Source of the DNA: Eubacteriales bacterium
GTDB lineage: Bacteria; Bacillota; Clostridia; Lachnospirales; Lachnospiraceae
Reading direction: 5' to 3'
DNA: 64,000 nt
Assembly: GCA_030524175.1 (NCBI GenBank)
Contig: JAUNHC010000007.1
Coordinates: 1 to 64,000 of the forward strand
Under the pieces are notes generated by a model that was given only the letters and a program-made list of their open reading frames with translations, was not told where the DNA came from and made no database searches. A program made the translations under genes and the position numbers. Shown one piece after another: positions 1-64,000 of the stretch (position 1 is the stretch's first letter; each line of letters begins with the position of its first letter).

Positions 1-86
1 CAAGTCTGTCTGGAGAGGACAGCACCCGCCCCGGCTCCCTTCTGACCTCGACATCTAGTTATGAAAGTGAAGAATCCAGACAGTAA
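1..86 (+). other. possible 3' end of an upstream gene
   Basis: The frame beginning at base 3 is open to a TAA at 84-86 and would encode a short Ser/Glu-rich tail ending in SRQ. It may be the C-terminus of a gene cut by the window edge, but nothing in it identifies a family and the other two frames also end nearby. The local GC-rich stretch (about 23-50) contrasts with the following sequence. This is weak evidence, recorded so that the stretch is not left unexplained. Confidence 0.2.
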
Positions 87-201
87 AAGTGCAGGTCTGT
101 CAGAATTGTTACTCCGGACAGACAAAGGCTGCCTGAAAGATGTTCGCAGGTTATTCCCATACAAAGAAGTATTTGTCATGGGAAAGAGAGGAGAAGGGTA
201 T

Positions 202-1575
202 ATGAAATATTTGTTAAAGAACGGTACAGTTGTGTCGGGGGATCAGTCGGAAAAAATGGATGTTCTTATTGACGGGGAGAAGATTGTCAAGGTGGGATGC
301 GGGATCGTGTCAGAGGATGCACAGGTGATCGATGTGTCCGGTAAGCTCCTTTTTCCCGGATTTATTGACGGACATACCCATTTTGACCTTGAGGTGGCAG
401 GTACGGTGACTGCCGATGATTTTGAGACAGGGACACGGGCGGCATTGGCAGGAGGCACGACTATGGTAGTAGATTTTGCCTCTCAGGATAAGGGCGGCCA
501 CACTTTAAAGGAAGGCCTGGAAAAGTGGCATAAAAAAGCAGACGGCAAATGTTCCTGCGATTATTCTTTCCACATGTCCATTGTGGAGTGGAATGAGGAC
601 ACAGAAAGAGAAATCCAGGATATGATCCGTGAGGGGATCACCAGCTTCAAGCTTTATATGACTTATCCGGCAATGATCGTGGATGACTGTGACTTGTATA
701 AAATTATTAAGAAGCTTAACGAATATGGTTGTTTTGCCGGGGTACACTGTGAGAATGCCGGGGTTATTGACGCTCTTATCGCCGAAGCCAAGGCAGAAGG
801 AAGAATGGGACCGGAAAATCATCCCCTGGTGAGGCCGGATACCATGGAGGCAGAGGCTGTCCACCGTCTTCTTGTCATTGCCGGGGAGGCAGGTGCTCCG
901 GTGATGGTAGTCCATCTTACAAACAAAAAAGCATATGAGGAGATCATGGAGGCCCGTGAGAAAGGACAGAAGGTTTATGCAGAAACTTGTCCTCAATATC
1001 TTCTTCTTGAGGACAGCGTGTATTCCAGGCCTGATTTTGAAGGGGCTAAATTTGTATGCGCACCGCCTATCCGCAAAAAAGAGGACCAGGACTGTCTGTG
1101 GGAGGCCCTTGCTAGAGGTGATATCCAGACAGTGGCCACAGACCAGTGCAGCTTTACACTGGCGCAGAAGGCTATGGGCAAGGATGATTTTACCAAGATT
1201 CCCGGTGGGCTTCCGGGCGTGCAGACCAGAGGTTCCTTACTGTATACCTACGGTGTCCGGGAGGGAAGGATCACCAAGGAACAGATGTGCAGGCTGCTCA
1301 GTGAAAACGCTGCCAGGCTCTATGGTTTATATCCCAGAAAGGGAATTATCCAGGAGGGGAGCGATGCTGATATCGTAGTCTTTGATCCTGATAAAGAGGA
1401 CGTGATTTCTGCAAAGACACATGCCTACAACACAGATAATAATCCGTTCGAAGGATTTGCTCTTCACGGAGGGATCGACAAGGTTTTCCTCCGGGGAAAT
1501 CTGGCGGTTGAAAATGGCAAGGTGGTCATGGAGAAGCTGGGTACCTATATTCCCAGAGGAAAGAAACAGATCTGA
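202..1575 (+). CDS. hydA: dihydropyrimidinase / D-hydantoinase family amidohydrolase
   Basis: Predicted cytoplasmic binuclear-metal amidohydrolase that opens cyclic amides such as dihydropyrimidines or hydantoins. The 457-aa length matches the family. The metal ligands are visible: GHTH (H58, H60), the carboxylated lysine in SFKLYM (K150), H182, H238 and the catalytic Asp in TDQCSF (D314). Most relatives have TDHC/SDHC, so the Gln after the Asp is a variant. The frame stays open back to an ATG at 61, but the start at 202 is preceded by a good AGAGGAGAAGG site and begins exactly where the family begins (MKYLLKNGTVV). A YedF-like selenium protein follows, and XdhC and a selenocysteine-lyase-type enzyme lie nearby, so a role in purine or pyrimidine catabolism alongside a molybdenum hydroxylase is plausible. 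The exact substrate cannot be read from sequence. Confidence 0.88.
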   Translation: MKYLLKNGTVVSGDQSEKMDVLIDGEKIVKVGCGIVSEDAQVIDVSGKLLFPGFIDGHTHFDLEVAGTVTADDFETGTRAALAGGTTMVVDFASQDKGGHTLKEGLEKWHKKADGKCSCDYSFHMSIVEWNEDTEREIQDMIREGITSFKLYMTYPAMIVDDCDLYKIIKKLNEYGCFAGVHCENAGVIDALIAEAKAEGRMGPENHPLVRPDTMEAEAVHRLLVIAGEAGAPVMVVHLTNKKAYEEIMEAREKGQKVYAETCPQYLLLEDSVYSRPDFEGAKFVCAPPIRKKEDQDCLWEALARGDIQTVATDQCSFTLAQKAMGKDDFTKIPGGLPGVQTRGSLLYTYGVREGRITKEQMCRLLSENAARLYGLYPRKGIIQEGSDADIVVFDPDKEDVISAKTHAYNTDNNPFEGFALHGGIDKVFLRGNLAVENGKVVMEKLGTYIPRGKKQI

Positions 1576-1594
1576 CAGTACAGAAAATAAATTC

Positions 1595-1622
1595 GTAACT
1601 GTTCATGGTTCTGAACAGTTAC
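1595..1622. repeat. GTAACTGTTCA palindrome, copy 1
   Basis: Perfect inverted repeat with 11-bp arms GTAACTGTTCA / TGAACAGTTAC and a 6-base loop TGGTTC, in the 66-bp gap between hydA and yedF. The copy at 33708-33735 is identical base for base, and related arms occur at several other intergenic sites in this window. There is no T-run behind it, so it is not a classical terminator. It could fold in the mRNA as an intercistronic hairpin. Confidence 0.8.
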
Positions 1623-1641
1623 ATAAATTCAGAGGTGAAAT

Positions 1642-2268
1642 ATGGAACATATTATTGATGCAAAAGGCAAACCTTGCCCCCAGCCGGTGGTCATGGCAAT
1701 GAAGACTTTAGAAAAAGCTGTTTCAGGGGATACGGTAAAAGTGTTGGTGGACAATGAAACGGCAGTGAGTAATTTAAGCAGACTGGCCAACAGCAAGGGC
1801 TGCAGCTTTGTGTCTGAGAAGACAGGGGAGAATGAGTACCTGGTGCGTATGTGTCCGGGAGACAAGGCACCGGCGGATTTCGGGCAAGAAATAAAATGTG
1901 AGCCGGAGAAGGATGAAAGGCTAAAAAGCGGCGGTCCCCTTGTGGTATCTGTGGGTTCTGACAAGATGGGGGAAGGAAATGATGAACTGGGCCGTCTTCT
2001 CATGAAGGGTTTTGTCTATGCAGTGACTCAGCTTGAGCAGATGCCTGAGACCATTCTCTTCTATAATGGAGGAGCCAGGCTGACTGTGGAAGGCTCTCAG
2101 TCTCTGGAAGACTTAAAAAGTCTGGAAGAGCAGGGCGTGGAGATTCTCACCTGCGGTACCTGTCTGGATTATTATAAGCTTAAGGATAAGCTGGCAGTGG
2201 GAAAAGTCACAAATATGTATACGATCGTGGAGACACTTGCAGGGGCGGGGAGAGTTATCAAGCCGTGA
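1642..2268 (+). CDS. yedF: YedF-like selenium metabolism protein (TusA domain + DsrE-like domain)
   Basis: 208 aa. Residues 1-70 are a TusA/SirA-type domain with the hallmark CPQP motif (DAKGKPCPQPVVMAMK), whose cysteine carries persulfide sulfur in the family. After an acidic linker, residues from about 95 (PLVVSVGSDKMGEGNDELG) form a DsrE/F-like domain containing LTCGTCLDYY, with two more cysteines. This two-domain arrangement is the one named selenium metabolism protein YedF in Clostridia. It is known to co-occur with selenophosphate synthetase and selenium-dependent molybdenum hydroxylases, which supports a role in selenium or sulfur delivery. SD AGAGGTG precedes the ATG. It lies 66 bp after hydA, probably in the same transcript. 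Biochemical function is inferred. Confidence 0.85.
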   Translation: MEHIIDAKGKPCPQPVVMAMKTLEKAVSGDTVKVLVDNETAVSNLSRLANSKGCSFVSEKTGENEYLVRMCPGDKAPADFGQEIKCEPEKDERLKSGGPLVVSVGSDKMGEGNDELGRLLMKGFVYAVTQLEQMPETILFYNGGARLTVEGSQSLEDLKSLEEQGVEILTCGTCLDYYKLKDKLAVGKVTNMYTIVETLAGAGRVIKP

Positions 2269-2321
2269 CACAGTTCCCGGAAAAGGGAACAAGGCAGAGT
2301 ATTTTCCAGGTATATAAGGAA

Positions 2322-2350
2322 ACCCGGCTGGATGATCCAGCCGGGTGATT
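2322..2350 (+). terminator. intrinsic terminator after yedF
   Basis: Hairpin with 11-bp arms ACCCGGCTGGA / TCCAGCCGGGT, 3-base loop TGA, followed by GATTTT. It lies between yedF (+) and the convergent symporter gene (-), where termination is expected. Confidence 0.8.
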
Positions 2351-2395
2351 TTGTCTCCTGTGTGATATCCGCATCCTGCGGGCCACAAAGTAATC

Positions 2396-3616
2396 TTATA
2401 AATCAATACTGATCTTCTGCTCAGCAATATTGTGTTTCTTGGCATATCCTGTAAGCATCAATGTCAGCGCACCGTCGCCGGTTACGTTGCAGGCTGTGCC
2501 GAAGCTGTCCTGCAGAGCGAAGATGGTGAGCATCAGTGCGGTTCCGGCATCGTCGAATTTCAGGACACCGGTGATGATCCCAAGGGATGCCATAACAGTA
2601 CCTCCGGGAACACCAGGTGCTCCGATGGCGAAAATGCCAAGGAGTATACAGAAGAGAACCATGGTTCCAAGAGACGGAACAGAGCCGTACAGGATCTTGG
2701 AGATTGTCATACAGAAGAATACCTCTGTCAATACGGAGCCGCAAAGATGGATATTGGCAAAGAGCGGAATGCCGAACTGTACCATATCTTTACGTAAAGG
2801 CTTCGCTTTGTCTGCACACTGAAGAGCCACTGCCAGGGTGGCAGCGGAGGACATGGTTCCTACTGCAGTGATGTAAGCCGGTCCATAATGCTTTACCACT
2901 TCCATAGGATTTTCCTTGGAGTAGGTTCCCGCCAGCACATACAACAGGGTCATCCACAGGAAATGTCCGATCAATACGATTACGATAACCTGTAAAAATA
3001 CAGGAAGCTGTTTGGTGATAGATCCTTCATAAGCAAGGGCACAGAATGTAAAGCCGATGAAAATAGGAAGGATAGGTATAATGATCTTGGAAACCAGAGA
3101 GAGCACGATCTTCTGGAATTCGTCCAATACTCCGGTAATAAGTTTCGCTTTATTCCATGTTGCTGCAAGACCGATCATGACGGAGAATACGAGAGCACTC
3201 ATAACAGACATGATCTGCGGGATCGCCAGCTCAAACACAACATCAGGAAGAGTCTTAAGCCCTTCTACGTCCGTCACGATAGACAGATGCGGAATGAGTG
3301 CATAGCCGGATGCCATGGAGAACAGAGCAGCGCCTAAGGATGATGCGTAAGCGATGCAGATGGCAACACCCAGCATACGGGAGGCATTGTTGCCAAGTTT
3401 GGTGATGGATGGTGCGATGAAACCGATGATGATCAACGGTACACAGAAGTTGATCAGCTGTCCCAAAATGTACTTCAGAGTAACCACTACGTTCAGGATA
3501 CCTGTTGTGAGCCCGGAGCCGTCAGTGGCATTTAAAATAAGGCCGATGACAATACCAAGCACTACGCCTACCAGAAGCTTAAACGGAAGGCTGCTGAAAA
3601 AACTGTTTTTCTTCAT
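2396..3616 (-). CDS. dicarboxylate/amino acid:cation symporter (DAACS, SLC1-like)
   Basis: 406-aa polytopic membrane protein of the glutamate/serine-threonine/dicarboxylate symporter family. The N-terminus (FKLLVGVVLGIVIGLIL) and the C-terminal half with GAPGVPGG, then ALMLTIFALQDSFGTACNVTGDGALTLMLTGY, match the hairpin HP2/TM8 region whose Asp and Asn bind substrate and sodium. SD GAAGGGGGA precedes the ATG. It lies 88 bp downstream of the CdsB/CyuA-like gene on the same strand, so the two are probably one operon and the substrate may be cysteine, serine or a related small amino acid. That substrate is inference from context; the family also carries Glu, Asp and dicarboxylates. Confidence 0.88.
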   Translation of the reverse strand: MKKNSFFSSLPFKLLVGVVLGIVIGLILNATDGSGLTTGILNVVVTLKYILGQLINFCVPLIIIGFIAPSITKLGNNASRMLGVAICIAYASSLGAALFSMASGYALIPHLSIVTDVEGLKTLPDVVFELAIPQIMSVMSALVFSVMIGLAATWNKAKLITGVLDEFQKIVLSLVSKIIIPILPIFIGFTFCALAYEGSITKQLPVFLQVIVIVLIGHFLWMTLLYVLAGTYSKENPMEVVKHYGPAYITAVGTMSSAATLAVALQCADKAKPLRKDMVQFGIPLFANIHLCGSVLTEVFFCMTISKILYGSVPSLGTMVLFCILLGIFAIGAPGVPGGTVMASLGIITGVLKFDDAGTALMLTIFALQDSFGTACNVTGDGALTLMLTGYAKKHNIAEQKISIDL

Positions 3617-3704
3617 AAAAAAATCCCCCTTCTAAGGTCATACCTTAATGTAATTTATGCCGGATAGCCAGTCAGTAGTATTTATTCTGGCCGCGGCAGT
3701 ATTC

Positions 3705-4997
3705 TTAACAATCCTGATTTACATTTACACGGTCAATCATGACGTTAAGGATCTCCGTGTCGGTGGCACGCATTCCCACTCTTCCGATGTAACCCATGCT
3801 CTTGATGGTTTCTTCCACATCACCCTTGATGATTCCTTCACCGGGAAGAAAGCTCTTGTTCTGGATGCTGAGATGGAAAGCCATCAGGGCTGCGTCCACA
3901 GAAGAGGCGATCTTGGCTGCACAGGATGGTTTGGCTCCATCACATACAATACCGCCCACGTTTCCTAAAGTATTGATGATAGTCAGGGATACCTGCTGGT
4001 AATTCCCTCCGTACATATAGGTGATTCCGGCCCCTGCCCCGCAGGCTGCACTGACTGCCCCGCAGTAAGCAGAAAGACTGCCTATGTAATATTTCTGATG
4101 GATGGCAATGAGATTGCTCACGACCAGAGAACGGAACATCTTCTCCCTGGATACTTCCCATTCCTCCGCATAAGCGATCACCGGAAGGGATACGGTCATC
4201 CCCTGGTTGCCGCTTCCTGAGTTGATGACTACAGGCATGGAGCACCCGCCCATACGTGCATCACTGCCGGCTGCAGCTCTGGCACATGCCCGGGTGGTGA
4301 TACCTTTGCCCCAGACGTGCATCAGGGTTTTCCCTATCTGGGCACCGTAGTTATTGTCCAGGCCTTCCTGGGAAATTGCAGTATTCATCTGGACCTGGCG
4401 TCCGATGACCTCCTCAATATCCTCCATTTTCACATGATCGGCAAAATCCAGAATGTCCCGTACCGTGAGCTGTGATTTGTCAACACCTGCATCCTCTGAT
4501 TCGGCTTCAACAGGCTGGTCAAGAAGAACCTCCCCGTCTTTAACCATTTTTGTGATGTTGGTGTGCTGGTTCACGATCGTGACCTCTGCATAATGACTGC
4601 CCTTGATCACCTTTGCGACAATATAAAGGTTTGCCACTCCCTCCACAAGGGAGCATGAACACATGCCCTTGTCCACCAGTTCCTTGGTGCGCTCAATGTG
4701 CTCCGGCGTGATAGACTCCAGAACTTCCAGAGCCTTGTCGGCGTTTCCGCCTACCGCGCCTAAAACAGCAGCTACGTCAATCCCTTTTAAACCGCCTGAG
4801 TTAGGGACGGTTACGCCTTTTACATTCTTGATGATGTTGCCGCTGCAGCTCATCTCAATGGTATCAGGGAATTCTCCCAGCACCTTTGTGGCCTTGGCGG
4901 AGGCGTAGGCGATGGCAATTGGTTCAGTACAGCCCAGGGCCGGAACCAGCTCATGCTTCAGGATGTTCAGATAATTTGCATAAAGCGCAGAATCCAT
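3705..4997 (-). CDS. UPF0597 family, L-cysteine desulfidase / L-serine dehydratase-like protein
   Basis: 430 aa from the ATG at 4997, which has SD GGAGAGGAGAAAAG. An upstream in-frame ATG would add 14 unlikely residues. The conserved N-terminal ALGCTEPIAIAYA and later cysteine-containing blocks (GMCSCSLVEGVAN, AYCGAVSAACGAGAGITY, GGIVCDGAKPSCAAK) are those of the UPF0597/YhaM family, whose members CdsB and CyuA use a Fe-S cluster to degrade L-cysteine to pyruvate, ammonia and sulfide. The cysteines could supply the cluster. It is transcribed with the symporter and divergently from a cysteine-desulfurase-like gene, which suggests the neighbourhood handles cysteine sulfur or selenium. The exact substrate is not proven. 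Confidence 0.83.
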   Translation of the reverse strand: MDSALYANYLNILKHELVPALGCTEPIAIAYASAKATKVLGEFPDTIEMSCSGNIIKNVKGVTVPNSGGLKGIDVAAVLGAVGGNADKALEVLESITPEHIERTKELVDKGMCSCSLVEGVANLYIVAKVIKGSHYAEVTIVNQHTNITKMVKDGEVLLDQPVEAESEDAGVDKSQLTVRDILDFADHVKMEDIEEVIGRQVQMNTAISQEGLDNNYGAQIGKTLMHVWGKGITTRACARAAAGSDARMGGCSMPVVINSGSGNQGMTVSLPVIAYAEEWEVSREKMFRSLVVSNLIAIHQKYYIGSLSAYCGAVSAACGAGAGITYMYGGNYQQVSLTIINTLGNVGGIVCDGAKPSCAAKIASSVDAALMAFHLSIQNKSFLPGEGIIKGDVEETIKSMGYIGRVGMRATDTEILNVMIDRVNVNQDC

Positions 4998-5064
4998 CTC
5001 TTTTCTCCTCTCCTTATTTGTTGGCCGCAGGGGAAACAAGACCCCGTGACGGCACTATGCAATT

Positions 5065-5093
5065 ATTATAATATATCTATCAGAAAATCTCAA
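5065..5093 (-). promoter_or_regulatory. predicted promoter of the desulfidase-symporter operon
   Basis: Read on the minus strand: -35 TTGAGA (5093-5088), 17-bp spacer, -10 TATAAT (5070-5065). Start of transcription would be about 60 bp before the ATG at 4997. Confidence 0.6.
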
Positions 5094-5106
5094 TATTTAT
5101 TTATTA

Positions 5107-5145
5107 TTTACAAAAAATAGTTTATTTGGTATATTCATACCAGGG
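5107..5145 (+). promoter_or_regulatory. predicted promoter with overlapping TGGTAT palindrome
   Basis: -35 TTTACA (5107-5112), 17-bp spacer, -10 TATATT (5130-5135). The palindrome TGGTAT-ATTC-ATACCA (5127-5142) overlaps the -10, and a second related site TGGTA-AAA-TACCA sits at 5086+100, that is 5186-5198, immediately before the ribosome binding site of the class V aminotransferase. Two matching palindromes around one start suggest a repressor operator; no regulator gene is adjacent. Confidence 0.45.
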
Positions 5146-5213
5146 TAATAACTGAATTATCACGGTGAACTTAAACAATTTAAAGTGGTAAAATACCAGA
5201 GGAGAGACGTATT

Positions 5214-6359
5214 ATGATCTATTTGGACAGTGCAGCTACCAGCTATCATAAGCCTGACTGTGTGGCGGAGGCTGTTTATCATGCAATAAAACATTTGGGA
5301 AACAGCGGCCGGGGATTCAGCCGGGAGTCCCTGGAAGCATCCAGGGTGATATTTGACACAAGATGTATGTTGGCGGAATTGTTTGAGACGGAGGGTCCCC
5401 GGCAGGTTGCTTTTACTTCCAATGCAACGGAGGCCCTGAACACGGCAATTTTGGGAAGTTTTCAGGCAAAGGGGAAAATCCATGTGATCACCACAGCCAT
5501 GGAGCACAACAGTGTACTGCGTCCTCTGTATCTTCTGGAGGACGGGGGAATGGAGCTTACCATTTTAAGGACTGATGAGAAGGGTTGTATTTCCCCGGAA
5601 GAGATGGAAGGGGCGGTGAAGGCGAATACAAGAGCCATTGTGTGTACACACGCATCCAATCTTACAGGGAATTTAAACAATATCCGGGAAATCGGGAGGA
5701 TTGCCAAAGCGCACAGGCTTCTGTTTATTTTAGACGCATCTCAGACGGCAGGTGTTTTTCCGGTCTCTATGGAAAAGGATGGGATTGATATCCTTTGCTG
5801 TTCAGGCCATAAGGGACTTATGGGGCCTCAGGGAACAGGAGTGATATGTGTGAGGCCCGGTATCTCTCTCAATCCCTTGAAAACAGGGGGGAGCGGTGTC
5901 CAGACCTTTTCCAGGACACATCCTGTACAAATGCCGGAGGCCTTGGAAGCAGGTACTCTCAACGGTCATGGAATTGCGGGACTTGGGGCAGCGTTGAAGT
6001 GGCTGAAGGATACGGGCATTGACAAGGTGAGGCTGAGAGAACAGTCATTGATGATACGTTTCCATAAGCAGGTGAAGGACATTCCGGGAGTGAGGATCTA
6101 TGGAGATTTTTCAGATTATGAAAGGGCTCCGGTGGTAACACTGAATATAAAGGATTATGATTCTTATGAGATAGGCAGTGTGCTTATGGATGAATTTGAG
6201 ATCAGCACCAGAGCAGGCGGACATTGCGCACCGCTGATGCACGAAGCTTTGGGCACAAGAGAACAGGGGGCAGTACGGTTCAGCTTCTCATATTTTAATA
6301 CAGAGGAAGAAATAGACAGGGCGGCAGAAGCGGTAAGAAAAACAGCACAGGAGGCGTAA
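5214..6359 (+). CDS. aminotransferase class V: cysteine desulfurase / selenocysteine lyase family
   Basis: 381-aa PLP enzyme. The opening IYLDSAATSYHKP is typical of NifS/CsdB-like enzymes. The PLP lysine is in CCSGHKGLMGPQGTGV, and the C-terminal RAGGHCAPLMHEALGT carries the cysteine that accepts sulfur or selenium in the group II (SufS/CsdB) branch. SD GGAGAG precedes the ATG. The next gene, XdhC-like, starts one base after its stop, so they are co-transcribed. In molybdenum-hydroxylase gene sets such an enzyme is proposed to provide the terminal sulfido or selenido ligand. That specific role is inference; general cysteine desulfurase activity is the safer call. Confidence 0.87.
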   Translation: MIYLDSAATSYHKPDCVAEAVYHAIKHLGNSGRGFSRESLEASRVIFDTRCMLAELFETEGPRQVAFTSNATEALNTAILGSFQAKGKIHVITTAMEHNSVLRPLYLLEDGGMELTILRTDEKGCISPEEMEGAVKANTRAIVCTHASNLTGNLNNIREIGRIAKAHRLLFILDASQTAGVFPVSMEKDGIDILCCSGHKGLMGPQGTGVICVRPGISLNPLKTGGSGVQTFSRTHPVQMPEALEAGTLNGHGIAGLGAALKWLKDTGIDKVRLREQSLMIRFHKQVKDIPGVRIYGDFSDYERAPVVTLNIKDYDSYEIGSVLMDEFEISTRAGGHCAPLMHEALGTREQGAVRFSFSYFNTEEEIDRAAEAVRKTAQEA

Positions 6360-6360
6360 T

Positions 6361-7356
6361 ATGTACAGTGAAATATATGAAATGCTGGAACGGCAGGGAA
6401 AAGTAAAAACCGCAGTGATACTGAACGGAAAATACGCAGGAAGCAAATGTATTGTCCAGGAGGGGAAATGTATCCTCACAGGGAAGGACCCTGGGCCTCT
6501 CTGGAGTACCTGGGAGAAAGAGCTTTCAGCTATAGAGGAGACAGGTATCACTGTCATTGACGGCACAGAAATTTTCGTGGAAATTTATCTGAAGAATCCT
6601 CATCTCATTCTTCTGGGAGGAGGGCATGTATCCTGCCCCGCAGCCCATATGGGTAAGATGCTGGGGTTCCATGTGTCTGTGATGGATGACAGGGAAGAAT
6701 TTATCTCCGAAGAACGTTTTCCTGATGCTGACGAGAGGATTCAGGGAGGATTCCATGAACTGTCAGAAAAAATTCCTGCTTATGACAATGCTTATTATGT
6801 GATCCTCACCAGAGGACATGCAGGTGATTCCTTGTGTGCCAGGCAGATTTTGAGAAGGCCCTATATCTATCTGGGAATGATCGGAAGTAAGACTAAGGTG
6901 AAGCTTACAAGGGAAAAGCTGATGCAGGAAGGATTTACGGAAGCTGAGCTGGACACCATACATGCGCCCATCGGTCTCCCTATCGGAGGGCAGATGCCTG
7001 AGGAAATTGCAGTGAGTATAATGGCTGAAATCGTGCAGGTGAAAAACAAGCATTATGCAGCCTTTACGGATGAAAAGGTACAGGAGGCTGTTCAGGCCGG
7101 GACCAGCGGCGTGATGATGACTATTGTGAGAAAAAGCGGTTCCTCCCCCAGGGGGACAGGCAGCAAGATGTTTCTTGCCGACAACGGCAGATCTTACGGC
7201 AGCATAGGCGGCGGCAGTGTGGAATATGAGGCAATGAGACATGCGGCGGAGGTGAGTCATGGGGAAGTACAGCATTATAACCTGTCTGTCACTGACCAGA
7301 AAAATTTGGGGATGATCTGCGGCGGAAGAGTAGATGTGTTCTTTGAACGGCTGTGA
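6361..7356 (+). CDS. xdhC: XdhC/CoxI family molybdenum hydroxylase maturation protein
   Basis: 331 aa with the two XdhC domains in swapped order. The Rossmann-type XdhC_C domain comes first (HLILLGGGHVSCPAAHMGKM, residues about 78-97, continuing to MIGSKTKVKLTREKL), and the CoxI/XdhC_N domain is at the C-terminus (SGSSPRGTGSKMFLADNGRSYGSIGGGSVE, ending LGMICGGRVDVFFERL). Family members bind molybdenum cofactor and insert the sulfurated form into xanthine dehydrogenase-type enzymes. It directly follows the cysteine-desulfurase-like gene, which fits a sulfuration pair. No hydroxylase structural gene is inside the window, so the client enzyme must lie upstream or elsewhere. Confidence 0.86.
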   Translation: MYSEIYEMLERQGKVKTAVILNGKYAGSKCIVQEGKCILTGKDPGPLWSTWEKELSAIEETGITVIDGTEIFVEIYLKNPHLILLGGGHVSCPAAHMGKMLGFHVSVMDDREEFISEERFPDADERIQGGFHELSEKIPAYDNAYYVILTRGHAGDSLCARQILRRPYIYLGMIGSKTKVKLTREKLMQEGFTEAELDTIHAPIGLPIGGQMPEEIAVSIMAEIVQVKNKHYAAFTDEKVQEAVQAGTSGVMMTIVRKSGSSPRGTGSKMFLADNGRSYGSIGGGSVEYEAMRHAAEVSHGEVQHYNLSVTDQKNLGMICGGRVDVFFERL

Positions 7357-7435
7357 GGCATTGTGTGTTATTACTGAAAATGTCATATAATTATTGTGAG
7401 AAATAGATAAAAGTGTGATATTAAAGAAACAAAGG

Positions 7436-7464
7436 TTGTTCTTCTCTGAAAGAAATGATATGAT
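7436..7464 (+). promoter_or_regulatory. predicted promoter of the hydrogenase maturation operon
   Basis: -35 TTGTTC (7436-7441), 17-bp spacer, -10 TATGAT (7459-7464). Transcription would start near 7471, giving a 5' leader of about 245 nt before the first gene at 7716. Confidence 0.6.
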
Positions 7465-7470
7465 AATCCT

Positions 7471-7681
7471 AGTCTCAGGCTGCATGAGCAGCTGTGAGGT
7501 AATGAGCAAACAGCCAGGCGGGTCGTGTGTATCCGCATTGACTTAATAAGTACCGGACTTTAAAGGGTCATACCTGCGGAGGATGGACAGTCAGAATCGT
7601 ACAGAGAAGGTGGAAGATTACGGCATAGAGCCGTGGTTTCCTTTTTGCGTGAATCGGCGTCCGTCACAGGGCGCCGTTTTT
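7471..7681 (+). ncRNA. structured 5' leader with intrinsic terminator; candidate cis-regulatory RNA
   Basis: The 360-bp gap between xdhC and the TM1266-like gene has no gene but several paired elements. They are a GCTGC-ATGA-GCAGC hairpin (about 7480-7495), CCGCA..TGAC pairing with GTCA..TGCGG (about 7531-7579), ACGGC-ATAGA-GCCGT (7620-7634) followed by a T-rich run, and a strong terminator hairpin with 8-bp arms CGGCGTCC/GGGCGCCG (7655-7676) followed by TTTTT, ending 35 bp before the ATG at 7716. A terminator between promoter and first gene implies attenuation control. The folded core resembles no riboswitch class that I can identify by eye: cobalamin, TPP, SAM-I, lysine, glycine, THF and T-box consensus elements are absent. 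Confidence 0.55.
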
Positions 7682-7715
7682 GCGTACAGAAAATTACCAG
7701 AAAGGAAGACAGTAT

Positions 7716-7976
7716 ATGCCGACAAGAATAGCCGTGATAGCCATTATTGTGGAAGACCGTTCTAAAAGCGAAGAACTGAATCAGATTCTCCATCAATACG
7801 GAGAATTTATTGTAGGAAGGATGGGGGTACCATACAAGCCTAAGGAGATTTCCGTTATCAGTGTAATACTGGATGCGCCTCAGGAGAAAATCAGCGCCCT
7901 TTCAGGGAAACTTGGAATGCTTCAAGGTGTCTCAAGCAAGACAGTTTATTCCAGGCTGCCGGAGAAAAGCCTATGA
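7716..7976 (+). CDS. TM1266-like iron-only hydrogenase system regulator
   Basis: 86 aa. The pattern TRIAVIAIIVEDRSKSEELNQILHQYGEFIVGRMGVPY is that of the small ACT-fold-like TM1266 family (putative iron-only hydrogenase system regulator), which in Clostridia and Thermotogae sits with hydE, hydF and hydG. The start at 7716 follows SD AAAGGA. Its stop overlaps the hydE start by 4 bases (ATGA), indicating translational coupling. The regulatory role is only proposed for the family; no DNA-binding motif is visible, so a ligand-sensing or NikR-like C-terminal-domain function is possible. Confidence 0.85.
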   Translation: MPTRIAVIAIIVEDRSKSEELNQILHQYGEFIVGRMGVPYKPKEISVISVILDAPQEKISALSGKLGMLQGVSSKTVYSRLPEKSL

Positions 7977-9010
7977 AAGCATTGATTGACAAACTTTATG
8001 AGACACAGTCCCTGGACAGCCGGGAATTTTGCCGACTGTTTACAAGCCGGACAGAGGAGACAGATACATATGCCAAAGAGCTGGCCTGTAAAGTAAGAAA
8101 GAAAAATTTCGGCAATGACATTTATATCAGAGGGCTCATTGAGTTTACCAACTATTGTAAAAATGACTGTTATTACTGCGGGATCAGAAAAAGCAACACA
8201 AAGGCCCAGCGCTATCGTCTGGATAAAGAAGATATCCTGGACTGCTGCAGGGCAGGCTATGAACTGGGGTTCCGTACTTTTGTCCTCCAGGGCGGGGAGG
8301 ACGGTTATTTTACAGAGGACAGGATGACAGATATCATAAGATCTGTGAAAGAGCAGTATCCGGATTGTGCCGTTACCCTTTCTATTGGAGAAAAGGATTT
8401 TTCTACGTACCAGGCGTACCGGAATGCGGGAGCAGACAGATACCTGCTTCGTCACGAGACTGCTGACGAAGAACACTATGCCACACTCCATCCCCCTGCC
8501 TTGTCTTCAGGGTACAGGAAGGAATGTCTCAGAAATCTTAAAAAGCTGGGATTCCAGACTGGGGCGGGATTCATGGTAGGGTCACCGTACCAGACCACGG
8601 AGAGCCTTGTAAAGGACTTTTTGTTCCTGAAGGAACTGAACCCGGAGATGGTGGGGATCGGACCCTTTATCGCCCACAAGGATACACCCTTTGGAAAGGA
8701 AAAGAACGGAACACTTTCCGATACGTTGTTTTACCTGAGTATCCTGCGTTTGATGCTTCCCCGTGCGCTGCTTCCGGCAACCACGGCACTTGGCACCATC
8801 CATCCCAGAGGACGGGAACTGGGGATATTGGCAGGAGCCAATGTGGTTATGCCAAATTTGTCACCTGTATCGGTGAGAAAGAAATACCTGCTTTATAATG
8901 ATAAAATCTGTACCGGGGAAGAGGCGGCGGAAGGACTTGCCAATCTGAAAGTGCGGATGGATAGCATCGGCTGTCATGTGGTGACAGGCCGGGGCGATTA
9001 CAAGGGATAA
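7973..9010 (+). CDS. hydE: [FeFe]-hydrogenase H-cluster radical SAM maturase HydE
   Basis: 345 aa. The radical SAM CxxxCxxC motif is in CKNDCYYCG near residue 60, followed by the GGE-type motif VLQGGEDGYFTEDR. The TIM-barrel BATS-type C-terminal region continues to MPNLSPVSVRKKYLLYNDK. HydE works with HydG and HydF to build the 2Fe subcluster of [FeFe]-hydrogenase, supplying the precursor of the bridging azadithiolate from a HydG product. It is translationally coupled to the TM1266-like gene and 18 bp from hydG. No hydrogenase structural gene or hydF is in the window. Confidence 0.93.
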   Translation: MKALIDKLYETQSLDSREFCRLFTSRTEETDTYAKELACKVRKKNFGNDIYIRGLIEFTNYCKNDCYYCGIRKSNTKAQRYRLDKEDILDCCRAGYELGFRTFVLQGGEDGYFTEDRMTDIIRSVKEQYPDCAVTLSIGEKDFSTYQAYRNAGADRYLLRHETADEEHYATLHPPALSSGYRKECLRNLKKLGFQTGAGFMVGSPYQTTESLVKDFLFLKELNPEMVGIGPFIAHKDTPFGKEKNGTLSDTLFYLSILRLMLPRALLPATTALGTIHPRGRELGILAGANVVMPNLSPVSVRKKYLLYNDKICTGEEAAEGLANLKVRMDSIGCHVVTGRGDYKG

Positions 9011-9028
9011 GAAAGAGAGGAAAAAATC

Positions 9029-10447
9029 ATGTATGATGTTAATTCAACAAAAGCTACAGAATTTATAGATAATCAGGAAATCCTGGATACCCTTGAGTAT
9101 GCAAAGAAAAACAAGGATAACAAGGAATTGGTTGAGAGTCTTATTGAGAGGGCGAGAGACTGCAAGGGATTAAGTCACAGAGAGGCAGCGCTGCTTCTGG
9201 AATGTGATGACCCGGAATTAATGGAGAAAATGTTTAAGGTTGCCAAGGAGATCAAGCAGAGATTTTACGGAAACCGTATTGTTATGTTTGCGCCTTTGTA
9301 TCTTTCTAATTACTGTATCAACGGCTGTGTCTATTGTCCTTACCATGCCAAAAACAAACATATCCGCAGGAAAAAACTGACCCAGGAGGAAATCCGCCAG
9401 GAGGTTATCGCTCTTCAGGATATGGGGCATAAGCGCCTTGCCCTTGAAACAGGGGAAGACCCCAAAAACAATCCTATTGAATATGTGCTTGAGAGTATCA
9501 AGACCATTTACAGTATTAAACATAAAAACGGGGCGATCCGCCGTGTGAATGTAAACATAGCAGCCACCACAGTGGAGAACTACAGGAAGCTAAAGGAAGC
9601 CGGGATCGGAACCTACATCCTTTTCCAGGAAACCTACAATAAGGAAAGCTATGAAGCGCTTCATCCCACAGGGCCCAAGAGTGACTATGCGTATCACACA
9701 GAAGCCATGGACAGAGCTATGGAGGCAGGCATTGACGATGTGGGCTGCGGCGTGCTCTTCGGGCTGGAAACCTTCCGTTATGATTTTGTGGGGATCCTCA
9801 TGCACGCAGAACATCTGGAGGCCAGATTTGGTGTAGGCCCTCATACCATCAGTGTTCCCCGTGTCTGTCCGGCAGACGACATTGACACTGCTGATTTTTC
9901 CAATGCTGTCCCGGATGATGTTTTCCAGAAGATTGTGGCAGTGATCCGTATTGCAGTGCCTTATACCGGTATGATCATATCTACGAGAGAATCCATGAAA
10001 TGCAGGGAAAAGGTTCTTGACCTGGGCATTTCCCAGATAAGCGGCGGTTCCCGCACATCTGTAGGAGGATATGTGGAGGAGGAAGCAGAGGAAGAAAATT
10101 CTGCGCAGTTTGATGTGAGCGACAGAAGAACACTGGACCAGGTGGTTAACTGGCTTCTTGATCTTGGTTATATTCCAAGTTTCTGTACTGCCTGCTACAG
10201 GGAAGGACGTACAGGAGACCGTTTCATGTCGCTGGTGAAGACAGGGCAGATCGCCAACTGCTGTCACCCCAATGCATTGATGACGCTGAAAGAATACCTG
10301 GAGGACTATGCTTCCCCGGAGACAAAGAAAAAAGGGCTTGAGGTTATCCAGAGGGAACTTGCCAATGTGGGACGGGATAAGACAAGAGAAATCTGTGTTA
10401 AAAATTTAAAGGCAATTGAAGAAGGAAGCAGAGATTTCCGCTTCTGA
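9029..10447 (+). CDS. hydG: [FeFe]-hydrogenase H-cluster radical SAM maturase HydG
   Basis: 472 aa. It is a tyrosine lyase that releases CO and CN ligands for the H-cluster. The radical SAM cluster motif is CINGCVYC in LSNYCINGCVYCPYHAKN (residues about 91-100). The C-terminal auxiliary cluster motif is CTACYREGRTGDRFM, followed by the typical GQIANCCHPNALMTLKEYLEDY. Length and both cluster motifs separate it from ThiH, which lacks the C-terminal CTACYR element. SD GAGAGGA precedes the ATG. It is the third gene of the TM1266-hydE-hydG operon; the usual partner hydF is absent downstream, where an unrelated lipoprotein gene with its own promoter starts. Confidence 0.94.
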   Translation: MYDVNSTKATEFIDNQEILDTLEYAKKNKDNKELVESLIERARDCKGLSHREAALLLECDDPELMEKMFKVAKEIKQRFYGNRIVMFAPLYLSNYCINGCVYCPYHAKNKHIRRKKLTQEEIRQEVIALQDMGHKRLALETGEDPKNNPIEYVLESIKTIYSIKHKNGAIRRVNVNIAATTVENYRKLKEAGIGTYILFQETYNKESYEALHPTGPKSDYAYHTEAMDRAMEAGIDDVGCGVLFGLETFRYDFVGILMHAEHLEARFGVGPHTISVPRVCPADDIDTADFSNAVPDDVFQKIVAVIRIAVPYTGMIISTRESMKCREKVLDLGISQISGGSRTSVGGYVEEEAEEENSAQFDVSDRRTLDQVVNWLLDLGYIPSFCTACYREGRTGDRFMSLVKTGQIANCCHPNALMTLKEYLEDYASPETKKKGLEVIQRELANVGRDKTREICVKNLKAIEEGSRDFRF

Positions 10448-10469
10448 CATAAGAAAAAGGGCAAAAAAC

Positions 10470-10498
10470 TTGCATAATTGATAATAATCATGTATATT
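10470..10498 (+). promoter_or_regulatory. predicted promoter of the SH3 lipoprotein gene
   Basis: -35 TTGCAT (10470-10475), 17-bp spacer, -10 TATATT (10493-10498), about 75 bp before the ATG at 10574. Confidence 0.55.
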
Positions 10499-10573
10499 TA
10501 TCCTATAACTAAGACAAATCTTAGACAAAGAAAAAATCTTAAGCTGATATATAGAACCAAGGAGGAGAATATC

Positions 10574-11026
10574 ATGAAAAAATCCACATTGTTTATCTTG
10601 CTGTTGGGATTGGTACTTTGTATTCCCGGATGCGGATTTGAAGGAGCTGGTGAAGCAGTTGTCACCATAGTGGAGGCCACCCCCACTCCGGAACCGACGC
10701 CCACTCCGGAAGTTACCCCGACTCCCGCAGCACCGGCAGCTACGCCAACACCTGCACCTGTTATGGAGCAGAGCCCCAGCGGAGTGAATGTTGAGAAGAA
10801 AGACGGGACTTATTACGCTGTTGCTGATCTGAATCTTCGGGCCGACTGTACGGCAGAAGCAGAACTTGTAGATTCTGTTTCCGCAGGAACACAGCTCACA
10901 AGTACCGGTGTATGTGAGAATGGATGGATTCGTGTGGATTATAACGGTCAGACATGCTTTGCAAGCGGTGACTTTGTGTCGGCAACTGCGCCGGAAGGCA
11001 CAGCAGACGGCGGAAACGGTGAATAA
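10574..11026 (+). CDS. predicted lipoprotein with Pro/Thr-rich linker and bacterial SH3 domain
   Basis: 150 aa. The N-terminus is a lipoprotein-like signal (MKKSTLFILLLGLVLCIPGC) with an IPGC lipobox, so it is probably anchored outside the membrane. Residues about 37-65 are a TPTPEPTPTP-type low-complexity linker that would span the cell wall. The C-terminal part (YYAVADLNLRADCTAEAELVDSVSAG to NGWIRVDYNGQTCFASGDFV) is an SH3b domain of the kind that binds peptidoglycan. No catalytic domain is present. SD AAGGAGGAG precedes the start. It has its own promoter and a terminator behind, so it is probably monocistronic. The precise role is unknown. Confidence 0.8.
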   Translation: MKKSTLFILLLGLVLCIPGCGFEGAGEAVVTIVEATPTPEPTPTPEVTPTPAAPAATPTPAPVMEQSPSGVNVEKKDGTYYAVADLNLRADCTAEAELVDSVSAGTQLTSTGVCENGWIRVDYNGQTCFASGDFVSATAPEGTADGGNGE

Positions 11027-11055
11027 GCTGAATAAATGATAAGAATGTAAAGACA

Positions 11056-11096
11056 GGACTAAGGGACACTTCCTCACAGGAAGTGTCCCTTAGTCC
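11056..11096. terminator. 19-bp perfect hairpin between convergent genes
   Basis: Arms of 19 bp (GGACTAAGGGACACTTCCT and its exact complement) with a 3-base loop, between the SH3 lipoprotein (+) and luxS (-). The T-run on either side is weak, but the position fits a bidirectional terminator. Confidence 0.75.
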
Positions 11097-11147
11097 ATTT
11101 CATATTAATGTTAAATTCATTTGAAGAACCGCATTCGTCCTTTCCGC

Positions 11148-11627
11148 TTATTCGGGATACACAAGACGGTCAGGGGTAATATCATACAAAACCTCGTCCA
11201 GATATTTTTTTGCCAGATATTTAGCCATTCCCAGGTTCATGTCAAGATAATTGCCGCAGTCCTTGGCAGAGGCACCCGGCACCTCTCCTTCAAAGTCTCT
11301 GATAAACTCGAAGGTTTCGATCATAAGCGGCACAATATCACTGGACTGGAAATCGCCGTTCAGCAGGAGATAATTGCCTGTACGGCAGCCCATAGGTCCC
11401 CAGTAAAGCGTCTTTGATCCGTATTCCTTGTGGTTTCTGAGAAAGGTTGCGGCCAGATGCTCCATCGTATGAAGCTCTGCATTGTTCATGACAGGCTCCT
11501 CATTGGGGGATGTCATGCGGATATCAAAGGTGGTGATGACGCCATCTCCGATTTTGTCCTTACGGGAAACGTATACTCCTGGCTGAAGTTTGATATGGTC
11601 TATGGTAAAGCTTGTGATTTTATCCAT
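11148..11627 (-). CDS. luxS: S-ribosylhomocysteine lyase (AI-2 synthase)
   Basis: 159 aa, full length for LuxS. It cleaves S-ribosylhomocysteine to homocysteine and the AI-2 precursor DPD. The metal site is complete: HTMEHL in ELHTMEHLAATFLRN, and the Cys in ASAKDCGNYLDMNL. The catalytic-cysteine region GPMGCRTGNYLL is also present. It is flanked by a terminator hairpin and by trpS on the opposite strand, so it is monocistronic. In this setting it serves the activated methyl cycle, and possibly quorum signalling. Confidence 0.95.
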   Translation of the reverse strand: MDKITSFTIDHIKLQPGVYVSRKDKIGDGVITTFDIRMTSPNEEPVMNNAELHTMEHLAATFLRNHKEYGSKTLYWGPMGCRTGNYLLLNGDFQSSDIVPLMIETFEFIRDFEGEVPGASAKDCGNYLDMNLGMAKYLAKKYLDEVLYDITPDRLVYPE

Positions 11628-11662
11628 GGTTGCACCTCACTTTTAAATAATGAATTTATTTT

Positions 11663-11729
11663 GTTGCTGTTCACCGGCATGATCTCTGTACACCGCGAAG
11701 CGGCGGCTGGGCACGAAGTGAACAGCAAC
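11663..11729. repeat. long inverted repeat related to the GTAAC-type palindromes
   Basis: Arms GTTGCTGTTCAC (11663-11674) and GTGAACAGCAAC (11718-11729), 12 bp perfect, around a 43-base interior containing a second small hairpin CCGCGAAGCGG. It lies in the divergent gap between luxS and trpS. The arm resembles GTAACTGTTCA of the palindromes elsewhere in the window. Confidence 0.6.
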
Positions 11730-11773
11730 TTTATTTTATCAGAGAAAAGACTGTGTGGCAAGCGTGTAAGCAA

Positions 11774-11802
11774 TTGACTTTATTCTAATAGAATGATAAA
11801 CT
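11774..11802 (+). promoter_or_regulatory. predicted trpS promoter
   Basis: -35 TTGACT (11774-11779), 17-bp spacer, -10 TAAACT (11797-11802). The leader is only about 30 nt, so there is no room for a T-box. Confidence 0.6.
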
Positions 11803-11840
11803 GATGTCTAGTTTAGATGGTAATATTGGAGGAAAAAACA

Positions 11841-12842
11841 ATGATAGATGGAAAAAAAGTATTATTCAGCGGTATGCAGGCTACCGGAAACCTGACTTTG
11901 GGAAATTATTTGGGGGCTTTAAAAAACTGGGTCACACTAAGTGATGAGTACGAATGCTTTTACAGTGTGGTGGATATGCATTCTATCACAGTGCGCCAGG
12001 ATCCGGCAACTCTTCGTAAGCGTGCCCGCAGTCTTCTGACTTTATATATCGCAGCAGGTCTTGACCCTGAGAAAAACTGCATTTATTACCAGTCACACGT
12101 ATCAGGCCATGCGGAACTGGCTTGGATCCTCAATTGCTATACTTATATGGGCGAGCTAAGCCGGATGACACAGTTTAAGGATAAATCAGCCAAACATGCA
12201 GACAACATCAATGCAGGACTTTTCACATATCCTGTTCTCATGGCAGCCGATATTTTACTGTATCAGGCAGATGTTGTACCTGTGGGAGTGGATCAGATGC
12301 AGCATCTTGAGCTTACAAGGGATGTGGCAGAGCGATTCAATAATATTTACGGAGATGTATTCACCATTCCTGATGCCTACATCGGAAAAGTAGGGGCCAA
12401 GATCATGAGCCTTCAGGAGCCTACAAAGAAAATGTCAAAATCCGATGAAAATCCCAACGGAAGTATTTATCTCATGGATGACCCGGACACTATTATGCGT
12501 AAATGTAAGCGTGCTGTTACTGACTCTGAAGCAAATATCTGTTACCGGGACGAGCAGCCGGGAATCAAGAACCTCATTGATATTTACAGTGCCTGCACAG
12601 GTAAGACTCCGGCTGAGACAGTGAAGGAATTTGAAGGAAAAGGCTACGGTGAGTTTAAGCCTGCAGTGGGAGAGGCTGTTATCAGCGTACTGAAACCGCT
12701 TCAGGATGAATATGCAAGGCTTACCAAGGATAAAGCATATATTGATTCCATTATCAAGAATAATGGGGAAAAAGCAAATTATTATGCAACAAAAACTCTT
12801 CGCAAGGTACAGAGAAAGGTTGGCTTCCCTAACAGAATTTGA
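11841..12842 (+). CDS. trpS: tryptophanyl-tRNA synthetase
   Basis: 333-aa class I aminoacyl-tRNA synthetase that charges tRNA-Trp. The HIGH-like signature is TGNLTLGNYLGA (family: TGxxHIGNYxGA) and the KMSKS loop is KKMSKSDENPNGSIYLMDDPDTI. Length is normal for bacterial TrpRS. The ATG at 11841 follows SD TTGGAGG; upstream in-frame residues do not belong to the family. No T-box precedes it. Confidence 0.95.
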   Translation: MIDGKKVLFSGMQATGNLTLGNYLGALKNWVTLSDEYECFYSVVDMHSITVRQDPATLRKRARSLLTLYIAAGLDPEKNCIYYQSHVSGHAELAWILNCYTYMGELSRMTQFKDKSAKHADNINAGLFTYPVLMAADILLYQADVVPVGVDQMQHLELTRDVAERFNNIYGDVFTIPDAYIGKVGAKIMSLQEPTKKMSKSDENPNGSIYLMDDPDTIMRKCKRAVTDSEANICYRDEQPGIKNLIDIYSACTGKTPAETVKEFEGKGYGEFKPAVGEAVISVLKPLQDEYARLTKDKAYIDSIIKNNGEKANYYATKTLRKVQRKVGFPNRI

Positions 12843-12859
12843 ACTTTCTGTGAAAAGAA

Positions 12860-12887
12860 TTGTATTTTTTAAGTGTTCCTGTATAAT
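12860..12887 (+). promoter_or_regulatory. predicted promoter of the cyclophilin lipoprotein gene
   Basis: -35 TTGTAT (12860-12865), 16-bp spacer, -10 TATAAT (12882-12887), 34 bp before the ATG at 12921. Confidence 0.55.
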
Positions 12888-12920
12888 GAAGATTACCAAA
12901 GATTTGGGAGGCAGATAAGA

Positions 12921-13757
12921 ATGAAACGTAAATTTTTAATGATGTTTTGTGCGGCAGCTCTTACAGCAGGGCTTTTAGCAGGATGCGGCGGCACTGATAC
13001 AAAGGAAAAGACAGAGACAACCGACAATGCCCAGGATACTGAGGACAAAGGCCAGACAGGAACTCAGGCAGGTGAAGACGACGGCGAAGTTGCAGATGAG
13101 GAAGAAGCTGAGGCTGCCGGTTTTACAGACGGTGCAGAGGAAGAAGCTGACAGTGCTGAGGATGGAACCGGCGAGGCAGACGGAGACAGCACAAAAGACG
13201 GAACGGATGCAGAAGAGGATGATTCCCAGACCGCAGTCCTGGACACAACTAAGCCATTGTCAGGCACACACCATGCAGAAATCATAATAAAGGATTACGG
13301 TACCATCGATGTGGAGCTTGATGCAGATACCGCGCCTATCACAGTGACTAATTTTGTGAAGCTGGCCCAGGAGAATTTCTATGACGGCCTGACCTTCCAC
13401 CGTATCATAGACGGCTTTATGATACAGGGCGGAGACCCGCAAGGTGATGGAAAAGGAGGCTCAGAGGAGAACATTAAAGGTGAGTTCAGCAACAACGGCG
13501 TGGATAATGATATTTCCCATGCACGGGGAGTTATTTCCATGGCACGGGCCACTGACTATGACAGTGCCAGCTCCCAGTTCTTTATCGTGCAGGCCGACAG
13601 CACTTATCTTGATGGAGATTATGCAGCCTTCGGCCATGTGACAGAGGGACTGGATATCATTGACCAGATTTGTAAGGATGCCAAGCCTACAGATCAGAAC
13701 GGCTCCATCTCTGCTGATCAGCAGCCTGTCATTGAAAAAGTAAAAATTATTGACTGA
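12921..13757 (+). CDS. extracytoplasmic cyclophilin-type peptidyl-prolyl isomerase, lipoprotein
   Basis: 278 aa. Signal peptide MKRKFLMMFCAAALTAGLLAGCGG with lipobox LLAGC (Cys at about residue 22) predicts a membrane-anchored lipoprotein. Residues about 25-110 are a strongly acidic, Glu/Asp/Gly-rich spacer. The rest is a cyclophilin domain: FVKLAQENFYDGLTFHRIIDGFMIQGGDP contains the FHR catalytic block, and SSQFFIVQAD and FGHVTEGLDIIDQI are the other conserved elements. The likely job is folding of exported proteins in the wall space. SD GGGAGG precedes the start, and a terminator follows. Confidence 0.9.
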   Translation: MKRKFLMMFCAAALTAGLLAGCGGTDTKEKTETTDNAQDTEDKGQTGTQAGEDDGEVADEEEAEAAGFTDGAEEEADSAEDGTGEADGDSTKDGTDAEEDDSQTAVLDTTKPLSGTHHAEIIIKDYGTIDVELDADTAPITVTNFVKLAQENFYDGLTFHRIIDGFMIQGGDPQGDGKGGSEENIKGEFSNNGVDNDISHARGVISMARATDYDSASSQFFIVQADSTYLDGDYAAFGHVTEGLDIIDQICKDAKPTDQNGSISADQQPVIEKVKIID

Positions 13758-13759
13758 TA

Positions 13760-13823
13760 ATAACTGTTTAGTACAGGACTGTGCATTTACTGCACAGTCC
13801 GTGCGAAAACGTTGAACAGTTAC
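13760..13823. repeat. 64-bp compound element of the GTAAC palindrome family
   Basis: Left end ATAACTGTTTA, right end TGAACAGTTAC. The interior holds a second hairpin, GGACTGTGCA-TTTAC-TGCACAGTCC, and then GTGCGAAAACGT. The same interior, inverted, occurs at 42821-42882, so this is a repeated sequence unit rather than a single terminator. Confidence 0.7.
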
Positions 13824-13836
13824 GACTGAAAAATAT

Positions 13837-13887
13837 AAGCAGACGTCCTGCACCGTTATTTGGGGAGCAGGACGTCTGCTTTTTTCT
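13837..13887 (+). terminator. intrinsic terminator
   Basis: Arms AAGCAGACGTCCTGC (13837-13851) and GCAGGACGTCTGCTT (13867-13881) followed by TTTT. It lies between the cyclophilin gene (+) and the convergent methyltransferase (-), and the A-rich stretch on the left lets it work in both directions. Confidence 0.85.
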
Positions 13888-13894
13888 GCCGTTT

Positions 13895-14458
13895 TCAGAG
13901 TTTTATGACCAGTACCGGTACAGGCGGGTTATTCGGGCGATTGTAATAGTCACTTTTGATAACCAGGTATTTCCTGGAGTCCAGAGCTTTAAGCCAGGCC
14001 AGAACGGAATCCCGTTCCGTAAAGCCGGAATCCCCTCCGCTGTAGATACAAAGTGAGAGAAGGCCGCCTTTTTTCAGAAGCTTTAAAGCCTGCTCCATGG
14101 CAGGTATGCTGGTTTCGCCTTTTGTAGCCATAGAATGGTCGCCGCCGGGAAGATAGCCCAGGTTAAATACAATACAGCTTACTGTTTCCATGTCTGCGTA
14201 CTGTTCCATGCGGTGATGGGAATCAAGGAGCAGAGTATAATTTTCCGGGGCATTGGCTTTTTGCAGCCGTTCTCTTGTATTTATCAGGGCTGTTTCCTGA
14301 ATGTCAAAGGCAAGAACTCTTCCTTTTTCCCCGCAGAGTTTTGAAAGCAGCAGGGTATCGTTTCCATTTCCCATAGTTGCGTCTATGCACAGGTCCCCTT
14401 CTCTGACCTGTCGGCGGATAAACATGCCGCACCACTGGGTGATCTGATAATTTTCCAT
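13895..14458 (-). CDS. class I SAM-dependent methyltransferase, YtqB/MnmM-like
   Basis: 187 aa. It is a small Rossmann methyltransferase of the putative rRNA methylase family (PF06962). The SAM-binding motif I is DLCIDATMGNGNDTLLLSKL, followed by VLAFDIQETAL (motif II acidic residue) and the family block VFNLGYLPGGDHSMATKGETS. B. subtilis YtqB/MnmM of this family methylates nm5s2U34 of tRNA, so tRNA wobble modification is the best guess. The ATG at 14458 follows SD AAAAGGAG; an upstream in-frame extension is unlike the family. Confidence 0.82.
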   Translation of the reverse strand: MENYQITQWCGMFIRRQVREGDLCIDATMGNGNDTLLLSKLCGEKGRVLAFDIQETALINTRERLQKANAPENYTLLLDSHHRMEQYADMETVSCIVFNLGYLPGGDHSMATKGETSIPAMEQALKLLKKGGLLSLCIYSGGDSGFTERDSVLAWLKALDSRKYLVIKSDYYNRPNNPPVPVLVIKL

Positions 14459-14596
14459 AGTAAACTCCTTTTCTGCCCTCAGGACTGCGGGCTGTGCTCT
14501 GTATAGTATAGGAAACGGCATTAAAAAAGGCAATACCCTTTTTGTATTATAGCTTCATTTATGTGGCGTAAATATCACAGCAAAAGGAGGGGCAGA

Positions 14597-14650
14597 ATGA
14601 TGGAGAGAAAAGTATTTCAGAAAAACTTATGTCTGAAATACTGCTTTTAG
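14597..14650 (+). CDS. candidate 17-aa small ORF with strong ribosome binding site
   Basis: ATG at 14597 is preceded at good spacing by AAAGGAGGGG, one of the strongest SD sequences in the window. The frame MMERKVFQKNLCLKYCF ends with TAG at 14648-14650. The coding region contains a perfect 10-bp inverted repeat, AGTATTTCAG / CTGAAATACT, so translation could influence an RNA hairpin ahead of the diguanylate cyclase gene. It may be a leader peptide; it may also be a chance SD in front of a hairpin. No homology can be judged. Confidence 0.35.
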   Translation: MMERKVFQKNLCLKYCF

Positions 14651-14801
14651 TTTTATGCCGAAAACTTTTATGATAAAATGTACATATAAGAGCTTCGTAT
14701 TCTCATAACCTGCCGGCAGCCCAGTGCATTAGCATATGTAAAAAGCGGCTGCCGGACAGAATAGAGAGAAGATGTGATCGAGGGCAAAGGAGACAGAAAG
14801 A
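14651..14801 (+). promoter_or_regulatory. 5' region of the diguanylate cyclase gene with hairpin
   Basis: The 344-bp gap between 14458 and 14802 holds the small ORF above and then a hairpin with arms CCGGCAGCC (14713-14721) and GGCTGCCGG (14747-14755). A -10-like TAAAAT lies near 14672. It does not match the c-di-GMP-I riboswitch consensus, and nothing else is recognised. Confidence 0.35.
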
Positions 14802-16475
14802 TTGGATAAATATAAAAAAGCAGCGGCCTGGGTTATGCTGCTGGCGGCTGTTTGTATAATACTGTGGCTTTCGGTGGATGTGGTTTCGCCGGGTGCAGGC
14901 TTCGACAGTGAAAGTGTGGCGGTTATGGACGGAGAATGGACGGCCGTGAGCCGTGGAAAATCCCAGACGGTTCACCTTCCTGCCAAAGTGGAGGCCAGCG
15001 CCGGAGAAACAGTGTTGTTTTCCACCAGGTTGGAAGAACAGGATATTTCTGTGAATTCCATTATGGTGAAAGCGCTTCATAATTACATGCGAGTGTATCT
15101 GGATGACAGTCTGATCGGTGAATTCGGCTATGAAAACGAAACACCTTTCGGGAATGCGCCCTATGCAGGGTATCTGATCATCCGCCTTCCCGAAAATTGG
15201 CAGGGGAAAGTACTTACAATCCAGCAGACGGGGTACTACGATAACTATTCAGGAACTCTTAACACTGTATACGGAGGCACAAAAAATGCACTTGTCTATT
15301 TGATTTTTAAACAATGCGCCCCTGGGCTTCTCATTGATTTTTCCATTATCATTGTAAGTCTGTTTCTTTTGATTGCCAGTCTGTTCTATAAATGGCCGGG
15401 AATTATGATACAATTGAGGGCTATCAGCATATTTTCCATGATCACAGGGCTGTGGCTTATGCTGGAATCAGGCGGCTATCAGTTGTTTCTGGGAAATTCA
15501 CCGCTGGTGTCAAACACGATATTTATCTTATTTGCTTTGGTTCCCATTACAGCAATCCGGTTTGTGCAGACATACCAGGCTTTTAAAAATAACAAATTTA
15601 TGGATCTTTTGTATGTTCTGTCTCTGGCTAACTTTGTGATCGTACAGATCCTCCAGTTTACAAGAACCGCTGACTACATTGAGACCATCACAGGCTCACA
15701 CATTATTATTGTTCTTACCTTTGGGGTGATTCTGTGGGAATTTATCCGGGCTCATATCCGCAAAGAAAAACAAGGGGAGTTACAGCTTTATTGGGCATGT
15801 ATCGTGTTTGCCGTATTCGGGTGCGTGGATATTGTAAGATTTTATGTGGGAAATCCCATGTCCAATTCCGTGAAATTCTCACAGATAGGTCTGGCTCTTT
15901 TTGTGCTGGTACTTATGTTCTCGGCAATAAGCAACATTGTCAATGACCGTGAAAACAGTATGAAAAAAGACATGATGCAGCATCTGGCCTTTACGGACCT
16001 GCTCACGGATCTTCCCAACAGAAATGCCTTTGAAAAGAGAATGGAAAGCTACCGCAGGGAGGGAAATGAGCGGCATCCTCTGATCATTCTGGCAGATTTA
16101 AATTGTCTCAAAAGGATAAATGATACACATGGACACCGGATGGGAGATGAGGCCATTATCTGTACCGGTCAAACCCTTCGGAGCCTGTTTCCGGAGTCTG
16201 CGGCAGTCTACCGGATAGGAGGGGATGAATTTTGCATTATCTCTGATGAGATGGAGCAGTCTCAGGCGGAACAGTTTATCCGCGAATGTAAGCAGAGCCT
16301 AAAAGAGCAGTCGCATAAAGTCAAGGTGGATATTTCTGCCTCTTTCGGACTGTGTCAAGAAAATGGACAGGGGGCTGACTTAGCCTTTATAGCAGCGGAT
16401 AAAGAAATGTACAAGAATAAGCTGCTGGACAAAGAGCAGAATAACCATAACGTGTACAAAAATATAAACAGATGA
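14802..16475 (+). CDS. membrane-bound GGDEF diguanylate cyclase with extracellular sensor
   Basis: 557 aa, with a TTG start at 14802 behind AAAGGAG. Residues about 8-25 form a first membrane segment. Residues 30-170 are predicted extracellular and beta-rich, resembling a jelly-roll sensor of the 7TMR-DISM type. Residues about 178-370 contain a cluster of roughly seven hydrophobic helices. The C-terminal 170 residues are a GGDEF domain: LAFTDLLTDLPNRNAFEKRM, then RIGGDEFCII with an intact GGDEF active site. The inhibitory I-site RxxD expected five residues upstream is not present. It should make c-di-GMP in response to an external ligand; the ligand is unknown. Confidence 0.85.
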   Translation: MDKYKKAAAWVMLLAAVCIILWLSVDVVSPGAGFDSESVAVMDGEWTAVSRGKSQTVHLPAKVEASAGETVLFSTRLEEQDISVNSIMVKALHNYMRVYLDDSLIGEFGYENETPFGNAPYAGYLIIRLPENWQGKVLTIQQTGYYDNYSGTLNTVYGGTKNALVYLIFKQCAPGLLIDFSIIIVSLFLLIASLFYKWPGIMIQLRAISIFSMITGLWLMLESGGYQLFLGNSPLVSNTIFILFALVPITAIRFVQTYQAFKNNKFMDLLYVLSLANFVIVQILQFTRTADYIETITGSHIIIVLTFGVILWEFIRAHIRKEKQGELQLYWACIVFAVFGCVDIVRFYVGNPMSNSVKFSQIGLALFVLVLMFSAISNIVNDRENSMKKDMMQHLAFTDLLTDLPNRNAFEKRMESYRREGNERHPLIILADLNCLKRINDTHGHRMGDEAIICTGQTLRSLFPESAAVYRIGGDEFCIISDEMEQSQAEQFIRECKQSLKEQSHKVKVDISASFGLCQENGQGADLAFIAADKEMYKNKLLDKEQNNHNVYKNINR

Positions 16476-16483
16476 AAAATTCA

Positions 16484-16544
16484 TTGCATTACCATACAGA
16501 AATGCTTTATAATAGTAACGATTCAGGCAAGCCTGAACTTTTAC
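16484..16544 (+). promoter_or_regulatory. coaBC promoter followed by a GTAAC-type palindrome
   Basis: -35 TTGCAT (16484-16489), 18-bp spacer, -10 TATAAT (16508-16513). At 16515-16544, right at the expected transcription start, lies the imperfect palindrome GTAACGATTCAGGC-AA-GCCTGAACTTTTAC. Similar palindromes sit just after the -10 of the inositol monophosphatase and lactonase genes. Confidence 0.6.
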
Positions 16545-16596
16545 GTATGATAATGATGTCGGGATCAAAGAATATATAATTGGAAGGAGAACTGGG

Positions 16597-17811
16597 ATGC
16601 TGGAAGGAAAAACTGTTCTGCTGGGTGTTACCGGAAGTATTGCTGCGTATAAAACAGCCAGTCTTGCAAGCGCATTAAAGAAGCAGCATGCAGACGTTCA
16701 CGTGCTGATGACCAGGAATGCCACGAATTTTATCAATCCCATCACCTTCGAATCTCTCACGGGAAATAAATGTCTGGTGGACACCTTTGACAGGAATTTT
16801 CAGTTTCAGGTGGAACATGTGGCTCTTGCGAAGAAGGCGGATGTGGTGATGATAGCCCCCGCCAGTGCCAATGTCATCGGCAAGCTTGCCCATGGTCTTG
16901 CAGACGATATGCTGACTACCACCGTGATGGCCTGTAAATGCAAAAAAATCATAGCACCTGCTATGAATACAAATATGTTTGAAAATCAGGTGGTCCAGGA
17001 TAACCTGAAAGTTCTGGAGCATTATGGTTATGAAGTGATCGCTCCGGTCTGGGGTTACCTTGCCTGCGGAGACACGGGCGCCGGAAAGATGCCTGAGCCG
17101 GAAACCTTGCTGGCCTATATCCGAAAGGAAATTGCATTACCAAAGGATATGGCAGGGAAGAAACTGCTTGTCACTGCGGGGCCTACCCAGGAAGCCATTG
17201 ACCCGGTGCGCTATATCACCAACCATTCTTCCGGAAAAATGGGTTATGCCCTTGCTGGAATGGCAATGCTTCGCGGGGCGGATGTGACTCTGGTGACCGG
17301 ACCAACATCCATACCTGCACCTCTATTTGTGAAGACTGTGCCTGTGGTAAGTGCCAGGGAGATGTATGAAGCTGTCACTGAAGCGGCGGATGAGATGGAT
17401 ATTATCATCAAGGCTGCTGCTGTTGCAGATTACCGTCCCAGGCAGGTGAGCGATGAGAAAGTGAAGAAAAGTGAAGGACAAATGTCAATAGAACTGGAGC
17501 GGACAGACGATATCCTGAAATTTTTAGGAGAGCATAAGCGTCCGGGACAGTTTTTATGCGGGTTTTCAATGGAAACCCAGAATATGATCGGTAATTCCAG
17601 GGCCAAATTGGAGAAGAAGAATCTGGATATGGTGGCAGCCAACAACCTGAAGGTAGAAGGCGCCGGATTCCAGGGTGATACCAATGTGCTGACCCTGATT
17701 ACACAGGATGAGGAAGTTTCACTCCCGCTTATGAGCAAGGAGGATGCAGCCAACAAAATCCTGGATAAAATCCTTTCTGTCATGGACAGTAAGGAGCAAG
17801 CAACCCGTTGA
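16597..17811 (+). CDS. coaBC: bifunctional phosphopantothenoylcysteine decarboxylase / synthetase
   Basis: 404 aa, full-length Dfp/CoaBC for two successive steps of coenzyme A synthesis. The N-terminal flavin-dependent CoaC part (residues 1-185) shows LLGVTGSIAAYKTASL, APAMNTNMFENQ and ACGDTGAGKMPEPE. The C-terminal CoaB part shows TAGPTQEAIDPVRYITNHSSGKMGYALA and, later, KVKKSEGQMSIELERTDDILKFLG. SD AAGGAG precedes the ATG. An ECF S component and coaX follow on the same strand, making a CoA/pantothenate block. Confidence 0.95.
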   Translation: MLEGKTVLLGVTGSIAAYKTASLASALKKQHADVHVLMTRNATNFINPITFESLTGNKCLVDTFDRNFQFQVEHVALAKKADVVMIAPASANVIGKLAHGLADDMLTTTVMACKCKKIIAPAMNTNMFENQVVQDNLKVLEHYGYEVIAPVWGYLACGDTGAGKMPEPETLLAYIRKEIALPKDMAGKKLLVTAGPTQEAIDPVRYITNHSSGKMGYALAGMAMLRGADVTLVTGPTSIPAPLFVKTVPVVSAREMYEAVTEAADEMDIIIKAAAVADYRPRQVSDEKVKKSEGQMSIELERTDDILKFLGEHKRPGQFLCGFSMETQNMIGNSRAKLEKKNLDMVAANNLKVEGAGFQGDTNVLTLITQDEEVSLPLMSKEDAANKILDKILSVMDSKEQATR

Positions 17812-17899
17812 CCAAAGGAGGCGGGAAAAAAAATATACTGCCCGTCAGTCCAGCACCGTATTGTATCCGTGTAAGGAACGATAACAAGGAGGAAGAATT

Positions 17900-18583
17900 A
17901 TGAGCAACGTATCAGCAGCAGCCGCAGCTTCAAAGACTCCGGCAACCATTTCTAAAACTAAGGGAATGACCCAGGTGGCACTTTTTATGGCCTTGATTTT
18001 CCTGATGGCATTCACCCCGTTTCTTGGCTATATCCCTCTGGGATTCACAAGAGCAACTATCATACACATCCCGGTCATTATCGGGGCATTACTGTTAGGA
18101 CCGAAGAAAGGGGCACTGTTAGGTCTTGCCTTCGGACTGACAAGCTTTATTAACAATACTATGAATCCAACGGTAACATCCTTTGTGTTTACACCTTTTT
18201 ACTCCTTGGGCGAGTACAGCGGAGGGATTGGAAGCGTGATCATCTGCTTTGTACCCAGGATTTTAGTTGGTGTAGTGCCGTTTTTTGTGTATCGTTTTGT
18301 AAAAAAACTAAGTAAAACAGATAAGGTTTCAGTGCCGGGACTTGCTTTGGCAGGTGTGGCAGGTGCTTTGACCAATACCTTGTTGGTGATGAATCTGATC
18401 TTCCTGTTTTTCCGTGACGCCTATGCGTCCGCAAACGGGGTGGCTTCAAATGCGGTTTATGGATTTATTTTATCCATTATCGGGATGAACGGCGTTCCGG
18501 AAGCTATTGTGGCAGGAATCCTCACAGTTCTCATCGGAAAGGTTCTGCTGAATAAGAATGTCAGAAGTAAGCTTGGGTTCTGA
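17900..18583 (+). CDS. ECF transporter S component, probable pantothenate-type
   Basis: 227 aa with about six hydrophobic segments. The part KTKGMTQVALFMALIFLMAFTPFLGYIPLGFTRATIIHIPVIIGALLLGPKKGALLGLAFG is the typical opening of the ECF S-component fold (PF12822-like), which binds a vitamin and works with a shared EcfAAT module. SD AAGGAGG precedes the ATG. It lies between coaBC and coaX, genes that process pantothenate, so uptake of pantothenate or a precursor is likely. That substrate is inferred only from context. Confidence 0.8.
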   Translation: MSNVSAAAAASKTPATISKTKGMTQVALFMALIFLMAFTPFLGYIPLGFTRATIIHIPVIIGALLLGPKKGALLGLAFGLTSFINNTMNPTVTSFVFTPFYSLGEYSGGIGSVIICFVPRILVGVVPFFVYRFVKKLSKTDKVSVPGLALAGVAGALTNTLLVMNLIFLFFRDAYASANGVASNAVYGFILSIIGMNGVPEAIVAGILTVLIGKVLLNKNVRSKLGF

Positions 18584-18668
18584 GGGGAATGATTTTATTT
18601 ATGGATATCAGGAATTCTCAGTCAGAGCCGGGTAGCGGAAATGTCTGCTGACGCAGACATCAAAAATC

Positions 18669-18830
18669 ATAAAAGCCGATTGCTCCGCGCTAATGCGCTC
18701 CCGCAATCGCCACCCATATTCGCACTCCGGCCTGTCGGCCTGCTTGCTCATATGGGTCAGCCCGTCCAATGTCTGTACATCTGTGCAAGCAGGCTTGCCC
18801 ATCTGCACAGCCGCAGTCCGGGGCTTTTAT
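18669..18830. repeat. 162-bp element bounded by ATAAAAGCC / GGCTTTTAT
   Basis: The 278-bp gap between the S component and coaX contains a GC-rich, symmetrical stretch bounded by 9-bp inverted ends. The interior has GCAAGCAGGCTTGC (18785-18798) and other partial palindromes, and another perfect hairpin, ATGTCTGC-TGAC-GCAGACAT, lies just before it (18640-18659). Base composition differs from both neighbours. It may be a non-autonomous mobile element or a non-coding RNA; the right end overlaps a possible coaX -10, TATAAT (18828-18833). Confidence 0.45.
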
Positions 18831-18860
18831 AATAAAATATACGGAAGTGAGCAGAAGGAT

Positions 18861-19625
18861 ATGATTTTAGCAATTGATATCGGTAATACCAATATTGTGG
18901 TGGGATGTATTGACAAGGATAAGACTTATTTTATAGAGCGGCTTTCTACTGTCAAGACAAAGACAGAACTGGAATATGCCATTGACCTGAAGACGGTACT
19001 TGATATCTACCACATTAAGAAAGGAGATATCGAAGGCTGTATCATCTCTTCTGTTGTGCCTCAGATCACCAACGTGGCGAAACTGGCGGCAGAGAAAATA
19101 CTGAAAAAAGAAGTGATGGTTTTAGGGCCTGGTGTGAAGACAGGACTGAATATCATGATGGATCATCCCGGACAGCTGGGGGCGGATCTGGTGGCAGATG
19201 CTGTGGCCGGAATTGCGGAGTATCCTGTGCCTTTGATCATCTTTGATATGGGAACAGCCACAACGGTGTCTGTTGTGGATGACAAAAAGCACTATGTGGG
19301 AGGTATGATCCTTCCCGGAGTAGGGGTATCGCTGGACGCCCTTACCGCCCGGGCTTCCCAGCTCAGCGGGATCAGCATAGATGCCCCGAAGAAAATCATA
19401 GGGAAGAATACCATTGACTGTATGAAAAGCGGTATCCTCTACAGCAACGCCGCTGCCATTGACGGCATAATTGAGCGGATCGAGGAGGAATTGGGGAAGG
19501 AAGCTACCGTGATCGCCACAGGAGGACTTGCCAAGAAGATAGTGCCTCACTGCAAAAAGAAAGTGACCCTGGACGAGGACCTTCTACTGAAAGGGCTTCT
19601 GGTTATTTACGAGAAGAACAAATAG
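18861..19625 (+). CDS. coaX: type III pantothenate kinase
   Basis: 254 aa from the ATG at 18861 (SD GCAGAAGGA at 18851-18859). First step of CoA synthesis. Family motifs are all present: MILAIDIGNTNIVVG (phosphate-binding DIGNT), DHPGQLGADLVADA, FDMGTATTVSVVDD, GMILPGVGVSLDALTARASQL and VIATGGLAKKI. An upstream in-frame extension falls inside the 162-bp repeat element and lacks family similarity. It completes the CoA block with coaBC and the S component. Confidence 0.95.
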   Translation: MILAIDIGNTNIVVGCIDKDKTYFIERLSTVKTKTELEYAIDLKTVLDIYHIKKGDIEGCIISSVVPQITNVAKLAAEKILKKEVMVLGPGVKTGLNIMMDHPGQLGADLVADAVAGIAEYPVPLIIFDMGTATTVSVVDDKKHYVGGMILPGVGVSLDALTARASQLSGISIDAPKKIIGKNTIDCMKSGILYSNAAAIDGIIERIEEELGKEATVIATGGLAKKIVPHCKKKVTLDEDLLLKGLLVIYEKNK

Positions 19626-19683
19626 GCATATACTGATAAGAGAAAGGGTGCAGAAAGCACCGGCAGAAAGGATGGTGTCACCT

Positions 19684-20007
19684 ATGTTTGGCAGCAAAAA
19701 GGATAAGGATAAAAATGAACCTGTATTACTGATCACTGTGGACAGCAACTATCAGCTTGGACTTGTGAGGAGTATCCTTGAGGAGAATAAGATACCCTGT
19801 CTTGCCCAGGACCGTGCAAGCGGAGGCTACATGCGCGTATATGCGGGAGGGTCCATTTTCGGCACAGACATTTATGTGGCGCCGGAGAATGAGGACAAAG
19901 CCAGGGAACTGCTGAATGTGCTTGATCTGGATAACACGGAAGGCATTCCTGATGAGGAAGAACTTGCCCGTGAAGCACTGGAAGCACCGGGACAGGATGA
20001 CGAATAG
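19684..20007 (+). CDS. DUF2007-type small protein
   Basis: About 107 aa. The core EPVLLITVDSNYQLGLVRSILEENKIPCLAQDR...GSIFGTDIYVAPENEDKARELLNVL has the ferredoxin-like pattern of DUF2007 (putative signal-transducing protein), a domain that often recognises or modifies protein partners but has no established function. The C-terminal 25 residues are acidic. An ATG 12 bases earlier (19672) is possible but too close to the SD AAAGGA. It follows coaX by about 60 bp and may be co-transcribed. Confidence 0.7.
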   Translation: MFGSKKDKDKNEPVLLITVDSNYQLGLVRSILEENKIPCLAQDRASGGYMRVYAGGSIFGTDIYVAPENEDKARELLNVLDLDNTEGIPDEEELAREALEAPGQDDE

Positions 20008-20010
20008 AGA

Positions 20011-20901
20011 TCAATCCCCCTGGAAAGCTGTGCAGAAGTCTTCCGGAACCGGGGCGGTAAAGCACATATGCGCGCCTGTCATAGGGTGGGTGAACTCCAA
20101 TTGATAAGAATGGAGAGGCTGCCTTGAAATTCTGTGGTACACAGGATGATAAAGGTAATCCCCGGGAAGAGGATGGCCCAGATGTTTCATGTGTACCCGG
20201 ATCTGATGAGTCCTGCCTGTATCAAGATGAAGTTCAACTAAAGAGAGATTCTGGTTTACAGCCAGCCGTTGGAAATGTGTGACGGCTGGCTCTCCTTTTG
20301 TGAAATTCACCTCTCTTTCAATGGCAGAACCCTCCACCCTGGCGATAGGAGCGGAGATCGTGCCTTTCTCCGGTATGATGCCTTCCGCCAGCGCCAGATA
20401 AGTACGGCGGATTTCCCTGTTCAGCATCTGCTGGGAAAGAAGTGCTGCACTTAGAGCGTTTTTTGCCAGTATGAGTGCGCCTGTGGTATCCCGGTCCAGA
20501 CGGTTGATACAGCGGTAAACAAAGCTTTCTCCCTTAGAGGCAAAATAATAGGCAGCACCGTTAGCCAACGTATTCTCATAATTTCCCTGGGATGGATGGA
20601 CAGGAGTGTCAGCCGGCTTATTGAGGATCAGGAGGTCTTCATCCTCATATAGGATATTCAGGTCCATTTTCGTTGGGACAATATTTTCTGAGGAGGCTTC
20701 TTCCTTTATCCGTATGCGCAGCGTGTCCCCTGTTTTTAACAAAGTACGCCCATAGGCCTTCTGTCCGTTTAATAGGATTGCCTGGGGATCTGATTTCATG
20801 GAAGAAAGAATATGGCGGGAAAATCCCTTGCCCCGGAGAAATTTCAAAATCTCCATATTTTCATTTTCATCTGTTATAAAATAATTAAGGATTCTTTCCA
20901 T
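20011..20901 (-). CDS. RluA-family pseudouridine synthase
   Basis: 296 aa from the ATG at 20901 (SD GGAG). An N-terminal S4-like RNA-binding region (residues about 1-75) is followed by the catalytic domain with INRLDRDTTGALILAKN, carrying the catalytic Asp in the RLDRDTTG signature, and the C-terminal VELHLDTGRTHQIRVHMKHLGHPLPGDYLY. It should isomerise uridine in 23S rRNA or tRNA; which site (RluC, RluD or YhcT/YlyB type) cannot be told. It is convergent with the DUF2007 gene, with 3 bp between their ends. Confidence 0.9.
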   Translation of the reverse strand: MERILNYFITDENENMEILKFLRGKGFSRHILSSMKSDPQAILLNGQKAYGRTLLKTGDTLRIRIKEEASSENIVPTKMDLNILYEDEDLLILNKPADTPVHPSQGNYENTLANGAAYYFASKGESFVYRCINRLDRDTTGALILAKNALSAALLSQQMLNREIRRTYLALAEGIIPEKGTISAPIARVEGSAIEREVNFTKGEPAVTHFQRLAVNQNLSLVELHLDTGRTHQIRVHMKHLGHPLPGDYLYHPVYHRISRQPLHSYQLEFTHPMTGAHMCFTAPVPEDFCTAFQGD

Positions 20902-20928
20902 TGGCTTAACTCCGTCTTTCATTGATGG

Positions 20929-20958
20929 GTGACAGTTGGGACCTGTCTGAACTGTCAC
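20929..20958. repeat. GTGACAGTT palindrome upstream of the RluA gene
   Basis: Arms GTGACAGTT (20929-20937) and AACTGTCAC (20950-20958). On the minus strand it reads GTGACAGTTCAG..., close to the GTAACAGTTCAG arms at 48079 and 59427, and it lies 28 bp upstream of the RluA start, in its leader. Confidence 0.5.
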
Positions 20959-21085
20959 CATGGATTTTTATTAAGAGTATCAAACTGAAAGGTAAAATGC
21001 AAGAATTTAGAAGAAACACTGGAATTTTCGTACAATGGGCGTATAATGTCTAAAGACGGTAAAGTGGTACAGAATGGGGGAGATT

Positions 21086-22426
21086 ATGGGACAACAACAT
21101 CTTTTTACCAATAAAATGCTTAGGAATTTATTGATACCTGTCATACTGGAACAGCTTCTGAATGCCTTGATGGGAACTGTGGATACCGTGATGGTCAGCA
21201 ATGTGGGTTCATCGGCTATCTCGGCAGTATCTCTTGTGGATTCCATCAATGTTCTGGTGATCCAGGCGTTTTCTGCCTTGGCGGCAGGAGGGGCGATCAT
21301 CTGTGCCCAGTATATGGGGCAGAGAAGTTATGGACATGCTAACAGGTCTGCCAGGCAGGTTCTTTTTATCATCACGGCCATTTCGGTTGGAGTGACAGCA
21401 GTGTGCATGATCTTCCAGAATCCTCTTCTGTGCCTGATATTCGGTCAGGTAGAGGCAAGTGTTATGAAGGCATCCAGAACGTATTTTTTCTATACAGCTC
21501 TGTCCTTTCCTTTTATAGCGCTGTATGATGCAGGGGCTTCTATTTTCCGGGCACAGGAAAATACAAAGGGGCCTATGGCCATTTCTATTATTTCGAATAT
21601 TATGAATATCATTGGAAACGCTATACTTATCTGGGTGTTTCACATGGGAGTGGCAGGTGCTGCCATTGCCACCCTTGTGTCCAGGATTTTTTGTGCGGTT
21701 GTGGTGCTTTGGCAGCTGCGAAGGGACCGCCAGCCTATTGTAGTCCGTGACTACCTGAAAATACGGCCTGAGTGGAAGATGATCAAACGAGTGCTGGCTC
21801 TCGGCATACCTTCAGGGGTGGAGAACAGCATGTTCCAGCTTGGTAAGCTGGCAATTCAGTCTACCGTATCCACCTTGGGAACTGTGGCTATCGCGGCACA
21901 GGCTATGACAAATATCCTGGAGGCTCTAAGCGGTACTGCAGCCATCGGTGTGGGAATCGGACTGATGACAGTAGTGGGAGAAGCATTGGGCGCCGGACGT
22001 AAGGATGAGGCTGTGTATTACATTAAGAAGCTTTGTGTGGTGGCGGAGTTTATATTATTAGGTGGATGTCTCATTGTGTTTGCTCTTACCAGACCGGTGA
22101 CGCTGATAGGGGGCATGGAGGCAGAGAGTGCCAGAATGTGTTTCCATATGACAGCATGGATCACTGTGGTCAAACCTGTAGTCTGGATGTTCGCCTTTAT
22201 TCCTGCCTATGGAATGCGTGCGGCAGGGGATGTGAAATTTTCCATGATCACTTCCTGCATCACTATGTGGGTGTTCCGGTTCTGTCTCTGTGTATTTCTG
22301 ATCCGTGTGATGGGATTCGGCCCTATGGGAGTATGGATCGGCATGTTTACGGACTGGACTGTGAGAGGTATCGTGTTCAGCCTCAGGTTCCACAGCAGAA
22401 AATGGCTCGGACATAAAGTGGTGTGA
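21086..22426 (+). CDS. MATE family multidrug/sodium antiporter
   Basis: About 446 aa with 12 predicted membrane helices in two homologous halves. The opening LFTNKMLRNLLIPVILEQLLNALMGTVDTVMVSNVG is typical of the DinF/NorM-like MATE superfamily, and the matching half-repeat begins near RVLALGIPSGVENSMFQLGKLAIQSTVS. It exports cationic drugs or metabolites against Na+ or H+. The start is uncertain between 21074 and 21086: GGGGGAG lies very close to the latter. It stands alone between divergent rluA and the XRE regulator. Confidence 0.88.
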   Translation: MGQQHLFTNKMLRNLLIPVILEQLLNALMGTVDTVMVSNVGSSAISAVSLVDSINVLVIQAFSALAAGGAIICAQYMGQRSYGHANRSARQVLFIITAISVGVTAVCMIFQNPLLCLIFGQVEASVMKASRTYFFYTALSFPFIALYDAGASIFRAQENTKGPMAISIISNIMNIIGNAILIWVFHMGVAGAAIATLVSRIFCAVVVLWQLRRDRQPIVVRDYLKIRPEWKMIKRVLALGIPSGVENSMFQLGKLAIQSTVSTLGTVAIAAQAMTNILEALSGTAAIGVGIGLMTVVGEALGAGRKDEAVYYIKKLCVVAEFILLGGCLIVFALTRPVTLIGGMEAESARMCFHMTAWITVVKPVVWMFAFIPAYGMRAAGDVKFSMITSCITMWVFRFCLCVFLIRVMGFGPMGVWIGMFTDWTVRGIVFSLRFHSRKWLGHKVV

Positions 22427-22492
22427 AGTTGTACATAAGAATCGGTTAACCAATGGTTAAAAAACATTCCAGACACTGTGAAAGCTGTTCAA

Positions 22493-22524
22493 TTGTGCAT
22501 TATTAAGGAATCTGCTATCCTTAA
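22493..22524 (+). promoter_or_regulatory. predicted XRE-gene promoter with overlapping inverted repeat
   Basis: -35 TTGTGC (22493-22498), 17-bp spacer, -10 TATCCT (22516-22521). The inverted repeat TTAAGGA-N8-TCCTTAA (22503-22524) covers the spacer and the -10. It is a natural candidate for an operator bound by the XRE protein encoded next. Confidence 0.5.
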
Positions 22525-22563
22525 GCTGTAAAAGGGAAATGGTTAGTGATTGGAGGAATGAAA

Positions 22564-23643
22564 ATGACCATAGGTGATACGATCCGCAAATTCCGCAGGG
22601 AAAAGCAGCTCACACAGGAGGAGATGGCCCGCAGGCTGGGCGTGAGCACACCGGCGGTAAACAAGTGGGAGAACGGGGTATCTTACCCGGATATTATGCT
22701 GGTTGCACCAATTGCCAGGCTTCTGGGAATTTCCACGGATGAGCTTTTGTCTTATGAGGGAAATCTCACTCCTGCTGAGGAACAGCAGATCATTGCAGGT
22801 ATTTTTGACAAGTTTAAGACTACTGATTACCAACAGGTTTATCTGGAAGCAATGGCTGCAGTGAAGAAATATCCGGGAAATGACAGCCTGATCCTGCAGC
22901 TGGCCCAGATTCTTGATACTTACAGGGGGATTCTTGGCGTGGAAAATCCCCGAAAATATGATGAAGACATTATAGGGCTTTATGCACAGGTGCTGGACAG
23001 CAGCGAACCAGTGCTGGTGCAGCAGGCTTTGCTGTTTCTGTTTTACCATTATCTGAACACAGAGGATTATGAGAAGGCCCAGGAATATCTTTCCCGTATG
23101 CCGAAGCTTATCAACAGCGGTATGCAAAGTCCGAAGGTCCTGCAGGCAGTGCTGAGCCGGAGACAGGGGAAGCGGGAGGAAGCCTACAGGCTGTATGAGG
23201 AACTTCTTTACAGCTCCTACACGGAAGCAGGCCTTTATCTGAGTTCACTTTGTAATATGTATCAGGAGGACGGCGAGAAAGAAAAAGTGGAGAAGTTCAC
23301 AAAGTTAAGAGTGACTCTGGCAGAACAGTTTGATATGGGAGCGTACCATAGAGCCTTGCCGGAGTTCGATGTGGCAGCAATTGAGAAGGACGCAGAAAAA
23401 TGTCTGGACAAGCTTGCCGAAATGGTAGAAGGAATGAAGGGGATAAATGGGATTTTCAACTCAGACCTTTTTTGCCACATAGAGAAATCAAAGATCCAGG
23501 GCTGGTCAAATATGGCTTTTATGCTGAAAAAAAGTATAGAGCAGGATGAATCCATGAAGTTTCTTCGGGAAGACACCAGGTATAAGAAGATTATGGATAT
23601 GCTGGATTCGTATATGGGAGATCAGGAAGCTGATTCAGAGTAG
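22564..23643 (+). CDS. XRE-family transcriptional regulator with helical repeat domain
   Basis: 359 aa. Residues 1-60 are a Cro/CI-type HTH (IGDTIRKFRREKQLTQEEMARRLGVSTPAVNKWENG). The remaining 300 residues are alpha-helical and resemble TPR-like repeats (paired helices such as DYEKAQEYLSRMPKLI and REEAYRLYEELLYSS), as in peptide- or metabolite-sensing XRE regulators. The ATG at 22564 has GGAGGA at the right distance; the ATG at 22558 is too close. It has its own promoter with a possible autoregulatory operator and a strong terminator hairpin behind. Target genes are unknown; the downstream DUF454/ABC operon is one candidate. Confidence 0.8.
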   Translation: MTIGDTIRKFRREKQLTQEEMARRLGVSTPAVNKWENGVSYPDIMLVAPIARLLGISTDELLSYEGNLTPAEEQQIIAGIFDKFKTTDYQQVYLEAMAAVKKYPGNDSLILQLAQILDTYRGILGVENPRKYDEDIIGLYAQVLDSSEPVLVQQALLFLFYHYLNTEDYEKAQEYLSRMPKLINSGMQSPKVLQAVLSRRQGKREEAYRLYEELLYSSYTEAGLYLSSLCNMYQEDGEKEKVEKFTKLRVTLAEQFDMGAYHRALPEFDVAAIEKDAEKCLDKLAEMVEGMKGINGIFNSDLFCHIEKSKIQGWSNMAFMLKKSIEQDESMKFLREDTRYKKIMDMLDSYMGDQEADSE

Positions 23644-23645
23644 TA

Positions 23646-23697
23646 ATATGAAAACAAGCGTTGTACCGTGTAAGCGGTACAACGCTTGTTTTCATAT
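23646..23697. terminator. 23-bp perfect hairpin terminator
   Basis: Perfect 23-bp arms (23646-23668 and 23675-23697) with a 6-base loop TGTAAG. An A-run on the left arm and a T-run (CTTGTTTTC) on the right arm are consistent with bidirectional termination after the XRE gene. Confidence 0.8.
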
Positions 23698-23739
23698 GCC
23701 GGGAAAGTTAAGTTATGGACATACGAGAGAATTTTATAG

Positions 23740-23771
23740 TTGACAAATATATGGAAATTAGTGTAAACTAA
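23740..23771 (+). promoter_or_regulatory. promoter of the DUF454-ABC operon with MarR-like operator
   Basis: -35 TTGACA (23740-23745), 18-bp spacer, -10 TAAACT (23764-23769). The palindrome TTAGTGTAAACTAA (23758-23771) overlaps the -10, and AAACTAACT recurs downstream around 23790-23798. This spacing resembles operators of MarR-type repressors that often control paired ABC exporters, although no MarR gene is adjacent. Confidence 0.5.
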
Positions 23772-23840
23772 CTCAAGTAAAATTAGAAGAAACTAACTTT
23801 AATACAGGAAGATAGTGCCTGGGAAGTGGGGGAAGAAAGA

Positions 23841-24242
23841 ATGAAAAAAGCAGTAAATATCATATGTGTCATACTAGGTTTCCTTTGTTTTGGAATCGGG
23901 GCAGTGGGGGCGGTACTGCCCATATTGCCGTCCACGCCTTTTTTGCTTCTGGCAGCCGCTCTTTTTGCAAAGGGTTCCATGCGTTTCCATAAATGGTTTA
24001 TGGGGACAGTTCTTTATCGCAAATATATTGACAAGGCTGTAAAGAATAAGGCAATGGGAAAGAAGGAAAAGCGGAATATGCTTATCACTTTGGGTGTGAT
24101 TTTCACTGTGGGTATTGTTTTTTCGCCCTCCTTTGCCAAGGTGATCATTGTGGTTGTGGCGGTTTTTCACTTCTATTATTTTATTTTCAGGATTCGTACC
24201 CTTCCGGATGAGGCAGGAGAAAAGGTGCTGATGGAGGATTAA
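23841..24242 (+). CDS. DUF454 (YbaN-like) small inner membrane protein
   Basis: 133 aa with two or three hydrophobic segments. The N-terminus ICVILGFLCFGIGAVGAVLPILPSTPFLLLAAALFAKGS is the DUF454/YbaN signature. The family has no proven function. It precedes two ABC exporter half-genes on the same strand with 56 bp between, so it is probably co-transcribed. SD GGGGGA precedes the ATG at 23841. Confidence 0.85.
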   Translation: MKKAVNIICVILGFLCFGIGAVGAVLPILPSTPFLLLAAALFAKGSMRFHKWFMGTVLYRKYIDKAVKNKAMGKKEKRNMLITLGVIFTVGIVFSPSFAKVIIVVVAVFHFYYFIFRIRTLPDEAGEKVLMED

Positions 24243-24298
24243 GAAGAGATGGACAGGGAGCAGATTGAGAAGAAAAGACAGAAGAAAGGGGAAAGGTA

Positions 24299-26032
24299 AT
24301 GTTCCACAAGCGTTTATTGAAGGAATTTAAGGATAACAGGAAATATGTGGCAGGGATGGTGCTAACACAGTGGATAGCATTGTTGGCCAACGCAGCACTG
24401 ATGTTTGTACTGGCAGGATATATAGGAGGAGTGATCCAGGGAACGCTTACAGGGAATGACACGGCAGCCTTGCTGGCGGCTTTTCTGGCAGCCTTGCTGG
24501 TGCGCTGGACTGTGACGGGGATGAACAGCAGACTGTCGTTTAAAGCGTCAACCAGTGTGAAAACACGTTTGAGGGAATTGATCTATCAGAAACTGATGGA
24601 ACTTGGAGCTTCTTACCGGGACACGGTGGCCACTTCTGAAGCTGTGCAGGTAAGCACTGAAGGTGTGGATCAGCTGGAAATCTATTTTGGGAAATATATT
24701 CCTCAATTTTTCTATAGCCTTTTGGCACCTGTAAGCCTTTTTGTTATTGTGGGGAGCATGAGCCTCAAAGTTGCGTCCGTTCTTCTGCTGTGTGTGCCTC
24801 TGATTCCCGTATCGATCGTGGCAGTGCAGAAGTTTGCTAAGAAACTGCTGGCAAAATACTGGGGGACCTATACGGAGCTGGGAGATTCTTTTCTGGAGAA
24901 CCTTCAGGGACTTACTACATTGAAAATCTATCAGGCTGATGAGCGCTATGCCCGAAAAATGGACGAGGAGGCCGAGCGTTTCCGCAAAATCACAATGCGT
25001 GTGCTGATCATGCAGCTTAATTCTATCAGTGTAATGGATATAGTGGCTTATGGAGGAGCTGCTCTTGGGATTGTACTCAGCATTCTGGAATTAAGAGACG
25101 GCAGGATCAGTATGGCGGAGTGCTTTTTTATGATTATGATTTCAGCGGAATTCTTTTTGCCGCTGCGTCTTCTGGGTTCTTTTTTTCATATAGCAATGAA
25201 TGGGAATGCGGCTGCAGACAAGATTTTCCGTCTGCTGGATGCGCCGGTACCGGAAAAAGGGACGGTTACCCAGGTCGGTTCCGGCTGTATATCCCTGGAA
25301 AATGTGAATTTCAGCTATGCCCCCGAAAGGCAGGTGCTGCAGGCAATCACATTGGAGATACCGGAACGTCAGTTTGCGGCGCTGGTAGGTGTGTCCGGCT
25401 GCGGAAAGAGTACCATAGCGTCCCTGATTATGGGCAATCACAGGAATTATGAAGGTAAAGTCAAAATAGGAGGCGTGGATGTGAAGAGGATTTCTGAAGA
25501 GGCCCTCTATGACAAAATTACAAGAGTCAGGCATGACAGTTATCTGTTCAAAGGTACTGTGGAGGAAAATCTGCGAATGGGGAATCCATCAGCTTCTGCC
25601 GATGAGATGAAGGATGCTCTCCGAAGGGTAGATTTATACCATACGATCATGGAGAAGGGCGGCCTTACCATGGTTATTTCTGAGAAGGCGTCTAATCTCT
25701 CAGGCGGACAGAAGCAGCGTCTGGTACTGGCCAGGGCAATTCTGCATGACAGTGATATTTATATTTTTGATGAGGCCACTTCCAATATTGATGCGGAAAG
25801 TGAGAATAAGATAATGAAAGTGATCAGGGAATTGGCTGTGACGAAAACAGTCATCCTAATTTCCCATCGTCTTGCCAATGTGAAGAAGGCAGACAGGATA
25901 TATGTCATGAAGGAAGGCAGAATCTGTGAAGAGGGTACACATGAAGATTTACTCCGGTCCGGAGAGTATTATGCAAGTCTGTACCAGGCCCAGAATGAAT
26001 TGGAAAGATATAGGAAGGAGGATGTGGCATGA
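24299..26032 (+). CDS. ABC exporter half-transporter (CydCD-like), subunit 1
   Basis: 577 aa: six-helix transmembrane domain (residues about 1-310) fused to an ATPase. The Walker A is GVSGCGKST, the signature is NLSGGQKQRLVLARA and the Walker B is IYIFDEATSNIDAES. It overlaps the next ABC gene by 4 bases (ATGA), so the two form a heterodimer. Sequence features place it with CydC/CydD-like and multidrug exporters of Firmicutes. The substrate is unknown; cytochrome bd assembly is unlikely because no oxidase genes are near. Confidence 0.88.
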   Translation: MFHKRLLKEFKDNRKYVAGMVLTQWIALLANAALMFVLAGYIGGVIQGTLTGNDTAALLAAFLAALLVRWTVTGMNSRLSFKASTSVKTRLRELIYQKLMELGASYRDTVATSEAVQVSTEGVDQLEIYFGKYIPQFFYSLLAPVSLFVIVGSMSLKVASVLLLCVPLIPVSIVAVQKFAKKLLAKYWGTYTELGDSFLENLQGLTTLKIYQADERYARKMDEEAERFRKITMRVLIMQLNSISVMDIVAYGGAALGIVLSILELRDGRISMAECFFMIMISAEFFLPLRLLGSFFHIAMNGNAAADKIFRLLDAPVPEKGTVTQVGSGCISLENVNFSYAPERQVLQAITLEIPERQFAALVGVSGCGKSTIASLIMGNHRNYEGKVKIGGVDVKRISEEALYDKITRVRHDSYLFKGTVEENLRMGNPSASADEMKDALRRVDLYHTIMEKGGLTMVISEKASNLSGGQKQRLVLARAILHDSDIYIFDEATSNIDAESENKIMKVIRELAVTKTVILISHRLANVKKADRIYVMKEGRICEEGTHEDLLRSGEYYASLYQAQNELERYRKEDVA

Positions 26033-27738
26033 ATGATGCAAAGTGCGACATAAATGCAGCATACTGCGGCATGAGCATGGCAGATATGGAAAGAGGGCAT
26101 AAGAGGCGCAGCGGTTTGAGCGTTATGGCTGGTCTTTTGGGGATGATAAAGCCGTTGCTGGGGCTTATGCTGCTCGCAGTTATAATGGGCTGTGCGGGAA
26201 ATCTGATGGCAACGTTTATCACGGTTTTGGGAGGCTGGGGACTATTGCAGGTAATGGGACTGTATGAGGGGATGAGTCTGGGAGTGATTTTCGGGTTTCT
26301 TGCCGTATGTGCCGTTGCACGCGGCCTTCTGCGGTATGCGGAGCAGGCATGCAACCATTATATTGCCTTTAAACTTCTGGCCCGTATCCGGCATAAGGTG
26401 TTCGCTGCCCTTCGCAGACTGGCGCCGGCCAAGCTGGACGGCAGTGACAGGGGAAATCTGATTTCTATTATAACAAGCGATATTGAGCTTCTTGAGGTAT
26501 TTTATGCCCATAGCATATCTCCTGTGGCTATCGGAGTGATCACTTCTTTGTTTATGGTTTTCTTTCTGTGGAAGTTTCATCCGGCGTTGGCTCTGGCGGC
26601 GGCTTGTTATTATTCGCTGGCAGGCGCAGTGATCCCTTTCGTAAACGGCAAAAGAGGAGGAGAGGACGGACAGAGATACAGGGATTGTTTTGGTGAGCTT
26701 AATACAAATGTACTGGACAATCTGTACGGTCTGGAGGAGATTCTCCAGTATGGGCAAAAAGATGTACGGCTGAAAGAAATGCAGAACCGCACATCCGGTA
26801 TGGAAGACACAAACCGTATCCTAAAGAACAGAGAAAACATTCAAAAGTCTGTAACAGACGGTGTTATTTTATCATCAGGTGTGATTATGGGGCTTTTGGG
26901 TGGATGGCTTTGCGTGAAAGGACAGCTGGAAGGATATGAGTGTGTGCTTTCAGTAATTGCCATGATGAGCTCATTCGGCCCTACGGCAGCCCTTTCTGCT
27001 CTTTCCAACAACCTTCATCAGACACTGGCCAGCGGTAACCGCGTTCTGGATATCCTGGAGGAGATTCCCGTGGTGGAGGATGTGACCGACGGAGTGTCCG
27101 GCTGCCAAGGGGATATCCATTGTGATAAGGTATCCTTTTCTTATACCCGGATGCCTGCCTTGGAGAATTTCAGCGCTGTTTTTGTCAAAAATAAAATACA
27201 TGGCATACTGGGGAAAAGCGGCTGCGGGAAGTCTACTCTTTTGAAGCTTATAATGCGGTTTTATGAAACAGATGAAGGATGTATTTCCTTTGGATCTGAC
27301 TGTGTAAATGATATCAATACAGATACCCTCCGGGAGAATATAGCATATGTGACCCAGGAGACCTTCTTGTTCCATGATACCATAGAAAACAATCTGAAGG
27401 TGGCAAAGGAAGATGCCACACGTGAAGAAGTGATAGAGGCTGCGAAGAAAGCTTCTGTACACGATTTTATCCTTTCTCTGCCTCATGGATATGACACGAA
27501 GCTGGCTGAGCTGGGCGAATCAGTGTCCGGCGGGGAGAAGCAGCGTATAGGCATTGCGAGGGCATTTCTGCATGACAGCAGGATCCTGCTATTGGATGAA
27601 CCCACAAGTAATATTGACAGTCTGAATGAGGGTATTATCCTCCAGGCATTGGATAAAGAAAAAGGACATAGAACAATTGTGTTGGTTTCCCACAGGAAAT
27701 CCACCATGGGTATTGTGGATGAAATGCTTGCGATATAA
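26029..27738 (+). CDS. ABC exporter half-transporter, subunit 2
   Basis: 569 aa: transmembrane domain followed by an ATPase with Walker A GKSGCGKST, signature SVSGGEKQRIGIARA and Walker B ILLLDEPTSNIDS. It is the partner of the preceding gene, with which it shares ATGA. In subunit 1 the Walker B Asp is followed by Glu (DEA) and here by DEP, so both sites keep the catalytic Glu. A strong convergent terminator follows. The pair probably exports a small molecule or drug under MarR-like control. Confidence 0.88.
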   Translation: MNDAKCDINAAYCGMSMADMERGHKRRSGLSVMAGLLGMIKPLLGLMLLAVIMGCAGNLMATFITVLGGWGLLQVMGLYEGMSLGVIFGFLAVCAVARGLLRYAEQACNHYIAFKLLARIRHKVFAALRRLAPAKLDGSDRGNLISIITSDIELLEVFYAHSISPVAIGVITSLFMVFFLWKFHPALALAAACYYSLAGAVIPFVNGKRGGEDGQRYRDCFGELNTNVLDNLYGLEEILQYGQKDVRLKEMQNRTSGMEDTNRILKNRENIQKSVTDGVILSSGVIMGLLGGWLCVKGQLEGYECVLSVIAMMSSFGPTAALSALSNNLHQTLASGNRVLDILEEIPVVEDVTDGVSGCQGDIHCDKVSFSYTRMPALENFSAVFVKNKIHGILGKSGCGKSTLLKLIMRFYETDEGCISFGSDCVNDINTDTLRENIAYVTQETFLFHDTIENNLKVAKEDATREEVIEAAKKASVHDFILSLPHGYDTKLAELGESVSGGEKQRIGIARAFLHDSRILLLDEPTSNIDSLNEGIILQALDKEKGHRTIVLVSHRKSTMGIVDEMLAI

Positions 27739-27751
27739 AATATATATCAAG

Positions 27752-27814
27752 CAGAGCAGGGAGGATTAAAATAGTTTATGGACTGAACCATTACTTTTAA
27801 TCTGCCCTGCTCTG
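27752..27814. terminator. bidirectional terminator between ABC operon and glucosidase
   Basis: Imperfect long stem: CAGAGCAGGG followed by GGATTAAAA pairs with TTTTAATC and CCCTGCTCTG, in the gap between convergent genes. Confidence 0.75.
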
Positions 27815-27850
27815 TTGTATTCGGATTTATTAAGCTGTAGTCCTGTTTAC

Positions 27851-29515
27851 TTACAGTTCAAGAATCAGTAACTGATATCCGTACAGGCTGACCGTAAGCC
27901 CCTCCCAGGCGATATCGCCGTAGTTGTTAAGCAGTACGTTTTTGCATTCAGAGGGAAGTGTTACACTTTGTGTATCCTTCTGATAGTTTCCTATTACCAG
28001 GAGGGTTTTGTCACCTTTGCGCCAGTAGGACATCAGATTGTGGCGGTCCTCCCAGACTGGTTCCAGAGAACCGTACACGATAGTTTCCCTGTACTGAGGA
28101 TTTTTGCGCAGGGCAATGAGCTTCTTGTAGAAGCTTCTCACCGAGTCAGGGTCATTCTCCTGGCTGGCAGCATTGATAATTGAGTAGTTGGGATTCACCT
28201 TCAGCCACGGTTTTCCGGTGGTAAACCCTGCGTTTTCTTCCTGACTCCACTGCATGGGGGTTCTGGCATTGTCACGGCTGTACCTGGAAACCAGCTTCAG
28301 GGCGTCCTGGGGGGTGAAACCTGCATTCAGGGCAACCTGGTATTCATCCAAAGTGGAGATATCATCCACCTCTTCAATGGAAGTGAAAGGGCAGTTTTCC
28401 ATGCCAAGCTCTTGCCCCTGATAGATGAAGGGGAGGCCGCGGAGCATGAAATTAAGTCCTGCCAGCATTTTTTTACCGGCATCGCAGCAGCCGTCTTCAG
28501 GAAGATACCGGCTTACGCCTCGTGGTTCATCATGGTTTTCTATAATATTGGAAACAAAACCTACGTCCCCTACCTTCCGCTGTGTCTCGAAGCAGGCTTT
28601 CTTGTATTCGTCCGGTGTCACCGGTTTACAGTCATACCAGCCTTTATCGCTGGCACCGCAGATGGTTTCATTAAAGTCAAACATACTGGAAAAATATCCG
28701 TTTTCTCCGATGAAATCAGGAATTTCCTCTTTTTTCTCATTAAAGACTTCGCCTACGCTGAAAGCATCATATTTCTTAAAGGTACGGTCCCGCATTTCGC
28801 CCAGGAATTCTCCGATGCCCCTGGCCTCCTCCAGCATTTTTGAGATGCTGCATAATCCATCCTCGCGGTCAGGCTCGTAATCGTGGAAAGGAAGGGCTTT
28901 TTTTATATTGATGATGGCGTCGATGCGGAATCCGCCCAGACCTTTGTCCAGCCACCAGTTAATGTTTTTATAAACTTCTTCCCTCACTTCAGGGTTTTCC
29001 CAGTTTAAATCCGGCTGCTTTTTGTGGAATACATGGAGGTACTGCTTGTCCGTTCCCGGAAGGTCCTCCCACACAGGACCGCCGAAATAAGAACGCCAGT
29101 TGGTAGGCAGTTCCCCTTCCTTTTTATCTCTGAGATAGAAGAAATTGCCGTATTTGCCGTCAGGATCCTGGCAGGCCTTCTGAAACCATTCGTGCTCGTC
29201 TGAGCAGTGGTTCACCACCAGGTCCATGAGAATGTACATATTACGCTTTTTTGCTTTTTCAATTAATTCTTCCATATCCTGGATGGTGCCGAAGCGTGGA
29301 TCAATATCATAATAATCGGATATGTCATAGCCCTGGTCTGCCATAGGAGAACGGAAGCAAGGGGAAAGCCAGAGAATATCAACGCCTAAATCCTTCAGAT
29401 AGTCCAGCTTGCTGATAATGCCCGGGATATCGCCGATACCGTCGCCGTTGGAATCATAGAAGCTTTTGGGATAAATCTGATATGCTACTTTATCGTGCCA
29501 CCATTTTTTAGTCAT
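27851..29515 (-). CDS. malL: GH13 alpha-glucosidase (oligo-1,6-glucosidase type)
   Basis: 554 aa. It belongs to the GH13_31-like group that splits alpha-1,6 or alpha-1,4 links in isomaltose, isomaltulose or maltose oligomers in the cytoplasm. Catalytic residues are visible: nucleophile Asp in GGFRIDAIINIKK, acid/base Glu in FSVGEVFNEKK, and the stabilising Asp in IENHDEPRGVSRYL. There is no signal peptide. The ATG at 29515 has SD GGAGG; 24 further upstream codons are in frame but unlikely. The divergently arranged AraC regulator probably controls it. The gene symbol is by family resemblance only. Confidence 0.85.
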   Translation of the reverse strand: MTKKWWHDKVAYQIYPKSFYDSNGDGIGDIPGIISKLDYLKDLGVDILWLSPCFRSPMADQGYDISDYYDIDPRFGTIQDMEELIEKAKKRNMYILMDLVVNHCSDEHEWFQKACQDPDGKYGNFFYLRDKKEGELPTNWRSYFGGPVWEDLPGTDKQYLHVFHKKQPDLNWENPEVREEVYKNINWWLDKGLGGFRIDAIINIKKALPFHDYEPDREDGLCSISKMLEEARGIGEFLGEMRDRTFKKYDAFSVGEVFNEKKEEIPDFIGENGYFSSMFDFNETICGASDKGWYDCKPVTPDEYKKACFETQRKVGDVGFVSNIIENHDEPRGVSRYLPEDGCCDAGKKMLAGLNFMLRGLPFIYQGQELGMENCPFTSIEEVDDISTLDEYQVALNAGFTPQDALKLVSRYSRDNARTPMQWSQEENAGFTTGKPWLKVNPNYSIINAASQENDPDSVRSFYKKLIALRKNPQYRETIVYGSLEPVWEDRHNLMSYWRKGDKTLLVIGNYQKDTQSVTLPSECKNVLLNNYGDIAWEGLTVSLYGYQLLILEL

Positions 29516-29544
29516 GTTAGAAACCTCCTGGTATATTTTACTGT

Positions 29545-29640
29545 AGCCATCGTTGGAGCGCGTAAGCGCGGAACGATCGACTATCATGTTTTCCTGCAGT
29601 TATCACCTGCTCATAACCTCAATGTGGTTTCATTATATGC
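29545..29640 (-). promoter_or_regulatory. glucosidase upstream region: hairpin and -10
   Basis: The minus-strand -10 TATAAT is at 29637-29632. Between it and the gene lies an imperfect palindrome, ATCGTT...GCGC-GTAA-GCGC...AACGAT (about 29549-29577), which could be a regulator site or a leader hairpin. Confidence 0.35.
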
Positions 29641-29688
29641 GCACAGCATAGCAGATGTCTTACGTTTCTTTGATTAAAAACTACGTTA

Positions 29689-30609
29689 TTATGACTTTTC
29701 TTTCCGGTATTTCAGGGGCGTGGTGTCCTTCCATTTTCGGAATTCCCGGAGAAAATTGCCGAAATTATTGAATCCGCTTTCCAGGCAGATATCCATGACA
29801 GGCATATCGGTTTCCTCCAGAAGCCGCACCGCCTGCCGGATCCTGTACTCATTCACATAGTCCATAGGTGAGCGGCCGATGGTCTTTTTGAAAAAGCGGC
29901 AGAAATATTGTTCATTCATATTCAGCAGCACAGCCAGATCCCGGATGTATATTTTTTCTCTGTAATTTTCCTGGATATAGGTCAGTGCTGTTTTGATTCC
30001 TTCCACCCGTTTGTCGTAGTTGGGCTCCGTGAGTGTGAAAAGCTGATGCTCAGAGAGTAAAGCCAGAATCCGCAGCAGGGAGGACTTGATATACAATTGA
30101 CTTGTGAGATCATCTGTGACAGTGCCGTCTGCAAGGGGGCTGACTTCGTGGAATTGCCTGCCAAAGGACTGTATCACATCTGCAAAGGAGCTGCGGATTT
30201 GTTCAAATGCCGGATGGTCAGGAAGAATACACCGGGGAAAGTTAAGCTTACCGCCCAAAATGGGAAGCAGCAGCTGCATTTGTGTGGCGTCATAGCTGTC
30301 AGAGCTTAAAATTTTCGGGCTGAATACAATGGCATCCTCCCCGGAGCTTCCGGTTTTTTCGCAGATGATGCTGTGCAGTTCCCCCGGATTGATGAAGTAC
30401 AGGCATTGGGAAGAGATATTATATTGGTCCATATTTATTTTCAGCTGAAAATCACCGCCGTAAAAATAGAGGATTTCCACCTCTTCATGCCAGTGATGCT
30501 TCACCATAGTGCCTTTCCCCAGGGCACGTGTCTGGTAGATGGCACAGGGGAAGGACTGGGTGCCGTGGGAACGGATTTCTTTCAAGGTGGGTGATTGGGG
30601 AGTGGGCAT
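29689..30609 (-). CDS. AraC-family transcriptional regulator
   Basis: 306 aa. The N-terminal part (HHWHEEVEILYFYGGDFQLKIN, GELHSIIC) is a cupin-type sensory domain. The C-terminal 100 residues form the double HTH: YIQENYREKIYIRDLAVLLNMNEQYFCRFFKKTIGRSPMDYVNEYRIRQA, then SGFNNFGNFLREFRKW. This domain order is typical of sugar-responsive AraC regulators. It lies upstream of the GH13 gene on the same strand, with 174 bp between, and SD AAGGAGG precedes the ATG. An effector derived from the glucosidase substrate is likely but not shown. Confidence 0.9.
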   Translation of the reverse strand: MPTPQSPTLKEIRSHGTQSFPCAIYQTRALGKGTMVKHHWHEEVEILYFYGGDFQLKINMDQYNISSQCLYFINPGELHSIICEKTGSSGEDAIVFSPKILSSDSYDATQMQLLLPILGGKLNFPRCILPDHPAFEQIRSSFADVIQSFGRQFHEVSPLADGTVTDDLTSQLYIKSSLLRILALLSEHQLFTLTEPNYDKRVEGIKTALTYIQENYREKIYIRDLAVLLNMNEQYFCRFFKKTIGRSPMDYVNEYRIRQAVRLLEETDMPVMDICLESGFNNFGNFLREFRKWKDTTPLKYRKEKS

Positions 30610-30695
30610 CAGGTACGCCTCCTTTTTGAGTCTGTATTTCCAGGGTATTGTAACACTTTTGCCTTGGGATTACCAGCGTGAGCAATAACTGAGAA

Positions 30696-30724
30696 TTGAC
30701 TTTTATCATGTAAGATTATATAAT
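30696..30724 (+). promoter_or_regulatory. promoter of the cobalamin biosynthesis operon
   Basis: -35 TTGACT (30696-30701), exact 17-bp spacer, -10 TATAAT (30719-30724). Transcription would start about 30731, just before the riboswitch aptamer. Confidence 0.75.
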
Positions 30725-30744
30725 AAATAGCGGAATAAGAATGA

Positions 30745-30905
30745 AAAAAGCATTTTCAGGAAGCGGGTGGAAGTCCTGCGCAAGTCCGTTACTGTCACAG
30801 CCAGATACTGGATGCTTTTTTAGAGAGGAATAACCTGCGGCAACCGGGAAATTCCGGGTAGTTTACAGGGAGCTTTGTTGTCACAGCAAGGCTTCTTTTT
30901 TATTT
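30745..30905 (+). ncRNA. cobalamin riboswitch with terminator, upstream of cbiD
   Basis: Conserved aptamer blocks in order: AGGAAGCGGGTGGAAGTCC (compare GGGAA..GGTG.AAATCC), then TCCGTTACTGTCA (compare CCGC.ACTGT), then AGCCAGATACTGGATGC (compare GCCAG.AGACCTGCC). The blocks are shorter and less canonical than in classical AdoCbl riboswitches, closer to the short Cbl variants. The expression platform is a terminator: arms AGCTTTGTTG (30871-30880) and CAGCAAGGCT (30884-30893), then TCTTTTTT. The 402-bp gap from araC to cbiD is explained by this element and its promoter. High cobalamin should stop transcription of the 12-kb corrin operon. Confidence 0.88.
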
Positions 30906-31010
30906 GCCAGTAAAGAATCTTATTCTCCTTGCAGGCAAAGGTAAGTTTGGGGCTTTTAAGTAGTATAAAAGCCGTCAGGGAGATGTGTGAAAGGTACAGG
31001 AGGCCAGGAT

Positions 31011-32183
31011 ATGAGCCATAAAAACGGTCTGGAAGATTATTATGTCATACGAGGGCAGAAGAAGCTGCGGTTTGGCTACACCACAGGATCCTGTGCTGCG
31101 GCAGCCTGTAAAGGTGCGGTCCGTATGCTTTTGGGAGGTGAGAAGCTTGAATCGGTATCTCTCATGACTCCTAAGGGAATCCCTTTGTGTTTGGAGCTAA
31201 AAGACATAAAATACGGGAAGGATGAGGTGTCCTGCGCTGTCATAAAGGATGCAGGAGATGATCCGGACACTACTGACGGCCTTTACATATATGCCAGTGT
31301 GCGCAGGACATCCGGTCCGGGAATCATCCTGGACGGAGGAGAAGGTGTGGGCCGGGTGACGAAAGCCGGATTGAAACAGAAAATCGGCGAGGCTGCCATC
31401 AATCCTGTGCCCAGAGCCATGATTCTTAAGGAGGCGGAGGAGGCTGCCGGCCAATATGATTATGAGGGCGGTCTTGAAATCATCATTTCCGTTCCAAAAG
31501 GAGAGGAAACAGCTAAGAAAACTTTTAATCCCAGGCTGGGTATTGTGGGAGGCATTTCTATTTTAGGGACCACGGGGATTGTGGAGCCTATGAGCGAAAA
31601 AGCACTTATTGACAGTATACAGGTGGAGATGAAGCAGCATTTTTGTCAGGGGGAGAAATATCTTCTGGTGACACCGGGGAATTACGGGGCAGAATATCTT
31701 CGGCAGCATATGGAACTGCCTTTTGAGAGAAATATCAAATGCAGCAATTATATCGGCGAGACGATCGACATGGCAATTGATATGGGGGTTGAAGGAATTC
31801 TTTTTGTATCCCATATCGGTAAATTCGTAAAGGTGGCGGCCGGGATCATGAATACACATTCCCACAGCGCTGACGGGCGGATGGAGGTGCTCTGTGCCAA
31901 TGCAGTGCGTGCAGGGGCAGACTTGGATTGTGCCAGAAAGGTGCTGGAATGCAATACTACAGACGAGGCACTGGAAATATTGGAAAGCTGCAGGATTTTA
32001 CAGGATACTATGAGAGAGCTTATGGGGCGGATTCAGTTCTATTTGAACCATCGCTCTTACCGGCAGATCCTTCTGGGGGCAGTAGTGTTCTCTAATACCC
32101 ATGGCTATCTGGGGCAGACAGAGGATGCAGAAAAACTGATTTATAAAATCCAGGGACAGAAAATCCCGGAAGTATTAAAATAA
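31011..32183 (+). CDS. cbiD: cobalt-precorrin-5B C1-methyltransferase
   Basis: 390 aa. CbiD methylates C1 of cobalt-precorrin-5B in the oxygen-independent pathway. The family opening LRFGYTTGSCAAAACKGAVRMLL and motifs DAGDDPDTTDG and ISILGTTGIVEPMSE are present. The ATG at 31011 sits eight bases after GGAGG; an in-frame GTG at 30987 would swallow that SD. It is the first gene of the riboswitch-controlled operon. Confidence 0.94.
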   Translation: MSHKNGLEDYYVIRGQKKLRFGYTTGSCAAAACKGAVRMLLGGEKLESVSLMTPKGIPLCLELKDIKYGKDEVSCAVIKDAGDDPDTTDGLYIYASVRRTSGPGIILDGGEGVGRVTKAGLKQKIGEAAINPVPRAMILKEAEEAAGQYDYEGGLEIIISVPKGEETAKKTFNPRLGIVGGISILGTTGIVEPMSEKALIDSIQVEMKQHFCQGEKYLLVTPGNYGAEYLRQHMELPFERNIKCSNYIGETIDMAIDMGVEGILFVSHIGKFVKVAAGIMNTHSHSADGRMEVLCANAVRAGADLDCARKVLECNTTDEALEILESCRILQDTMRELMGRIQFYLNHRSYRQILLGAVVFSNTHGYLGQTEDAEKLIYKIQGQKIPEVLK

Positions 32184-32234
32184 AGAGAGACAAGTAAAGA
32201 ATAAACCCGCTGTAAATGCGGAAAAGGAGGAACT

Positions 32235-32927
32235 ATGAGAGGAAAATTATATGGAGTGGGTGTGGGTCCGGGGGACCCTGAACTACTCACCCTTAAGGCA
32301 CTGAGACTTGTGAGGGAGGCGGATGTGATCGTTGTCCCGGGACAGGAGGCAAAGGAAAGTGTGGCCTATAAAATTGTCAAGGGCGCATATCCTTCATTGG
32401 ATGAGAAGAGAATTCTGGCGATCCATATGCCTATGACTAAGGATAAGGAAATGCTGGAAAAACATCATGACCAGGGGGCACAGATCCTTTGTGAGGAACT
32501 GGACCAGGGCAGACAGGTGGTATTTTTGACCTTGGGTGATCCCACGGTATATTCCACATACCTATATCTGCACCAGCGGATCGGGAAGATGGGTTATGAC
32601 ACTGAGATCGTAAGCGGAATCACCTCCTTCTGTGCAGTTGCGGCCAGATTAAACACCGGGCTTGTGGAAAAGGCAGAGCCTCTCCATGTGATCCCCGCTT
32701 CATACCAGATTGAGGATGCCCTGAAGCTTCCGGGGACCAAGGTGCTGATGAAGGCAGGCAAAAAGATGAAAGCCGTGAAGGAGCAGATGACTGCACTGGG
32801 GGAAGACGGCATGATGATAGAAAACTGCGGAATGCCCAATGAGAAAATATATAAGAGTGTGGAAGAGATTCCTGATACAGCAGGGTATTACTCTCTTATA
32901 ATAGTGAAAGACAGAAAAGGAGAATAA
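32235..32927 (+). CDS. cbiL: cobalt-precorrin-2 C20-methyltransferase
   Basis: 230 aa. Tetrapyrrole methylase with LYGVGVGPGDPELLTLKALRLVREADVIVVP at the N-terminus, the SAM-pocket segment VFLTLGDPTVYSTY, and VSGITSFCAVAARLNTGLVEKAEPLHVIP, features of CbiL/CobI. It methylates C20 of cobalt-factor II or precorrin-2. SD AAAAGGAGG is present. The stop is followed 3 bases later by the cbiF start. Confidence 0.92.
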   Translation: MRGKLYGVGVGPGDPELLTLKALRLVREADVIVVPGQEAKESVAYKIVKGAYPSLDEKRILAIHMPMTKDKEMLEKHHDQGAQILCEELDQGRQVVFLTLGDPTVYSTYLYLHQRIGKMGYDTEIVSGITSFCAVAARLNTGLVEKAEPLHVIPASYQIEDALKLPGTKVLMKAGKKMKAVKEQMTALGEDGMMIENCGMPNEKIYKSVEEIPDTAGYYSLIIVKDRKGE

Positions 32928-32930
32928 GTG

Positions 32931-33689
32931 ATGGTACATTTTGTAGGAGCAGGGCCGGGAGCGGCGGATTTGATAACAGTGAGGGGAAAACAGTATCTGG
33001 AAGAGGCTGATGTCATCATTTATGCCGGGTCGCTGGTGAATCCTGGGCTTTTAGAGTACAGTAAGGATGTTTGTACCATCCACAATAGTGCAAAAATGAC
33101 CCTTGAGGAAGTGATCAATGTGATAGAGCGCGCTGAGTCAGAAGGAAAGACAACTGTGCGTCTTCATACAGGAGACCCCTGTATTTACGGGGCTATCCGC
33201 GAACAGATGGGCATTCTGGATGAGAAGGGCATTGCCTATGATTCCTGTCCTGGCGTCAGCTCCTTCTGCGGTGCTGCCAGTGCATTAAATTTGGAATACA
33301 CTCTTCCGGAGATTTCTCAGAGCGTCATCATTACGAGAATGGAAGGGAGGACTCCGGTTCCGTCCAAGGAGAGTATCCAGTCCTTTGCCGCCCACCAGGC
33401 CACTATGGTGGTGTTTTTAAGCACCGGAATGCTGGAAGAGCTGAGCAGAAGGCTGGTAGAAGGGGGATATACAGAGGAAACTCCTGCTGCGATCGTATAT
33501 AAGGCAACCTGGGAAGACGAGAAGAAATTCGTGTGCACTGTGGGGACTCTTGCCCAGACTGCAAAAGAGAATAATATCACAAAGACGGCACTGATGATCA
33601 TCGGTGATGCGGTTAAGGCTGCAGATTATGACCGTTCGAAATTATACGACCCCAGTTTTACCACTGAATTCCGTAAAGCAACAGAATAG
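32931..33689 (+). CDS. cbiF: cobalt-precorrin-4 C11-methyltransferase
   Basis: 252 aa. The N-terminus VHFVGAGPGAADLITVRGKQYLEEADVIIYAGSLVNP is diagnostic of CbiF/CobM, followed by RLHTGDPCIYGAIREQM and PGVSSFCGAASALNLEYTLPEISQSVIITR. The ATG at 32931 is favoured over the GTG at 32928 by spacing from AAAGGAG. It methylates C11 of cobalt-precorrin-4. Confidence 0.94.
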   Translation: MVHFVGAGPGAADLITVRGKQYLEEADVIIYAGSLVNPGLLEYSKDVCTIHNSAKMTLEEVINVIERAESEGKTTVRLHTGDPCIYGAIREQMGILDEKGIAYDSCPGVSSFCGAASALNLEYTLPEISQSVIITRMEGRTPVPSKESIQSFAAHQATMVVFLSTGMLEELSRRLVEGGYTEETPAAIVYKATWEDEKKFVCTVGTLAQTAKENNITKTALMIIGDAVKAADYDRSKLYDPSFTTEFRKATE

Positions 33690-33707
33690 AAGTTTGCTAT
33701 ATGCGGC

Positions 33708-33735
33708 GTAACTGTTCATGGTTCTGAACAGTTAC
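33708..33735. repeat. GTAACTGTTCA palindrome, copy 2
   Basis: Identical to the copy at 1595-1622: arms GTAACTGTTCA / TGAACAGTTAC and loop TGGTTC. It lies inside the cobalamin operon between cbiF and cbiG, so it is transcribed and does not obviously end transcription. Confidence 0.85.
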
Positions 33736-33777
33736 AACATTTAAATATATGCATGGGGAAAAAGAGGAAAATAGACC

Positions 33778-34878
33778 ATGAAAATATCTATGATCTGCTT
33801 CAGTCTCACAGGCCGGGAAACAGGGGAACGGCTTCAGGAAGCCCTGAAATCACAAGGTCATAAAGTGATACTTGATAAAAAGAGTAAATATCTTGATGAT
33901 TCTATAGAGGAAAGCGTAAGTGTATGGACAGGCAGACAGTTCCCGGAGGCTGACGGTATTCTTTTCATAGGAGCCTGTGGGATCGCTGTCAGGAGCATTG
34001 CCCCCTATGTGGTGTCAAAGAAGGCTGATCCGGCAGTTCTTGTGGCTGACGAGTGCGGGAAATATGTGATATCCCTTCTGTCCGGACATCTGGGCGGAGC
34101 CAACGACCTGGCACAGAGTATGGCTGAAATCCTGGGGGCTGTTCCTGTGATAACCACAGCCACAGATCTCCATGACAGGTTTGCAGTGGACGTATTTGCA
34201 AAAAGGAACAGATGTGCTGTTTTCCTTATGGGAGCGGCCAAAGATGTTTCCGCTGCACTCCTGGCAGGAAAACAGGTTGGCTTCTACAGTGAATTTCCAT
34301 ATGAAGGTGAACTTCCCCAGGGTTTGATACTCTGTGACAAGGAAGGACAGCCCCTTCCCGGGGGCTTATCAGGACGGGCAGGTACACATCAACAAGGACA
34401 GATGAAAGTGTGTCCGCAGGTTGGGGTGGCTGTCACTTTACACAGAGACTGCATTCCCTTTTCGTCCACTGTCCATGTGGTTCCGAAAATATTATATTTG
34501 GGTATGGGCTGCCGTAAAGGCAAGAGTGAGAAAGACATTTTCAGCCTTATGAAAGAAGTTTTGGACAGAGATGCCTTATATCTGGAGGCAGCGGCAGGAA
34601 TTGCCAGCATAGGATTAAAAAAGGATGAGCCGGGGTTCAAGGCTCTTTCGGAAAGTCTGTCCATCCCTTTTGAAACTTTTTCAGAAGAGGAGCTTCAGGC
34701 AGTGAAGGGAGATTTCACTCCTTCCGCATTTGTGAAGAGTGTTGCCGGGGTGGATAATGTGTGTGAGAGAAGCGCTGTTCTTGCCAGCGGGCAGGGACGT
34801 TTAATACAGAGAAAACAGGCGTCCGGCGGTGTGACAGCCGCCCTGGCGGTGAGAGATTGGAGGATTCGTTTTGAATAA
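33778..34878 (+). CDS. cbiG: cobalt-precorrin-5A hydrolase
   Basis: 366 aa. CbiG opens the delta-lactone of cobalt-precorrin-5A with loss of acetaldehyde. The N-terminal region shows FIGACGIAVRSIAPYVVSKKADPAVLVADECGKYVISLLSGHLGGANDLA, a strong CbiG signature. The C-terminal domain shows LGMGCRKGKSEKDIF, IASIGLKKDEPGF and SGGVTAALAVRDW. It is separated from cbiF by 88 bp containing a palindrome, and overlaps the cbiH start by 8 bases. Confidence 0.94.
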   Translation: MKISMICFSLTGRETGERLQEALKSQGHKVILDKKSKYLDDSIEESVSVWTGRQFPEADGILFIGACGIAVRSIAPYVVSKKADPAVLVADECGKYVISLLSGHLGGANDLAQSMAEILGAVPVITTATDLHDRFAVDVFAKRNRCAVFLMGAAKDVSAALLAGKQVGFYSEFPYEGELPQGLILCDKEGQPLPGGLSGRAGTHQQGQMKVCPQVGVAVTLHRDCIPFSSTVHVVPKILYLGMGCRKGKSEKDIFSLMKEVLDRDALYLEAAAGIASIGLKKDEPGFKALSESLSIPFETFSEEELQAVKGDFTPSAFVKSVAGVDNVCERSAVLASGQGRLIQRKQASGGVTAALAVRDWRIRFE

Positions 34879-35602
34879 AATATATGTTGTGGGCATAGGC
34901 CCCGGAGCTTATGAGGAAATGACAGGGGCAGCCGTTCAGGCTCTTGAGGCCAGTGATGTCATCATTGGGTATACCGTATATGTGGATTTGGTGAAAGAGC
35001 ATTTTTCAGAAAAGGAATTTCTGACAACCCCTATGAAAAAAGAAGTGGACCGTTGTGTTCTGGCCTTTGAGGAGGCAATGAAAGGGAAGACAGTTTCCAT
35101 GATATGCAGCGGAGATGCAGGGGTATACGGTATGGCCGGCCTGATGTATGAAGTGGGAGTGAATTATCCGGAAGCAGAGCTTGTCATAGTACCGGGTGTG
35201 ACTGCTGCCACAGGAGGCGCGGCAGTCCTTGGGGCACCGCTCATTCATGATTTCTGCCTGATCAGCTTAAGTGACCTCCTCACTCCCTGGGAAAAAATCC
35301 AGGCCCGTCTTTTAGGAGCATCTCAAGCAGATTTTGTTATCTGCCTTTATAATCCATCCAGCCGTAAACGCCATGATTACCTTATGAAAGCCTGTGATCT
35401 GATGATGCAGTATAAATCCCCGGAGACTGTGTGCGGCATAGTTTCCAATATCGCAAGAGAAGGGCAGGCCTCCAGGATTATGACTCTCAAGGAGTTAAGA
35501 GATACTCAGGTAGATATGTTTACCACTGTGTTTATCGGAAACTCACAGACGAAAGAAATCAATGGGAAAATGGTAACACCAAGAGGATACCGTGATGTAT
35601 AA
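34871..35602 (+). CDS. cbiH: cobalt-precorrin-3 C17-methyltransferase
   Basis: 243 aa with a TTG start at 34871, eight bases after GGAGG and overlapping the end of cbiG. The N-terminus NKIYVVGIGPGAYEEMTGAAVQALEASDVIIGYTVYVDLV and SGDAGVYGMAGLMYEV, PGVTAATGGAAVLGAPLIHDFCLISLSDLLTPWE are CbiH/CobJ motifs. It methylates C17 and drives ring contraction. No C-terminal ferredoxin-like extension is present. Confidence 0.93.
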   Translation: MNKIYVVGIGPGAYEEMTGAAVQALEASDVIIGYTVYVDLVKEHFSEKEFLTTPMKKEVDRCVLAFEEAMKGKTVSMICSGDAGVYGMAGLMYEVGVNYPEAELVIVPGVTAATGGAAVLGAPLIHDFCLISLSDLLTPWEKIQARLLGASQADFVICLYNPSSRKRHDYLMKACDLMMQYKSPETVCGIVSNIAREGQASRIMTLKELRDTQVDMFTTVFIGNSQTKEINGKMVTPRGYRDV

Positions 35603-37568
35603 AGTCCTTGTTTTTGCAGGTACAACAGAAGGTTATGCACTCTGCCGTTTTCTGGCAGGGAATCAAGTGCCGGTCTGTGCCTGTGTAGCTACGGGATACG
35701 GGAGCAGATCCCTGGAGGAGGGACCTTATCTCCAGGTCCGGGCAGAACGCCTTGACGAGAGTGGGATGGAGTCTTTCCTTGAGGAGATCAGGCCGGAGCT
35801 TGTATTGGATGCCACCCACCCCTATGCTGCCCAGGTGACAGAAAATATACAAACGGCCTGCCGGGTGTTATCGGTTCCTTACGAGAGAGTTCTGAGGGAA
35901 GAAGGAGAGCACCAGGGGGATGCTGTATACGTAAGCAGCACAGAAGAGGCAGTTGAATATCTGAAAGGGACAGAGGGAAATATTCTCCTCACAACAGGAA
36001 GTAAAGAACTGGCTAAGTTTGCCCTTCTTCCTGATTATGAGGAACGGCTTTATGCCCGGGTTCTTTCTCTGCCCTCTGTGCTGGAGGCGTGTCGGGATTT
36101 AAGGATAGAAGGCAGACATCTCCTTGGGCTTCAGGGGCCTTTTACTGCGGAGATGAATGCTGCCATGCTCAGACAGTATGACTGCCGCTATCTTGTCACA
36201 AAGGATTCGGGAAAAGCGGGAGGCTTTCAGGAAAAAATGGAAGCTGCTGCTGCATGCGGCGCCGTACCTGTTATCATCGGGCGTCCTCTCAAAGAAGAGG
36301 GCATTTCGCTCACAGAATGTAAGGCAATGCTGGCACAGCGTTTTTCTCTGTCCTTACATCCTCAAGTGATTCTTTTGGGGATTGGAATGGGAAGCGAAGA
36401 TACCCTGACAGTCCAGGGGAAAAGGGCCTTGGATGAAGCAGAGCTTTTAATCGGTGCCAGAAGGATCGTGGACTCTGTACGGCAGCCCCATCACCAGGTG
36501 ATATATGAATATAACAGTGAAAAAATCTTGAAAAACATAGAAGAACACTCGGAATATGAGAAAATTGTTATAGTGTTGTCGGGGGATGTAGGGTTTTACA
36601 GCGGTGCCAGGAAGCTGACAGAAGCACTGGGGAACAGTGTGGAGATCATCTGCGGTATTTCTTCTGTGGTATATTTTATGGCAAAGGCAGGTCTTTCCTG
36701 GGATGACGCCAGGATTGTCAGCGCTCATGGAAGGAACTGTAACCTTGTATCATTGATAAAACACAACAGAAAAGTATTTGCGATCCTGGGAACAGCAGAC
36801 GGAGTCGCCAGGATTGCCCGGAAGCTTGTGTATTACCAAATGGGTGAGGTGCTGCTTTATGTGGGCGAGAATCTTTCCTATCTTAACGAGAAGATATTCG
36901 CAAAGCCGGCCAGAGAGCTGGTTGAATATGAAGGGGATGCCCTCAGTGTTGTCTGTGCCTTAAATGAAACAGCAGAGTCTCTTTCTGCCACACACGGGAT
37001 ACCGGACGAAGCCTTTCAAAGAGGAAAAGCCCCGATGACAAAGGAAGAGGTGCGTACGGTTTCTCTGGCAAAGCTGCGTCTTGCAGAAGATTCAGTATGC
37101 TATGATGTGGGTGCCGGTACAGGTTCAGTTTCTGTGGAGATGGCTGTCCGGGCCCATCAGGGAAGAGTGTATGCCATTGAGAAGAAGGAGGATGCGGCAC
37201 AGCTTCTGGAAATCAACAGGCAGAGATTTGCTGTGGATAATCTGGAGATCATCAAAGGAGAAGCACCTCAGGCCCTGGAAGACCTTCCGGCGCCTACCCA
37301 TGCATTTATCGGCGGATCCTCCGGGAATTTAAAGGAAATCATAGAACTGCTCCTTAAAAAGAATCCCAATGTGAGGATTGTGATAAACTGTATTACCCTG
37401 GAGACTGTCACAGAAGCTTTACAGGTGATAAAGGATTATGCCTTTGAAGAGAATGAGATTGTGCAGCTCAATGCCGCCCGTTCCAGGAATCTTGGCCGGT
37501 ATCATATGATGATGGGTGAAAATCCTATTTACATCATAACCTGCAGAAAAGGAGGCGGTTCTGCATGA
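35595..37568 (+). CDS. cbiJET: triple fusion CbiJ-CbiE-CbiT: precorrin-6A reductase and precorrin-6Y methyltransferase/decarboxylase
   Basis: 657 aa carrying three enzymes. Residues 1-250 are CbiJ/CobK reductase (VLVFAGTTEGYALCRFL, VLDATHPYAAQVTENI, GPFTAEMN). Residues about 255-460 are CbiE C5-methyltransferase (VILLGIGMGSEDTLTVQGKRAL, VLSGDVGFYSGARKLTE, ISSVVYFMAKAGLSWDDA). Residues about 470-657 are CbiT, C15-methyltransferase with C12 decarboxylation (PMTKEEVRTVSLAKLRLAED, CYDVGAGTGSVSVEMA, FIGGSSGNLKEIIELL). CbiE-CbiT fusions (CobL-like) are common; adding CbiJ in front is less usual. It overlaps cbiH by 8 bases and shares ATGA with cbiA. Confidence 0.93.
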   Translation: MYKVLVFAGTTEGYALCRFLAGNQVPVCACVATGYGSRSLEEGPYLQVRAERLDESGMESFLEEIRPELVLDATHPYAAQVTENIQTACRVLSVPYERVLREEGEHQGDAVYVSSTEEAVEYLKGTEGNILLTTGSKELAKFALLPDYEERLYARVLSLPSVLEACRDLRIEGRHLLGLQGPFTAEMNAAMLRQYDCRYLVTKDSGKAGGFQEKMEAAAACGAVPVIIGRPLKEEGISLTECKAMLAQRFSLSLHPQVILLGIGMGSEDTLTVQGKRALDEAELLIGARRIVDSVRQPHHQVIYEYNSEKILKNIEEHSEYEKIVIVLSGDVGFYSGARKLTEALGNSVEIICGISSVVYFMAKAGLSWDDARIVSAHGRNCNLVSLIKHNRKVFAILGTADGVARIARKLVYYQMGEVLLYVGENLSYLNEKIFAKPARELVEYEGDALSVVCALNETAESLSATHGIPDEAFQRGKAPMTKEEVRTVSLAKLRLAEDSVCYDVGAGTGSVSVEMAVRAHQGRVYAIEKKEDAAQLLEINRQRFAVDNLEIIKGEAPQALEDLPAPTHAFIGGSSGNLKEIIELLLKKNPNVRIVINCITLETVTEALQVIKDYAFEENEIVQLNAARSRNLGRYHMMMGENPIYIITCRKGGGSA

Positions 37569-39013
37569 AAATACCACGTATCCTTCTGGCAGCAGGAGCC
37601 AGCGGCAGCGGCAAGACCCTGATCACCTGCGGATTGCTCCAGACATTTGTGAACAGGGGGCTAAACACTGCTTCCTTTAAATGCGGGCCGGACTACATAG
37701 ATCCCATGTTTCACAGCCAGGTCATAGGGACGAAATCAAGAAATCTTGATACTTTCTTCACCTCCGGCAGCCGTCTCAGATATCTTCTGGGCACAAATGC
37801 CAGGGATTGTGACATTGCAGTGATGGAGGGGGTGATGGGGTATTATGACGGTGTGGGCGGAATCAGTACCCAGGCCAGCGCCTATGATCTTGCAGATACT
37901 ACAAATACCCCGGTGGTGTTTATTGTGAACAGCAAGGGGATGAGCGTATCCCTTGCCGCATATATCAAAGGATTTATGGAATATAAGGAGAACAGCCATA
38001 TCAAGGGGGTTATTTTCAACCAGATGTCATCCATGCTTTATCCCAGGATGAAGAAGCTGGTGGAAGAAGAACTGGGAGTGAAAGCACTTGGATATGTGCC
38101 AAAGGTGGAGGACTGTGTGATCGAGAGCCGTCATCTGGGCCTTGTACTGCCGGAAGAAATCCCTGAGCTTCGTGACAGGCTGATGAAGCTGTCCGGGATC
38201 CTGGAAGAAACACTGGATATAGAAGGAATTTTAAATCTTGCCCGAGAGGCAGAGGAATTAGAAGTACCAGCAGGTCCGGCCTGTGAGGCGGAGGACTTAA
38301 GGCTGCTTGATGAAGAAGAGGCTGCCTTTGGTTTTCATATTCATCAGGCAGCACCGGAAGTGGACAAGGTCTGCATTGGTGTGGCAAGAGATGAAGCCTT
38401 CTGCTTTTTCTATGAAGACAACCTCCGGCTGCTGCAGGAGATGGGGGCGGAGCTGATATATTTTTCCCCCATCCATGATACCTCTCTCCCGGAAAATCTA
38501 GACGGACTTCTTCTCTGCGGCGGCTATCCGGAGCTTAACGGCAAAGCCCTGGAGGAAAACAGGGTCATGCGCCGGGAGATAAAGACTGCCGTGGAAAAAG
38601 GAATGCCCTGTATGGCAGAATGCGGAGGCTTTATGTATCTCCACCGTGAGATGGAGGGCATGGACGGCAAATTTTACTCCATGGCAGGCGTGATTGACGG
38701 CAAAGTATTCCGAACCCCAAGGCTGACAAGATTCGGATATATTACCCTGGAACAAAATAAAGAAGTTCTGGGAGAAGAAAACATGGAGCAGATCCCGGCT
38801 CATGAATTTCACTATTTTGATTCAGACAGCTGCGGGGAGGCATTTCATGCCGCCAAACCTATGAGCAGCAGGGGATGGGACTGTATTCATGGTTCTTCCA
38901 GAATGCTGGCAGGCTTTCCCCATTTATATTATTATGCCAACCCCCGGATTCCCCGGGCATTTCTGAAAAAATGTCTGGAATATCATTGTGAGCGGGGATC
39001 AAACGGTGTGTGA
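37565..39013 (+). CDS. cbiA: cobyrinate a,c-diamide synthase
   Basis: 482 aa. Glutamine-dependent ATP enzyme that amidates the a and c side chains. N-terminal P-loop ILLAAGASGSGKTLITCGLLQ, then KCGPDYIDPMFH and EGVMGYYDG. The C-terminal glutamine amidotransferase domain carries the nucleophilic Cys in CMAECGGFMYL and the His in EFHYFD. Start codon overlaps the previous stop (ATGA). SD AAAGGAGG. Confidence 0.94.
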   Translation: MKIPRILLAAGASGSGKTLITCGLLQTFVNRGLNTASFKCGPDYIDPMFHSQVIGTKSRNLDTFFTSGSRLRYLLGTNARDCDIAVMEGVMGYYDGVGGISTQASAYDLADTTNTPVVFIVNSKGMSVSLAAYIKGFMEYKENSHIKGVIFNQMSSMLYPRMKKLVEEELGVKALGYVPKVEDCVIESRHLGLVLPEEIPELRDRLMKLSGILEETLDIEGILNLAREAEELEVPAGPACEAEDLRLLDEEEAAFGFHIHQAAPEVDKVCIGVARDEAFCFFYEDNLRLLQEMGAELIYFSPIHDTSLPENLDGLLLCGGYPELNGKALEENRVMRREIKTAVEKGMPCMAECGGFMYLHREMEGMDGKFYSMAGVIDGKVFRTPRLTRFGYITLEQNKEVLGEENMEQIPAHEFHYFDSDSCGEAFHAAKPMSSRGWDCIHGSSRMLAGFPHLYYYANPRIPRAFLKKCLEYHCERGSNGV

Positions 39014-39070
39014 GCATATGGGAAGGACGGATAAAACGAGGTTCGGAAATCCGGGCAGAAGGAGAAGAAC

Positions 39071-40045
39071 ATGAATTACAGTATGCTGGCCCTGGCCGCA
39101 GGGTTTGTTTTAGACTTGATTTTCGGTGACCCCAGATGGATGTACCATCCGGTGTGTGTCATCGGAAAGCTGATCGCTTCTCTGGAGAGAAAAATACGCA
39201 GGATTTTTCCAAAGACGAAGGGCGGAGAGCTTGCCGGAGGTTTTTTGGAGGTGGTCCTGGTATGTCTTCTTTGCGCAGGGATACCTCTGGTAATCCTTTA
39301 TGCTGCCTATGCCATTATGCCCTGGCTTGGGTTTGCACTGGAGACATACTGGTGTTACCAGCTTCTCGCCACAAAGTCCTTGCGTGACGAGAGTATGAAG
39401 GTATATGACAGGCTGAAAAACGGTACTCTGGAGGAAGCCCGTTATGCAGTTTCCATGATCGTAGGCCGGGATACCGAGAGTCTTACAGAGGACGGTGTGA
39501 CCAAGGCTGCGGTGGAGACTGTGGCAGAAAATGCTTCAGACGGTATCATTGCCCCTATGCTGTATATGGCAGTGGGCGGAGTGCCGCTTATGTTCTTATA
39601 TAAAGCGGTCAACACTATGGATTCCATGCTTGGATACAAAAATGACAAGTATCTTTATTTTGGCCGTTGTGCGGCAAAGCTGGATGACATTGTGAATTAT
39701 ATTCCTGCCAGGGTTTCAGGATGGCTTATGGTGGCAGCCACCCTTTTTACCGGTATGGATACGAAAAACGCGGCGAAAATTTACCGCCGTGACAGAAGAA
39801 ACCATGCATCTCCTAACTCTGCCCAGACAGAAGCTGCTATGGCAGGTGCTCTTCAGGTTCAACTTGCGGGAAATGCATATTATTTCGGAAAATTATATGA
39901 AAAGCCTACAATCGGAGACGCAATCCGTCCTGTGGAGGCAGAGGATATTAAACGTGCAAACCGCCTTCTGTACGGGACTGCAGTGCTGGGAGTGATCATT
40001 TTCCTTGCATTGCGGGCGGCAGCAGCGGCTTTGACAGGATTTTAG
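39071..40045 (+). CDS. cbiB: adenosylcobinamide-phosphate synthase
   Basis: 324-aa membrane protein that attaches the aminopropanol phosphate arm to adenosylcobyric acid. The N-terminus LALAAGFVLDLIFGDPRWMYHPVCVIGKLIASLE and the mid-region TVAENASDGIIAPMLYMAVGGVPLMFLYKAVNTMDSMLGYKNDKYLYFG are CbiB/CobD signatures, followed by RDRRNHASPNSAQTEAAMAGAL. About four to five hydrophobic helices are seen. SD GAAGGAG. Confidence 0.95.
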   Translation: MNYSMLALAAGFVLDLIFGDPRWMYHPVCVIGKLIASLERKIRRIFPKTKGGELAGGFLEVVLVCLLCAGIPLVILYAAYAIMPWLGFALETYWCYQLLATKSLRDESMKVYDRLKNGTLEEARYAVSMIVGRDTESLTEDGVTKAAVETVAENASDGIIAPMLYMAVGGVPLMFLYKAVNTMDSMLGYKNDKYLYFGRCAAKLDDIVNYIPARVSGWLMVAATLFTGMDTKNAAKIYRRDRRNHASPNSAQTEAAMAGALQVQLAGNAYYFGKLYEKPTIGDAIRPVEAEDIKRANRLLYGTAVLGVIIFLALRAAAAALTGF

Positions 40046-40054
40046 GAGGTAAGC

Positions 40055-41092
40055 ATGAAGAAACATATTCACGGAGGAAATGTCTATCAGTATGAGAATT
40101 GTGTGGATTTTTCCGCCAACTGCAATCCGCTGGGAACACCGGAGAGTGTGAAAGAGGCAGTGATCAAAAGCCTGGAGAATATCAATCATTATCCCCAGGT
40201 GGGATGTGCTCCCCTGAAAAAGGCTATTGCTGCCTATGAAGGCACAGAGGCGGAGAGCATTATCTGCGGAAACGGGGCAGCAGAGCTGATTTTCTCCCTG
40301 TGCAGGGCAGGGAAACCACGCAGGGCCTTAGTACCGGCCCCTACCTTTGCAGAATATCAGCAGGCTCTTGAGAGTGTGGGGTGCGAGGTAGAGTATTTCT
40401 GGCTCAGGGAAGATAAGGGTTACTGTCTGGACAAGGATTTTCTGGATGGGCTGCATAAAGAATTAGATATTGTTTTTCTCTGCAATCCCAATAATCCTAC
40501 AGGAGTGCTCACAGACCGTGGCTTTCTTACAGAGGTTCTGGAAAAATGCAGAGAGTTGGAAATTTTCCTGGTGGTAGATGAATGCTTTCTTGATTTTGTC
40601 AAGGAGGCAGAGGCTTATACACTAAAGGGTATGCTTAAGGAGTATCATAACCTGTTTCTCCTTAAAGCTTTTACCAAGAGATATGCCATGGCAGGGGTAC
40701 GTCTGGGATATGGTATTTGTGAGAATAAGAAACTTCTGGAGCAGATGGAGCTTGTCACACAGCCCTGGAATGTGTCATCCATGGCACAGGCAGCAGGTCT
40801 TGCCGCATTGAAGGAGAAGGAGTATGTGGAGGCGGGAAGGCAGATTGTCTTCACGGAAAGGGAATACCTGAAAAAAGAAATGACAGAGCTTGGCCTTACT
40901 GTATTTGCCTCAGAAGCAAACTATATTTTTTTCAAAGGACCGGAGGATTTATTTGAGGCTTGTGTAAAAAACGGGATATTGATCCGGGACTGCAGTAATT
41001 ATCCGGGACTTTGCAAAGGGTATTTCCGAATTGCAGTGAAGAGGCATGAGGATAATGAGAAGCTTGTAAGGGTTTTGAGAGAAATATTGTGA
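40055..41092 (+). CDS. cobD: L-threonine-O-3-phosphate decarboxylase
   Basis: 345-aa PLP enzyme of the histidinol-phosphate aminotransferase fold. It makes (R)-1-amino-2-propanol phosphate, the substrate of CbiB encoded just upstream. The opening HIHGGNVYQYENCVDFSANCNPLG is typical of CobD, FLCNPNNPTGVLTDR is the aminotransferase block, and the PLP lysine is in LLKAFTKRYAMAGVRLGYG. Context separates it from HisC. SD TAGGAGG. Confidence 0.92.
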   Translation: MKKHIHGGNVYQYENCVDFSANCNPLGTPESVKEAVIKSLENINHYPQVGCAPLKKAIAAYEGTEAESIICGNGAAELIFSLCRAGKPRRALVPAPTFAEYQQALESVGCEVEYFWLREDKGYCLDKDFLDGLHKELDIVFLCNPNNPTGVLTDRGFLTEVLEKCRELEIFLVVDECFLDFVKEAEAYTLKGMLKEYHNLFLLKAFTKRYAMAGVRLGYGICENKKLLEQMELVTQPWNVSSMAQAAGLAALKEKEYVEAGRQIVFTEREYLKKEMTELGLTVFASEANYIFFKGPEDLFEACVKNGILIRDCSNYPGLCKGYFRIAVKRHEDNEKLVRVLREIL

Positions 41093-41156
41093 AATTATCT
41101 GCAGGTATGGCGGCTGCGGATATCTGCGCCATAAGCGTTAGAAAGGGGAAGGGAAG

Positions 41157-42665
41157 ATGGCAAAAGCAATAATGGTACAGGGCACTATGTCCAATGCGGG
41201 AAAAAGCCTGCTGGCAGCAGGACTTTGCAGGATTTTCAGGCAGGACGGACATAAGGTGGCGCCCTTTAAATCACAGAATATGGCATTAAATTCATTTATC
41301 ACAGAAGAAGGGCTTGAGATGGGAAGGGCACAGGTGATGCAGGCGGAAGCGGCTGGTATCGCCCCATCGGTTCTTATGAACCCCATTCTTTTGAAGCCCA
41401 CTAATGATGTGGGATCCCAGGTGATCGTAAACGGTGAAGTTCTGGGAACCATGAGCGCACGAGATTACTTTGCCTATAAAAAAAATCTGATACCTGACAT
41501 AATGAAGGCTTACCGTAAGCTAGCCGGAGAAAATGATATCATTGTGATCGAAGGCGCAGGCAGTCCGGCAGAAATCAACTTGAAAGAAGAAGATATCGTC
41601 AATATGGGAATGGCTAAGATGGCCCATGCCCCAGTGCTTCTGGTGGGGGATATTGACAGAGGAGGGGTGTTTGCACAGCTTGTGGGGACGATCCAGCTTC
41701 TTGAGGAAGAGGAACGGGCCATGGTAAAGGGTTTGATCATCAATAAATTCCGCGGGGATAAATCCATCCTGGATCCAGGTGTTGAGATGCTTGAGAAGAA
41801 ATGCAGCATTCCTGTGGTAGGTGTTGCCCCATATCTCAATATCCAGGTGGAGGATGAGGACAGCCTTACGGAACGCTTTGACAGGAAGACAGCGGTAGGG
41901 CTTATTGATATTGCTGTTGTGCGCATTCCCAGAATATCTAATTTTACCGATTTTAATCCGCTGGAAAGTATCCCGGGAGTCACTGTAAGATATGTGAAAA
42001 CCCCTCATGAATTGAAGGACCCGGATATGGTTGTTCTGCCGGGGACCAAGAATACCATGGAAGATCTGCTCTGGATGAGGGAGAGCGGTATGGAAGCTGC
42101 TGTGCTGAAAGCTGCAGCAAGGGGAAAGATTATTTTCGGTATCTGCGGAGGTTATCAGATGCTGGGGGAAACCCTAAGCGACCCTTATGGAGTGGAGGCA
42201 GGAGGGACCATTAAAGGAATGGGACTTCTGCCAATGGATACAGTTTTTGCTAAGACGAAGACAAGAACAAGGGTGACAGGAAAGTTCATGGATCTGGAGG
42301 GTGAGCTGGCGCCTCTGGGGGGAATATCCCTTGAGGGCTATGAAATCCATATGGGAGACAGCATACTGAAAGGCGGGGCAAAGGCTTCCACGTCCATTTA
42401 TGACAGTGTGAGCGGACAGCAGAAAAATGACGGTGCTTATCTGGAGAATGTATGCGGCACCTATGTACACGGAGTTTTCGATAAAGAAGAAGTGGCAGAG
42501 GCTATGGTGCGTGTTCTTGGAGAAAAGAAGGGGATTGATGTGTCACAGATGACAGGGGTGGATTTTGCCGCCTTTAAAGAGACACAGTATGATATTCTGG
42601 CACAGGAGCTTCGTAAACACCTGGATATGAAGAAGATTTATGAAATTCTTGACGCAGGGATATAA
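41157..42665 (+). CDS. cbiP: cobyric acid synthase
   Basis: 502 aa. Amidates the b, d, e and g side chains. Motifs: [22 protein letters not shown] (P-loop), [49 protein letters not shown], and the C-terminal amidotransferase Cys in [13 protein letters not shown] with the His in [20 protein letters not shown]. It is followed by a 250-bp gap carrying a repeat element before cbiC. Confidence 0.95.
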
Positions 42666-42757
42666 GGCGGCGAAGGGCAGAAGGTCATACAATGCACACG
42701 TGCATGAAGTGGGATGACTTTGGAACCAGAGACATCAGGGGAAAAGGCACTTACATT

Positions 42758-42882
42758 GTAACTGTTCAGAACCATGACGCAAGCCCATGAAAATCGCCTT
42801 TGGCGATGGTGCTTGCTTTTGGCTGTTCAACGTTTTCGCACGGGCTGTGCAGTAAATGCACAGTCCTGTACTGAACAGTTAC
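42758..42882. repeat. 125-bp compound element of the GTAAC palindrome family
   Basis: Ends GTAACTGTTCA (42758-42768) and TGAACAGTTAC (42872-42882) are exact inverted repeats. The left 20 bases equal the inverted end of the 1595 and 33708 copies, and the right 62 bases, inverted, match the element at 13760-13823, including the TGCACAG hairpin and CGTTTTCGCACGG. The middle (about 42778-42820) holds another hairpin, CAAGC..GCTTG around AAATCGCC-TTT-GGCGAT. It looks like a nested or recombined copy. It sits between cbiP and cbiC. Confidence 0.75.
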
Positions 42883-42914
42883 CTTACATTATACAATAGG
42901 AAAGGCGGCTGCAG

Positions 42915-43556
42915 ATGAAAGTAGAATTAGAAAATGTAAAACCAATGGAAATTGAAGCCAGAAGCTTCGAAATGATCACAGAGGAACTAGGCGGTACGCC
43001 ATTGATTCCCGGTACGGAATTGATCGTGAAAAGGTGCATCCATACCAGCGCTGATTTCGACTATGCACAAAATCTCTGCTTTTCAGAAAAGGCTGTGGAC
43101 AAGGCCATCGCTGCCATAAAGGCCGGCGCCTGCATTGTCACGGATACCCAGATGGCAAAAGCCGGGATCAATAAAAAAGCTCTGGCCCGTTACGGCGGAG
43201 AGGTATACTGCTTTATGTCCGACGAAGATGTGGCCTGGGCAGCAAAGGAGAAAGGGACAACAAGGGCTACGGCAAGTATGGATAAAGCGGCAGAACTTAA
43301 TAAACCCCTGATATTTGCCATCGGAAATGCGCCCACTGCATTAGTCCGCCTTTATGAACTTATAGAGGAGGGAAAATTGAATCCTGAGCTGATCATCGGA
43401 GTCCCTGTAGGATTCGTAAATGTGGTACAGTCAAAGGAATTGATCATGGATACCAAAGTGCCGTACATTGTAGCAAGAGGACGAAAGGGCGGCAGCAACA
43501 TTGCAGCCTGTATCTGCAATGCACTGCTTTATATGATCGACAATAACAGGGGATGA
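42915..43556 (+). CDS. cbiC: cobalt-precorrin-8 methylmutase
   Basis: 213 aa. CbiC moves a methyl group from C11 to C12 to give cobyrinic acid. The motif LIVKRCIHTSADFDYAQNLCFS contains the catalytic His; INKKALARYGGEVYCFMSDEDVA and PTALVRLYELIEEGKLNPELIIGVPVGFVNVVQSKE are family blocks. SD AAAGGCGG is modest. It is the last corrin ring gene of the operon. Confidence 0.94.
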   Translation: MKVELENVKPMEIEARSFEMITEELGGTPLIPGTELIVKRCIHTSADFDYAQNLCFSEKAVDKAIAAIKAGACIVTDTQMAKAGINKKALARYGGEVYCFMSDEDVAWAAKEKGTTRATASMDKAAELNKPLIFAIGNAPTALVRLYELIEEGKLNPELIIGVPVGFVNVVQSKELIMDTKVPYIVARGRKGGSNIAACICNALLYMIDNNRG

Positions 43557-43588
43557 TTAAAGAACAGAAGGGTGAGTACAAGGTGAGT

Positions 43589-44908
43589 TTATAGTGTTTC
43601 CACAGTCTCCTTCAAAAGCTCACATGCAGGGATAAAATCTTCTCCGGGCATGGAGGAACAGGAGAGGATGACAGTCACCTCCTGTTCCGTGTCCTTTAGT
43701 ATCTGCAGGCGCAGGCCATTGGCCAGCGCCTGTTTTTTTAATTGTGCTCCCGGTGTGGAACAGGGGAGGGTCAGGGCAAGGCTTGTACCTGCGGCTCCGA
43801 TCTGTATCCGGGCATTGATCCCGAAAACCTTCTGTACTGCTTCCAAAAGCTGTTTCAGCTTTGCGGAATAGAGTCTGCGCAGCTTTCTGGTCTGGGCTGC
43901 AAGGTGGCCGTCCCGGATAAACTGGCATAAGGCAATCTGCTCTGCCTTGGAGGCAGTCTGGTTGTAGGAGGCAGCTTTTTCCTTGTACAGAGGCAGCAGG
44001 GAGGGCGGAAGGACCATAAAGCTGATTCGGATGGACGGCAGCAGAAGACGGGAAAAAGAGCCGATATACACCACATTTTGTCCTCCTGCAAGACTGAAAA
44101 GAGAAGGGGTGGGCTTCTGGAGGTAGACGAATTCATTTTCAAAGTCATCCTCAATGATTAGGCTGTCCCTGGCTGCGGCGTAGCGGATCAATTCCAGGCG
44201 GCGGGACACAGGCATGATTTCCCCCCATTTTGTCATATGGGCGGGAGACACATAGACAACGCCGCTGTCTTTGTTCCTGTAGCGCACTTCAAACCCATAA
44301 TCCCGGAATACAGTGCTGCCCTGTATAAAGGAAGGGGTGGGAAAAGAAACGGTCTGCTTTTCTTTCACCAAAGGGCAGAGAATGTGGAGCAGGCTCTGAA
44401 CACCTGCGCCGATAACAATATCGTCGGGAGAACAAAGGATATTCCGCCGTTCCCTGATATAATCGCACAAAGCTTCCCGAAAGTCAGACTCCCCCTGAGG
44501 TTCTCCGTAGGCAAGGAGGCGTTCGTCCTGTCTCAGCGCACTTTTGATATAACGCCGCCATAATTCAAAGCGGAAGCTTTCCCGGTCCACGCCTGAGGAA
44601 GCGAAATCATAGCGGATGGGGTTCAATGTTTCGTGCTCAGAGGCAGCGGGCTTATGCTGTTTTAAAGCGATGTCTGTGACATAATACCCGCTTTGGGCCT
44701 TGGAGATAATATAGCCGTCAGCGGCAAGCTGAAGGTAGGCATTCTCTATGGTGGTCCGGCTGAGCTTCAGCTCCTGGGCGCATTTGCGCAGAGACGGCAT
44801 CTTGCTGCCGGGAAGGAGCTTTTGTTTCAGGATTAATTCTTTATAATAATGATATACTTCTAAATACAGATGTTCTTTCTTTACCGATCTGTCCAATGTG
44901 AGATTCAT
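43589..44908 (-). CDS. MocR/PdxR-like GntR-aminotransferase regulator with degenerate PLP site
   Basis: 439 aa. Residues 1-80 are a GntR-type winged helix (YKELILKQKLLPGSKMPSLRKCAQELKLSRTTIENAYLQL). Residues 100-439 are a fold-type I aminotransferase domain. The usual PLP lysine in the GSFSKxxxPxxR motif is Arg287 (GSFSRLLLPSIR, codon CGT at 44050-44048), and the Tyr of the IEDDY motif is Phe256. A Schiff base with PLP is therefore not possible at that position, although Asp254/255 and Arg294 remain. It is divergent from a pyridoxal kinase gene, the classic PdxR position. The ATG at 44908 has SD AAGGGG. It could sense B6 non-covalently or another ligand. Confidence 0.85.
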   Translation of the reverse strand: MNLTLDRSVKKEHLYLEVYHYYKELILKQKLLPGSKMPSLRKCAQELKLSRTTIENAYLQLAADGYIISKAQSGYYVTDIALKQHKPAASEHETLNPIRYDFASSGVDRESFRFELWRRYIKSALRQDERLLAYGEPQGESDFREALCDYIRERRNILCSPDDIVIGAGVQSLLHILCPLVKEKQTVSFPTPSFIQGSTVFRDYGFEVRYRNKDSGVVYVSPAHMTKWGEIMPVSRRLELIRYAAARDSLIIEDDFENEFVYLQKPTPSLFSLAGGQNVVYIGSFSRLLLPSIRISFMVLPPSLLPLYKEKAASYNQTASKAEQIALCQFIRDGHLAAQTRKLRRLYSAKLKQLLEAVQKVFGINARIQIGAAGTSLALTLPCSTPGAQLKKQALANGLRLQILKDTEQEVTVILSCSSMPGEDFIPACELLKETVETL

Positions 44909-45050
44909 AACTGTCCCCTTAAAAATAGTAAATTTTGGATATTTAAAGATATACACTTTGATGTTATTCTATACCATATTCAAAGAGAAAACAAGAATGC
45001 AGTTTGCAGTTACAGATGCAAAATGAAGAATGAGACGAGGAGTGAGTGAC
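44909..45050. promoter_or_regulatory. divergent control region between PdxR-like regulator and pyridoxal kinase
   Basis: AT-rich spacer containing the inverted repeat CTTTGA (44956-44961) and TCAAAG (44979-44984), about 17 bp apart, a spacing plausible for a dimeric GntR/MocR regulator. No clear consensus promoter can be assigned to either gene. Confidence 0.3.
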
Positions 45051-45920
45051 TTGAAGAAAATAGCAGTGATCAATGATCTGTCGGGAATGGGAAAATGCTC
45101 TCTCACCGCGGCAATCCCGGTGATTTCCGTTATGGGGGTGCAGGCCTGTCCCTTGCCTACAGCAGTCTTAAGCAATCAGACGGGCTACGAATCCTATTTT
45201 TGGGATGATTACACAGACAGGATGGATGCCATTATGGAAGAATGGAAAAAGAGACAATTCTGTCCTGACGGAATTTATACAGGTTTTTTGGCCGGGGAAG
45301 CCCAGGTTGATAAAATTTTCAGGTTTCTTGACTATTTTTATAAGAAAGATACACTGCTTTTGGTGGATACGGTGATGGGTGACCAGGGCAGGGTATATGG
45401 AATCTACACAGATGCCCTTTGTGAAAAGCTGAGGCAGCTGTCCGGCAGGGCGCAGGTTATCACTCCCAATCTTACGGAAGCCCTTCTTCTGCTGTATGGC
45501 AAAGAAGGGATGGACAAAAGATGGGATGAATTATCCAGGCTAAAGGGAAAAGAATTTCTTTGTGCCGTGGAAGAGACAGGGGCGGCTCTGACGGAAAAAT
45601 TTTCTGTGAGGGCGGCAGTGATCACCGGCGTTGATCATGAGGAAGAGGGAAAGCCTGTACAGATCGGCAATCTTGTGAGAGAAAATAAAAACTCTCAATG
45701 GATTTTTTCGGAAAAGGAAGGGGGCAGCTATTCAGGAACAGGAGATTTATTTGCCTCTGTACTCAGTGCCGGACTTGTAAAAGGGTATTCCATGAAGGAT
45801 TGTGCCCAAAAGGCTGTAAGATTTCTCCAAAAAGCCATACACGATGCAGTAGAGGAAGGCGGAGACCGGAATGACGGCGTCTGTTTTGAGAAATATTTAT
45901 GGGAGTTAGCGGAAGTATAG
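45051..45920 (+). CDS. pyridoxal/pyridoxamine kinase
   Basis: About 289 aa. Ribokinase-like enzyme phosphorylating B6 vitamers. N-terminus KKIAVINDLSGMGKCSLTAAIPVISVMGVQACPLPTAVLSNQTGYES, then VDTVMGDQGRVYGIYTD and TPNLTEALLL, and the C-terminal anion-hole motif YSGTGDLFASVLSAGLVKG (GTGD with catalytic Asp). A TTG at 45051 lies eight bases after GAGGAG and fits the family N-terminus; an ATG at 45030 would add seven residues before that SD. It is followed by a TIGR04002-type transporter gene. Confidence 0.88.
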   Translation: MKKIAVINDLSGMGKCSLTAAIPVISVMGVQACPLPTAVLSNQTGYESYFWDDYTDRMDAIMEEWKKRQFCPDGIYTGFLAGEAQVDKIFRFLDYFYKKDTLLLVDTVMGDQGRVYGIYTDALCEKLRQLSGRAQVITPNLTEALLLLYGKEGMDKRWDELSRLKGKEFLCAVEETGAALTEKFSVRAAVITGVDHEEEGKPVQIGNLVRENKNSQWIFSEKEGGSYSGTGDLFASVLSAGLVKGYSMKDCAQKAVRFLQKAIHDAVEEGGDRNDGVCFEKYLWELAEV

Positions 45921-45938
45921 AAGTGTTGGGATGCAGCT

Positions 45939-46010
45939 GCGGTGAATGGAGATACGGTGAATATGGTAGCGGTGAATGGAGATACGGTGAATGCAGCAGC
46001 AGTAAATGCG
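45939..46010 (+). repeat. 30-bp direct tandem repeat between pyridoxal kinase and S component
   Basis: Two 30-bp units at 45939-45968 and 45969-45998, each starting GCGGTGAATGGAGATAC and then GGTGAAT, plus a decayed third start (GCAGTAAATGCGGCG). Each unit itself contains the GGTGAAT word twice. The gap is otherwise only 107 bp and has no gene. Confidence 0.75.
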
Positions 46011-46027
46011 GCGAAGGGGGAGATGAG

Positions 46028-46573
46028 ATGACAGATTATACAATTGAGAAGCAGCGAAGACAATCCAGTGTGACAATACGCCGTCTGACTGTGACAGCGG
46101 TGTTTGCGGCACTGACAACATTGATGACAGCTTATATTTTTCATATTCCGGTGGGAATGAACGGGGGATATGTGCATATGGGAGATGCAATGATCTATTT
46201 AAGTGCAGCCCTTCTTCCTATGCCTTATGCCTGTGCGGCAGGTGCCATCGGAGGAGGCCTGGCGGATCTGCTCACCGCACCTGTGTGGGCGCCGGCCACA
46301 ATTATCATCAAGATGCTCATATGCCTTCCATTTTCCTCTAAGGGAAAAAAGCTGGTGACGAAGCGTAATGTGGCAGCCACTTTTATAGCATTTTGGATTT
46401 CTGCCGCGGGATATTATGTGGCAGAAGGAATCATGTTCGGCTTTACGGCAGCTTTCTTTACATCGCTGGGGGGAAGTGTGGTCCAGTCGGGTGGCAGTGC
46501 CCTTGTTTTCCTTATCGCCGGAACAGCGCTGGACCGTCTTGGTTTTAAGAACAATGCGGCAAAAGGAATCTGA
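46028..46573 (+). CDS. TIGR04002-type ECF transporter S component
   Basis: 181 aa with about five hydrophobic helices. The region VTAVFAALTTLMTAYIFHIPVGMNGGYVHMGDAMIYLSAALLPMPYACAAGAIGGGLADLLTAPVWAPATIIIKM is the TIGR04002 / ECF substrate-binding pattern. The ATG at 46028 follows GGGGGAG; upstream in-frame sequence is the translated tandem repeat and is not family sequence. Adjacency to pyridoxal kinase suggests uptake of a B6 vitamer or related pyrimidine. Substrate is inference. Confidence 0.8.
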   Translation: MTDYTIEKQRRQSSVTIRRLTVTAVFAALTTLMTAYIFHIPVGMNGGYVHMGDAMIYLSAALLPMPYACAAGAIGGGLADLLTAPVWAPATIIIKMLICLPFSSKGKKLVTKRNVAATFIAFWISAAGYYVAEGIMFGFTAAFFTSLGGSVVQSGGSALVFLIAGTALDRLGFKNNAAKGI

Positions 46574-46746
46574 CCCTTAGAGCTTGTGGGAATGAATTAT
46601 CAAATATGCAGTGCTGTAAGGCTGAATATGAATGTGTCAGTGCACTGGTAATGGCCGTGTCTGTGTGAGCACACATGGCTGTTCAGAACATGTATGGCAG
46701 CGGAACAGCAATATCCGCCTGGACCAATGAAAGGATGAGTGAAATT

Positions 46747-47349
46747 ATGACAGATATTATATATCGCTATAACCACCAGGTATACTTTAATATTACAAAT
46801 AAATGCCCCTGCAGATGTACCTTCTGCATCCGGAACCATGGAGAGTCTGTGGGAGAGGCAGGAAATCTCTGGTTTGAGAAAGAGCCTTCCCTTGAAGACA
46901 TATTTAAGGCAATTGACGGATATGACTTTGACGGCTGCAGTGAAGTTGTGTTCTGCGGTTACGGAGAGCCGACTATGGAGCTTGAGAAAATGATCGCTGT
47001 GAGCCGTTATATGAGGGAACGGTACCCATTTAAAATCAGGCTGAACACCAATGGTCTCAGCGATTTGATCCATAAGCGTTCCACTGCACAGGAAATCTGC
47101 CAGGCTGTTGATTTTGTTTCAGTAAGCCTGAATATGCCGGATGCCAAGTCTTATAATGAAGTGGTCCGTCCTGCCTACGGGGAAAAAGCCTTTGATGCCA
47201 TGCTTAAGTTTGCGGCCGACTGCAGGAAGTATACGGAGAATGTGCGCTTCACTGTGGTAGATGTCATCGGAGAAGAAAATGTACGGAAAAGCCAGGAACT
47301 GGCAGACTCCCTTGGAATTGCGCTCAGAGTGCGGACTTATTCAGAATAA
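46747..47349 (+). CDS. TatD-associated radical SAM protein
   Basis: 200 aa, short for a radical SAM enzyme. The cluster motif is CPCRCTFC in FNITNKCPCRCTFCIRNHGESVGEAGNLW, followed by SEVVFCGYGEPTME (the GGE-like SAM motif) and KIRLNTNGLSDLI. The family is named for linkage to TatD, but no tatD gene is adjacent here. There is no auxiliary cluster domain, so it may be an activase-like or small-substrate enzyme of unknown function. The ATG at 46747 is chosen by AAAGGATGAG upstream and by the family start MTDIIYRYNHQVYFN. Confidence 0.85.
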   Translation: MTDIIYRYNHQVYFNITNKCPCRCTFCIRNHGESVGEAGNLWFEKEPSLEDIFKAIDGYDFDGCSEVVFCGYGEPTMELEKMIAVSRYMRERYPFKIRLNTNGLSDLIHKRSTAQEICQAVDFVSVSLNMPDAKSYNEVVRPAYGEKAFDAMLKFAADCRKYTENVRFTVVDVIGEENVRKSQELADSLGIALRVRTYSE

Positions 47350-47385
47350 ATCATAGGATAGGACCTACGTTAACACGCTCTACGG

Positions 47386-47407
47386 GCCGTGCACCCCGCT
47401 GCACGGC
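47386..47407 (+). terminator. hairpin after the radical SAM gene
   Basis: Perfect 8-bp arms GCCGTGCA / TGCACGGC with a 6-base loop, 37 bp after the radical SAM stop and just before the 84-bp repeat array. No T-run follows, so termination is possible but not certain. Confidence 0.5.
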
Positions 47408-47411
47408 ATCC

Positions 47412-48020
47412 AATACCCTGAAGAAACCCGGGAAGTACCTATAAATTTGGGGAGAGTGCCAAATTTATAGGTAAATTAAGCCTGTATAAGTAGGAAATAT
47501 CCTGAAGAAAACTGGGAAGTACCTATAAATTCTGAGGGAATGCCAAATTTATAGGTAAATTAAGCCTGTATAAGTAGGAAATATCCGGAGGAAATCCGGG
47601 AAGTACCTATAAATTCTGGGGGAATGCCGAATTTATATGTATTTTAGGCCTTTATAGGTAGGAAATATTCGGAGGAAATCCGGGAAGTACCTATAAATTC
47701 TGGGGGAATGCCCAATTTATAGGTATTTTAAGCTTGTATAGATAGCAAATGACCAGAATAAGCCCAGGAAGTACCTATAAATTCTGAGGGAGCGCCAAAT
47801 TTATAGGTAAATCAAGCCTGTACAGAGGGCGAGTGACCAGAATAAGCCCAGAAAATACCTATAAATTCAGAGGAAATGCCAATTTTATAGGTAAATCAAG
47901 CATGTATAGAGAACAAGTATCCAGAACAAACCCGGTAAGTACCTATAAATTCAGAAGAAACGCCAATCTTATAGGTAAATCAAACTTATATAGCGAGCAA
48001 ATATCCTGAGGATACCAGGA
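47412..48020. repeat. array of seven 84-bp tandem repeats, each with an inverted repeat
   Basis: Unit starts are exactly 84 bp apart at 47412, 47496, 47580, 47664, 47748, 47832 and 47916, with a partial eighth from 48000. Every unit contains ACCTATAAATT, about 13-14 bases, then AATTTATAGGT, so each can form a hairpin or bind a symmetric protein. Units 1-2, 3-4 and 5-6 are most alike in pairs (for example CGGAGGAAATCCGGG in 3-4, GACCAGAATAAGCCC in 5-6), as expected from stepwise duplication. All six frames are closed within each unit, so it is non-coding. It fills most of the 800-bp gap between the radical SAM gene and the inositol monophosphatase. Confidence 0.95.
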
Positions 48021-48070
48021 TTCTGAAAAGAAACGAGAAAAAAATATACTTTTCTCCCGGTTAGTGATAC

Positions 48071-48106
48071 TATGATAACAGTTCAGGCCTGCCTGAACTG
48101 GTGCAT
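48071..48106 (+). promoter_or_regulatory. -10 element and palindrome upstream of the inositol monophosphatase gene
   Basis: A -10-like TATGAT (48071-48076) is followed at once by the palindrome CAGTTCAGGC-CT-GCCTGAACTG (48079-48100), 10-bp perfect arms. No good -35 is seen. The arrangement matches coaBC (16508-16544) and the lactonase gene (59408-59456). Confidence 0.5.
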
Positions 48107-48148
48107 ACGATGATGTAGTGATCAAAACTGAGAGTAAGGAGTATTGCT

Positions 48149-48928
48149 ATGCTGAGAGAGACAGAACAAAGAACAGTGATCGAGATCGTGAGAAGGACAA
48201 AAGCATTGATCAGCCGGGAGCTTGAGAGTGCCAAGGTGACAGTCAAGGGAGCTGCTGATTATGTGACAAATGTAGATTTTGCGGTGCAGAAGTTTCTGAA
48301 AGATGAACTTGAGAAACTTTTTCCTAATATTCCTATGATAGCGGAGGAGAAGGAGAATCATGATCTTTGTGAGGACGGAACATATTGGATTCTTGATCCT
48401 ATTGACGGAACTACCAACCTGATCAACCACTTTGGGATGAGTGCAGTTGCTTTGGCCCTTTATGAGCAGGGGGAGATCACCTTTGGGATTGTGTATAACC
48501 CCTTCCATGAGGAATTGTTTTATGGGGCAAAAGGTGGGGGAGCTTACCTGAATGGAGAGAAGATTTACGTTTCTCATGTTTCTGAGCTGAAGGATGCAGT
48601 GATTTCTTACGGTTCCTCTCCTTATGAGAAGGAAAGAGCAGAGAAATTGTTTCCTGTATTTTACCGTATATTCATGAATAGCGGGGATTTCCGCCGAACC
48701 GGTTCTGCGGAGCTTGATCTGTGCTATATTGCCTGCGGGCGTCAGCACGGATATCTTGAACAGAATCTGAAGCCCTGGGATTATTCCGCCGGAAGCGTTA
48801 TACTTGCGGAAGCAGGCGGTATCGTGAAGGCATGGGGAGGAAAGAAGCTTCCTTATCTTAAGAATGCAGATGTGATAGCCTGCACCGCACAGTTGGAAGA
48901 AGAGTTTACATCTGTGATCGAACAATAA
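48149..48928 (+). CDS. suhB: inositol monophosphatase family protein
   Basis: 259 aa. Mg-dependent sugar-phosphate phosphatase. The three metal-site motifs are present: MIAEEKENHD (Glu), WILDPIDGTTNLINHF (DPIDGTxN), and PWDYSAGSVILAEAGGIV (WDxxAG). The substrate could be inositol phosphate or another sugar phosphate; the symbol is by family only. SD AAGGAG. It has its own promoter-palindrome unit and a GC-rich hairpin behind it. Confidence 0.9.
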   Translation: MLRETEQRTVIEIVRRTKALISRELESAKVTVKGAADYVTNVDFAVQKFLKDELEKLFPNIPMIAEEKENHDLCEDGTYWILDPIDGTTNLINHFGMSAVALALYEQGEITFGIVYNPFHEELFYGAKGGGAYLNGEKIYVSHVSELKDAVISYGSSPYEKERAEKLFPVFYRIFMNSGDFRRTGSAELDLCYIACGRQHGYLEQNLKPWDYSAGSVILAEAGGIVKAWGGKKLPYLKNADVIACTAQLEEEFTSVIEQ

Positions 48929-48947
48929 TATCTTTGCTAATAACTGC

Positions 48948-48970
48948 GCCGGGAGATTAATCCTCCCGGC
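48948..48970. terminator. GC-rich hairpin between suhB and the cbiO-cbiK gene
   Basis: Arms GCCGGGAG (48948-48955) and CTCCCGGC (48963-48970) with a 7-base loop, covering the last codons of the convergent minus-strand gene. There is little T-run, so efficiency is uncertain. Confidence 0.5.
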
Positions 48971-50636
48971 TGTTGTCAATTGCCGTCTGTACATGCCTGA
49001 TGAAGATACGGCGGATTCCTTCGTATTCCCCTAAGCCTTTCAGAACAGGAACTACCTGGTAGCTGGCTTTCTGGAACTGGCACATCCAGGATTCGGGGTC
49101 CTCACCTGCCATATCATTCCTGGCATGGTCTCCTGCAACGATCATGAAAGGGGCCAGTACGATTTTCTGCGGCTTAAATGAGTGGATCATGCGCAGCAGG
49201 GACTGCATTGTAGGATAAGCCTCCACTGTACCAAGGAAAATATGGGGGTGTCCCATATCTTTAAAGGTATAATCAAGTGCCGCATAGATGGCATTGGAAA
49301 AATGTGTGGTGCCGTGCCCCATAAGGACCAGTGCGGAATTTTTCTCTATATCTTTGAATTCCTCCGCTATGGCATTGATAACCTCCTCATTGTCCCTGGC
49401 GTCTGTGAGGAGAGGAGTGCCGAAGGCGATGGAATTAAATCTGTTTTGGAAGGAGAGGGCATCCTCCTTCATTAAATCATTTTCAATTCCATTGATCACA
49501 TGGGTAGGCTGTATGATCACATCTGTGATACCGTCAGAGGCCATCTCCTCCATAGCTTCTTTTACATTGTTGATATGAATGCCGTCCCGTTTTTTAATTT
49601 TAGCAATGATCATCTTGCTGGTCCAGGCCCGGTAGATTTTGTACTCCGGAAAAGTGTGTGCAATGTCGTTTTCAATGGCATCAATGGTTACTTTTCTTGT
49701 AGGCTCATAACTGGTGCCGAAGCTGACTACAAGGATGGCTTTGTTCTTCTGGTGATTCATCTGAGGGGTACCTCCATGTCCGTGGTATATTCTTTCTGAT
49801 ACATTTTCGATATATGTTTCTAATTCAGGGAGTGTCCGTGGTACTTTCAAGGTGGTTTTCAGGATTCCCTTAAGGCAGAGACGGTTAAAAAGCTCCAGCA
49901 CGGCAGGCTGTTTCAGATTTGTCTCTGCCAGGGCTGCTTTATTGGAAAAAACCTGGATAGGGTCGCCTTCAGTGAGTACCTGCCCGTCCTTTAAAAGGAA
50001 AACCTGGTCAGCCCAGGAAAAGGCGTAATCCACATCATGAGTAGACATGATCACTGTAATCCCTTTCTGGGTCAGTTCATCCACAATTTTATTGACCATT
50101 ACTGTGTGTCTGGGGTCCAGGGCAGCAGCCGGTTCATCCAGAATGATCACTTCAGGATGCATTACCAGGATGTCGGCAATGGAAACCTGCTTTTTCTGTC
50201 CGCCGCTTAAGGCATGAGTAGGTTTGTGACGGAAAGGTGTGATTTCCAGATGATCAATAACCTCCTCCACTTCTCTTTTTGCTGTTTCTTCTGATACGCC
50301 CAGGTTCAGGATCCCGAAGGAAATTTCCTGATAGACACTGGCGGAAAAGAGCTGGTTGTCAGGATCCTGAAATACGATCCCCACCTTCTGTCTGGCCTCC
50401 AGCAGCCCTTTTCTTGTGTATTCCAGGGGTTTGCCGTCCAGATAAAGGGTTCCTTTCTCCGGCTGGTTCACACCGTTGCAGCAAAGGAAAAAAGTAGATT
50501 TCCCTGAACCGTTGGCCCCCATAAAGGCTACCTTTTTTCCCCGCTGGATTTCCAGGGACAGGCCATTGAGGGAATGACTGTTTCCGTCGTCATAAGAAAA
50601 ATGCAGATCATCTGCTTTGATTATTATATCTTTCAT
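48957..50636 (-). CDS. cbiO-cbiK: fusion of cobalt ABC transporter ATPase CbiO and sirohydrochlorin cobaltochelatase CbiK
   Basis: 559 aa in one uninterrupted frame. Residues 1-285 are CbiO: Walker A GANGSGKST, Q-loop FQDPDNQLF, signature ALSGGQKKQVSIA, Walker B VIILDEPAAALDP. Residues 293-559 are CbiK: AILVVSFGTSYEPTRKVTIDAIE, LMGHGTTHFSNAIYAALD with one active-site His, and APFMIVAGDHARNDMAGEDPESW with the other. The CbiK part begins with Met293 (ATG at 49760), preceded by GGAGG ten bases upstream, so a separate CbiK of 267 aa may also be made. Import of cobalt and its insertion into sirohydrochlorin are thus joined. It overlaps cbiQ by 4 bases. Confidence 0.9.
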   Translation of the reverse strand: MKDIIIKADDLHFSYDDGNSHSLNGLSLEIQRGKKVAFMGANGSGKSTFFLCCNGVNQPEKGTLYLDGKPLEYTRKGLLEARQKVGIVFQDPDNQLFSASVYQEISFGILNLGVSEETAKREVEEVIDHLEITPFRHKPTHALSGGQKKQVSIADILVMHPEVIILDEPAAALDPRHTVMVNKIVDELTQKGITVIMSTHDVDYAFSWADQVFLLKDGQVLTEGDPIQVFSNKAALAETNLKQPAVLELFNRLCLKGILKTTLKVPRTLPELETYIENVSERIYHGHGGTPQMNHQKNKAILVVSFGTSYEPTRKVTIDAIENDIAHTFPEYKIYRAWTSKMIIAKIKKRDGIHINNVKEAMEEMASDGITDVIIQPTHVINGIENDLMKEDALSFQNRFNSIAFGTPLLTDARDNEEVINAIAEEFKDIEKNSALVLMGHGTTHFSNAIYAALDYTFKDMGHPHIFLGTVEAYPTMQSLLRMIHSFKPQKIVLAPFMIVAGDHARNDMAGEDPESWMCQFQKASYQVVPVLKGLGEYEGIRRIFIRHVQTAIDNSRED

Positions 50637-51409
50637 AAGAAAAATTTCCTCCAGATAGCGAATGCATATAACAGGATTTCAAATACAACAATATAGAGAA
50701 CCTCCTTTTTACGGGGAGGATAGTTTTCGCTTAAAACATGGATCGTACCCATATAGCACCGGGATTCCATGGCATCATACAGAGCGTTGGATTTCTTCAT
50801 TGCCCGGATAAACAATGCGGAAGCAAGGGCGCCGAAGGATTTCAGGGATGTTTTGTAATTAATATTTCCAAGCCTTGATTTCTGGGATGTGGAGATTGCC
50901 GAAGAAATCTCCAGAAGAACAAAAATAAAACGGTAGATTAAAAGCATCAGCTCAATGATCAGTCTGGGACAGTGCATAGCCCTTAAAACATCCAGGATAT
51001 CAGGCATAGGAGTGTTAAAGGATAAAAAATAGAGGCAGGAAACAGCACCCAGCGCCGTGGCTATGAGCTGGAAGGCATAAGCCAGATCTTCCCGGCTGGC
51101 AGAGAGATACCAGCTTCCCAGAGGAAGGGAAATCAAATCTCCCGGCGTATGGGACAGGTTAAACATGATAGCCAATGTGCTTAACAGCAGAAAGGCCAAG
51201 GGGATTTTTAAAAAATGTAAATAACGGAAAAGAGGGATTCCCCCCTTATATACGGTAAGAATCCCTGTTGCCAGCAGGACAAAAGCCGCGGCTGCAATGG
51301 AACGACTTCCCACACACGCTATGAGTGTAAGCATTGCAAACGCAAACTTTTCACCAGCGTTCACATATCTAAGCTTAGAATTATAACAAAGCTTATCAAT
51401 CGTGATCAT
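50633..51409 (-). CDS. cbiQ: cobalt ECF transporter transmembrane protein CbiQ
   Basis: 258 aa, about five to six hydrophobic helices. The N-terminus KLCYNSKLRYVNAGEKFAFAMLTLIACV and the coupling-helix-type segments (SQKSRLGNINYKTSLKSFGALASALFIRAMKKSNALYDAMESRCY) are typical of the T component of CbiMNQO. SD AAAGGAG. It sits between cbiN and the cbiO-cbiK fusion, and shares ATGA with the latter. Confidence 0.93.
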   Translation of the reverse strand: MITIDKLCYNSKLRYVNAGEKFAFAMLTLIACVGSRSIAAAAFVLLATGILTVYKGGIPLFRYLHFLKIPLAFLLLSTLAIMFNLSHTPGDLISLPLGSWYLSASREDLAYAFQLIATALGAVSCLYFLSFNTPMPDILDVLRAMHCPRLIIELMLLIYRFIFVLLEISSAISTSQKSRLGNINYKTSLKSFGALASALFIRAMKKSNALYDAMESRCYMGTIHVLSENYPPRKKEVLYIVVFEILLYAFAIWRKFFL

Positions 51410-51433
51410 GACTGACTCCTTTCCGGTACTATA

Positions 51434-51736
51434 TCATTCGCCTTTTCCAAGCTTTTTTCTCTCTACATAACGGCCCATGAAAAATGCGATGATGCCTACG
51501 CCCAGACCTGTCTGTACGCAGAAGAACAAACTCTCCACTTCGCCGGGAAGCTCTCCGCCGATGGCTGCCTCAAGAATCGGAGTGGCCCAAGGCTCATATC
51601 CCTCATTTACTTCCTCCACAACCTGGCTGCCTGCATCGTCAGAACCGCCGAATTCAGCGTCCTTGAGAACAAAAAGGGGAATCAGAGCAATCAATAAAAT
51701 AGCAATGATAAGTGCGATCACAGTTCCTTTTTTCAT
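51434..51736 (-). CDS. cbiN: cobalt transporter auxiliary protein CbiN
   Basis: 100 aa with a membrane helix at each end (residues about 5-24 and 70-88) and an extracytoplasmic loop containing GSDDAGSQVVEEVNEGYEPWATPI, the usual CbiN layout. CbiN stimulates cobalt loading of CbiM. Its start lies 2 bp after the cbiM stop; SD AAGGAGG falls inside the end of cbiM. Confidence 0.92.
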   Translation of the reverse strand: MKKGTVIALIIAILLIALIPLFVLKDAEFGGSDDAGSQVVEEVNEGYEPWATPILEAAIGGELPGEVESLFFCVQTGLGVGIIAFFMGRYVERKKLGKGE

Positions 51737-51738
51737 GA

Positions 51739-52485
51739 TTATTTTGCCTCCTTTATGAATCCGATGGAACGAAGTTCCGGTTTTGCATAGGTTTCCAGGG
51801 CAACGATGATCAGGACTGTGATCAGACCCTCAATAACAGCCAGAGGAATCTGGGTAGGTGCAAAGACTGCCAGAAATTTGCCCATGGCAGTTCCGATCCC
51901 GGCGGAGCTGTGGTGTGCAAGTGCCATCTGTACTGCAGTCACACAGTATGTAAACAGATCACCCAGGGTAGCAGCCAGGAAAATAGCCACTTTTTTATTC
52001 ACATTGGCCTTTTTGCAGATCATGTAAATTCCGTAGGATACAAAAGGTCCTGCAATTGCCATGGAGAAGGTATTGGCCCCCAGTGTGGTCAGCCCCCCGT
52101 GTGCCAGAAGGATTGCCTGGAAAAGCAGTACAATGATCCCCAGGATACTCACAGCCGCAGGTCCGAACAGAATAGCCCCAAGCCCTGTACCAGTCATGTG
52201 AGAGCAGCTTCCTGTTACAGATGGGATTTTCAGGGATGAAATAACAAATACGAAGGCACCTGCCATGGCAAGAAGGGGCAGTGCTTTCGGACTGACAGCA
52301 AGGCGCTTTTTGATGGAAAAGAAGCCGGCGGCCAGGAATGGAAGACATACGATCCCCCATACAATACAATATGTGCCGGGAAGGTAGCCTTCCATAATGT
52401 GCATGGCACTGACATTAGGGATAACGCCGAACATCAGGGCAAACACAGAGATAAGTGTTACGATTTTTTTTTGTTTTTTAGTCAT
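51739..52485 (-). CDS. cbiM: cobalt ECF transporter substrate-binding protein CbiM
   Basis: 248 aa. A cleavable or leading helix ([19 protein letters not shown]) is followed by [17 protein letters not shown]; the N-terminal Met-His that CbiM uses to chelate cobalt comes directly after a likely cleavage site (VSA/MHIMEG). Further motifs are [18 protein letters not shown] and [20 protein letters not shown]. The ATG at 52485 is chosen by SD GAGGAG and the start of the signal peptide. It is the first gene of the riboswitch-controlled operon. Confidence 0.93.
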
Positions 52486-52536
52486 TTTGTTCCTATCTCC
52501 TCTCAAAATGTGTGCGCGGGCAAAATGCCTTAAACG

Positions 52537-52572
52537 CAAAAAATCCTGCCATAAGATTATACTTATGCCAGG
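52537..52572 (-). terminator. riboswitch-associated intrinsic terminator
   Basis: On the minus strand, arms CCTGGCATAAG and CTTATGGCAGG (one mismatch) with loop TATAAT, then ATTTTTTGCG. It lies between the aptamer and cbiM, as expected for transcriptional control. Confidence 0.75.
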
Positions 52573-52599
52573 TTACGGGACTCATCTGCAGTACACAGA

Positions 52600-52815
52600 G
52601 AATCCTATACACCCAGCCATCGTTCGTAGCTGGCTGCATCCAAAGGGTACAAGGCAGGTCTTCTGGCTCTGGCTTCATCATCCTTGTCCGTCTTCCCGTT
52701 ATCCAGTGACATTATGGAAAGGACTAGGCCATTACAGCGGCGCGACCGCGAGAGATTTTCACTCTGCTTCCCTATTATCTGTATATGGTATACAGACCCT
52801 ATACCTATTTGATTA
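52600..52815 (-). ncRNA. cobalamin riboswitch upstream of cbiMNQ(OK)
   Basis: Read on the minus strand, the canonical blocks appear in order: AGGGAAGCAGAGTGAAAATC (52773-52754), CGCGGTCGCGCCGCTGT (compare CCCGC.ACTGT), TCACTGGA, and GCCAGAAGACCTGCC (52667-52653). A consensus promoter lies just upstream and the terminator at 52537-52572 follows. Together they explain the 533-bp gap between cbiM and hemA. High cobalamin should shut off cobalt import and the fused cobaltochelatase. Confidence 0.92.
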
Positions 52816-52825
52816 TGCAAAAATA

Positions 52826-52854
52826 ATTATAAAGGTATTAGGCAGGAATGTCAA
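52826..52854 (-). promoter_or_regulatory. consensus promoter for the cobalt uptake operon
   Basis: Minus strand: -35 TTGACA (52854-52849), exactly 17 bp, -10 TATAAT (52831-52826). Both hexamers are perfect consensus. Confidence 0.8.
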
Positions 52855-52895
52855 TTTCTTTTGGCGAAGGATGGTAAAAAAGCACGAATATGGAA

Positions 52896-52924
52896 TTGAC
52901 ATTATCAAATTGAATGATTATGAT
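52896..52924 (+). promoter_or_regulatory. promoter of the hemA operon
   Basis: -35 TTGACA (52896-52901), 17-bp spacer, -10 TATGAT (52919-52924), about 94 bp before the hemA ATG. It is divergent from the cobalt uptake promoter 42 bp away. Confidence 0.7.
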
Positions 52925-53017
52925 GATAAGGATAGCTGTCTGTTCCGGACATTAAAGATGACCGGATCCGGATAAAGGTGTGACAGCGAAGATGTAACGA
53001 AGGAGAAGGTTGAGAGT

Positions 53018-54247
53018 ATGAGTATTTCCATGATTGGGATAGACCATAACAGGGCTCCAGTGGATATCCGGGCATTGTTTGCGTTTACCAGGAAAAATGC
53101 CGGGGAGGCAATGGAAAAGCTGAAGGAGAGTGCGGGAATTCACGGATGTATTATCCTTTCCACCTGTAACAGGCTGGAGTTATGGGCCAGTGTGGAGGAC
53201 GGGCAGGAGGTTTCTTTATATGACTGTCTTTGCAGATTAAAGGGGATACATGAGTCTTCCTATAAAGAATTTTTTGTGAGCCGTGAAGACCAGGAGGCTG
53301 TGGAGCATCTTTTGTATCTCACCAGCGGCCTGAAATCCCAGATTGTGGGGGAAGACCAGATACTTACACAGGTAAAGGATGCTTTAAGCCTTGCCCGTGA
53401 GCATTTTACAACGGACAGTGTGCTGGAAGTGCTGTTCCGCATGGCAGTGACGGCAGGGAAGAGGATCAAGACAGAGGTACCTTTTTCCCACGGAAATCCT
53501 TCTGTGATCCACCAGGCCATACAGTTTCTTGAGAAGCAGGGGTATTCTATGAACGGCAAGGTCTGTATGGTGATCGGAAACGGTGAGATGGGGAAGGTGG
53601 CAGCCCAGACTCTTAGGGAGTCAGGGGGAGATGTGACGGTGACTGTGCGTCAGTACAGAAGCGGTGTGGTAAATATTCCGCTGGGATGTAAGCGCATTGA
53701 TTATGGAGACAGGATGGAGTATCTGCCTCAGTGTGATATTGTGGTCAGTGCTACGGCAAGCCCTAACTTTACCCTGCGGGAGGAGCTTTTTGAAGATATC
53801 GAGCTGAATAAAACCATCATTCTGATAGATTTGGCAGTACCCCGGGACATTGAGCCGGAAGTGGGACGGATGGAAGGGGTTACTCTTTACGATATGGACA
53901 GTTTCCGTACAGAGGCTTGTTCTGTGGAGCTTTCGGAGAATCTGGAGGCGGCAGGTGCCATAGTGAGGGAACAGATGGATGAGTTTTACCAGTGGCTGGA
54001 CGGAAGGGATGTGATTCCCCGGATCCAGGAGATCAAGGAAGAGGCGGTCCACGATTTGAATCTGCGGATAGCCAAGATACTGAAGAATACGCCTATGGAG
54101 GACACTGACAGGGATAAGCTGGTGCAGGCAGTGGATACGGCCGCCGGAAAAGTAGTGAATAAGCTGATTTTCGGACTTCGCGACAGCCTGAATCAGGAGG
54201 CGTTCCTGGAGTGTGTTGCAGGATTGGAGAAGATTTATGAAGAATAA
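53018..54247 (+). CDS. hemA: glutamyl-tRNA reductase
   Basis: 409 aa. First step of C5-pathway tetrapyrrole synthesis, reducing Glu-tRNA to glutamate-1-semialdehyde. The catalytic Cys is in ILSTCNRLELWA, followed by GLKSQIVGEDQILTQVKDAL, the NADPH-binding region MVIGNGEMGKVAAQTLRESGG and the C-terminal dimerisation helices. SD GAAGGAG. It begins an operon of six tetrapyrrole genes with short overlaps. Confidence 0.95.
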   Translation: MSISMIGIDHNRAPVDIRALFAFTRKNAGEAMEKLKESAGIHGCIILSTCNRLELWASVEDGQEVSLYDCLCRLKGIHESSYKEFFVSREDQEAVEHLLYLTSGLKSQIVGEDQILTQVKDALSLAREHFTTDSVLEVLFRMAVTAGKRIKTEVPFSHGNPSVIHQAIQFLEKQGYSMNGKVCMVIGNGEMGKVAAQTLRESGGDVTVTVRQYRSGVVNIPLGCKRIDYGDRMEYLPQCDIVVSATASPNFTLREELFEDIELNKTIILIDLAVPRDIEPEVGRMEGVTLYDMDSFRTEACSVELSENLEAAGAIVREQMDEFYQWLDGRDVIPRIQEIKEEAVHDLNLRIAKILKNTPMEDTDRDKLVQAVDTAAGKVVNKLIFGLRDSLNQEAFLECVAGLEKIYEE

Positions 54248-54722
54248 ACGTTATTTTCCAATGTTTGTAGATTTATCTGATAAAAATATAGTTGTCGTGG
54301 GAGGCGGAAATATCGCTACCCGCAGGGTAAAAACTCTTTTGCAGTTTACAAGGAATATTACAGTTGTGGCTCCTCAGATGACCCTGGAACTTCTGGAAAT
54401 GGGCAAGGCAGGGCAGATAGACTCACAGATACGGCCGGTAAAGAGAACTGATTTTGTCAGGGCTTATATGGTGATCGCCGCTACTAATGACGGCAAGCTC
54501 AATGACGACATCTACCGTGTCTGTAAGGAAGAAGGAATCTATGTAAATGTGGCCAGCGACAAGGACAAATGCGATTTCTATTTCCCGGGTGTTGTCATGG
54601 AGGATGAGCTGGTGGTAGGGATTACCGCAAGCGGGCTGGACCATAAGAAGGCCAGGAGAGTGCGCGAGGAGATTCAGAAGGTTTTGGAAAAAGCGGCAGG
54701 AGAAGAAGAGGATGATGAGTAA
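54237..54722 (+). CDS. precorrin-2 dehydrogenase (sirohydrochlorin synthase, CysG/Met8-type)
   Basis: 161 aa. NAD-dependent oxidation of precorrin-2 to sirohydrochlorin: YFPMFVDLSDKNIVVVGGGNIATRRVKTLL is the Rossmann start, and NVASDKDKCDFYFPGVVMEDELVVGITASGLDHKKARRVREEI is the conserved CysG-B segment. It is shorter than Met8, lacking much of the chelatase dimerisation domain, so metal insertion is left to CbiK. The ATG at 54237 overlaps hemA by 11 bases, with SD GGAG. Confidence 0.9.
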   Translation: MKNKRYFPMFVDLSDKNIVVVGGGNIATRRVKTLLQFTRNITVVAPQMTLELLEMGKAGQIDSQIRPVKRTDFVRAYMVIAATNDGKLNDDIYRVCKEEGIYVNVASDKDKCDFYFPGVVMEDELVVGITASGLDHKKARRVREEIQKVLEKAAGEEEDDE

Positions 54723-55617
54723 AGTCATAATAGGCAGCAGGGAGAGCAGGCTGGCTGTATTACAGAGCGAGATGGTGAGAGATTACATACGGGACAATAA
54801 CCCTCTGACAGAGGTGGATATCCTTACCATGAAGACAACAGGAGATATTATTCTTGACCGGACACTGGACAAGGTAGGCGGGAAAGGATTGTTTGTGAAA
54901 GAACTGGACAAGGCTCTGCTGGAAGGGCGAAGCCAGCTTTCTGTCCACAGCCTGAAGGATATGCCTATGGAGGTGCCCCAGGAGCTTCCTCTGCTTGCTT
55001 TTTCAAAGAGAGAGGATCCCAGAGATGTCCTGGTCCTTCCCGAAGGTGCAGCACAACTGGATAAAGATAAGCCCTTAGGATGTTCCAGCTTCAGGCGGAC
55101 TTTGCAGCTAAAGGAATTATATCCTGATATGGAAGTAAAGAGTATACGGGGAAATCTGCAGACCAGGCTTCGTAAGCTGGAAGAGGGTGAATACTCAGCT
55201 CTGATCCTTGCCGCTGCCGGATTGAAACGTCTTGGACTTGAAAATAGGATCAGCCGTTATTTCACTCCGGATGAGATGATACCGGCGGCAGGACAGGGGA
55301 TTCTGGCAGTTCAGGGAAGAAAAGGCATGGATTACAGTTTCCTGGAGGGATACGGGGACAGGGAAGCCTGGCTTGCGGGGACAGCAGAGCGGGCTTTTGT
55401 CAGGTATCTCAATGGGGGATGCTCGTCTCCGGTGGCAGCATACGCAGAAATCGAAGGTGAGGAACTGTTTTTGCGGGGGCTTTATTATAATGAGGAAGAC
55501 GGAAGCTTCTGTAAGGGAACGATCCGTGGTGATTTAAAGGATGCAGGAAAGCTTGGAACAGAGCTTGCTGCCCGGTTAAAAGAAACAAGCAAAAAAGGAG
55601 AAGCCGCATGGAAGTAG
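54712..55617 (+). CDS. hemC: porphobilinogen deaminase (hydroxymethylbilane synthase)
   Basis: 301 aa. Links four porphobilinogens. N-terminus VIIGSRESRLAVLQSEMVR; VGGKGLFVKELDKALLEG; AVHSLKD-type block SVHSLKDMPMEVP; the dipyrromethane cofactor Cys is in RYLNGGCSSPVAAYAEIEG. ATGs at 54712 and 54715 are equally possible. It overlaps both neighbours by about 10 bases. Confidence 0.95.
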   Translation: MMSKVIIGSRESRLAVLQSEMVRDYIRDNNPLTEVDILTMKTTGDIILDRTLDKVGGKGLFVKELDKALLEGRSQLSVHSLKDMPMEVPQELPLLAFSKREDPRDVLVLPEGAAQLDKDKPLGCSSFRRTLQLKELYPDMEVKSIRGNLQTRLRKLEEGEYSALILAAAGLKRLGLENRISRYFTPDEMIPAAGQGILAVQGRKGMDYSFLEGYGDREAWLAGTAERAFVRYLNGGCSSPVAAYAEIEGEELFLRGLYYNEEDGSFCKGTIRGDLKDAGKLGTELAARLKETSKKGEAAWK

Positions 55618-57125
55618 GAAAAGTATGGCTGGTAGGCGCCGGGCCTGGCGATATCGGCCTTTTTACCGTTAAAGGAGCAGAAGTTTTAGAAAAGGCGGAG
55701 GTTGTGGTTTATGACAGCCTGGTAGGGCAGGGGGTACTGTCAAAGATTCCCCGTTCCGCACGACTTATTAATGTGGGAAAGCGCGCCAGCCGCCATACCA
55801 TGCCTCAGGAGGAGATCAATCAGGTACTTCTTAAGGAAGCCATGAATGGCTTTCGTGTGGTACGGCTTAAAGGGGGAGATCCCTTTCTCTTCGGAAGAGG
55901 CGGAGAGGAACTGGAGCTGCTGGCACAGAACGGAATCCCATATGAGGTAGTGCCCGGGGTTACCTCCCCTCTGTCTGTTCCGGCATATAATGGTATTCCT
56001 GTAACCCACAGAGATTTCTGTTCCTCCCTGCATATTATCACGGGGCATAAACGTGCGGGACAGGAGTATGACATAGATTTTAAGGCATTGGTGAATACAA
56101 AAGGAACACTTGTGTTTCTTATGGGTGTGTCTGCGCTGGAAGACATCTGCACAGGGCTGATGGAGGCAGGGATGGAACCGGAAATGCCGGCTGCAATCCT
56201 TCAGAAGGGAACCACGGCGGGACAGAAGCGCATCGTGGCTACAATTTCTACCTTAAGGGCTGAGGTGGAGCGTCAGGGGATTGAGACGCCTGCTATCATT
56301 GTGGTGGGCAAAGTGTGTACTTTGGCAGAGAAATTTTCCTGGTATGAGGCCCTTCCTCTGGCTGGCTGGAAAGTTCTTGTCACACGGCCCAGAGATTTGA
56401 TCTCCCAGACGGCTGCAAGGCTGCGGGAAAAAGGAGCGGAGGTTCTGGAGCTTCCGGCCATCCGTACCGTTTCCATGGAGGACCAGAGCAGGCTGTACCA
56501 GGTTCTTGAGAAGCTTTCCCAATATCAATGGCTGGTATTTACAAGCCCCACAGGGGTGGAAGTTTTCTTCCGGGAGATGCAGAACCGGGAGAAAGATATC
56601 CGTTCTTTAGGCAATGCGAAGATTGCCGCCATCGGTGAGGGAACCAGGAAAAAGCTGAGAGACAGAGGCCTTTATGTAGATCTGATGCCTGAGGTTTACG
56701 ATGGAGATTCCTTGGGCGCTGCCCTTGCTGAGATACTGAAAGGCGGAGAGCGGGTTCTTATCCCCAGAGCAGAGAAAGGAAATGCCAATCTTGTAAAGCT
56801 TCTGGAAGAAAAAGGAGCAGTTGTGGAGGACATTCCCACCTATCAGACCCTGTACGAGTCCAGCCCTCTTATAGATGAGAAAAAAGAATTTGAGTCCAAT
56901 GCCATTGATTGTGTGGTCTTTACCAGCGCGTCCACGGTAAAGGGATTTGTGGAGGGAACACAAGGTCTTGATTATACAAAGGTAAAAGCTGCATGTATCG
57001 GAAAGCAGACAAAGGCTGCAGCCGATGCCTACGGTATGAGGACATATATGTCACAGAAGGCCACCATAGACAGTCTGATTGCATTGGTGGAAGAGATGAA
57101 AAGGAGCGAGGAGAAATGGAACTGA
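55608..57125 (+). CDS. cobA-hemD: fusion: uroporphyrinogen-III C-methyltransferase and uroporphyrinogen-III synthase
   Basis: 505 aa. Residues 1-245 are SUMT ([76 protein letters not shown]). Residues about 250-505 are HemD ([58 protein letters not shown]). This fusion is common in Clostridia and channels uroporphyrinogen III straight to precorrin-2, away from heme. It overlaps hemC by 10 and hemB by 10 bases. Confidence 0.95.
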
Positions 57126-58099
57126 TTCAGAGACCGAGAAGGCTGCGGGGCAGTGAGACCCTGCGTAAAATGGTAAGAGAGACACGGATGGATAAATCCT
57201 CTCTTATCTACCCGCTTTTTGTGCGGGAGGGAGAAAACATTGAGGAAGAAATTCCTTCCATGGCAGGGCAGTACAGGTTTAGTGTTGACCGTCTCCCCTA
57301 TGAACTGGAGCGTCTGGAAAAAGCAGGAGTGGGAAGTATTATGCTTTTCGGGATTCCGGACCACAAGGATGAGGTGGGAAGCGGCGCATATGACTCAGAG
57401 GGAATTGTCCAGAGGGCTTTAAGAGAGGGAAAGAAACAGTTTCCCGGCCTTTATTATATAACTGATGTATGTATGTGTGAATACACCTCCCACGGTCATT
57501 GCGGTGTGCTCTGCGGCCATGAGGTAGACAATGACGCTACCCTTGAACTGCTGTCAAAGACAGCTCTTTCCCATGTGGAAGCAGGAGCAGATATGGTGGC
57601 TCCTTCCGATATGATGGACGGACGGGTATGGGCGATCAGGGAATGTCTTGATAGAAGTGGACACAAGGAGACACCTATTATGTCTTATGCTGTGAAATAT
57701 GCTTCGGCTTTTTACGGTCCCTTCAGGGATGCTGCCGGTTCGGCTCCTTCTTTCGGCGACCGCAAGAGTTACCAGATGGACTTCCATAACCGCAGAGAGG
57801 GGATGAAGGAAGCACTGACAGATATTGAAGAGGGTGCTGATATCATCATGGTTAAGCCTGCTCTTTCCTATCTGGATATGATCTCTGAGGTGTCCAAGGC
57901 CACAAATGTTCCTGTGGCAGCCTACAGTGTCAGCGGTGAGTATGCAATGGTCAAAGCTGCTGCAAAAATGGGATGGATCGATGAGGAAAAAATCATCTGT
58001 GAGATGGCAGTGGGAGCATACCGTGCCGGTGCACAGATCTATCTCACCTATTTTGCCAAGGAGCTTGCAAGATTTATGGATGAAGGGAGGATTGGCTGA
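57116..58099 (+). CDS. hemB: delta-aminolevulinic acid dehydratase (porphobilinogen synthase)
   Basis: 327 aa. Zinc-type active site CMCEYTSHGHCGVL (three Cys). The Schiff-base lysines are in MSYAVKYASAFYGPFRDA and IMVKPALSYLDMI. The ATG at 57116 begins [39 protein letters not shown], the normal family start; the longer open frame upstream lies within cobA-hemD. Its TGA overlaps the hemL ATG by one base. Confidence 0.95.
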   Translation: MELIQRPRRLRGSETLRKMVRETRMDKSSLIYPLFVREGENIEEEIPSMAGQYRFSVDRLPYELERLEKAGVGSIMLFGIPDHKDEVGSGAYDSEGIVQRALREGKKQFPGLYYITDVCMCEYTSHGHCGVLCGHEVDNDATLELLSKTALSHVEAGADMVAPSDMMDGRVWAIRECLDRSGHKETPIMSYAVKYASAFYGPFRDAAGSAPSFGDRKSYQMDFHNRREGMKEALTDIEEGADIIMVKPALSYLDMISEVSKATNVPVAAYSVSGEYAMVKAAAKMGWIDEEKIICEMAVGAYRAGAQIYLTYFAKELARFMDEGRIG

Positions 58100-59370
58100 T
58101 GACAAAATCAGAAGCATTATTTGAGAGAGCAGTGAAGCGGATCCCCGGCGGTGTAAACAGCCCGGTCCGGGCTTACGGCGCCATTGGAGAGGCTCCCCGC
58201 TTTATTGACAGGGCAGACGGCTGCCATATTTATGATGTGGACGGCAACTGTTATATTGATTATATCGATTCCTGGGGGCCCATGATCCTGGGCCATAACT
58301 TTCCGGAAATCCGGGAAAGCGTTGTAAAGGCATGTGAAAAAGGATTAAGTTTTGGCTGTGCCACAGAGATAGAGGTGGAGATGGCAGAGTTTATCTGTGA
58401 AAATATCCCTCATATCCATATGATACGTATGGTAAACTCCGGAACAGAGGCAGTGATGAGTGCTGTCCGGGCTGCCAGGGGCTTTACGGGAAAAAATAAA
58501 ATCATCAAATTTGCAGGCTGCTACCATGGACACAGCGATGCCATGCTGGTGAGTGCAGGTTCCGGTGTGATGACCAGCGGAGTGCCGGACAGTGCCGGTG
58601 TGCCAAAAGGCTGTACAGAGGATACCATGACCGCTGTGTATAACGATCTGCAGAGTGTACGCCTTCTGATGGAGCAGGCACAGGGGCAGGTGGCCGCTGT
58701 GATTGTGGAACCGGTGGGTGCCAATATGGGAGTGGTGGCTCCAAAGGAAGGATTCTTGGAAGGACTCCGTCACCTCTGTGATGAGTATCAGGCACTTTTG
58801 ATCTTTGACGAGGTGATCACGGGATTCCGTCTTGCCTTCGGCGGTGCCGCAGAATATTTTAAGGTAAAACCAGACCTTGTGACCTATGGAAAAATCATAG
58901 GTGCTGGAATGCCTGTAGGCGCTTACGGAGGAAAAAAAGAAATCATGGAGATGGTTTCCCCGGTGGGAAAGGTATACCAGGCAGGTACCTTAAGCGGCAA
59001 TCCCATTGCCATGGCGGCAGGTCTCACACAGCTTAAGTATCTCCGCAGCCACCCGGAGGTCTATGTCCGTCTTGAAGAAAAAGGAGACACTCTGTATACA
59101 GGAATGAAAGATATCCTGAAAGAAAAAGGACTTCGTTACCAGTTGAATCATATTGCCTCCCTGGGAAGCCTTTTCTTCACTGAACAGGAAGTGACAGACT
59201 ATACCTCAGCCAAGACCTCGGATACAGAAGCATTTGCAGCCTATTTCAAGGCTATGCTGAAAATGGGCATCCATCTTGCACCTTCCCAGTTCGAGGCTAT
59301 GTTCCTTTCCAATGCTCACACAGATGATGTGATAGAAGAAACACTTGAGGCTGTCAAAAAATATTTCTGA
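58099..59370 (+). CDS. hemL: glutamate-1-semialdehyde 2,1-aminomutase
   Basis: 423 aa. PLP enzyme giving 5-aminolevulinate. N-terminus SEALFERAVKRIPGGVNSPVRAY; GTEAVMSAVRAARGFTGKNKIIKFAGCYHGHSD; FDEVITGFRLAFGGA; PLP lysine in LVTYGKIIGAGMPVGAYGG. It is the last gene of the operon. No hemE, hemN or later heme genes follow, consistent with an operon meant for corrinoids and sirohaem-type products. Confidence 0.95.
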   Translation: MTKSEALFERAVKRIPGGVNSPVRAYGAIGEAPRFIDRADGCHIYDVDGNCYIDYIDSWGPMILGHNFPEIRESVVKACEKGLSFGCATEIEVEMAEFICENIPHIHMIRMVNSGTEAVMSAVRAARGFTGKNKIIKFAGCYHGHSDAMLVSAGSGVMTSGVPDSAGVPKGCTEDTMTAVYNDLQSVRLLMEQAQGQVAAVIVEPVGANMGVVAPKEGFLEGLRHLCDEYQALLIFDEVITGFRLAFGGAAEYFKVKPDLVTYGKIIGAGMPVGAYGGKKEIMEMVSPVGKVYQAGTLSGNPIAMAAGLTQLKYLRSHPEVYVRLEEKGDTLYTGMKDILKEKGLRYQLNHIASLGSLFFTEQEVTDYTSAKTSDTEAFAAYFKAMLKMGIHLAPSQFEAMFLSNAHTDDVIEETLEAVKKYF

Positions 59371-59384
59371 TGCCCATAGTAAAC

Positions 59385-59456
59385 TTGTCCTGACTGATTG
59401 TTTATGATATAATAAAAACACTTATTGTAACAGTTCAGGACGGCCTGAACTGTTAC
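59385..59456 (+). promoter_or_regulatory. lactonase promoter followed by a perfect GTAACAGTTCAGG palindrome
   Basis: -35 TTGTCC (59385-59390), 17-bp spacer, -10 TATAAT (59408-59413). The palindrome GTAACAGTTCAGG-ACGG-CCTGAACTGTTAC (59427-59456), 13-bp perfect arms, begins about 7 bases after the expected transcription start. A second hairpin, AAGCCTGCC-CAGGCAGGCTT (59477-59496), follows it in the leader. Confidence 0.65.
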
Positions 59457-59527
59457 CACTTATCGAGAATATCCAGAAAGCCTGCCCAGGCAGGCTTGAC
59501 AGAGAGTTGACAGTAGGAGGCAGACAT

Positions 59528-60616
59528 ATGGGAAAAAAGAAATACGTAGCCTATGTGGGAACATATACCCACGGTACCAGTAAAGGAGTCCAGGTTTATG
59601 ATGTGGATGTGGAGGAGGGAACCTTGACAGAGCGCAGCGAAGTCCAGGTAAGCAACGCTTCCCATACAGCCATATCCAAGAACGGCAAATATCTCTATGC
59701 CATTGAAGACGAGGGGGTAGCTGTTTTTGAACGTGACGAGAACGGAGACCTGACACGTATCAACAGTGTGGACATAGATGGTATGCGCGGTTGTTTTCTG
59801 GCAACAGATGTTGACGGGAAATATTTATATGTTGCAGGATATCACGACGGAAAGGTTACTGTAGTACATACTCATAGAGACGGACGGCTGGGCAGTCTCA
59901 TGGACGGAGTATTCCATAAGGGACTGGGGAGCGTGGCTGAACGTAATTTCCGCCCCCATGTAAATTGTGTCCGTCCTACACCGGATAACAAGTATCTCTG
60001 TGCAGTTGACAACGGTATTGACCAGGTGAAGATCTACAGGATCAATAAGAGAAATAATAAGCTGGAGCTTGTGGACATTCTCAGATGCCCCAGGGAGAGC
60101 GGACCGCGTATCATACGCTTCAGTGCGGACGGGAAATTTGCATATCTGCTCTTTGAGCTGAGCAATGAGATTAAAGTATACAGCTACGACGGCAGCGGGA
60201 AGAACCCGGAATTTGAACTGATCCAGAGTGTCACGACTCTCTATAAAGAAGGTGACAAGGATGCCATTCACAATGCGGCTTCAGGGCTTGCCCTTGCCCC
60301 GGACGGACAACATTTGTTCTGCACCACAGCAGGGGAGAATACAGTATCCATGTATGAGGTTAACCAGGAGACAGGACTTCTGGACAAGAAATTCACCCTC
60401 CCCATCAGCGGCGATTATCCTAAAGATATTGTAATCTTTCCTGATAATCAGCACATTGCAGTGGCTAACCACGGCAGCAACACCATTACAACCTTCAAGG
60501 TGGATTACGAGAAGAATCTTCTGATCATGAAGGGAAGACCGTGTAAGGTGGAGACTCCTAACTGTATCAATATCTGGCCGGTGCCCGACGGAGAGGATAT
60601 AGATGATCACAATTGA
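59528..60616 (+). CDS. lactonase family protein (6-phosphogluconolactonase-like beta-propeller)
   Basis: 362 aa, no signal peptide. Seven-bladed propeller of the YbhE/Pgl family: YVAYVGTYTHGTSKGVQVYDVDVEEGTL, SNASHTAISKNGKYLYAIED, GPRIIRFSADGKFAYLLFELSNEIKVYSYD, FPDNQHIAVANHGSNTITTFKVD. Members hydrolyse 6-phosphogluconolactone, but many are uncharacterised. ATG at 59528 with SD AGGAGG. Ends in a strong terminator. Confidence 0.85.
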   Translation: MGKKKYVAYVGTYTHGTSKGVQVYDVDVEEGTLTERSEVQVSNASHTAISKNGKYLYAIEDEGVAVFERDENGDLTRINSVDIDGMRGCFLATDVDGKYLYVAGYHDGKVTVVHTHRDGRLGSLMDGVFHKGLGSVAERNFRPHVNCVRPTPDNKYLCAVDNGIDQVKIYRINKRNNKLELVDILRCPRESGPRIIRFSADGKFAYLLFELSNEIKVYSYDGSGKNPEFELIQSVTTLYKEGDKDAIHNAASGLALAPDGQHLFCTTAGENTVSMYEVNQETGLLDKKFTLPISGDYPKDIVIFPDNQHIAVANHGSNTITTFKVDYEKNLLIMKGRPCKVETPNCINIWPVPDGEDIDDHN

Positions 60617-60643
60617 AGCACACTAAATGATATATAAATCAAC

Positions 60644-60695
60644 AAAGTCCTCTTTGCATATAGCGGATGTGCTGTATACAAAGAGGACTTTTTGA
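60644..60695. terminator. terminator between lactonase and aroC
   Basis: Arms AAAGTCCTCTTTG (60644-60656) and CAAAGAGGACTTT (60679-60691), then TT; the leading AAA and trailing TTTT make it suitable for both convergent genes. Confidence 0.85.
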
Positions 60696-60703
60696 CACTA
60701 TTG

Positions 60704-61801
60704 TCAGCTGCGGCCGTAAAATTTCCGGACATTGTCCAGCCGGGCACTCATGTTTGAGAAAAGGGCATCCGTCAAAGTGATGGCAGCCATGGATTCCACA
60801 ACCACAACGGCTCTTGGGACGATCACCGGGTCGTGGCGGCCATGGATTTCCAGACTGAGGTTTTCGCCGTCCTTTGTGACTGTCTGCTGCGGCTGGCTGA
60901 TGGACGGGGTGGGCTTGATATGGGCGCGTAAAATAATTTCGCTTCCGTCACTTATACCGCCCATGATCCCGCCGGCATGATTGGAGGTCTTTGTGATCCT
61001 GCCGTCCTTAGCCTGAAAGCCGTCATTGTCTGTGGAACCGTTTAAAGCGGTAACCTGTATTCCGTCTCCGATTTCCACAGCTTTTACAGCCCCCACTGAC
61101 ATAAGGGCATGGGCAAAGAGGGCATCCAGTTTGCCGAACACAGGGTCACCTAAGCCTGCAGGGACACCGTTGATCCTGCATTCGATCACACCACCTGCGC
61201 TGTCGTGATCCTTCATGCATTGTTCCAGGTATTCACCGGCTTTTTCAGCAGCACGGGAATCCGGCATATAGAAGGCATTGCATGAAATTTCCCCGGGATG
61301 GAAATCCTGTATGGAAACGGGGCCTATGGATTTCGTGTAAGTGCAGAAGGAAATGCCAAGCTCTCCGAGAATTTTGGCAGCTACGGCTCCTGCAGCCACA
61401 CGGCCTGTGGTTTCCCTGCCGGAGCTTCGTCCCCCTCCCCGGTAATCCCTGAAGCCATATTTCTGGTCAAAGGTAAAATCAGCATGTCCGGGGCGGTAAG
61501 AGTAGGCGATATTTCCGTAATCCCGGGAACGCTGGTCCATGTTCCGTACCATCAGGGACAGAGGAGTTCCGGTTGTTTTTCCTTCGAAAACACCGGAGAG
61601 GATTTCCACTAAATCCCCCTCTTTTCTGGTTGTGGTATAACGGCTCTGGCCTGGTTTACGCCTGTCCAGGAAAAGCTGGATATCCTCTTCGCACAGAGGA
61701 AGTCCGGCAGGACAGCCGTCTACCACAACGCCCAGAGCTTTTCCGTGGGATTCTCCCCAGGTAGTGACGACAAATTTATTTCCAAAAGATGACTGGCTCA
61801 T
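60704..61801 (-). CDS. aroC: chorismate synthase
   Basis: 365 aa. Last step of the shikimate pathway, FMN-dependent. Motifs: GESHGKALGVVVDGCPAGLPL, RRKPGQSRYTTTRKEGD, YRPGHADFTFDQKYGFRDYRGGGRSSGRETTGRVAAGAVA, and KTSNHAGGIMGGISDGSEI. SD AAAGGA precedes the ATG. Monocistronic, convergent with the lactonase gene. Confidence 0.96.
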   Translation of the reverse strand: MSQSSFGNKFVVTTWGESHGKALGVVVDGCPAGLPLCEEDIQLFLDRRKPGQSRYTTTRKEGDLVEILSGVFEGKTTGTPLSLMVRNMDQRSRDYGNIAYSYRPGHADFTFDQKYGFRDYRGGGRSSGRETTGRVAAGAVAAKILGELGISFCTYTKSIGPVSIQDFHPGEISCNAFYMPDSRAAEKAGEYLEQCMKDHDSAGGVIECRINGVPAGLGDPVFGKLDALFAHALMSVGAVKAVEIGDGIQVTALNGSTDNDGFQAKDGRITKTSNHAGGIMGGISDGSEIILRAHIKPTPSISQPQQTVTKDGENLSLEIHGRHDPVIVPRAVVVVESMAAITLTDALFSNMSARLDNVRKFYGRS

Positions 61802-61989
61802 AAAAAATCCTTTCTTATATAAATAATCACTAATAATTTATATTGGTACAGCAGTATTATATCGAAGTGTTAAAAGTTTGTAAACCAGAACTATTGCAAT
61901 TGACAAAAATTCCTGTACAAATTATAATGAATACTGTATTTTCGGCTTTTATTGACGGGGAAAAAGAGAACAGAAGGGAAGTGTAAATC

Positions 61990-62931
61990 GTGGTAAGGAT
62001 TTTTAAGACAATAGATGGTTCTATCCACCAGATTCAGGAGCCCCAGGAAGGCTGCTGGATAGCGTTGACGAATCCCACTGCAACAGAAATCTTTGAGATT
62101 TCGGAACAATTTGAGATAGAGGTAGACGATTTGCGTGCCCCTTTGGATGAAGAAGAGCGTTCGCGTATTGAAGTAGAGGATAATTACACTTTGATCCTGG
62201 TGGATGTGCCTATGATCGAGGAACGTAATGATAAAGACTGGTACGGCACCATTCCCCTTGGAATTATAGTTACGGATAAAATGATGCTTACTATTTGTCT
62301 GGAGGACACCCAGGTACTCACAAGATTTATGGAAGGAAGAGTCCGTAATTTCTTTACTTATATGAAGACACGGTTCATCCTGCAGATATTGTACCGTAAT
62401 GCCAGCATGTATCTGCGTTATCTGCGTATTATAGATAAAAAGAGTGAGCAGGTGGAAGAAAAACTTCATCAGTCCACAAGAAACCAGGAGTTGATCGAAC
62501 TTCTGGAGCTGGAGAAATCCTTGGTTTACTTCACCACATCCCTGCGTTCTAATGAGGTGGTGCTGGAGAAGCTTCTGAAGGTGGAGAGTATTAAGCATTA
62601 TCCCGAGGACACAGAGCTTCTGGAGGATGTTATCATTGAGAACAAGCAGGCTATTGAGATGGCAAATATTTACAGCGGTATCTTAAGCGGTATGATGGAT
62701 GCCTTCGCCTCTGTCATTTCCAACAACCTGAACATAGTCATGAAGGTGCTGGCTATCATCACCATTGTGATGAGTATCCCGACCATTATATTCAGTGCTT
62801 ACGGAATGAATGTGAATACGGCAGGAATGCCCTTTGCGGGAAGCCCCTGGGGATTCTTGATCATTATTCTGATATCCATGGCGGTGAGCGTCGTGGCAGC
62901 CCTGATTCTTTCCAAAAAGAAATTCTTCTGA
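61990..62931 (+). CDS. corA: CorA-family magnesium/divalent cation transporter
   Basis: 313 aa, GTG start at 61990. A long cytoplasmic N-terminal domain is followed by two C-terminal membrane helices with the GMN signature after the first (SIPTIIFSAYGMNVNTAGMPF). The coiled stalk helix (LLELEKSLVYFTTSLRSNEVVLEKLLKVESIKHYPEDTELLEDVIIENKQAIEMANIYSGI) precedes them. It ends with a basic KKKFF tail. Probably transports Mg2+, possibly Co2+, of interest beside the cobalt genes but 9 kb away. It lies 48 bp ahead of the rhomboid-like gene. Confidence 0.9.
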   Translation: MVRIFKTIDGSIHQIQEPQEGCWIALTNPTATEIFEISEQFEIEVDDLRAPLDEEERSRIEVEDNYTLILVDVPMIEERNDKDWYGTIPLGIIVTDKMMLTICLEDTQVLTRFMEGRVRNFFTYMKTRFILQILYRNASMYLRYLRIIDKKSEQVEEKLHQSTRNQELIELLELEKSLVYFTTSLRSNEVVLEKLLKVESIKHYPEDTELLEDVIIENKQAIEMANIYSGILSGMMDAFASVISNNLNIVMKVLAIITIVMSIPTIIFSAYGMNVNTAGMPFAGSPWGFLIIILISMAVSVVAALILSKKKFF

Positions 62932-62978
62932 TCACAGGAAGAAAATAATGAATCCAATGAAAGTGGAAAAGGAGTTTT

Positions 62979-63839
62979 ATGAAACTGATAAATAAGCTTG
63001 AGCGGAAATTCGGCAGATTCGGGATTCCCAATCTGACCGTATATATTATTATCTGTTATGTTCTTGGGTATTTGATCATGATGCTCAACCCCAATATGAT
63101 GTATATGCTGAGTTTGGAGCCGGGGCTGATACTTCGCGGACAGGTATGGAGACTGATTACTTGGGTTATTTCTCCGCCTGATACTCAGAATGTAATATTT
63201 TTTATTATTGCTATTTTCTTTTTCTATTATCCAATAGGAACATCTCTGGAACGTACCTGGGGTACTTTCCGCTATACGCTGTACATTTTTTCAGGTTTGC
63301 TGTTTACCGTGATCGGAGCTTTTATCCTGTATTTTATTACAGGAGGAGTGTTGACTGGCTTGGGATATGCTATGTTTTCTACTATCTATATCAGCTTGTC
63401 CATATTTCTTGCATTTGCCCTTTCCTATCCGGATATGCAGGTGCTTTTAATGTTCGTGATACCAATAAAGATGAAGTGGATGGCTATTGTCTACGCTGCT
63501 ATGATTATCTATCAGATTATTGATTATCTGAGGAACGGAGTATGGTTTATGGTATTTCCCATAGTGGCATCCCTTCTCAACTTTATTATCTTCTATTTTG
63601 GTACCAGAGATATGAGCCGCTACAATCCGAAAGAAATCCGCAGAAAGCAGGAATTTAAAAAGGCTGTTTCACAGAGCAGGGTAAATCCGGCTACAGGCGG
63701 GATTTCCAAGCATAAATGTGCCATCTGCGGCCGTACTGAGAAGGATGACCCGAACCTGGAGTTCCGTTTCTGTTCTAAATGCAACGGAAATTATGAATAT
63801 TGCCAGGATCATTTATTTACACATACACACGTCAAATAG
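62979..63839 (+). CDS. rhomboid-like membrane protein with C-terminal zinc-finger-like tail
   Basis: 286 aa with about six hydrophobic helices. The fold cue LNPNMMYMLSLEPGLILRGQVWRLITWVISPP and the FFYYPIGTSLERTWGTFRYTLY segment match rhomboid/DUF1751-like proteins. However, the catalytic GxSG serine motif and the later His are not seen, so it is probably a non-proteolytic relative. The C-terminal 40 residues hold CAICGR, CSKCNG, and C-DH plus H-TH, a zinc-ribbon-like arrangement. SD GGAG. The function is unknown; a membrane adaptor role is possible. Confidence 0.75.
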   Translation: MKLINKLERKFGRFGIPNLTVYIIICYVLGYLIMMLNPNMMYMLSLEPGLILRGQVWRLITWVISPPDTQNVIFFIIAIFFFYYPIGTSLERTWGTFRYTLYIFSGLLFTVIGAFILYFITGGVLTGLGYAMFSTIYISLSIFLAFALSYPDMQVLLMFVIPIKMKWMAIVYAAMIIYQIIDYLRNGVWFMVFPIVASLLNFIIFYFGTRDMSRYNPKEIRRKQEFKKAVSQSRVNPATGGISKHKCAICGRTEKDDPNLEFRFCSKCNGNYEYCQDHLFTHTHVK

Positions 63840-63851
63840 GGGGACATGGAG

Positions 63852-64000
63852 ATGAAAAGAACGAAGATTATTTGCACCTTAGGGCCTGCAACAAGTAAAA
63901 AGACCACATTAAAATCCTTGATGAGATCAGGAATGGATATTGCCAGGTTTAATTTTTCCCATGGTTCCCACGAGGAACACAGGGAGCGTGTGGACATGAT
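63852..64000 (+). CDS. pyk: pyruvate kinase, N-terminal part (cut by window end)
   Basis: 49 codons are visible: [17 protein letters not shown], then [23 protein letters not shown]. This is the unmistakable pyruvate kinase start, with the Arg and Asn of RFNFSHG that help bind ADP, K+ and substrate. The frame is open to the end of the window. It starts 12 bases after the rhomboid-like stop, so transcription may read through from that gene. Confidence 0.95.

Follow-up and report, generated by a model that had tools for sequence, protein, structure and literature searches.

A phased array of palindromic sites in a Lachnospiraceae genome and its candidate partner, a PD-(D/E)XK-like protein family

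The window analyzed here, a 64,000-nucleotide stretch from a Lachnospiraceae genome, carries an array of seven tandem 84-bp units, with a radical SAM gene upstream and an inositol monophosphatase gene downstream. Each unit holds one palindromic site made of two inverted half-sites:

46675..47349, + strand: upstream neighbor, radical SAM protein (PF04055), listed for context; 88 bp separate its end from the first half-site
47412..47999, no strand: seven-unit 84-bp array from repeat analysis; TRF extends it into a partial eighth unit, to 48006
47437..47472, no strand: palindromic site 1, ACCTATAA-N20-TTATAGGT, by pattern match
47521..47556, no strand: palindromic site 2, by pattern match
47605..47640, no strand: palindromic site 3, with a degenerate right half-site (TTATATGT), by unit comparison
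47689..47724, no strand: palindromic site 4, by pattern match
47773..47808, no strand: palindromic site 5, by pattern match
47857..47892, no strand: palindromic site 6, by pattern match
47941..47976, no strand: palindromic site 7, by unit comparison
48149..48928, + strand: downstream neighbor, inositol monophosphatase family protein (PF00459), listed for context; 173 bp separate the last half-site from its start

An earlier note on this DNA had described seven units of exactly 84 bp, each keeping an inverted repeat, and had suggested repeated duplication as their origin. Unit-by-unit comparison bears out all three points. No indel alters the period across the seven units (TRF reports 47412-48006, period 84, 7.1 copies). 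The inverted repeat is 36 bp long with a core that is exact in six of seven units, the exception being the right half of unit 3; units 6 and 7 differ just inside the core. Neighboring units share 63 to 76 of their 84 bases, and units 1 and 7 share 61, a similarity that marks them plainly as products of tandem duplication. Compared in pairs, the units have an identity of 0.982 over the two 8-bp half-sites vs 0.734 elsewhere. The further statement that every reading frame is stopped inside the unit was not quite right, with one + frame staying open for 73 codons across units 5 to 7. Since 84 is a multiple of three, long chance open reading frames run through some other arrays of this genome as well (for example, L019 5286-5858) and may be reported as proteins by gene callers. 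A 23-bp palindrome, ACAGTTCAGGCCTGCCTGAACTG, lies beside two arrays of the genome (window 48078-48100 and L010 5295-5317) and has no exact match in the other loci compared, save overlapping copies of those two.

The inositol monophosphatase gene was found at 18 loci, the window's own included, in a search of 60 genomes of the genus, and the radical SAM gene is also present at five of the 18. The order of the two genes is like that in the window at three other loci (L255, L259, and L267), while L264 is arranged otherwise. The array is absent from these three, where the matched gene ends lie ~300, 21, and 89 bp apart, vs ~800 bp in the window's own genome.

The array is not alone in its genome. 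A DNA search with it gave 34 matches there, and each of 20 further stretches that we inspected has at least three palindromes of the same design, bringing the total, with the window array, to at least 21 arrays. The pattern ACCYATAA-N14..26-TTATRGGT has 136 matches in this genome and its reversed control has none; among the matches listed, the site is nearly always exactly 36 bp long. Of 95 distances between palindrome centers, 80 are 84.0 bp, eight fall within 83-84.5 bp, and seven are 73-74 bp, that is, about one helical turn less. Array flanks are unrelated, with the L014/L018 pair as sole exception, and longer matches are only 66-73% identical; hence no recent transposition is seen in this genome. 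Several of its arrays lie within ~1 kb of contig ends, and assemblies may break at such arrays. The exact site pattern has no sites in 24 sampled congeners, and one or two sites in five of 16 other genomes of the order.

Searching a collection of species genomes with a pattern of three half-sites listed at least 98 stretches, in Fibrobacter, several Lachnospiraceae, Ruminococcus flavefaciens, Saccharofermentans, an Oscillospiraceae, a Eubacterium, and other Clostridia. Among the matches listed, the array-bearing genomes belong to two phyla and are mostly rumen or gut MAGs. The row of sites in Alistipes (L132) is irregular and looks like chance. In Fibrobacter the linkers vary within one array in steps of one turn, with clusters near 63, 74, 85, 95, and 106 bp; the phasing of 83 distances reaches R = 0.943 near 10.9 bp and 0.905 at 10.5 bp, the highest value among 500 uniform controls being 0.41.

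Four sets of orthologous Fibrobacter arrays were compared. Half-site positions agree in 559 of 576 comparisons vs 1590 of 1886 at other array positions, a count that is biased towards half-sites in that the loci were fetched by a pattern needing three exact ones. In one set, L126 has 10 extra linker bases, about one turn, the only large linker change in that set; the first palindrome is lost in two of the four members and 1-bp indels occur. Decay by random indels together with loss of the inverted repeat, which the earlier note had named as the mark of a neutral minisatellite, is not what these arrays show: orthologous half-sites are kept above the rest, and the large linker change amounts to about one turn, despite the lost palindromes and 1-bp indels of that set. 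The note had also proposed a transcript of seven identical hairpins, an alternative that we judge improbable. When arms were permuted between arrays of the own genome, pairing outside the half-site was no better in the real arms than in the permuted ones and often worse (positions 0-7 being fixed by the search pattern); in the other two groups an excess of pairing appeared at a few positions outside the half-site. Rfam gave no match at the window array. The scarcity of arm pairing and the whole-turn phasing point to duplex sites read by a symmetric protein rather than to hairpin RNA, and the functional form of the arrays is likely duplex DNA.

A candidate for such a protein emerged from the genes at 120 loci. 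Among 101 multi-member protein clusters in these loci, a nuclease-like family alone has all its members beside arrays (9/9), always with the array at the 5′ side of the gene, in the own genome, in Fibrobacter, and in other Clostridia. Five of the 101 clusters lie next to arrays in more than one group. The one strong alternative is a helicase-like family, of which five of six members, in two orthologue sets, lie beside arrays in both phyla (L037 and L056 in Fibrobacter; L058, L064, and L073 in Lachnospiraceae); its 3′ end always points towards the array, and we take this as placement, not partnership.

The member in the own genome is the following:

G000 contig C3:1192-1986: single-copy gene of the nuclease-like family, preceded by five palindromes of the window-array motif

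Proteins of this family are ~270 residues long with a PD-(D/E)XK-like C-terminal half. E161 and D192 are conserved in 100 of 100 members and E207 in 96. The C-terminal half is α/β, and it matches the C-terminal ~110 residues of the PADLOC candidate PDC-S68 with E values from 1e-25 (own protein) to 2e-23. The class assignment draws on motifs, the PADLOC match, and middling fold scores, and we call the family PD-(D/E)XK-like. No Pfam family scored above its cut-off in the four members scanned, and no relative found in the PDB by sequence was convincing. Fold comparison of the N-terminal half, taken within the whole-protein prediction, returned coiled-coil-like rows whose meaning is uncertain.

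A seven-member profile matches in 21 of 26 array-bearing genomes, and the five without a match have only one to three sites. A member stands behind ACCTATAA palindromes in 13 of the 26, two of these with only two palindromes; these 13 genomes hold 8-52 ACCTATAA sites and the other 13 hold 1-17. That no family member was seen behind a ACCTATAA array in those other 13 counts against the role we favor for the protein. Other relatives have upstream arrays of the same geometry with other half-sites. The association was followed in a sample of 392 genomes across the window's order that had not been chosen for arrays, of which 73 contain the family at E 1e-30 and only the own genome contains a ACCTATAA array. 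At least three upstream palindromes are present at 20 of 29 new member loci, compared with one of 290 resampled sequences and two of 29 downstream regions. The 106 members collected form 86 clusters at 80% identity; an array lies upstream in 45 of 66 closer clusters (E below 1e-40) and in four of 20 more distant ones, with some 25 to 40 distinct half-sites depending on how variants are lumped. The detector allows one mismatch per arm and does not demand regular spacing, so that a few hits are irregular (eg, L219 and L236); its controls were two-base-block shuffles for the array-bearing genomes and first-order resamples for the order-wide sample. It found no upstream array in 21 of the 66 closer and 16 of the 20 distant clusters, which again counts against the favored role, and the array-less members include L230 in G378, a congener with a near-complete genome. 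Among the 24 congeners, G017 and G020 have family members and G018 a fragment; an upstream array is present at L165 in G020, and the detector found none at the three family loci of G017. One genome, G060, has thirteen family matches; at least four of these are preceded by differing motifs, each with three or more palindromes.

The periods of these upstream arrays fall mostly at 51-53, 62-65, 71-75, 84-85, and 95 bp. A scan of periods from 8 to 16 bp over 49 family clusters is best at 10.55 bp (R = 0.66), with none of 1000 controls of uniform periods as high. This is the helical repeat of B-DNA. Six cluster medians lie between the peaks (58.5, 66, 78.5, 90, 90, and 90.25), each being a median of unlike steps. 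The earlier suggestion of symmetric sites at a fixed helical spacing, which a dimeric protein would bind cooperatively, is well supported by the anatomy: spacing is quantized in whole turns in unrelated species, and there is a candidate binder family.

If an upstream motif is the cognate site of its protein, it should be dispersed in the same genome, and both motifs tested were. GGTAACAA, from L162 in G046, has 40 sites in that genome, five of them at the gene; elsewhere there are 32 sites in G044, two in G043, one in G049, and none in the other 22 genomes. ACGGATAA, from L147 in G057, has 14 sites in that genome, spread over six places of which the gene is one; elsewhere there are two sites in G061, one in G056, and none in the other 23 genomes.

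Loci L142 (G045), L147 (G057), and L149 (G061), from three species, are one orthologous locus, with long flanking matches that are 80-83% identical. Between L142 positions ~1260 and 1850, where the array and the beginning of the gene lie, identity drops to ~0.2-0.7; two other low-identity stretches at the locus lie near 721-948 and 2317-2414. The three arrays agree in position and in their 73-74 bp period but consist of ACCTATAA, GACGGATAA, and CATATAAG, respectively. The proteins of L142 and L147 are 41% identical in residues 1 to 140 and 90% in residues 150 to 264. Array and N-terminal half thus vary jointly, and it is probably this half of the protein that reads the site. We also considered whether proteins with the same motif have more alike N-terminal halves. 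At matched C-terminal identity, N-terminal identity is 0.31 for same-motif pairs (n = 62) vs 0.27 for others (n = 291), a small difference, so that recognition by the N-terminal half is argued mainly from the orthologous locus. In G057, ACCTATAA arrays persist (L080 and L095) at places common to G045 (L057 and L049; 97.8% between L080 and L057). They are apparent orphans, the gene at the shared nuclease locus now having another upstream motif.

Elsewhere arrays do appear to have been copied to new places, most clearly in G047 and Fibrobacter. G047 contains nine full array copies (L044, L045, L054, L076, L092, L093, L103, L113, and L118), mostly between convergent genes, and two more cut by contig ends; they are 81-93% identical over ~250-330 bp. 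Most are bounded by hairpins of the GGGGCTGTCTCA...TGAGACAGCC type that resemble terminators, whereas the gene-side array (L105) and L111 are without such ends, and another element may be the source of the hairpin-like ends. In Fibrobacter, arrays from separate places resemble each other internally, but their surroundings are unrelated from a short distance outwards. Placement is not even. The gaps holding 86 dispersed arrays are 47 co-directional, 29 convergent, and 10 divergent, vs 129, 19, and 65 for 213 other gaps (p 8.5e-8, with a simple gene caller, orthologous arrays counted separately, and arrays adjacent to the nuclease gene or with a missing or overlapping neighbor left out). By group, the convergent excess is greatest in the others (18/44 vs 5/101) and weaker in Fibrobacter (8/27 vs 12/66) and the own genome (3/15 vs 2/46). 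Gene 3′ ends lie closer to dispersed arrays (group medians 72-185 bp) than gene starts do (177-291 bp). This placement fits elements tolerated where they are least harmful, or sites meant to lie between transcription units.

A viral or plasmid vehicle was considered and set aside. In IMG/VR one contig matched the array pattern (L133, one palindrome plus one further half-site) and no relative of the family protein was confirmed; the phage collection has one unannotated 4-kb record with a 34.5% relative of the protein, without an upstream array; plasmids carry the C-terminal part only, in proteins annotated as AAA ATPase or RecD-like helicase. The window array DNA itself has no match in the two collections searched with it.

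From sequence comparison, the PD-(D/E)XK-like protein encoded in this genome very probably binds these arrays. Beyond that, we hold the chance to be about even that the window array is a docking site of this protein within a REPtron-like mobile, probably selfish system. Such a system could work as follows. Protein dimers would read the two half-sites of a palindrome through the N-terminal module, successive dimers would line up along one face of the duplex with cooperative binding, and the array in front of the family gene would autoregulate it. The nuclease domain would act at or near bound arrays and, with the help of host repair, arrays would be copied to new intergenic places, although our assignment of the copying to the nuclease activity itself is tentative and falls somewhat short of even. 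Gene and dispersed arrays together would make up a REPtron-like system, either selfish or semi-domesticated, which would spread by horizontal transfer and change its specificity by exchange of a cassette comprising the array and the N-terminal half.

Four competing explanations were weighed. Arrays that organize or insulate the chromosome, with the protein bridging or wrapping phased sites between transcription units to the benefit of the host, would agree with the enrichment in convergent and depletion in divergent gaps and with the conservation of half-sites in orthologous arrays. We nevertheless consider this unlikely, given the patchy occurrence (no sites in 24 congeners), a motif that differs between close relatives at one locus, the conservation of active-site-like residues, and the presence in one genome of several family members with different motifs. 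A defense or addiction role, in which the nuclease attacks foreign or unprotected DNA and the arrays of its own chromosome are sinks, anti-targets, or marks of self, draws on the match of the C-terminal half to PDC-S68 and to parts of plasmid helicase/ATPase proteins, and on the resemblance that an exchange of recognition halves would have to restriction systems; it is rather improbable, as we noticed no defense gene beside the family gene at nine loci read by eye and the arrays are few for marking a whole genome.

The arrays might instead serve a transcription factor as operators through which it controls the adjacent genes. Phasing is typical of cooperative operators, and the array before the protein's own gene is in promoter position, as autoregulation would have it; but dispersed arrays lie nearer to 3′ ends than to starts and are depleted in divergent gaps, and the neighboring genes differ from array to array, which makes this reading improbable. 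A neutral minisatellite, or an array of transcribed hairpins, with no cognate protein in either case, is hardly credible. In its favor is the plain origin of the units of this array by tandem duplication, but dispersal and phasing led us to reject a plain minisatellite: the same site and phasing recur in different phyla (the search pattern itself fixing three half-sites), and half-site conservation, the little pairing outside the half-sites, and the Rfam result speak against this reading as well. We favor the REPtron-like mobile system, and after it a chromosome-structural or defense use.

In PMC8266576, REPtrons are described as a mostly single-copy TnpA-REP (RAYT) gene beside REP/BIME/REPIN palindromes, whose cognate copies are spread over intergenic regions as inverted pairs and in tandem, enzyme and repeat co-evolving. 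Set against that description, the present system is alike in having one enzyme gene and many dispersed cognate repeats (own genome, G046, and G057), and differs in its enzyme, which is PD-(D/E)XK-like instead of HuH/Y1, in keeping with the Pfam result for four members. REP palindromes are preceded by a conserved tetranucleotide, most often GTAG; the present arrays have no GTAG-like conserved block outside the half-site, the strongest positions being A/T at −4 and −3 in the arrays of the own genome and, in the other groups, G or T at −2. A REP palindrome works as a folded single strand; the half-sites here are probably not hairpin stems, and the duplex sites are phased by whole turns; the array usually lies directly upstream of the gene, and array and recognition half differ together at one locus.

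Other known systems are more distant. Some restriction enzymes have exchangeable target-recognition domains, and the likeness lies in a nuclease-type domain joined to a variable recognition part, but the supposed target here is a phased array on the own chromosome, and reading the neighboring genes by eye brought no modification gene to notice. TnsA of Tn7 gave middling Z scores only, and the N-terminal half of the array-linked protein did not align. The PDC-S68 models are 1202-1273 residues long, all but the C-terminal segment that matches the nuclease half being absent here. The nine full G047 copies of ~300 bp, most with hairpin-like ends, recall MITEs, but the arrays of the own genome share no such ends. 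A CRISPR array has one direct repeat and unique spacers of near-constant length, unlike these inverted 8-10 bp half-sites with tandemly similar bases between them and linkers that vary by whole turns.

A search of a single open-licence library, with preprints outside its scope, found no description of such a system, and within that library the earlier statement that no known element type fits still stands. Because two defining features of REPtrons are absent as well, we rate the system as categorically new, though it would work like a known kind. With somewhat better than even confidence, we see in it a new and widespread class of bacterial protein-DNA system, in which a PD-(D/E)XK-type enzyme whose N-terminal reader can be exchanged is paired with a private motif in phased, dispersed palindrome arrays. 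Many specificities would coexist across at least two phyla of gut and rumen bacteria and would switch by cassette exchange. If true, an enzyme would here be paired with dispersed repeats independently of the HuH-based REP/RAYT systems. The natural series of protein and site pairs, with one specificity difference at the same locus, might allow a recognition code to be read, and since the system predicts a pairing of protein and repeat, a class of unexplained tandem palindromic repeats becomes testable.

Downstream of the array, the window has an open reading frame at 48957-50636 (−) in which an ABC transporter ATPase domain (PF00005) is fused to an anaerobic cobalt chelatase CbiK (PF06180), in surroundings that look like cobalt transport and cobalamin genes. 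A Cobalamin riboswitch (RF00174) is present at 52636-52816 (−; 105 bits) and a Clostridiales-1 RNA (RF01699) at 18667-18832 (−; 110 bits).
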